Of a stretch of DNA of 22,593 bases, positions 1-22,593 are shown piece after piece (positions within the stretch are counted from its first letter, which is position 1; each line of letters starts with the position of its first letter). The position numbers and the translations under genes are program-made. This DNA is from a virus: positions 1 to 22,593 of the IMG/VR virus record IMGVR_UViG_3300027985_000980; one strand, written 5' to 3'. Under the pieces are notes generated by a model. That model saw only the letters and a list, made by a program, of their open reading frames with translations, did not search any database and was not told the DNA's origin.

Positions 1-158
1 AACTTGACCGAATAGACGGTGTTGGTTGAGGACGCAGTCCCCGCAGCCGGATCGTAGTTAACGCTCCGGACCTTGGTATACTGGACGTCCTTAGCGAGGT
101 CGCCAACTGCCGTAAAAGCACTACGCGCAGCGGCACGAATAGTATCAGCAAGTCCCAT
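1..158 (-). CDS. Probable neck/head-closure protein, truncated by window edge
   Basis: An open frame begins at ATG 158-156 and runs off the left edge of the window, giving the first 52 residues, which start MGLADTIRAAARSAF. It lies 3 bases after the stop of the head-tail connector gene, and an AGGGG ribosome-binding sequence sits inside the end of that gene. The Ala-rich amphipathic N-terminus followed by a Tyr/Thr-rich beta-type stretch resembles small head-closure or neck proteins that follow DnaT-like connectors in siphovirus and podovirus head modules. That role is inferred mostly from position, because the rest of the protein is not visible. Confidence 0.6.
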   Translation of the reverse strand, partial: MGLADTIRAAARSAFTAVGDLAKDVQYTKVRSVNYDPAAGTASSTNTVYSVK

Positions 159-161
159 CGC

Positions 162-668
162 CTAACCCCTCAGCAGCGAGATAGTCGAGTTGCGCTGGTT
201 GAGCGCGCCGTACTTCTCGACCATCTTCTTGATGATGTCAGGGATGATCTGTTGTCGGTCTCGCTTGTCGAAGTCCAAGGCGACGGGGCCGACTTTGAGA
301 GCGCTGATTCCCAAGGTATCGCTCTCGGCTGTGCGGTCCGAAGACAATAAGAACCGCGAGAACTCAGCGGTGGCCCGGATCAGGAACGTCGGAATAGCAT
401 CCGTTGCCAGCAAGTTGCCGTCCCGATCGTAGACTCCTTCACGGGGCCACCGCAGAGCCTGGGTTGACGCTAACTTCGCACCCTTCCAATCGACCAAGTC
501 ATCGAGCAACCGGGTCGCCGTCTTAAGAGCCGCTTCCTTCTGCGGCGTTGTTGCGGCGGTCCACACCGAAGACCAGAGGTGCGCGTCGGAACCGTAATAG
601 GCGTCCGCTTCGGCCTCGGAACAGTAAGAGTCTGCGGACGCCCCTCCAACGGTGTTGTCCAAGGCCAT
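162..668 (-). CDS. Head-tail connector protein (DnaT-like family)
   Basis: This 168-residue protein matches the pattern of the phage family usually labelled DnaT-like ssDNA-binding protein, which in structural modules acts as a head-tail connector or adaptor. Visible features are an N-terminal ADSYCSEAEADAYYG segment, a helical KEAALKTATRLLDD stretch, then WKG, QALRWPREGVYDRDG and IPTFLIRATAEFSRF, in the order seen in that family. Despite the family name there is no evidence here for a role in DNA replication; the neighbours (capsid on one side, neck-like gene on the other) support a virion role. A GAGGAG ribosome-binding site lies in the end of the preceding gene, about 7 bases before ATG 668. 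Confidence 0.85.
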   Translation of the reverse strand: MALDNTVGGASADSYCSEAEADAYYGSDAHLWSSVWTAATTPQKEAALKTATRLLDDLVDWKGAKLASTQALRWPREGVYDRDGNLLATDAIPTFLIRATAEFSRFLLSSDRTAESDTLGISALKVGPVALDFDKRDRQQIIPDIIKKMVEKYGALNQRNSTISLLRG

Positions 669-671
669 CTG

Positions 672-1628
672 TTACTCCTCTTTCTGCGCTTTCTTGCCGC
701 GCTTGGAAGTGGTCGTGGGAGCCCCGTCCGAATCCTCGGTGTCGGGGTCGCTAGGCGTGAAGCCCGCGACTTCGGTCAGGAGGTGCTGGAGCGGGAAGCC
801 GGCCTTCATCTCGGCGTAGGACCACTGGGAATACGCGAGCTCGTTGGCCCACTGCTGTCTGTCCGGGCGGTCCGGGTTCTGAATCGTCGCCAGGTCTTTG
901 TTCGCGACCGGCGATGCCATGGATTCGTCCAGTACAAAGACCGGAACGCCGCGAATCACGGCTTCCACGGCGGAGTTCGACGAGTGCACTACAACAGCGT
1001 GCGCGTTTTCAAGGTCTTCGTGGAGCGGGTCCGTAGAAACCGCACAGCCTTCGAACTCCTCCGCCTCGAAGTACGCCTCGGGGTGCGGTCGGAACACGAT
1101 CTGTCGATCGGTGTAGCCCCGGATCATCGAGATGGTCTGCCTCGCCCAAGTGTAGGGGTTCATCCCCTTGAGATTGGCATCGCCGGGCACTTGACCGCAA
1201 ACGAGGATGTAGGCGTCTTCGACTTGCTCCTTCCAGGGCTGAAGCTCGACGCGGAGATCGTTCCAACGGTCCCTTGGTGCGCCCTTCGCTTTGAAGTTGC
1301 AAAGCTTCTCATCCTGGAAGAGGCCGATGGACCAATAGCTGTTGAGGCCCGTGCCGCGACGAACATAGCCGAGCTCTACTACGATCGGCTTGCCTTCGTG
1401 CTTGAGCTGGTCCCTCACAACCTCCAACGTCCGCGTGGTGACGCCGAAGACAATCGCCGCGTCGGCCTTCATGTAGCAATCGGCTTTGTAGACGCTCGGG
1501 TTCTGAACGATTGTCCGCATCCCCAACTTCGCGGCTCCCTCTTTGAGGGCTTCCTTGATGAGCTCCCTCACGGGCTCCGCACCGTGATCGTAGATGAGAA
1601 GGACGCCTTGCTCCGTCTTGTTCTTCAT
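672..1628 (-). CDS. Glycosyltransferase-like protein (GT-B / capsule Kdo-transferase type)
   Basis: This 318-residue protein has no place in a standard capsid assembly line. Residues 179-183 read FRPHP, and residues 215-232 carry HSSNSAVEAVIRGVPVFV. An Arg-Pro-His-Pro motif followed by a Ser-rich nucleotide-sugar site and a Glu-Ala-x-x-x-Gly-x-Pro-Val turn is typical of the C-terminal lobe of GT-B glycosyltransferases, especially KpsC/KpsS-like capsular polysaccharide enzymes. A later W-x-x-x-LAYSQWS segment (residues 260-270) also fits. The N-terminal lobe is less recognisable. The C-terminal tail is acidic then Lys-rich. The gene lies between major capsid and connector genes, behind a hairpin terminator, so its expression may differ from that of the capsid gene. 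The start ATG 1628 has a GGAGG site about 8 bases upstream. Substrate unknown: virion protein, host surface sugar or modified base are all possible. Confidence 0.6.
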   Translation of the reverse strand: MKNKTEQGVLLIYDHGAEPVRELIKEALKEGAAKLGMRTIVQNPSVYKADCYMKADAAIVFGVTTRTLEVVRDQLKHEGKPIVVELGYVRRGTGLNSYWSIGLFQDEKLCNFKAKGAPRDRWNDLRVELQPWKEQVEDAYILVCGQVPGDANLKGMNPYTWARQTISMIRGYTDRQIVFRPHPEAYFEAEEFEGCAVSTDPLHEDLENAHAVVVHSSNSAVEAVIRGVPVFVLDESMASPVANKDLATIQNPDRPDRQQWANELAYSQWSYAEMKAGFPLQHLLTEVAGFTPSDPDTEDSDGAPTTTSKRGKKAQKEE

Positions 1629-1650
1629 GTTGTAGCCTCCGGCTGTTAGA

Positions 1651-1684
1651 TGGAAAAGGAAAGAGGGGAGCCCCGCTCCCCTCT
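1651..1684 (-). terminator. Rho-independent terminator after the major capsid gene
   Basis: On the minus strand a perfect 9-bp GC-rich stem is formed by 1684-1676 and 1670-1662 with a 5-base loop (3 bases if one more pair forms), followed at once by a T-rich tail read from 1661 to 1651. It lies 22 bases after the capsid stop codon and ends 34 bases before the start of the glycosyltransferase-like gene. Terminators after the highly expressed capsid gene are common in tailed phages. It may be partial, allowing some read-through to the downstream head genes. Confidence 0.85.
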
Positions 1685-1706
1685 CTCAACGGTTGACCTG
1701 CTTGTA

Positions 1707-2690
1707 CTACTGGACCTTGACGCAGAAGCCGCCCAGCGACTTCACGTCGGCGAAGACCTGGTCCCAGTTGGTACCGGTGCCGATCGTCGCGTCGTTCGGG
1801 TTGGCTCCGCCGTTCGCCACGTCCCACTCGAAACCCTTGAGCTGGACGTTGAAAGCGTATTCGCCCTGGATCCGGCCGACCAAGTTCTCGAGACCGGTCA
1901 CCAGCTGGCTCTCCAAGTCTCGGGTCTCGGACTCGATGCACTCGCCGGCTCCGGAAGTCAGGCCCAACACGTTGTAAGTGTCGGTCGCGGAACCGTTGAG
2001 ATCCCAAAGCGCGGTCGCGTCGGTCACGACAACCGGCTTCCCGAAGCTAGCAACGGTGCCCGCGTAAACGGTCGCACCCGCCACTTCGAAGAGTTTGTCG
2101 GCCAGCTGCTGCTTCATCAGGTCGAAGTACGGCTTGGAGTGCATGACCCAACACACCAGCCGGGAGGCCTGGTCTCCCAACTTCGCCATCCCGGAAACGA
2201 GATGAGTGTGGGTCAAGGTCGGGGTGCTCTGTCCGGTCGCGTCGTAGTTCAACGTCGCGACGTTCTTGATCGCCCCGGTGATCGCGGTGATCGAAGTGTT
2301 GACCATGTCCAACATCACCGCCTTCGCAATTTGCCTTCCGAGCCGGAGGGACATCGTGCTCCAATCGGAGCCGACCTTCCTCCAGGCGTCCAGAGTCTGA
2401 GCGACCGGCCCGATCTTGCGATTGACCTTGACGCCCTTCTCCTCGTCCATCGTCACCGGCAAGTCGGTAGCCGCAGCAACCGACGCGGTGTCGCGCCGGG
2501 TGACGAGGTTTCCGATCAAGTCGATGAACGCTTCGGCGTTGTAGTCGCCCTTGAGGCCCTCGGTCCGAAGAACCAAGGCCCCGTTCGAGGAAGCGTTGAA
2601 GACTTCCGCGTTCTGTTGGAGCTCCTCGACGTAGCCGCCGAAGAATTCTTCGTTGTAGACGACGAAGTTGCCAGCGGTTCCAGGTGCCAT
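1707..2690 (-). CDS. Major capsid protein (gp13-like family)
   Basis: This 327-residue protein matches the phage major capsid family called gp13-like. It is an HK97-fold shell protein that forms the procapsid with the scaffold encoded just upstream. Visible family features are the N-terminal NFVVYNEEFFGGYVEEL segment, the central DWSTMSLRLGRQIAKA helix, the WVMHSKPYFDL strand-turn, and the DATALWDLNG and CIESETRDLESQ segments towards the C-terminus. There is no long N-terminal delta domain. An AAGGAG site lies 8 bases before ATG 2690. A perfect palindrome lies 36 bases upstream and a terminator lies just downstream, which fits separately controlled, high expression. Confidence 0.9.
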   Translation of the reverse strand: MAPGTAGNFVVYNEEFFGGYVEELQQNAEVFNASSNGALVLRTEGLKGDYNAEAFIDLIGNLVTRRDTASVAAATDLPVTMDEEKGVKVNRKIGPVAQTLDAWRKVGSDWSTMSLRLGRQIAKAVMLDMVNTSITAITGAIKNVATLNYDATGQSTPTLTHTHLVSGMAKLGDQASRLVCWVMHSKPYFDLMKQQLADKLFEVAGATVYAGTVASFGKPVVVTDATALWDLNGSATDTYNVLGLTSGAGECIESETRDLESQLVTGLENLVGRIQGEYAFNVQLKGFEWDVANGGANPNDATIGTGTNWDQVFADVKSLGGFCVKVQ

Positions 2691-2725
2691 CCTTTACTCC
2701 TTCTTGAGGTTGTGAGCAACGCCTT

Positions 2726-2739
2726 GAGTAGCGCTACTC
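2726..2739. repeat. Perfect 14-bp palindrome upstream of the capsid gene
   Basis: The sequence GAGTAGCGCTACTC is its own reverse complement. It overlaps the scaffold stop codon (2734-2736) and ends 36 bases before the capsid start. In RNA it would fold as a 5-bp stem with a GCGC loop. No T-run follows, so it is not a terminator; an mRNA processing or stability hairpin, or a protein-binding site, is more likely. Confidence 0.6.
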
Positions 2740-3504
2740 TCTTGGGAGTTCCTGATACTTCTGTCTGCCGTGTTCTCTGATGTAAGCGGCGATCTCCTTG
2801 TCGGTCTTAAGGTCCTTCTTGGTGCGGATGGTGCCAGCTCCCTTACTGCGGTCTCCCCCTCCACCGCCTCCTCCTTCAGAAGGCGGATACCAGTGGGGCT
2901 TGGAAGAGTCGGCAATTGACTTGACCCATTCGGCCGGAGTGAGCGGGGTCTTGCCGTCCTTGCCATACTTAAGCCCGTCACCGTCTTTGATTACGGCGAC
3001 CCCATCCTGGAGGGAGAAGACTTGCTTACCGTGAAGGACGACGTCATCGATGGCTTCCTTCCGAACTCCTACTGCAACGGCTGCGTCGGCCAAGGCCTTG
3101 TCAACGACGATCGCCGAAAGCCGCGTTGAGAGAGTTCCGTTCTCACCCTTGAGGGTTTCGATCTGAGTCTCGAAGTCCGCTTTCATGGCCGAGACCCGCC
3201 GAGTCACGACCTCTTCGATCTCCCCGGCCTCAAGAAGCTTCCCCTCTTCGAGCTTCCCGAGTTTGTCCATCGCCTCCTTGTACTTCACCGGGTCCACGCC
3301 CTTGAACTTCGCGGCTTCTTTGAGGAGCTCGATGTTCTTGTCGCGGAACTCCTTCAGCTTCTTCTTGGCTTCGTCAGCTTCGGACGCGGAAACGAGCCCT
3401 TCGATCTTGCCCTTGAAGTTGAACTTGCCATCGACCTCCTCATACAACGAGAAGGCTCCCTCCGGGATGTCTTCCTTCTTGGCGTACGACAGTTTCAGAT
3501 CCAT
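2734..3504 (-). CDS. Capsid scaffold protein
   Basis: This 256-residue, highly charged protein lies directly before the major capsid gene, the usual place for a scaffold that guides procapsid assembly and then leaves the shell. Residues 42-130 are Lys/Glu-rich and mostly helical (ADEAKKKLKEFRDKNIELLKEA and following), typical of phage scaffolds. Residues 211-217 form a run of seven glycines that separates the helical body from a basic C-terminal segment (residues 218-256), probably the capsid-binding part. The start ATG 3504 is preceded by GGAGG, itself inside a small hairpin (GACC, loop GGA, GGTC). No protease domain is fused to it. Confidence 0.8.
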   Translation of the reverse strand: MDLKLSYAKKEDIPEGAFSLYEEVDGKFNFKGKIEGLVSASEADEAKKKLKEFRDKNIELLKEAAKFKGVDPVKYKEAMDKLGKLEEGKLLEAGEIEEVVTRRVSAMKADFETQIETLKGENGTLSTRLSAIVVDKALADAAVAVGVRKEAIDDVVLHGKQVFSLQDGVAVIKDGDGLKYGKDGKTPLTPAEWVKSIADSSKPHWYPPSEGGGGGGGDRSKGAGTIRTKKDLKTDKEIAAYIREHGRQKYQELPRE

Positions 3505-3696
3505 GCTGTGACCTCCGGTCGTTTGCGGTTGGTCGCCTCCGGCGACGTTTACTGCTAGAAAACCCTGCCAGACCCTCGCCCTGCTAGCGTTTCCACCTCC
3601 TTTCGATCCTCGCGAGCGAGAAGGCCCCTAGAAAGCGATTCCTGCCCGCCCTGTGCGGTGGGCCGGAAAGGGGTCCAAACGCTCAAATTCGCCTAC
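3505..3696 (-). promoter_or_regulatory. 192-base leader before the scaffold gene
   Basis: This is the longest gap inside the head module and contains no ATG on the minus strand. It holds three GGAGG-type sequences: one in AAAGGAGGTG at about 3595-3604 and one in a perfect 6-bp hairpin at 3532-3546 (GTCGCC, loop GGA, GGCGAC), neither followed by a usable start, and the real scaffold site at about 3513-3517. An imperfect GC-rich hairpin lies around 3643-3663 without a T-tail, and CTCGCGAG at 3609-3616 is a perfect palindrome. I see no convincing sigma-70 promoter. A regulatory 5' leader for the scaffold-capsid transcript is the best guess. Confidence 0.4.
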
Positions 3697-3948
3697 CTAG
3701 CGCTCTTCGACGTCGAAACCGTGGAGCCCTAGGATCCGCTCCCACGGCCCGCGTCCCTCGGCCTCGACGCGCTCCACGATCTTGCCTTCGAACTCGGGGT
3801 CGTCCCCTGGCGGTGGCCCGAGGTTGACGGGGGTATTCTCGGCCATCTCCTCCAAGAGCGTCCGAAGCTGCGCATCCTTGCACTCAACAATCGTCTGGAT
3901 GTCGCGAAGCTGCGCTACAACCTTGCCGCCTTTCAGCACCTCAATCAT
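3697..3948 (-). CDS. Small hypothetical head-module protein
   Basis: This 83-residue acidic protein is not one I recognise. It begins MIEVLKGGKVVAQLRDIQT, has a helical middle (residues 23-38) and a Pro/Gly-rich segment (residues 44-50), and ends in a Glu-rich tail. The start overlaps the end of the MuF-like gene by 8 bases, so the two are probably translationally coupled, with GGAG upstream in the end of that gene. The position between the MuF protein and the scaffold suggests a minor head or assembly role, but nothing in the sequence shows it. Confidence 0.7.
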   Translation of the reverse strand: MIEVLKGGKVVAQLRDIQTIVECKDAQLRTLLEEMAENTPVNLGPPPGDDPEFEGKIVERVEAEGRGPWERILGLHGFDVEER

Positions 3949-6505
3949 TGAAGTACGCTCCCGTCAGCATCTCGTGGACCCACTTGTACGTCAATGGCCA
4001 ATCCCGTTCTAGTTTGTCCTTGGCTGAGCCGCCCCTCGTGTACTGACAGATTGACTCGGCCCACCATTCGTTGCTCGAATAAAGGCAGTAAGCCCGTCCT
4101 TCTGGAAGAGAACGGAGGAACGCTGGGTCTTGTAACTTCGATCCCGCCTTGTACCCCTCGTAGGACCAGTCCGGCTTCTTCCAACCGGTCTTCTTTTCGA
4201 AGATGGCCCTGCACTTTTTGAACTCCTCCATTGCTTTGATCTTCTCATTGCGGGCTTTCTGCTTGTCGAACCAGGCCGAGTGGACATCCCCGGTCTTCGG
4301 TGAAACGATCTTTACCTCCTTGTAGCGGTCGCGTCCTCCTTGAGCGAAAAGATACTCAACGGAGTGTCCCCATTCATGAAAGAGAACATCGTTCGCCGAG
4401 GCCCACTTTGAAGTGAAAACGATCTCTTTGTTCTGGATGTTGTAGTGGGCTGCGGCCCAATCTATGACTTCTTGTCCGCGCTCCATCCGGATTGTCAGTT
4501 CGTCGTTGACCCCAAGGATGAGCCGCGAGTCAAGCTTCAACTCGTTGCATCGAAGTGCCATCTTCCGAATGTTGTCGTCGAGCCGGACTGTTGGATCTCC
4601 ACCTTTCTTGGCTGCGGAACTCAAGCTATCGTAAAGTGCGGCCGAACTCAAGTTCATCCGTTTAATCTGACTGACCGGCTGGGATCGGTCGATATACTTC
4701 CAGGCCTCAGGGATGATTCTCTCGTAACCGGTCAGCCCTTCGTTCTGCAGCCAGCTACCAATACGAGTCTCCGGTAGGAAGGCCAGTTTCTTCGTTGAGA
4801 TGCCATTCGCCAAGGCCCACATCCGGTCAATTGTCTCCGGGTGGATCCGCTCCATCTCTTTGAGTTGCTCAACGGTGGGCATGAAAGTCGCGTACTTGTT
4901 CCCCTTGTTGGCCTTCATGTAGTAGTCTTGGATCCCCTTGATCTTCTCTTCGGAGCTCAACGTGGCAGCTTTTTTGAGCGCGTCAAGCACGCCCTTCCGA
5001 TCGCGTCCTTTCCCGATCGTCTCCAAGGCGCTTACCCATCCGTTCTCCGGATCAACCCGGTTCGGCATTTGGATCGTTTTGCCAATTGGGATGAACTTGG
5101 TCCGGATGGTGTTGTCTGTGAACTGTTTGAGCGCAGCCTCCCGCAGCTCCTTGAGGTCGGTGCCGCTATAAGTAGAAACGTTCTCAAGCCAGTCAAGCGC
5201 CCCCTGCCCTCCGTAAGTCTGGAACTCTTCTCGGAGCGCTTCCATCAATCCTTTCGGCTGCGAGATCTGCAAGATCGCAGCGATGGCGTTCATCTTGGCC
5301 GAGTCGTCCAGCTTCCTCAGTTCTTCGAAGTCAACCTTGGAGGTTGTCTTCTTGGCAGCGGGCTCCCCCTTCTTGGGTGCGACCCGGCCTGGCAATGTTC
5401 CTTTGTCCACGGCCTCTTGCAGCTTCTGGAGGGAGATGGGACGCCCGGACTGATCCACCAAGTCTCTTAGTGTGATCTTGCCTTCTCTCCAAAGCTGCGC
5501 TTTGCCTTTGCCGAGAATCCGGTCCTGCTCTTTCGGGCTCCGCTGCTTGAGCCACTGCTCATAGGTCAGGTTCGTGGGGGCTTGCCCGTTCATCGTTGCG
5601 CGGGTGCCCTCCGGGATCTTCTCTTTGATCTTCCCGTTGGTGATCTTGTCCCACGAGTACAATACCGGTACCAACGCAGTGCGGCAGTTCCAATGCCAAG
5701 GCGGAGGCCCTGGGAAGTCTTCTTGGACCGGGCTCTCCTTCGTGGCCTTCCCGGTCTCCAAGTCCCAGATCGCGCCGGAGCGCCCTATGCAAAGGTCGGT
5801 CGTGCGCAAGTCGAAAGTAACAACGGCCTCCACACCGGAGATGATGTCGCTATTCGCCTTGTAGGCCTCCATGCGGCTTTCGTTCTGTACGGCCTGGCTC
5901 GAAGTCCGCACCAAGGCTTCAGCCTCGCGCCTGGACTTAGACATGATCCCGTTCTGATACCCGGCCTCTCTTGTTCCTCGAATCCGCTTGGTCAGGTCGC
6001 CCAAGTTCTCGCCTTGGGCCATGCCCTTCGCCATCTCTTGCTTGAAACGCTCTTGGAGGTTGCCGGCTTGCTTAGCCCACCAGTCTTTGATGGGGGCTCC
6101 TTCGATGAGCGTGTTCTTTGCCAACTGCGCAGCGGTGGAAGCCGGCATAGCAACCGTCGTCACATCCGCGAGTAGCGCGACGTCAATGGCGTTGCCGACT
6201 GCCCGATCCTCCAAAAGGGCGAGACCCTTGAACGCTGCTTGAGTCTCCTTGTTGATTGCGGCGTAAGTCCTTCGGATGTTCTCTCGCGTTTGCTCCAACA
6301 GCTTGAGCATCCGGATCTTGCGGTATGAGACTGCCGAGACCGCGGTCGGATCCATCTTAGCTAAAGTTGCGACGAGCTCGTCTTCCAACTCTTTCAAGTT
6401 GGCGAGGATTTTCTTCTGCACGCCCGCTTCGTAGCGGTGCACGTTGATGGAGTGCCGCGTCAAGTAGTCGAACGCTCGATCGGCGGGGACGCGCTGCTTA
6501 GGCAT
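3941..6505 (-). CDS. Mu gpF-like minor head protein fused to a zinc metallopeptidase domain
   Basis: I choose the ATG at 6505, giving 854 residues. It has GGAAGG about 9 bases upstream and overlaps the previous stop by 8 bases; a longer version would need a TTG start at 6547. Residues about 196-286 carry the Mu gpF-like head domain: ALVRTSSQAVQNESR, then TFDLRTTDLC and PPWHWNCRT (gpF-type Trp-His-x-Asn-Cys-Arg signature). This family joins portal and capsid and may enter the cell with DNA. A Lys/Pro-rich linker near 375-390 leads to a long extra region. Its end holds HEWGH at residues 710-714, a zincin HExxH motif, followed about 100 residues later by NEWWAES (Glu813, Glu817), a likely source of the third zinc ligand. 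Ordinary gpF-like proteins lack this domain. Possible roles are head maturation protease or an injected effector, as in MuF polymorphic toxins. Confidence 0.85.
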   Translation of the reverse strand: MPKQRVPADRAFDYLTRHSINVHRYEAGVQKKILANLKELEDELVATLAKMDPTAVSAVSYRKIRMLKLLEQTRENIRRTYAAINKETQAAFKGLALLEDRAVGNAIDVALLADVTTVAMPASTAAQLAKNTLIEGAPIKDWWAKQAGNLQERFKQEMAKGMAQGENLGDLTKRIRGTREAGYQNGIMSKSRREAEALVRTSSQAVQNESRMEAYKANSDIISGVEAVVTFDLRTTDLCIGRSGAIWDLETGKATKESPVQEDFPGPPPWHWNCRTALVPVLYSWDKITNGKIKEKIPEGTRATMNGQAPTNLTYEQWLKQRSPKEQDRILGKGKAQLWREGKITLRDLVDQSGRPISLQKLQEAVDKGTLPGRVAPKKGEPAAKKTTSKVDFEELRKLDDSAKMNAIAAILQISQPKGLMEALREEFQTYGGQGALDWLENVSTYSGTDLKELREAALKQFTDNTIRTKFIPIGKTIQMPNRVDPENGWVSALETIGKGRDRKGVLDALKKAATLSSEEKIKGIQDYYMKANKGNKYATFMPTVEQLKEMERIHPETIDRMWALANGISTKKLAFLPETRIGSWLQNEGLTGYERIIPEAWKYIDRSQPVSQIKRMNLSSAALYDSLSSAAKKGGDPTVRLDDNIRKMALRCNELKLDSRLILGVNDELTIRMERGQEVIDWAAAHYNIQNKEIVFTSKWASANDVLFHEWGHSVEYLFAQGGRDRYKEVKIVSPKTGDVHSAWFDKQKARNEKIKAMEEFKKCRAIFEKKTGWKKPDWSYEGYKAGSKLQDPAFLRSLPEGRAYCLYSSNEWWAESICQYTRGGSAKDKLERDWPLTYKWVHEMLTGAYFND

Positions 6506-6923
6506 CGGCAACAACCTTCCAGGCTTCAATGAGTTGGTAGCGTTCAAGCACCCTATAGGGCTCCGCCACCAAGCGACTGGTCTCGATTACTTCTCCGTGG
6601 TTGCCGTCCCAAACGACCCAGTGTAGTTTCTCGGGGTAGACCTTGGCTTGAATTGCCAGCAACGCATGCCAACATTCCCGGACTGCATCATGGGTCGCGT
6701 CAATTCTTTCGAGTCTGATCTTGCGCCGGACTAAGTACTCCCGCGCTTGTTCGAGTGCAATGGGCCGACCTTCGTAGTGGATCTCTTGGAAAACCTGCTG
6801 GGGCCTTTCCCCGGTTAAGATCGCACAGCAATAGACGAGGCAGCTGAAGTCATCGTGTTGTTTGCGCGGTCGGAAGCCTACCATTCGCTCCAAGGTTGGT
6901 TGAGTGGGCCGACTCTTGACCAT
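6498..6923 (-). CDS. C39/papain-like cysteine peptidase candidate
   Basis: This 141-residue protein has the layout of a C39-like peptidase domain. Residues 24-35 read DDFSCLVYCCAI, with Cys28 at the start of a hydrophobic helix where the nucleophile of this fold sits, followed by a GRPIALEQAREYL helix and then LHWVVWDGN (His101) where the catalytic His sits. The third position, usually Asp-Pro shortly after the His strand, reads VIETS here, so the triad may be altered. It lies 3 bases after the portal gene and overlaps the MuF gene by 8 bases, so it belongs to the head operon. It could be an assembly protease, or a catalytically changed papain-fold protein used structurally. Confidence 0.55.
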   Translation of the reverse strand: MVKSRPTQPTLERMVGFRPRKQHDDFSCLVYCCAILTGERPQQVFQEIHYEGRPIALEQAREYLVRRKIRLERIDATHDAVRECWHALLAIQAKVYPEKLHWVVWDGNHGEVIETSRLVAEPYRVLERYQLIEAWKVVADA

Positions 6924-6926
6924 GGG

Positions 6927-8378
6927 CTACTCGGTTACGGCGTCTTCATCGCCCTCGGGGTTGTCTTCGTCCTCCCCTCCCAAGTCGAGAGGATCGCCTT
7001 CCTCTTCGACCGGCTTACGGGCCTCGATGAGTTTCATCTCGTCTTCGGCTTCGACTCCTGGAGGAAGGACTTCGCCCCTCTTGAGGTTGTAGACGAAGGT
7101 CTCCCAAGAGATGCCGCCGGCCTGGTAGGTTGAGAACAACGCGATAACTTCCTGCGCCGTTAAAGGCTCCGCCACGTAGTCGGTGTTGACTCCGACTGCA
7201 ACGTCGTCCGGGTTCCCGCCTTGCCACTCGACCCAGCGAGCAAGCGCCTTCTCGATGCCCTCCGCGACCGAGATAGCCATCGAAGCCAAGGACGCGGACT
7301 CCCCTGCTTGCCGGATCCTCGCAGTCTCAGCAGCCTCCACGCCTTTCCTCGGGGCCTCCAACATCCGAGCCCCAAGGATGGCCATCAACTGCTCTTTCTT
7401 CTCCAGCCGGGACTCCAAAGCTTGGAGGCCTTGCCCGGTGAACTCCAAGAAACCCGCCTTGGCGTTGACGTCGTCCGAGACCCAGGCCTTGGCAGAGCCG
7501 ATCGTGAAGACACTGTCAGTTGGGAAGCCGGCGATCCACGCAGTAGGCAGCGCAGTGAAGTGTGCTCCGTGCTCCAAGTCGGCGCTGGTACGGTAATGAG
7601 AGACGTTAACCTGTGCCAAGTCCAAGAGCGGAGGCTTCGCCATGGCCTCCTGCGGTCCGAACGGCGTAACGAAGGCGAACGGGATTTCTTTAAGAGGCTG
7701 TCCTCGGAAAGTCGGGAGGATGTCCTCGGTCTTCGTATAAACCGTCTGCTCTTTGCCGTCCTTCGTCGTGGCCGTCGCTTCCCAGATCTCAACCCGGTAG
7801 ATCTGACTCTCCTCGTCCAGCTTAAGCACCCGATACTGCGTCTTGGTCCCTTCCTCGAATTCGTCATTGCCCGGATCCGCTACTTCCTCCTCCAGGACAA
7901 CCATCGAAAGGAGGCGACGCCCGTTAACGACGATGTACTTCCAGTTGAGTATCCGCTCCGTCACATACCCCGCGAAGTAGGGGATGGCCTTCTCGGAAGG
8001 CCCCTCTGGCAAGTCAACCAGGATGCCGTAGCGCCCGACTAAGAGCACCTCGTCGAACACGTTACGAGAGAAAGTCCAGATGTTCATCCCGGACAAGTCA
8101 ACCGAGGAGAGGTTGTCTTTGAGGTTCTCCGGGATCTTGAACTCCGGATCCTTGCGGAAGACCAGGCCAACGAGCCCCTCCAAGGTCCGCGACATCGCGT
8201 TGTAGAAAAGCGCTCGGGCCTTGTAGGCGTTGTACTCGGCTTCATCCTGCCCGCTCAAGATGGGCAAGTAAAGCTGGCCTCGCTCCTTGATGAGGCGTTC
8301 TCCTTCGGCGCAATCGCGGCAGAGTTGCCAGTCTTTGGTCGCGGCGGTGTACGCTTCGTGCTTGGTGTCAACGGGCAT
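6927..8378 (-). CDS. Portal protein (DUF4055 family)
   Basis: This 483-residue protein starts MPVDTKHEAYTAATKDW. I use ATG 8378 because GGAGG lies 7 bases upstream; the frame is also open to a TTG at 8393, which overlaps the ribosome-binding site and is unlikely. It overlaps the large terminase end by 11 bases. The sequence matches DUF4055-type portals: an N-terminal segment with YLPILSGQDEAEYNAYKARA and a VGLVFRKDPEF turn, a middle VGRYGILVDLPEG segment, and a C-terminal half with LAQVNVSHYRTSADLEHGAHF and a helical SGMAISVAEGIE-like region. Portals form the dodecameric ring at one capsid vertex through which DNA is packaged and ejected. The C-terminus is strongly acidic. Confidence 0.92.
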   Translation of the reverse strand: MPVDTKHEAYTAATKDWQLCRDCAEGERLIKERGQLYLPILSGQDEAEYNAYKARALFYNAMSRTLEGLVGLVFRKDPEFKIPENLKDNLSSVDLSGMNIWTFSRNVFDEVLLVGRYGILVDLPEGPSEKAIPYFAGYVTERILNWKYIVVNGRRLLSMVVLEEEVADPGNDEFEEGTKTQYRVLKLDEESQIYRVEIWEATATTKDGKEQTVYTKTEDILPTFRGQPLKEIPFAFVTPFGPQEAMAKPPLLDLAQVNVSHYRTSADLEHGAHFTALPTAWIAGFPTDSVFTIGSAKAWVSDDVNAKAGFLEFTGQGLQALESRLEKKEQLMAILGARMLEAPRKGVEAAETARIRQAGESASLASMAISVAEGIEKALARWVEWQGGNPDDVAVGVNTDYVAEPLTAQEVIALFSTYQAGGISWETFVYNLKRGEVLPPGVEAEDEMKLIEARKPVEEEGDPLDLGGEDEDNPEGDEDAVTE

Positions 8379-9666
8379 AGGCTGTTCCTCCAAGTTGTAC
8401 GAGCTTGGGTTGCGCTCGGTGGAGCGGGAACAAGTACGCCACCGGGTACGTGGCCGCGTCCAACAAGTGAGTCATCGACTCTTGCTTCTTCATCTTCTCG
8501 TAAGTGTGTTGCTCCATGTAGCGGGCCAGCAGCTTACACTTGGGCGACATCGTCAGCGTCGGAGGCCCACCTTTAGGAGGGCACAGCTTCGCGTTCGTCG
8601 CGTTGTAACGGTCTCGCCTGCGCGGGTTCTCACTCTGGCACCGTATTGACAGGCCCGCTGCCTGAATGTAGTAGAAGTCGCTCTTGCCACCGGGCGAGGA
8701 AGAGTGCCGGCTCCGGCCCGTCGCGTCAGGGTAGACATTGCGGAGCCGCTCGCCGTACTTATCGCGCCAATATGAGCAAGCAAACTCGGTGTCGGCGTTG
8801 GGCAGCTCAACTTCGTCCATGAAGTGCAGGTGCTCCCCGCTCTTCCAGAAGACAAGCGAGGCCATTGGATTGACGTTGAAGTCCATGCCAATGTGCAGCT
8901 CGAAACCCGGGTCCTCTTCTTCTTTGATGTTGCGCTTCCGGTTGAACCCGTAATAGACTTGCCCCGTAGAGAGGTTGACGAACTGGCCCTCGATGTAGGC
9001 TAGGGCTAGTTTAGGGTCGTATCCGCGCTCCATTGTTTGGACATATTCTGGAGGGAGAGCCCGGTTCTCACGGGTTGAGGCTTGTACGAGGTCAAGGTCC
9101 CAACGTTCACGCTCGTCACCTTCGCAGATGTCATAGCCCCAGTTGAGTTCCTCCGGTGTTCCGGTGAGACCAATTTCTCTAACTCTTGCAATTGGGTCTC
9201 GAGTTCGCGCCACGATCTGCTCAAAGACTGCACGATCCTGTATGAACGGCTCATCAATATTGGAACTACCAACATTAGGTCCTTTGAGTGCTTCAGGATC
9301 TTGACCAGAACCAACCCAGATTGTACCAACACGACCCCGGTGCCGCAACGTAAACTCGAAGTCCGTCTTGTTGTACGAGAAAGAAACATTGCGCCCTCGT
9401 AGGTAAGCTTTGATCGTTGGAATGATCGTCCGCTTCGCCACTTTATACGAAGGGCTCACCCAAAGGTGTGGAGACGGCGCATTGTGTAGTGCTAGTGCTA
9501 TTGCCCGCTTCGCGCCGATGAGGGTCTTCCCACCTCCGTAGCCCGTAACTAGCGCCTTGATGAAGTGTTGCGACTCCCACCACTTGCGTTGGTGAGGCCA
9601 CATGCCCCCCTTCAGTATTTGGCCATCGACTCCGATGACCGGATTCTCTTTGCGCCAAAAACTCAT
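8368..9666 (-). CDS. terL: Terminase large subunit (packaging ATPase-nuclease)
   Basis: This 432-residue protein is the DNA packaging motor. The ATPase domain shows a Walker A motif GYGGGKT at residues 42-48 and a Walker B acidic pair in NIDEP (Asp138-Glu139), with a likely coupling motif LTGTPEE near 167-173. The nuclease domain shows three acidic positions expected for an RNase H-like fold: Asp262 in GMDFNVNP, Asp314 in YPDATG, and Asp403 in HLLDAATYP. The start ATG lies 1 base after the endolysin stop, with only a weak ribosome-binding sequence, so coupled translation is likely. Length is normal for compact phage terminases. Confidence 0.95.
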   Translation of the reverse strand: MSFWRKENPVIGVDGQILKGGMWPHQRKWWESQHFIKALVTGYGGGKTLIGAKRAIALALHNAPSPHLWVSPSYKVAKRTIIPTIKAYLRGRNVSFSYNKTDFEFTLRHRGRVGTIWVGSGQDPEALKGPNVGSSNIDEPFIQDRAVFEQIVARTRDPIARVREIGLTGTPEELNWGYDICEGDERERWDLDLVQASTRENRALPPEYVQTMERGYDPKLALAYIEGQFVNLSTGQVYYGFNRKRNIKEEEDPGFELHIGMDFNVNPMASLVFWKSGEHLHFMDEVELPNADTEFACSYWRDKYGERLRNVYPDATGRSRHSSSPGGKSDFYYIQAAGLSIRCQSENPRRRDRYNATNAKLCPPKGGPPTLTMSPKCKLLARYMEQHTYEKMKKQESMTHLLDAATYPVAYLFPLHRAQPKLVQLGGTAYAR

Positions 9667-9667
9667 G

Positions 9668-10171
9668 TCAGCACATGCACTCTAAACGGTTGAGCCAACC
9701 GGCGAGGTAGTGAGGCTGGCCCTTGGAGGCGTAGCGCCAAACCATACAAGCCTTGAAGGCAACTCGAAGAGCCGCCGGATGCCGGTAGGTGTTGATTGCG
9801 CCTTGAGAGATCGGGCCTAAGACCCCGTCCACCTTTAATCGGAAGGGCTTGAGGAGCAAGTTGACAGCTTCTTGCACTGCGAAGTTCGCGTCGTCCGCTC
9901 CCGCGTTGCCGCAGCAATTGAAGAGCAAGCAGGCCAACTTGTTGTCGGTGATCTTGTCGTAGTGGTAGCGCTTCCAGACCGTCTTGTACAAATAGCGGGT
10001 CGCCTTCTCTAGGTTGAGCACGGCCCACTCCTCGTCGGTCCCCTCGAACCAGCGCTGGGCGATGCCCCACTTTGTCTCTCCACCTGCGTCCCGTGGATCG
10101 TTCGCGTACTCTTTCTCGAAGTCGATCCAGGTGTGAAAGGCCAAAGAATAGGCATCGCCCAGCTCGGTCAT
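9668..10171 (-). CDS. Endolysin, GH108-type N-acetylmuramidase
   Basis: This 167-residue protein matches the glycoside hydrolase 108 lysozyme family with its C-terminal peptidoglycan-binding segment. Residues 19-37 include EKEYANDPRDAGGETKWG, corresponding to the family EGGYxNDPxDxGGETKxGI signature; Glu19 is the likely catalytic acid, although the two glycines after it are replaced by Lys-Glu. A later LKVDGVLGPISQGAIN segment is the usual peptidoglycan-binding helix-turn. It cuts the glycan backbone of the cell wall at the end of infection. There is no signal peptide or membrane segment, so it needs a holin to reach the wall. It overlaps the preceding small membrane gene by 4 bases (ATGA). 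GH108 endolysins are mostly found with Gram-negative hosts. Confidence 0.92.
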   Translation of the reverse strand: MTELGDAYSLAFHTWIDFEKEYANDPRDAGGETKWGIAQRWFEGTDEEWAVLNLEKATRYLYKTVWKRYHYDKITDNKLACLLFNCCGNAGADDANFAVQEAVNLLLKPFRLKVDGVLGPISQGAINTYRHPAALRVAFKACMVWRYASKGQPHYLAGWLNRLECMC

Positions 10172-10329
10172 CTCTTGTTCCCCTTGTGGTTGCGGTCGCC
10201 GTACTCGCGTCGCGCCTGCCGGAAGCCGTCCACGATGATCAATCCGACAAGGAGGCAGAGCACGAAGACAAGTACACCCTTGCCGAAGGGAGTCATTGTG
10301 ATTGTGTCGATCGTATCGAAAATCTCCAT
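10168..10329 (-). CDS. Small single-span membrane protein, holin or spanin candidate
   Basis: This 53-residue protein begins MEIFDTIDTITM; I use ATG 10329, which directly follows the previous stop, rather than a longer upstream frame. Residues 16-34 form one hydrophobic span (GKGVLVFVLCLLVGLIIVD), followed by a basic tail rich in Arg, Lys and His. It lies immediately before the endolysin with a 4-base overlap, the classical place for a holin or pinholin. An inner-membrane spanin is less likely because no coiled coil follows the span. Confidence 0.75.
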   Translation of the reverse strand: MEIFDTIDTITMTPFGKGVLVFVLCLLVGLIIVDGFRQARREYGDRNHKGNKR

Positions 10330-10333
10330 CGTC

Positions 10334-10561
10334 TCACCCAGGGACCGACGCGCCGAACGTGCTCTTTTCGGCCGGAGCTTCCGGCTGCGCGATCTCTTTG
10401 TTGAAACACTCCACCGTGATGTTGCCTCCGCCAAGGTGCCCGTACTCCGAGTTGTAGGGCATCGAGTGGATCGTGTCCCTGGCGCCTGTGATTACAGCCG
10501 GGTCGCTGCAGCGGGGAGCCTTGAGGCACCCGTCGCAAGGAAGGAAAAGACCGTAAGACAT
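10334..10561 (-). CDS. Conserved-looking Cys-containing phage protein, unknown function
   Basis: This 75-residue protein has Cys9, Cys12 and Cys18 near its N-terminus (LPCDGCLKAPRC), then IHSMPYNSEYGHLGGGNITVEC. That combination of a CxxC-type pair, an Ile-His step and a GHLGGGNI turn recurs in small phage proteins found near lysis genes, but I know of no assigned function. It may bind a metal. The Pro/Ala-rich C-terminus looks disordered. AGGAG lies 7 bases before the start and is part of a short palindrome. Confidence 0.75.
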   Translation of the reverse strand: MSYGLFLPCDGCLKAPRCSDPAVITGARDTIHSMPYNSEYGHLGGGNITVECFNKEIAQPEAPAEKSTFGASVPG

Positions 10562-10569
10562 GTCGCGCT

Positions 10570-10581
10570 CCTAGTGCTAGG
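10570..10581. repeat. Short inverted repeat overlapping a ribosome-binding site
   Basis: CCTAG and CTAGG flank a 2-base centre. One arm overlaps the AGGAG ribosome-binding site of the gene at 10334-10561. A 5-bp stem with so small a loop is weak, so an effect on translation is possible but uncertain. Confidence 0.35.
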
Positions 10582-10608
10582 GTTTCGGTGAAAGGATCAG
10601 CCGGTAGA

Positions 10609-11208
10609 CTACTGCCCCGACGACGGTACGAGTTCCGGACCCAACATGGGTCCAGGCAGAGTCTTTGTAAACTCGAAAGGGGTCGGGTCGGAACGCCCCC
10701 AGACGTTCTCAGTGTAGCCCTCAACCTTGTAGACTCCTTCCGTTGTCACCAATTCGGCCAGGTCTACGTAGCGGTAGTCGTCGGTGAACTCCGAATCTTG
10801 GAATTGGAGCGGGACTTCGGAGGTCGTCCCCTTTGGCGTGAACGACTTCCACACAACGATGTACTTCGTAACCCCGTCTTCCACCGGTGCCTGCTTGCAG
10901 GTGAGGAAAGGAGCCGCCATCGCAGTGGTAGCGAAGGGGAGGAGGAAGGCCAGCAGGATGAGCAGCCGGGTTACGGCGGCCTGCGCTCGAAGAGGCGCGG
11001 TCTTGATGTAGTTGTACCCGCCGTCCATGCCGGCTCCAACAGCCGAGGCCAACAGGAGGTCCACACCTGCCGTGTCCCACTGAACGCCGGAGAAGCTGCC
11101 CGTTGTTCGAAGGATGTTGAGAAACGTCGGGACGCCCGCTACAAGTACTCCTCGTAGCGCCTTCCCACCAAGGGTCTTCCAACTGAACTGCTGCTGTTTT
11201 TCGGCCAT
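10609..11208 (-). CDS. Holin-like membrane protein fused to a secreted fibronectin-like domain
   Basis: I use ATG 11208, preceded by AAAGGAG, giving 199 residues; the frame is open further upstream, but that extension crosses a terminator. Residues 19-33 and 49-62 are moderately hydrophobic. Residues 82-98 are strongly hydrophobic and end in an ATTAMA-AP step that looks like a signal peptidase site. The remainder (residues 104-182) is beta-rich and ends in GYTENVWGRSDPTPFEF, a pattern seen in fibronectin type III-like phage domains. The whole would place an Fn3-like domain outside the inner membrane. Its position at the head of the lysis-like cassette suggests a holin or holin-associated role. 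A structural or adhesion role for the exported domain is equally possible. I find no internal ribosome-binding site that would split it into two genes. Confidence 0.6.
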   Translation of the reverse strand: MAEKQQQFSWKTLGGKALRGVLVAGVPTFLNILRTTGSFSGVQWDTAGVDLLLASAVGAGMDGGYNYIKTAPLRAQAAVTRLLILLAFLLPFATTAMAAPFLTCKQAPVEDGVTKYIVVWKSFTPKGTTSEVPLQFQDSEFTDDYRYVDLAELVTTEGVYKVEGYTENVWGRSDPTPFEFTKTLPGPMLGPELVPSSGQ

Positions 11209-11242
11209 GTTGTCTCCTTTCTGGAGTGAGGGCCGGTTGATG

Positions 11243-11275
11243 GAAAAAGGAAGCCCGTCGGGAGGACAACGGGCT
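11243..11275 (-). terminator. Rho-independent terminator after the small terminase gene
   Basis: On the minus strand a 7-bp stem (AGCCCGT at 11275-11269 with ACGGGCT at 11258-11252) encloses a 10-base loop and is followed by a T-rich tail with five T's in a row. It lies about 45 bases after the terS stop and ends about 35 bases before the holin-like gene start. The tail resembles that of the terminator at 1651-1684. Confidence 0.75.
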
Positions 11276-11320
11276 CCAAAGGTGCCGTTCCCGGACAAGA
11301 ACGGCGTGGGATGACTCCTT

Positions 11321-11980
11321 CTACAAGTAGGACTCGTCGACGTCAACCGGGGTGTTCTCTTCGGAGATCCGGTCGCCCCACTCATCAGGCCTGCGCTTGC
11401 TCAGCCAGTGTATCGCGGCTTTGGTGTCCGGGGCGACTCTCTCTTTGCGGACCTTGGTCTTGGTCTTGATGCCCATCTCGTACTCGTCTTCGACCTGGTA
11501 CCTGGTGAACCCCCGTGCACGCTGCAAGAGGGACGTAGTTACTTGCGTGTCCAATAAAGAGCGCCCAGCTTCTCGCGCCATCCTTAACTCGGGTAGGTCC
11601 GCTTGCCAGTTCACCCAGGTCTTACGCGGCAAGCCGAGGATCGAAGCAACCTCTTGGTCCGAAAGGCCGAAAGCGTAGTACTTGACCAGCTGTTCGATTG
11701 TGATGCCCCGCTTGATCAGCCGGCCTCTTAGGTTCTGGCGGTCCCGCTCTCGTGCTGCGACTGCCTCGTCTACTTCTTCGACCGTTGGGAGCTGCGACAA
11801 GTCAACGTAGCGCTCGTCCCAGGCGGGCAGTTCCAAGCCCCTCAGCCATTGCGGCAGGCCCTCCTCGTCGTACAATGGGGCGGTCGCCTGCTGCTTGGCT
11901 TCTTGAATGTCCCGCTTGTTCTCTTCGCGCTTCTCCAGGCTCTTGCTGGTGCGCTTCTTCTTGCGGCTTTTCACTTTCAT
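11321..11980 (-). CDS. terS: Terminase small subunit
   Basis: This 219-residue protein recognises phage DNA and hands it to the large terminase. The N-terminus is very basic (KVKSRKKKRTSKSLEKREENK). A helix-turn-helix lies around GLSDQEVASILGLPRKTWVNW (about residues 105-125). The C-terminal part shows the small-terminase pattern: LLQRARGFTRYQVEDEYE, then VAPDTKAAIHWLSKRRPDEWGDR, in which a Pro-Asp-x-x-Ala-x-x-x-Trp-Leu-x-x-Arg block and WxDR are typical. It is separated from terL by four lysis-type genes. A GGAG lies about 9 bases before ATG 11980, and a large hairpin element lies just upstream. Confidence 0.88.
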   Translation of the reverse strand: MKVKSRKKKRTSKSLEKREENKRDIQEAKQQATAPLYDEEGLPQWLRGLELPAWDERYVDLSQLPTVEEVDEAVAARERDRQNLRGRLIKRGITIEQLVKYYAFGLSDQEVASILGLPRKTWVNWQADLPELRMAREAGRSLLDTQVTTSLLQRARGFTRYQVEDEYEMGIKTKTKVRKERVAPDTKAAIHWLSKRRPDEWGDRISEENTPVDVDESYL

Positions 11981-12010
11981 AGGCAGTGCTCCGCGCTGCG
12001 CATCGAAGGA

Positions 12011-12098
12011 AAAAGAGAAGAGCGGGAGGGACGCTAGAGAGGCCTGGAGCGAGGGCGCGATCCCGCTCGGCCAATCCTAGGTCTGGCTCCCGCTCTTC
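12011..12098 (-). terminator. Large structured hairpin with T-tail before terS
   Basis: A perfect 12-bp inverted repeat (arms 12017-12028 and 12087-12098) encloses 58 bases that fold further: GGCC at 12041-12044 pairs with 12069-12072, and GAGCG at 12047-12051 pairs with CGCTC at 12064-12068. On the minus strand the long stem is followed by TCTTTTTCC. The outer stem plus T-run fits a terminator for the early transcript. The internal folding is more than a terminator needs, so a structured RNA or a processing element upstream of terS is also possible. Confidence 0.65.
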
Positions 12099-12120
12099 AG
12101 CCCGCAATTGGGGTGCGGCT
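12099..12120 (-). repeat. Second hairpin beside the large structured element
   Basis: CCGCA at 12102-12106 and TGCGG at 12114-12118 form a 5-bp stem with a 7-base loop, extended by two more pairs if one C bulges. It directly abuts the 12-bp hairpin and lies 15 bases after the stop of the helix-turn-helix gene. Confidence 0.5.
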
Positions 12121-12135
12121 TGCGAGTTTCCTTGC

Positions 12136-12429
12136 TTAGTCCTTGAAATCGATGCCGTTTTTGCTGCAGTACAAGAGTACTTTATGCCTGATTCTTAACT
12201 TTTTAGCCAAACCGCGAACACAATTTGATTCGAAAAGGAGGGATAGAAGTAGAGGAAGGTGGGCCTTGTATAGAAATGGGGACTTCTGATTCCATACAGG
12301 GAGTTTGATATCGCCAGCACTGAGCCAGCGACGTAAGGTGAGGGAAGAGACGCCGAGCGCCGTTGCTATCTGAGCGTACCCCACCCAGATTTCAGCTCGG
12401 GACACTCGGCGTCCAAGGTGGCGGGACAT
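12136..12429 (-). CDS. Helix-turn-helix DNA-binding protein
   Basis: This 97-residue protein has a clear DNA-binding segment at residues 18-39, GYAQIATALGVSSLTLRRWLS, in the style of MerR/excisionase or phage winged helix proteins, followed by an AGDIKLPV wing-like turn. The rest (SPFLYKAHLPLLLSLLF and a Lys/Arg-rich tail) is not recognisable. It is the last gene before the structured element at 12011-12120 and the packaging genes, so it could act as a regulator at the early-late boundary. Its 3' half is noticeably more AT-rich than its neighbours. The ribosome-binding site is weak, and the start lies 1 base after the previous stop. Confidence 0.7.
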   Translation of the reverse strand: MSRHLGRRVSRAEIWVGYAQIATALGVSSLTLRRWLSAGDIKLPVWNQKSPFLYKAHLPLLLSLLFESNCVRGLAKKLRIRHKVLLYCSKNGIDFKD

Positions 12430-12430
12430 A

Positions 12431-12622
12431 CTACCGATCGGAGCAGAGAGTGAGGGAAGTAACGGCCTTGTCGAGCTCCTTCAGATCGATGTTGTAGCGT
12501 CGGCCCGCAATGAACAGGGTGCAGTCGCGAGAGCCGGGGATGGAGGACAAGATCACGCGACTCGGCACGGAGCTGCCGTCTTCAACGGCGTCGAACTTGG
12601 CTTGCACTTCGAGAGGGGGCAT
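12431..12622 (-). CDS. Small hypothetical protein
   Basis: This 63-residue protein is not one I recognise. It contains CTLFIAGRRYNIDLKELDKAV, a beta-hairpin and helix pattern, and two Cys residues. AGGAG lies 6-7 bases before ATG 12622, and the gene follows the coiled-coil gene after 3 bases, so it is part of the same transcript. Confidence 0.65.
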   Translation of the reverse strand: MPPLEVQAKFDAVEDGSSVPSRVILSSIPGSRDCTLFIAGRRYNIDLKELDKAVTSLTLCSDR

Positions 12623-12625
12623 GGC

Positions 12626-12826
12626 TCAACTCCTGGAGAAAGGATCGGCGTCATAGACGACCAGGCTCAGGTAGTCGTGCGCTCCTTTGTGGTTGTACTG
12701 CTTGACGATCTCGGCCTTGGCTTTCAATCCCAACTCTTCAAGGCGCGGAAGGAGCTGGTTGATCTGGCCTTGCAACTCGGCGATCTTCTTTCGGGCGTCT
12801 TGCCTGTCTACGTCGCGTTGGTCCAT
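12626..12826 (-). CDS. Small coiled-coil protein
   Basis: This 66-residue protein has a predicted coiled coil at residues 10-45 (ARKKIAELQGQINQLLPRLEEL and on), followed by a short beta-like end, HDYLSLVVYDADPFSRS. GAGGAG lies about 9 bases before ATG 12826, which overlaps the preceding stop by 1 base. No function can be assigned. Confidence 0.7.
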   Translation of the reverse strand: MDQRDVDRQDARKKIAELQGQINQLLPRLEELGLKAKAEIVKQYNHKGAHDYLSLVVYDADPFSRS

Positions 12827-13089
12827 CAGTGCAGCTCCTCGCAGTTGCAGAGGGGTCGCATCTCTGCGATCCTCGTGTTACAGTTGTGGTGATGGTGCGG
12901 GAGTAGCGACTCACAAGCGTCGCCCCACGAAGCGTAGACTCGGCCTCGGGGCACGCGCACCGCATCACACTTCGAACATCCCCAGTAGCCGTCCGTCGGG
13001 TAGTTCTTGATCCAGAAGCCTCCCTCCTCGCACTTCTTGTGTGGTTCGTCGCTCGGGACTCTCAGCTGTTTGATCCTCGCGTCGTTCAA
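12826..13089 (-). CDS. Cys/His-rich miniprotein, probable TTG start
   Basis: The frame is open from 13176, but I place the start at TTG 13089, where AAGGAG/GAGGAG lies 7-8 bases upstream. That gives 87 residues with Cys20, a Cys38-x-x-Cys41 pair in GYWGCSKCDAV, Cys59, a run of four histidines followed by Cys70, and Cys81/Cys83. The pattern suggests metal binding. Most of the gene's 5' part overlaps the end of the zinc-ribbon gene at 12965-13192 in another frame. The alternative is that the two frames are joined by a frameshift into a single larger zinc-ribbon protein. Confidence 0.55.
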   Translation of the reverse strand: MNDARIKQLRVPSDEPHKKCEEGGFWIKNYPTDGYWGCSKCDAVRVPRGRVYASWGDACESLLPHHHHNCNTRIAEMRPLCNCEELH

Positions 13090-13192
13090 TTGCTTGCTCC
13101 TCTCCTTGCCAACCGCAGACGATACACAGGAGACTAGGTGCGTCAGTGTCGTGCTGCGATTCAACAAACCCGCCACAGTTAGGGCATGACAT
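12965..13192 (-). CDS. Zinc-ribbon miniprotein
   Basis: This 75-residue protein has a clean four-Cys zinc ribbon: Cys3-x-x-Cys6 and Cys23-x-x-Cys26 (MSCPNCGGF ... LLCIVCGWQ). I use ATG 13192, with AGGAGG about 10 bases upstream, rather than an upstream start that would overlap the previous gene far more. The part after residue 35 is low in structure and overlaps the next gene in another frame, so the true C-terminus is uncertain. Such ribbons in phages are often DNA- or protein-binding modules. Confidence 0.55.
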   Translation of the reverse strand: MSCPNCGGFVESQHDTDAPSLLCIVCGWQGEEQAIERREDQTAESPERRTTQEVRGGRLLDQELPDGRLLGMFEV

Positions 13193-13394
13193 CTTCGGGT
13201 TTCCTCCTCTCGCCTTGGCGACGTTCTTGTACCGGCTTTTGTCCCAGGGTGCAGCCGGCAACGTGGATGGTTGTACGGCGTTCATCGATGTCGTAGGTGT
13301 AGTGCTCTTCTCCTTCCTCCTTAGGCTTCCAGTGTTGGCAGTTCGGGCAGGTCAACCGCGCCTTGATCTCTTCCAACGTCAAAGTCTCGCTCAT
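13179..13394 (-). CDS. Zinc-finger-like miniprotein (CxxC...HxxxC)
   Basis: This 71-residue protein starts at ATG 13394, chosen for the GGAGG about 6 bases upstream. Cys16-x-x-Cys19 in TCPNCQHW and His44-x3-Cys48 in IHVAGC could bind one zinc. The N-terminus, MSETLTLEEIKARL, is helical and the C-terminus is Arg/Glu-rich. It overlaps the next zinc-ribbon gene by 14 bases. Confidence 0.7.
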   Translation of the reverse strand: MSETLTLEEIKARLTCPNCQHWKPKEEGEEHYTYDIDERRTTIHVAGCTLGQKPVQERRQGERRKPEDVMP

Positions 13395-13644
13395 CGTAGC
13401 CTCCGCAATAACAGTGCCGCGCAAACCAAGCTTCCAGCTTCAAGCACCGCATCGCCCACAAGACCGGACCTCGTGAGAGCCAAGGACCGGCCTTTCCTTG
13501 GGCGTTTGTTCGAACGCTTACGATCCCATCAGCCCACCTGATACCGGGCTTGTAGTCGGCGTAGCGCTCTCCACAGTGGCACTCTTGTTCGTCCACCCAA
13601 TCTCCGGGGCTCCTTGGTGCTGGGAGCCGCTCGTTGACTGGCAT
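13321..13644 (-). CDS. Cys-pair miniprotein, unknown function
   Basis: This 107-residue protein contains Cys22-x-Cys24 in QECHCGERY and Cys78-x-Cys80 in RHCYCGGY, with a middle segment IRWADGIVSVRTNAQGKAGPW. The two closely spaced Cys pairs could form a metal site. The stop lies 74 bases inside the following gene, an unusually long overlap, so either the C-terminus is as drawn or a sequence error is present. The start overlaps no other gene and follows the previous stop by 1 base. Confidence 0.6.
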   Translation of the reverse strand: MPVNERLPAPRSPGDWVDEQECHCGERYADYKPGIRWADGIVSVRTNAQGKAGPWLSRGPVLWAMRCLKLEAWFARHCYCGGYDERDFDVGRDQGAVDLPELPTLEA

Positions 13645-13645
13645 C

Positions 13646-13855
13646 TCAACGCTGCGCCAAGAAGCGACGCAAAGCCCGGAGCTCAGGAGTCGTGTCCGTC
13701 CCCGCCTTCTTCAGGCTCTTGCTCGCTGCCTTCGCCAACAGCAACAATTCGAAGTACTGGCGTTTCCTCTTCTCCGAGGCTTGCCACACCCCGCAGTCCA
13801 CCTCGTGTTTCGGCGGATCCTTCTTTGCCCTCTTGCAGTGCGGACAAATCCACAT
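13646..13855 (-). CDS. Small CCHC zinc-finger protein
   Basis: This 69-residue protein has Cys4, Cys7, His17 and Cys21 (WICPHCKR ... KHEVDCGVW), a compact CCHC finger. A Lys/Arg/Leu-rich helix follows (residues 27-69), suitable for nucleic acid binding. GGAGG lies 10 bases before ATG 13855. Upstream, 13862-13965 shows no convincing gene. Confidence 0.7.
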   Translation of the reverse strand: MWICPHCKRAKKDPPKHEVDCGVWQASEKRKRQYFELLLLAKAASKSLKKAGTDTTPELRALRRFLAQR

Positions 13856-13965
13856 CTCTTAGATCCTCCATGGCTTTGCGGTAAGAAAAGAAAAGCCGTT
13901 CCGTAAGTACGTCGCAAGCGAGGCAGAAACGATTCACAGCCAAGGCGAGTCGGCTACAAGCTAAC

Positions 13966-14181
13966 CTAACTTGCGCCTCGTACTTTTTCCGTTCGGAGTT
14001 CACTGGTCTGCTCCCGTTGCCGCTCCGCCCTGTAAGAGCGAATCGCGTCGCGTGCAACTGTTTGAGAAACGCCGAAGTGCCGTGCGATCTCCACGATCGT
14101 CATGTCGCAAGACGGATCCATCGCCATCTTGCCAATCCTACGATTCCTTACTCTTCTTTCTTCCGCGTGTCGACTTTTCAT
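13966..14181 (-). CDS. Small helix-turn-helix protein
   Basis: This 71-residue basic protein contains MTIVEIARHFGVSQTVARDAIRSY at about residues 27-50, a good helix-turn-helix of the kind used by phage regulators and small terminase-type proteins. I use ATG 14181 (AGAGG 8 bases upstream) rather than a GTG three codons earlier. The N- and C-termini are rich in Arg and Glu. As it has no large partner domain, a DNA-binding regulator is most likely. Confidence 0.75.
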   Translation of the reverse strand: MKSRHAEERRVRNRRIGKMAMDPSCDMTIVEIARHFGVSQTVARDAIRSYRAERQREQTSELRTEKVRGAS

Positions 14182-14224
14182 ATCCCGCACCTCTGGAAGT
14201 TTTCTGGAGAGAGGGCAGCGTTGA

Positions 14225-14416
14225 CTACGTCGCCCATTCCACTACCAACTTGAGCACGGCTACGAACACCAACCCAGCCAAGAACCAGCGCCAACCCGAC
14301 CGCCGCACAACCGAGTAGGACAACTTGATTCGGCTCTCCCTATTGAACTCCGCAGTTGCAATTGCGATCCCCAACGGCCAGTAGCCTAACTCCTCTAACT
14401 TCGATGGTTTCCTCAT
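14225..14416 (-). CDS. Small membrane protein
   Basis: This 63-residue protein has a basic middle and one hydrophobic segment at residues 41-60 (WRWFLAGLVFVAVLKLVVEW) at its C-terminus. An AGGGGG sequence lies close before ATG 14416. It is the last of three consecutive small membrane or lipoprotein genes. No family is recognised; host membrane modification or exclusion of other phages is possible. Confidence 0.65.
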   Translation of the reverse strand: MRKPSKLEELGYWPLGIAIATAEFNRESRIKLSYSVVRRSGWRWFLAGLVFVAVLKLVVEWAT

Positions 14417-14424
14417 GAATCCCC

Positions 14425-14586
14425 CTACTTAAAGTACTTAGAGCTAACTACTGTTGCAACTAAGCCGCCAACAGCAATAATTAGCCCAATCCACGACAAA
14501 ACGCCTAACAACTTACCAACCCAAGGGCGCTCAACGAACTTCGCCAACCCATACAACAGTCGGTCGAACCAATCTTTCTGTTTCAA
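14425..14586 (-). CDS. Small membrane protein with TTG start
   Basis: A longer frame in this register reaches 14988, but its upper part overlaps the lipoprotein gene and has no ribosome-binding site. TTG 14586 has AAAGGAG 7 bases upstream and overlaps the lipoprotein stop (TTGA), so coupled translation is likely. The resulting 53 residues start KQKDWFDRLLYGLAKFVERPW after the initiator and contain one membrane span at about residues 25-47. Function unknown. Confidence 0.55.
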   Translation of the reverse strand: MKQKDWFDRLLYGLAKFVERPWVGKLLGVLSWIGLIIAVGGLVATVVSSKYFK

Positions 14587-14939
14587 GGACACTCTCCTTT
14601 CCAATCCGCCCAGTTCACAACGTCGTACTTGTGGCAGGAGCAACAATTCCGAACATGAGGAAACGCCGGGCACGCGTTCGACACCCCCAATCTGTCGTTT
14701 TTCCTCGCCGGTTCGACATTTGTCATTTTCGCTCCACACCCATCCTGCGATTGGATTCCCGAGCAATTTCGCGCAGTAGAGTAATCCGAGCCATACGAAT
14801 AACTCGGGTGGGGCGGGAGTTTCGAAACGATGCACCCATTTAGGTGTACTAGAAATAACAAAACTAGCAGGGCCACCTCCAGGATCTGCCCTCGCGTCAT
14901 CCTCTTCCCATTTCCCCAGGCCACGTCTCTTAATTTCAT
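14583..14939 (-). CDS. Cys-rich lipoprotein
   Basis: This 118-residue protein starts at ATG 14939 with GGAGG 6 bases upstream. It has a basic N-terminus, a hydrophobic core at residues 19-33, and a lipobox-like LNGC ending at Cys36, typical of signal peptidase II substrates. The mature part is rich in Cys (59, 68, 90, 99, 100, 102, 117), suggesting disulfides in the periplasm or outside. Residues 99-103 (CCSCH) match the heme-binding pattern CxxCH, but their late position and the lack of a clear axial Met make a cytochrome doubtful. An outer-membrane spanin is possible by layout but unusual, as it is far from the endolysin. Confidence 0.6.
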   Translation of the reverse strand: MKLRDVAWGNGKRMTRGQILEVALLVLLFLVHLNGCIVSKLPPHPSYSYGSDYSTARNCSGIQSQDGCGAKMTNVEPARKNDRLGVSNACPAFPHVRNCCSCHKYDVVNWADWKGECP

Positions 14940-15190
14940 CGTAAGCCTCCAAGTAATCGAGAAAAACCGCGATCCGTAGGGGGTGCATATGTCTATTGCA
15001 AAAATCGTTGCAGCCTTTCCTTACAAAATTAACTTTAACTTATAGTCACGTATAAGGAAAGTGAATTTACTGCAACTAGAAACACTCACCACTGTAAAAC
15101 AACAAGAATCGAACACGCTTTAGTTCCATAGATTTTGTAACATTTCCTACCATGCCCTCCCCGATCACGGTTTTTCATCCCTATGAATAA
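14940..15190. promoter_or_regulatory. AT-rich non-coding region with nested inverted repeats
   Basis: This is the longest non-coding stretch in the window and far more AT-rich than the rest. A perfect 9-bp inverted repeat CTTTCCTTA/TAAGGAAAG (15015-15023 and 15053-15061) is nested inside TTGCAG/CTGCAA (15008-15013 and 15070-15075). The region is also bracketed by a 12-of-13 inverted repeat (14962-14974 and 15163-15175, AAAAACCGYGATC). No convincing sigma-70 promoter is seen; the best is TTGCAG and TATACG 15 bases apart on the minus strand. It may hold a promoter, operator or replication origin. Confidence 0.5.
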
Positions 15191-15592
15191 CTAAGCGTGC
15201 AACGCCTTACTTGTCATGTGCTGGCGAACGCGCCGAGAGACGTCAATCTCAATGCGCTCTTTGAGCCAAGCCGAAAAGCAACGATACTCCACCGCCTCGT
15301 CCTCGGGGAAGCAATAGATGTCTCCCCGCGCCAACGGCAGCTGCAAGAACGGCTTGACCAACGCTACCCAATCCCGAGGGTGCATCGAGTCGCAATAGGA
15401 ACGGAACTCGGGCGCAATCCACAGCCCCTCCTTCCGCTCAATCCCGTACTCGTTGTCCGGGCGTCGCCCCATCCACCACAACTGAAACCCTGCCCCGCTG
15501 CGCAGCGCCTTGCGTAGTTCAATGAGCCGGTCGAGACCGTGCAGGTCCAACAGCAAGGAACAAGGTACCGGGCCTTCCCCTTCAATCCTCAT
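15191..15592 (-). CDS. Hypothetical early-region protein
   Basis: This 133-residue protein is not one I recognise. It starts MRIEGEGPVPCSLLLDLHGL and contains a Trp-rich middle (FQLWWMGRRPDNEYG, PRDWVALVKPFL) and a charged C-terminal helix. Its start overlaps the end of the zinc-ribbon gene upstream by 11 bases, so it belongs to the same operon. It is the last gene before the AT-rich non-coding region. Confidence 0.75.
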   Translation of the reverse strand: MRIEGEGPVPCSLLLDLHGLDRLIELRKALRSGAGFQLWWMGRRPDNEYGIERKEGLWIAPEFRSYCDSMHPRDWVALVKPFLQLPLARGDIYCFPEDEAVEYRCFSAWLKERIEIDVSRRVRQHMTSKALHA

Positions 15593-16313
15593 CGTCGGAA
15601 TCCTTTTTTACGAAGTCATACTGCCCACTGAAGACATTGTGTCGAAACTGTTCCATCGTGAAGACCGCTAACGCTACATCCGCCGACGAAGAGGACGCTA
15701 CAATTTGGCCTTCCTTATCGCATCCCAAGACCAACACGTACTTGAAGTCGGCTCGCATCGCCGAGAGCAAGACCCGATAGATCGGCAACTCTAGGGTCGT
15801 CGCCCCTTGGAAGCGTATAGTCTTGGAATCCGCCAGCAAGTCCTGGATCAATTTCTGGAGGAAGGCGCGTTCTTGTGCTTCCTTCCCTCCGCGTTCTATT
15901 GCCTCGGCGCACTCTTCAATCGCCGGAGTGTCGATCTCCTCTTTGTAGTCGAACTCCTCCGGGTCCGGCGCTCCTAGCACGCCCTCCTTGTTCTTGGCTG
16001 CTTCGAGCCGGCGAGCCAACTCTTCGAGCCGAATGGCGCATACGCCGGCCTCTCGATCGGCGTACGCTTTGCGGAGCAAGTCGTAAGTCTTCCAACAGCG
16101 CCCAGCGCCGTGAGCCCATTCGATCATCGCTCGGTAACCCGGTTCTTTATCCTCTTGCTTGGCGATGCCCTCTAACCACTGCGGCTCGGGAACTTCGAAG
16201 AGCACGCCACCGCAATAAGGACAACCGGGCAAGTTGGTGCCCGGAACCTTACCTACGGTGCTCTTGGGACCCCACCAAGTACAAACAGCGCCGTACGCAA
16301 TGAAGTTATCCAT
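15582..16313 (-). CDS. Zinc-ribbon phage protein, unknown function
   Basis: This 243-residue protein opens with YGAVCTWWGPKSTVGK, followed by LPGCPYCGGVLFEV (Cys31-x-x-Cys34) and, further on, a WLEG ... PGYRAMIEWAHG segment. An N-terminal CTWW-type strand followed by a CPxCGGxLFE ribbon recurs in small proteins of many tailed phages; none has a known function to my knowledge. The C-terminal half (residues 110-243) has a helical acidic stretch and a hydrophobic YVLVLGCDKEGQIVASSSS segment. AAAGGAG lies 6-7 bases before ATG 16313, which overlaps the MazG-like gene by 8 bases. Confidence 0.75.
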   Translation of the reverse strand: MDNFIAYGAVCTWWGPKSTVGKVPGTNLPGCPYCGGVLFEVPEPQWLEGIAKQEDKEPGYRAMIEWAHGAGRCWKTYDLLRKAYADREAGVCAIRLEELARRLEAAKNKEGVLGAPDPEEFDYKEEIDTPAIEECAEAIERGGKEAQERAFLQKLIQDLLADSKTIRFQGATTLELPIYRVLLSAMRADFKYVLVLGCDKEGQIVASSSSADVALAVFTMEQFRHNVFSGQYDFVKKDSDDED

Positions 16314-16590
16314 CGTCTCGCTCCTTTTGTTCCATTGCTGCGTCCAAAGTAATGAGGCAACGCAACGCCATCGCGCCGGTCTGCACCAACTCCTTCCTCA
16401 AGTCCTTAGGTCCGCGAGGCCCTCCGCACACCTGCCAATCCAACACCGCTTGCAACGCCTCGCCGGCTTCCTCCACCATTATAGCAACTTGGCGGACCGG
16501 ATCCTTCGGCCAAAGAGGGTGCGCTTCGCGAGCCCTACCAAGTTCGGCGCGAAATTCCGACAACAGCATGATCTCTTCGAAGAGCGCCAT
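16306..16590 (-). CDS. MazG-like nucleotide pyrophosphohydrolase
   Basis: I use ATG 16590, directly after the previous stop, giving 94 residues. The EExxE metal-binding motif of the all-alpha NTP pyrophosphatase fold is present as Glu40-Glu41-Ala-Gly-Glu44 in VEEAGEAL, and the second helix reads RKELVQTGAMALRCL (Glu67 and on), the form seen in phage MazG-like enzymes, with the usual second acidic residue replaced by Gln/Thr. It likely hydrolyses nucleoside triphosphates to monophosphates, which could tune the nucleotide pool with ThyX and the polymerase or lower host ppGpp. It overlaps the next gene by 8 bases. Confidence 0.75.
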   Translation of the reverse strand: MALFEEIMLLSEFRAELGRAREAHPLWPKDPVRQVAIMVEEAGEALQAVLDWQVCGGPRGPKDLRKELVQTGAMALRCLITLDAAMEQKERDDG

Positions 16591-16591
16591 C

Positions 16592-16993
16592 TTAACTGTC
16601 CAGCCCGGTGAGGTTCTTGCCGTCCGGCCCGACGATTCCGCTGCCCTGCTTGAGCGCCTGGGTCTGTCGTGCTTGCTTTTGCTGCCACGCCTGCATGATG
16701 GCCTTGCAAGCGGCGTCCAACGTCCCTTGCGACATCTTGATTGTGCCTTCGTCCGCTCCGAAAAGCAAACCCTCCAGCTGGCCAGCCATGAAAGACAAGC
16801 GGAGCGCTTCCACAACCGAGATCCCCAACTGTCCGAGCGGCGACGAACCCATTAAGAGAATTCCGAGCCGGTTCGGGTCAATTAGTATTCGGCCACCGTT
16901 CTTGATGATCAACTCGGCCATCTCAACTACGCGCTTCTTGCCCTGCTGATCCGAGCCTTCCAACCAAGTTTGTACCGTCACCCAACTAGACAT
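16592..16993 (-). CDS. Hypothetical protein beside the primase-helicase
   Basis: This 133-residue protein starts at ATG 16993 (MSSWVTVQ), with GAGGAG 6-7 bases upstream inside the end of the primase gene; a longer frame to 17149 lies wholly within that gene and is not used. It has an amphipathic Ile/Leu-rich middle (ILIDPNRLGILLMGSSPLGQ) and a Gln/Ala-rich helix (AWQQKQARQTQALKQ). No family is recognised. Its place between primase-helicase and MazG suggests a replication accessory role. Confidence 0.7.
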   Translation of the reverse strand: MSSWVTVQTWLEGSDQQGKKRVVEMAELIIKNGGRILIDPNRLGILLMGSSPLGQLGISVVEALRLSFMAGQLEGLLFGADEGTIKMSQGTLDAACKAIMQAWQQKQARQTQALKQGSGIVGPDGKNLTGLDS

Positions 16994-16995
16994 GT

Positions 16996-19329
16996 TCAGC
17001 TCCTCTTTTTGCGCCGAACGACAACACCGCCCGACTTTGGTTTCTTCCGCTTTGCTACAACAATTGGCTTGTGCTTGTGCTTCCCTTCGACGCGGCATTG
17101 ACTTCGCTCGCCGCCGACTGCAATCTCTTCCTTTGGGATCGTGTGGCACGGGTTCCGTACCCTAGCAATCTCCGCCGTCTTCCAGAGTTCTTTGATTCGC
17201 GGCGTTGCCCGGTAAAGGTAAAGCCGGCCTCGGCCCGTGTCCGGAATCGAAACCAAGCGGTCGATGACGCCCAACAACAGCAAGTCTTCGATCTTGCGCT
17301 GCAACGTTGTCATTGGGATGTTCGCCGTCTCGGCCAATTCCTTAGAAGAGATTCCCTTGAACTCCTTGTCGATCCTTTCGTGGTTGACTTGCAGCTTGAG
17401 CAGGCAGTTAAAGACGTCCAACGAAAAGCCCCGTGCCGTATCGAATGCTACGGTCTCGATCAAGTCGTAGATGTCCTCATCTAATTGCTTCTTGCCTTCT
17501 ACTATGGCCAGGCCCAAGCCCAGCTTAACCAGCTGCTTCGCCAAGCGTGTACCAACCTCGTGCTGCGGTCGGCTCTTGATGTTGTCTCGGACGTCCCTAT
17601 CAACTTGCGCCCGGAGCATGGCGATCAATTGGGCCATTGCAACGATTCGGGCCTTGAACCAGTCCGGCACATAAGGCAAGACGTCCGGTACTTTCTGGGA
17701 GAGGAAGGCCGCGGTCGAGATTGCTAACTTGGAACGCATCTCAGACTCGTGCGAGATGTTCTCCAAGGCGGCTAGAATCTGCCGCTCCGCTGAAAAGCCT
17801 ACCCCGTCGAACAGCTGGAACTTTAAGAACCGCTCGCCCAACGTAGCGCGAGTATTACCGTGGATGACCGGGGTGACGCCCGCTATGATACTGAAGTGGG
17901 CTTCGTATTCCCGGTAAACCCCGTTGCCGAACGACTTCTCGACTCGGCCGTCGTAGGCTCCGCGCAAGATCCCGTATATCTCTTCCTGCGCCGCGATGTG
18001 CATCGACATAATCTCGGTGTAATCCTTGATTACGAAGACTTTACCGTGGAGCTGCGGAATCAAAGAGGGATCCTCGCCGCCTGCCATCATCTTGAAGCCG
18101 GAGACTAACGAGTGCGGAGTTAACGAGCTCCGCATAAGCACATCGTCGGCTTCTGCCAGAGTTAAAAGCAATTCCGTTTTGCTACCTCCGGGCGGTGCTA
18201 CTAGGTAAAGCCACAACGGGTCGCCCGGTATTTGGTTGGAGAGCACGACCGCCAGCAGGATCTTAAGCGCGTCCACGTTCTTTGTCGGCATGTGGAGCCA
18301 CTTCTTGTACTCCGCAAGCAACTCCGGGAAATCCGGTACGTGGTCGAAGATTTGCCGGCCTGTTTCTGGGTCGAGCCGGACTCCTGCTGCTGCGAGCGCT
18401 TTGACTTTCTCCGGTGGGCGCTTGACCCGGATGTCTGTTTGAACTGCCGGATCGTAGCGCCTCGGCGTTGGCTGTGATAGTTTTGTCAACCGCTTGAGGA
18501 TTCCAGCAGCCGACCGTTTCTTGAGCTGTGCTTCCTTGATGACGTAGTCGCGAACGTCAAATCCTGGAGGAAGACTTTCGGGCCAGTGGACGAACCGATT
18601 CCGCTTTGTCACGGTGTGTGTCAACCGGAACGCTTTTAGAGAACCGTCGTCGCCAGCGTTGTCGGCATCGTAGAAGTAGATTACGTCTCGCCCGCTTAGC
18701 CATTCGACCCACTCCGGTTTGAAGACGTTCGCTCCGGGAGTTCCTACTACTATTCCTTGGCGACGGCAACGGTTGATGAGCCAGCGCATCGCGCCAACGT
18801 CCCAATCGCCTTCGCAGAAATAGACAGGCTCGGACCGGCGCTCCTTGATCCCAAGAAGTTCACCGCCGATGAGCCCGGTCTTCAACCCTTTAAGACTTTG
18901 CGTCCGGCCTCCGATCTTGTATCGGCGCAAGTCAACTAGCTTGCCCCTGGCGTCGCGGCAGGGAATGATCCAATGCGAGCCGTCGTAGCCCAAGTTCAGA
19001 GTCTTCCAGGCCTGGGTCGGCAAGCCCCGGTTCTCCGCCAAGCGACGCCACTCCCGGACGGAGATGTTCTCGGTCGACTGCTTGTAGTACTGCTCCAAGA
19101 ACGACGGGACGTTGCCTGACCGGTGGCAGCTGCCCGCCTTACAATCCCATTGCCCGGTCTCCGGATTGACGTAGAACTTCCCGTCCTTGCCGCAGAAGGG
19201 GCACTCTCCTACAAGGTTCCCTCCGCTCTCGTGGTTGAAGGAGACACCTAAAGCTTCCAGAGGGTACAAAAGCTTCGGCACTTCAATCGTGGACTCTTGG
19301 TTGGCTCTGCCTTTTCTATTTAGAGCCAT
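16996..19329 (-). CDS. Primase-helicase (zinc finger, TOPRIM, P-loop ATPase, winged helix)
   Basis: This 777-residue protein carries most of a replisome front end. Residues 43-69 form a zinc finger of CHC2 type (ECPFCGKDG ... DCKAGSCH). A TOPRIM primase core follows, with the acidic motif EGDWD at 173-177 and DAD at 221-223 in YFYDADNAGDDG. An ATPase domain has a P-loop read as APPGGSKT (378-385), in which the Gly before the catalytic Lys is Ser, a likely Walker B-type KDYT at 435-438, and a GERF arginine-finger-like end at 498-501. A winged-helix segment (ISSKELAETANIPMTTLQRKI) starts near 660, and the last 50 residues are very basic. It probably makes RNA primers and unwinds DNA for the polymerase upstream. 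Its start overlaps the previous gene by 14 bases. Confidence 0.9.
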   Translation of the reverse strand: MALNRKGRANQESTIEVPKLLYPLEALGVSFNHESGGNLVGECPFCGKDGKFYVNPETGQWDCKAGSCHRSGNVPSFLEQYYKQSTENISVREWRRLAENRGLPTQAWKTLNLGYDGSHWIIPCRDARGKLVDLRRYKIGGRTQSLKGLKTGLIGGELLGIKERRSEPVYFCEGDWDVGAMRWLINRCRRQGIVVGTPGANVFKPEWVEWLSGRDVIYFYDADNAGDDGSLKAFRLTHTVTKRNRFVHWPESLPPGFDVRDYVIKEAQLKKRSAAGILKRLTKLSQPTPRRYDPAVQTDIRVKRPPEKVKALAAAGVRLDPETGRQIFDHVPDFPELLAEYKKWLHMPTKNVDALKILLAVVLSNQIPGDPLWLYLVAPPGGSKTELLLTLAEADDVLMRSSLTPHSLVSGFKMMAGGEDPSLIPQLHGKVFVIKDYTEIMSMHIAAQEEIYGILRGAYDGRVEKSFGNGVYREYEAHFSIIAGVTPVIHGNTRATLGERFLKFQLFDGVGFSAERQILAALENISHESEMRSKLAISTAAFLSQKVPDVLPYVPDWFKARIVAMAQLIAMLRAQVDRDVRDNIKSRPQHEVGTRLAKQLVKLGLGLAIVEGKKQLDEDIYDLIETVAFDTARGFSLDVFNCLLKLQVNHERIDKEFKGISSKELAETANIPMTTLQRKIEDLLLLGVIDRLVSIPDTGRGRLYLYRATPRIKELWKTAEIARVRNPCHTIPKEEIAVGGERSQCRVEGKHKHKPIVVAKRKKPKSGGVVVRRKKRS

Positions 19330-19498
19330 CAGGAGCCTCGCTCTTGCGTTGCGCTTGTAAGCTGACCCAGCTTTCTAGGAGGATCAACTCTCTTAGAGTG
19401 AAGGTGTGCGCACCCGGCTTGTCTCTTTTGATCGCCGCCTGCGCACAGACCTCGTCACAAAGTGCGGCTCTGTTGTTCGTCCTCTTGGGATTGGCCAT
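19316..19498 (-). CDS. Small hypothetical protein between polymerase and primase
   Basis: This 60-residue protein begins MANPKRTNNRAALCDEVCAQAAIKR and continues with a helical TLRELILLESWVSLQAQRK segment. An AGGAGG lies 10 bases before ATG 19498. It overlaps the primase-helicase start by 14 bases. The basic N-terminus would suit nucleic acid or protein binding, but no family is recognised. Confidence 0.65.
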   Translation of the reverse strand: MANPKRTNNRAALCDEVCAQAAIKRDKPGAHTFTLRELILLESWVSLQAQRKSEAPDGSK

Positions 19499-19517
19499 TC
19501 CACATCAACCTCCTCCT

Positions 19518-21593
19518 TTATGCTGCCAGTGGCAACTCGAATTTCTTCTTGCGGTCCCACCTCTCTGTAACTACTTCAAAGTCAACCGGCAACTCAACAC
19601 TAAAGTGTCCTTCGTGGTCCTCCATGATCCGTTTCAGTTGCCGCACGGCGTAGTGATAGAAGTGGTCGAGGCGGAACTCGAAGACGATTTCGTCGTGGAC
19701 GTTAATCAGCATGTTCACGTCCAAGTTTGTCTTTGCCAAATAGGCCGCGCTCCGAACCATTGACCGTTTCACTAGAGAAGCCGCACTTCCTTGGACCATG
19801 TAGTTGACGCAGCGGTAGGCCTTGTCCGGGTTGATTGAGAGTTTCCTCCCGTAACGGTTGACAATGCAACCGTCCAACCGGGCTTGCCGCGTCAACTCCT
19901 GCATGTATTGCTTGACCCTGGGGAAGGCAGAGTCGTATTCGTTAAGGACCGTCTGAGCATCGTTCTTGGCCGAGCCCATCAAGTCGGCAAGTGCGGCAGC
20001 TCCGCCACCGTACACTTTGAGGAAGACGACCATCTTCGCCTTCGCTCTTGAGGTTTTCTTCTTAACTGATTTCTCGGCTTCGACGATGTTGTAGTGGAAC
20101 GACTTGAGCCATTTGTCTGCAATCCGCTCAGCCTGCGCCCACTTAATATGCCGGCTCCCGCCTCCGAACGCTTCCCAGACGGTTGCGATCTCTTCGCTTG
20201 AAGGCCGGTCGTTCTGCAACTCTAACGCTTGGATCGCCGCTCGTATTGCTCGGGGATTGTCCTCCCACCCCCAGATCTTGTTAGCCGAGAATGTGTGGAT
20301 GTCTTCTCCTTTGGTGAGCGCCTCCTTCATCGAAACTTCGTCGGAGACGTCGGCAAAGATTCGAACTTCCAGCTGTGAGTAGTCGCCGTGGAGCCAGATT
20401 CTTCCTTTCCGAGGCCCGAACGGCGTCCGCGCTTGTATTGGTTCCGAGGACCGGGTCGTTAAAGCGTTCGCAACATTCTGCAAGTTCGGGTTGCGGCACG
20501 AGTACCGGCCCGTTACCGGCCCGACCTGGTTGAAGTCGGGATGTAGCGAGTACTCTCCTGGAGAGAGGACGTCCGGTATTGCTTCCCGGTACTTGTAGAA
20601 GAACGACGACAGACCCTTGTCGGCCGCGCGATACTCGAAGAGTGCCCGTACAAAAGGAACTTGGACATGCTCATAGAGCGCGGTCACGTTGACTGCGGGC
20701 TGCTTGCTCTTGTCCGTCCGGCGCAAGACCGGGAGTTTCAGCTTCCCGTAGACGATCTCCCGGATCTCATTGTCGGAGTCGATGTTGAACTTCCGACCCG
20801 CTTCCTCAAAGAGAATGTTCTTGGCCTTCTTCCTCGCGGCTTGGAGTTTCCCAATCTCGCGTTCGACGATTTCCTTACGACACCGGACCCCGACCGTCTC
20901 CATTGCGTAGGTGATCGGCCAAAGTTCCATCTCTTCTCGGTAAGTGTGCTCGACTTCCTCGACCTGCATTACCTCCGAGTAGAAAAGGAAGAGTCGAATT
21001 GTTCGATCCGTGTCGCAAGTCGCGTATGCATCGCAAGAATTGTCTTTCGGCCAGATCACTTTGGGCATCCAGAAATCGGTCTCAACTTTCGGACCGAGTC
21101 TGTACCGCCGCTTCTTGCCAATGCGCCGGGCTTGGACGACCCTTTTATGCAAGATCTTCTCGTCCGAGTTGTCGTACTGTAAGTATTTCTCTGCAAGCTT
21201 CTTCAACTTGAACGAGGGTTCTAAGGTATTACAAGCGTGGGCCATGAACATCGTTTCTCCGATTTGGCCCAACTCATGAGGAACGTGGATGTCCCAACCT
21301 CTTTCACACATACGAATGTCGAACTTCGCGTTGTGAAAGATCTTGAGGACGCGAGAATCCTCAAGCCAATCAGACATTCGGAGAAAGTCTTCTCTCTTCT
21401 TGCCTCTCGGCTCTTGAACTTTTCTAGTGTAGGGATCGACCGGGAGTTCTAGACTGCGAGTCTCGCCCTCAACATTCGTGAAAGAAAAGAGGAAAGGGCG
21501 GTCCCCTTGCCAGACTCGAACCCCGGTCGTCTCGGTGTCAACGGCGGTCGGAATGAGCGGCATCCAAAGCCGCTTCGAGGTTTTGACTAGCAT
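19518..21593 (-). CDS. DNA polymerase, family A, with 3'-5' exonuclease
   Basis: This 691-residue protein is the replicative polymerase. The proofreading exonuclease shows DTETTG (Asp19, Glu21), HNAKFD (Asp92) and YATCDTD (Asp194). Polymerase motif A is HGDYSQLEVRI with Asp404; motif B has Arg516, Lys520, Phe524 and Tyr528 in the R-x3-K-x3-F-x3-YG spacing; motif C is INVHDEIVF with Asp634. There is no 5'-3' exonuclease domain, as in phage T7-type enzymes. Motifs A and B are 112 residues apart, clearly longer than in bacterial Pol I, owing to an insertion at about 441-515. The ATG at 21593 has no clear ribosome-binding site; an in-frame ATG at 21563 is possible. The gene follows thyX after 12 bases. 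Confidence 0.95.
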   Translation of the reverse strand: MLVKTSKRLWMPLIPTAVDTETTGVRVWQGDRPFLFSFTNVEGETRSLELPVDPYTRKVQEPRGKKREDFLRMSDWLEDSRVLKIFHNAKFDIRMCERGWDIHVPHELGQIGETMFMAHACNTLEPSFKLKKLAEKYLQYDNSDEKILHKRVVQARRIGKKRRYRLGPKVETDFWMPKVIWPKDNSCDAYATCDTDRTIRLFLFYSEVMQVEEVEHTYREEMELWPITYAMETVGVRCRKEIVEREIGKLQAARKKAKNILFEEAGRKFNIDSDNEIREIVYGKLKLPVLRRTDKSKQPAVNVTALYEHVQVPFVRALFEYRAADKGLSSFFYKYREAIPDVLSPGEYSLHPDFNQVGPVTGRYSCRNPNLQNVANALTTRSSEPIQARTPFGPRKGRIWLHGDYSQLEVRIFADVSDEVSMKEALTKGEDIHTFSANKIWGWEDNPRAIRAAIQALELQNDRPSSEEIATVWEAFGGGSRHIKWAQAERIADKWLKSFHYNIVEAEKSVKKKTSRAKAKMVVFLKVYGGGAAALADLMGSAKNDAQTVLNEYDSAFPRVKQYMQELTRQARLDGCIVNRYGRKLSINPDKAYRCVNYMVQGSAASLVKRSMVRSAAYLAKTNLDVNMLINVHDEIVFEFRLDHFYHYAVRQLKRIMEDHEGHFSVELPVDFEVVTERWDRKKKFELPLAA

Positions 21594-21605
21594 GGGGCTG
21601 CGCGC

Positions 21606-22593
21606 TTAAAGTTCGTCGATCTGAAAACCCCAGAGTTTCTCGTACTCTTCCCTCATCGCCTCAAACCGAGCGTTGCGCTGGTCCCGTTTCTCCATATCAA
21701 CGCCTGGCTCCCTGATGTAGCACTTCCAATCGCCAGCTCCGATGGCCCAGTAATACTCATTCCGGTTCGGGTCGTTCTCAGCTTTGATTACGGCCTCGAT
21801 GGCTTCTTCTTCGTGTTGCTCTAAATACAGAGCGCAAGGCGGGATTTCGTCGAGGCCTTGAATCCTCCTTTCGTTGTCATGCTTGAAGACGCAAGATTTG
21901 AAGAACGGCTTTCCCATCTCGTTCCGGCTGACACAAGGAGGTGTGATGAGTTCGCGAAAGATCGGAGAGATCTTGAGCGCCAACTCTTCGATCATTCCAA
22001 GGATGACCGGCTTCCAAAGGCCGAGTTGAAGGATCCAGCAGCCCCGCTTTCCTACGATGTGCTTGAGCGCGCCCAAGTTGAGCGTCCAAGAAATCCGGTG
22101 CGTCGCCGCCAATGGTATGACGTTGCGAGCGTCTTCTAGCGGGACACCGAGATCTACCAAGTTTTGATAGGCGAGCTCCGCGTTCTCCAAGGCCGTTAAG
22201 TATTCCTGCTCGGCCATCCCTCGAATAGTTTCTGGAAGGAGGAAGCGGCCCGACTCGTAGAAGTGGCCCATGTCTAGAATTCGCATCGACTGGGCCCACC
22301 AACTCGAAGAGGCGAGATCGGGAACAATGTCAACGCCAAAGTTGTCCCCGACCCTGGTACCGATGCGGTGGCGCACCAACTGTTCCCGGAGCGAGACCGA
22401 GACCCCGTCCAGTAGAAAAGTGAAAGTGATGTTCTCCAAAAGCGGGATGCCCATGTTGAGCATCTTGCGGAAGTGCTCGGCCAGTTGCTTGGGAGAGACG
22501 TGCATCCGCGTTGTCTCCAACTCCTCCATCGGATGGTTGTTCCTTGAATGCTCCCAAAGCGACCAGAGCAGTACGAGGGGGTGATGCGGCCAA
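21606..22593 (-). CDS. thyX: Divergent flavin-dependent thymidylate synthase, 5' end beyond window
   Basis: The frame contains an ATG at 22529 (307 residues) but stays open to the window edge. The upstream residues (HHPLVLLWSLWEHSR) resemble the N-terminus of related phage proteins, so I treat the gene as partial. ThyX makes dTMP from dUMP using FAD and methylene-tetrahydrofolate. Numbered from that ATG, RHR lies at 53-55 after TFTFLLDGVSVSLREQLV. The usual RHRxxSxNExSxRY signature is replaced by RHRIGTRVGDNFG and a later SSSWWAQSMRI block (74-84). Arg135 (ARNVIPLA), Asn151 (WTLNLGAL) and Arg162 (GKRGCW) fit later conserved positions of the fold. With the MazG-like enzyme it points to control of nucleotide supply. 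Confidence 0.8.
   Translation of the reverse strand, partial: WPHHPLVLLWSLWEHSRNNHPMEELETTRMHVSPKQLAEHFRKMLNMGIPLLENITFTFLLDGVSVSLREQLVRHRIGTRVGDNFGVDIVPDLASSSWWAQSMRILDMGHFYESGRFLLPETIRGMAEQEYLTALENAELAYQNLVDLGVPLEDARNVIPLAATHRISWTLNLGALKHIVGKRGCWILQLGLWKPVILGMIEELALKISPIFRELITPPCVSRNEMGKPFFKSCVFKHDNERRIQGLDEIPPCALYLEQHEEEAIEAVIKAENDPNRNEYYWAIGAGDWKCYIREPGVDMEKRDQRNARFEAMREEYEKLWGFQIDEL

What the first reader, a model, noticed from the sequence alone, without database searches (positions are those of the whole stretch)
3941..6505. Minor head protein fused to a zincin metallopeptidase
The N-terminal third is a Mu gpF-like head domain. The C-terminal end adds HEWGH and a downstream NEWWAES, a plausible complete zinc site, after about 400 extra residues. 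MuF proteins carrying toxin domains are known in temperate phages; a zincin version in a phage with no visible lysogeny genes could instead be a virion-carried, injected protease or the head maturation enzyme.
Basis: partly seen in the sequence, partly recalled or inferred. Interest (0 to 1): 0.62.

Follow-up and report, generated by a model that had tools for sequence, protein, structure and literature searches.

The report
Phage head protein carrying a protease
This phage gene fuses a minor head protein to a zinc protease domain, in the position where related phages carry other toxin-like domains, so the virus probably carries the protease in its particle and delivers it into the bacterium with its DNA; it is a divergent member of a known kind of phage 'cargo toxin'.

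Summary
Residues 1-370 are a complete short MuF minor head protein; residues 371-854 are an added extension. HEWGH (710-714), Tyr806 and Glu813 (in NEWWAES) form a complete predicted zinc site. The last ~200 residues are homologous to a phage zincin family collected by the FHExGHxx[DE] motif alone; most members are C-terminal domains of phage minor head proteins. The downstream Tyr and Glu, not selected for, are kept in 52/54 and 53/54 members. Profile and fold searches both lead to the lethal-factor/Pro-Pro-endopeptidase (M34-like) fold, with the same Tyr-(7)-Glu spacing.

In phages sharing this terminase, the MuF C-terminus is variable: absent (14 of 22 complete genes), M34-like zincin, ADP-ribosyltransferase or Zeta toxin. 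A domain that is exchanged for toxins and often missing is best read as a virion-carried effector protease, not a head-maturation enzyme. MuF-metallopeptidase fusions were reported in 2017, so this is a new, divergent member of a known kind. Target, injection and lytic lifestyle are unproven (22.6-kb fragment). New lead: a small overlapping downstream ORF whose only relative found follows the nearest MuF-zincin.

The parts
3941..6505 (-). MuF-zincin gene, 854 aa, ATG at 6505, stop at 3941-3943
   Evidence: ATG overlaps the end of the upstream ORF by 8 nt
5396..6505 (-). residues 1-370: complete short MuF minor head protein (Phage_Mu_F core residues 154-278 = 5672-6046)
   Evidence: Pfam PF04233 E 1.1e-8; phrog_241 1.3e-95; short phage MuFs end at the equivalent of residue 366-370
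4586..5395 (-). residues 371-640: middle part of the extension, no recognised domain
   Evidence: no Pfam hit; phrog_241 match runs to residue 512; no tblastn hit to residues 371-600 in the loci then held
3944..4585 (-). residues about 641-854: zincin domain, M34 (lethal factor / Pro-Pro endopeptidase)-like
   Evidence: HMM 42 bits versus 27 maximum in motif-keeping shuffles; hhalign E 7e-18; fold matches
4364..4378 (-). HEWGH, residues 710-714 (two zinc ligands and catalytic Glu711)
4088..4090 (-). Tyr806, predicted oxyanion-hole tyrosine
   Evidence: Y in 52 of 54 aligned zincins although not selected for; spacing equivalent to PPEP-3 Tyr190 (PMC12828418)
4052..4072 (-). NEWWAES, residues 812-818; Glu813 predicted third zinc ligand
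   Evidence: E in 53 of 54 aligned zincins; on a helix in the model
3697..3948 (-). 83-aa ORF overlapping the MuF-zincin stop; candidate partner (immunity/inhibitor or small head protein)
   Evidence: only relative among the ~200 loci held is the 96-aa ORF directly behind the MuF-zincin of L174 (0 of 500 shuffles as good; search of all ORFs); no hit in 50,697 phage records
6498..6923 (-). 141-aa ORF between portal and MuF-zincin, overlapping its start; C39/papain-like look by eye, unproven
   Evidence: phrog_4049 E 0.0013, unknown function; no hit in phage records
6927..8393 (-). portal protein
   Evidence: phrog_145 2.6e-131
8368..9666 (-). terminase large subunit (used to find sister phages)
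   Evidence: phrog_2 5.9e-36; 362 viral loci with relatives
2734..3504 (-). head scaffolding protein
   Evidence: phrog_206 3.6e-42
1707..2690 (-). major capsid protein, Gp13-like
   Evidence: PF20036 1.2e-97

Best explanation
The gene makes a minor head protein (MuF) that serves as the carrier for a C-terminal zinc endopeptidase with an M34-like (lethal factor / Pro-Pro endopeptidase) fold. His710 and His714 on the active-site helix and Glu813 on a later helix hold the zinc, Glu711 activates water and Tyr806 stabilises the oxyanion [site predicted from conservation and fold; chemistry inferred from the family]. The MuF part places a few copies at the portal inside the head [inferred from SPP1 gp7 and from virion proteomics of AXL1]; the protease is ejected with the DNA into the host, where it cleaves one or a few host proteins, or a co-delivered protein, early in infection [inferred]. 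The small overlapping downstream ORF may keep the protease inactive in the producing cell [speculative].
For: MuF core with the extension beginning where short MuFs stop. Complete site conserved in a family gathered by the HExxH motif only: Y806 52/54, E813 53/54. Of 57 aligned ORFs (window included), 31 carry Phage_Mu_F and 8 Phage_min_cap2. Fold: the window domain and the high-confidence family model (L076, pLDDT 91.7) have lethal factor and Pro-Pro endopeptidases as top PDB hits; profile versus PDB sequences gives lethal factor at 5.8e-7. PPEP-3 Tyr190/Glu197 have the same 7-residue spacing (PMC12828418). In terminase-sister phages the MuF C-terminus is polymorphic: 14 of 22 complete genes are short; the others carry the M34-like zincin (L174), ADP-ribosyltransferase (L142), Zeta toxin (L141), inteins or unassigned extensions. 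L174 has the order terminase, portal, MuF-zincin, small overlapping ORF, scaffold. AXL1, whose MuF carries a zincin and an ADP-ribosyltransferase, has that 1192-aa protein in purified virions (117 spectral matches, 48% coverage; PMC9206674). The MuF-type protein 80alpha gp44 is described as ejected with virion DNA (PMC12323379).
Against: No experiment on this protein. The window-domain model is only moderate (pLDDT 63; core blocks 81-88), and fold matches have E-values above 0.01 with TM-scores of 0.35-0.48. The nearest relatives with virion proteomics carry a different zincin subtype. The target is unknown. M34-like zincins could also act on the virion's own proteins.
Confidence: 0.66

Rival explanations
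1. Head-maturation or self-processing protease: the zincin cuts scaffold, capsid or its own MuF carrier during assembly or inside the head, as proposed for polyvalent-protein metallopeptidases (P1 DdrB, N4 virion RNA polymerase).
For: It is fused to a head protein and encoded between portal and scaffold; no separate prohead protease was recognised in the window; polyvalent zincins are thought to process polyproteins (PMC5512222); PHROG phrog_595 is labelled 'head maturation protease' and matches the MuF part.
Against: Phages with the same terminase, portal and scaffold families have short MuFs without it (14 of 22 complete genes); D14H has the same Gp13-like capsid with a short MuF; sister phages swap it for ADP-ribosyltransferase or Zeta toxin. 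A maturation enzyme should not be exchangeable for these. The phrog_595 match lies at residues 29-392, not in the zincin.
Confidence: 0.17
2. Anti-defence or anti-superinfection protease rather than a general toxin: injected, but acting on a host restriction or defence protein to protect incoming DNA.
For: Same location and delivery logic; MuF-type 80alpha gp44 is described as protecting injected DNA (PMC12323379); lethal-factor-like proteases are typically narrow in specificity (general knowledge).
Against: No target evidence; cannot be separated from the main reading with sequence data. It is a sub-case of the best explanation and overlaps with its confidence.
Confidence: 0.3
3. Degenerate passenger: the domain has lost activity.
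For: The window member lacks the family's SD and GHG motifs and is divergent (12-23% identity).
Against: All catalytic and ligand positions and the Y-E spacing are intact; the ORF is open over 854 codons; the C-terminal segment remains alignable almost to its last residues.
Confidence: 0.08

Closest known systems
MuF polymorphic toxins (Jamet et al. 2017, PMC5576092)
   Same: MuF N-terminus with a C-terminal toxin-like domain; about 20% of the 191 listed carry a metallopeptidase; C-terminus variable between relatives; small adjacent ORF.
   Different: Those were found only in temperate phages and prophages, mostly of Firmicutes; this fragment shows DNA polymerase A, a primase-like protein and ThyX and no lysogeny genes, but is incomplete. 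The zincin here is divergent.
Bradleyvirinae/Pamexvirus minor head proteins (AXL1 gp16, phiH1, Mallos, A1432)
   Same: Same MuF subfamily (31-33% identity to the window protein) with a zincin (HELGH) after it; present in AXL1 virions.
   Different: Their zincin is a different, shorter subtype that the family HMM scores near noise, lies in the middle, and is followed by an ADP-ribosyltransferase.
M34 peptidase fold: anthrax lethal factor catalytic domain and Pro-Pro endopeptidases
   Same: HExxH helix, tyrosine, and zinc-ligand glutamate 7 residues after the tyrosine; top fold and profile matches.
   Different: About 12-14% identity; first His to third ligand is 103 residues here versus 44 in PPEP-3 (His153 to Glu197); phage head carrier, no secretion or cell-entry parts.
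Zincin-like MPTase domains of phage polyvalent proteins (Iyer et al. 2017, PMC5512222)
   Same: Phage zincin domains with distant similarity to lethal factor, in virion proteins, sometimes with MuF and ADP-ribosyltransferase.

Membership tests
MuF polymorphic toxin | N-terminal MuF (Phage_Mu_F) domain | tested here: met
   PF04233 36.2 bits, cut-off 29.6
MuF polymorphic toxin | C-terminal extension beyond the short MuF, with a recognisable toxin-type domain | tested here: met
   extension from about residue 371; zincin domain
MuF polymorphic toxin | variable C-terminal domains among close relatives | tested here: met
   terminase-sister phages carry none, zincin, ART or Zeta
MuF polymorphic toxin | adjacent immunity gene | tested here: inconclusive
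   83-aa overlapping ORF with one relative, behind the other MuF-zincin; no functional test
MuF polymorphic toxin | carried by temperate phages | tested here: inconclusive
   no integrase or repressor recognised among the window ORFs scanned, but the record is a 22.6-kb fragment
MuF polymorphic toxin | toxic activity in bacteria | not testable with these tools
   needs an expression assay
M34 (lethal factor / PPEP) peptidase | HExxH on the active-site helix | tested here: met
   710-714, helix 115-133 of the model
M34 (lethal factor / PPEP) peptidase | third ligand Glu on a later helix and catalytic Tyr 7 residues before it | tested here: met
   Y806, E813; PPEP-3 Y190/E197
M34 (lethal factor / PPEP) peptidase | match above the curated cut-off of the family profile (Pfam ATLF) | tested here: not met
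   window domain 15.7 bits, E 0.013, cut-off 27.4; relative L174 22.8 bits, E 8.7e-5, also below cut-off. So described as M34-like, not filed as M34
M34 (lethal factor / PPEP) peptidase | same fold in structure comparison | tested here: inconclusive
   top hits are LF and PPEPs with high Foldseek probability, but E above 0.01 and TM 0.35-0.48

The most novel reading that the evidence does not exclude
An obligately lytic phage lineage uses its minor head protein to inject an M34-like protease, and the overlapping 83-aa ORF is a dedicated inhibitor that protects the producing cell and is lost on delivery: a protease-inhibitor pair on a virion, with an unknown, possibly defence-related host substrate.
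Probability: 0.2. Interest if true: 0.62.

Novelty: new member of a known kind. Interest (0 to 1): 0.38.

Why it matters
MuF-metallopeptidases were catalogued in 2017, and the later papers found here characterise ADP-ribosyltransferase and alarmone-synthetase MuF toxins but no MuF protease. This case fixes the likely fold and catalytic residues, shows that the zincin occupies the same exchangeable slot as ADP-ribosyltransferase and Zeta toxins among close relatives, and supplies a candidate partner ORF, so the question 'what does a virion-carried protease cut?' becomes testable with a defined domain and a point-mutant control.

Tried and rejected
Reading the + strand: stops. Direct searches with the C-terminal domain or whole protein in phage records and IMG/VR: no C-terminal hits; a portal-based scan found nothing. 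Scanning with alignment A2 was not possible, no stretch being conserved enough. Pfam, NCBIfam and PDB sequence searches with the whole protein missed the zincin. Head maturation by the zincin considered and disfavoured. ORF83 as a relative of the small ORFs behind Bradleyvirinae or Pm86 MuFs: scores within the range of shuffles. Host assignment: not attempted beyond the nearest capsid (Tunturiibacter phage Tunturi_4, 53% identity, with no annotated MuF gene between portal and scaffold). Lethal-factor sequences were not fetched; only tool match lists were used.

Full report
Observation. The ORF at 3941-6505 is real and lies on the minus strand. Its start overlaps the preceding 141-aa ORF by 8 nt and its stop overlaps the following 83-aa ORF by 8 nt, so it sits in a tight head module: terminase (8368-9666), portal (6927-8393), 141-aa ORF, MuF-zincin, 83-aa ORF, scaffold (2734-3504), major capsid protein (1707-2690). 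The window is itself a whole virus record of 22,593 bases; it was treated as a probable fragment.

Architecture. Phage_Mu_F matches residues 154-278 and head-morphogenesis PHROGs match from residue 9. Short MuF proteins of Vibrio phage R01, Pasteurella phage Pm86 and Pseudomonas phage D14H end at the equivalent of residue 366-370. In the phage collection 1003 records match, none over 80% of the protein, and the best listed matches stop near residue 366; the last 335 residues have no tblastn match at E up to 1. So residues 371-854 are an added extension. Its first ~270 residues are unassigned.

The zinc site is more than a chance motif. Shuffling gives HExxH in 0.5% and HExxH plus a downstream Y..E..AE-like motif in 0.03% of cases. 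A DNA pattern for a hydrophobic residue + FHE + any T-starting codon + GHxx[DE], scanned through IMG/VR, returned 110 stretches. An HMM of 70 non-redundant domains from these, without the window protein, matches residues 678-850 (42 bits for the isolated C-terminus, 39 bits in the full protein; best motif-keeping shuffle 27 bits). hhalign gives 7e-18, although that query alignment contains the window domain. The pattern did not ask for them, yet the tyrosine and glutamate aligned with Y806 and E813 are present in 52 and 53 of 54 sequences.

What the domain is. Pfam's ATLF (lethal factor) model matches the isolated window domain weakly (E 0.013, below cut-off), five of 57 family members down to 2e-6, and the nearest relative L174 at 8.7e-5. 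The family profile against PDB sequences gives lethal factor at 5.8e-7. AlphaFold2 places HEWGH on one helix and E813 on another (core block pLDDT 81-88, whole model 63); the family member L076 folds at pLDDT 91.7. For both models the top PDB matches are lethal factor and Pro-Pro endopeptidases, with high Foldseek probabilities but E-values above 0.01. In PPEP-3 the oxyanion tyrosine (Tyr190) and the third ligand (Glu197) are 7 residues apart (PMC12828418), as are Tyr806 and Glu813. I call it M34-like and do not file it as a member of M34.

What it is attached to elsewhere. Of 57 aligned ORFs (window included), 31 carry Phage_Mu_F and 8 Phage_min_cap2; L002 carries ADP-ribosyltransferase domains before its zincin. 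Thus this zincin family is, in this sample, mainly a C-terminal domain of phage minor head proteins.

Close kin. A terminase search gave 80 loci. Of 22 complete MuF genes in them (a few near-duplicates included), 14 are short (420 aa or less) and 8 long. Among the long ones L174 (837 aa) has the zincin with the same Y-(7)-E spacing (YSLHNEFEWFAE versus YCLYSSNEWWAE), L142 an ADP-ribosyltransferase plus an intein, L141 a Zeta toxin, L155 an intein, L190 an intein-like insertion by eye, and L139 and L166 unassigned extensions that look ADP-ribosyltransferase-like by eye; L203 has another HExxH motif. L132, cut off by its contig end, also has the HEFGH motif. An optional C-terminus, exchangeable with toxin domains, is the signature of a polymorphic effector slot and speaks against an essential maturation enzyme.

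Delivery. Bradleyvirinae MuFs of the same subfamily carry a shorter HELGH zincin followed by an ADP-ribosyltransferase (30 phage records have this zincin), including AXL1, whose 1192-aa MuF was found in purified virions and whose genome lacks recognisable repressor and integrase genes (PMC9206674). The passages read there name only the MuF and VIP2 domains. The MuF-type protein 80alpha gp44 is described as ejected into cells with DNA (PMC12323379). Delivery of the window protein is inferred from these. The statement of Jamet et al. that virulent phages carry no MuF with a known toxin domain (PMC5576092) is already weakened by these Pamexvirus cases, though the close relative DLP4 was described as temperate.

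Partner ORF. Characterised MuF toxins have small adjacent immunity genes (PMC11699363). The 83-aa ORF resembles only the 96-aa ORF directly behind L174's MuF-zincin (score 51, 0 of 500 shuffles as good); no relative was found in any other locus held, including about 20 sister loci with at least 400 bases beyond MuF. This is a lead from two cases; a small head protein is equally possible.

Novelty. MuF fused to metallopeptidases is published (20% of 191 MuF toxins; PMC5576092), and phage zincins with distant lethal-factor similarity are published (PMC5512222). New here are the fold and catalytic-residue assignment for this branch, the demonstration of domain exchange among terminase-sister phages, and the partner ORF. 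Verdict: observation confirmed, interpretation partly supported, new member of a known kind.

Noticed in passing
window 3697-3948 (-) and L174:4939-5226: Small ORF overlapping the end of the MuF-zincin gene; its only relative found lies directly behind the other MuF-zincin (L174). Candidate immunity/inhibitor or small head protein.
   Followed up: partly
window 6498-6923 (-): 141-aa ORF between portal and MuF with a C39/papain-like look by eye (DDFSC ... HWVVWDGNHGEVIETS); weak phrog_4049 hit; possibly a second peptidase in the head module.
   Followed up: partly
L142:14567-16723, L155:4081-5640, L190:13113-14987: MuF genes of sister phages interrupted near the conserved NCR motif by inteins/Hint domains (Pfam for L142 and L155; by eye for L190).
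   Followed up: no
L141:3838-6075: MuF-type protein with a Zeta toxin domain followed by an ADP-ribosyltransferase-like segment (the latter by eye).
   Followed up: no
L004:5010-5366 (Pasteurella phage Pm86): Separate 118-aa ORF with LLAHEAVH directly behind a short MuF: a possible stand-alone mini-zincin in the same slot.
   Followed up: no
L005, L007, L008 and AXL1 (hit H128): Bradleyvirinae MuF-ART proteins contain an HELGH zincin between MuF and the ADP-ribosyltransferase; the annotations and the AXL1 passages read do not mention it.
   Followed up: partly
window 672-1628 (-): 318-aa ORF with a weak DUF6716 glycosyltransferase hit inside the head module; Tunturi_4 also has an annotated glycosyltransferase in its head module.
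   Followed up: no
L078, L110, L028, L037: About 300-aa ORFs with MGGRGG near their start that carry the same zincin family without a detected MuF domain.
   Followed up: no
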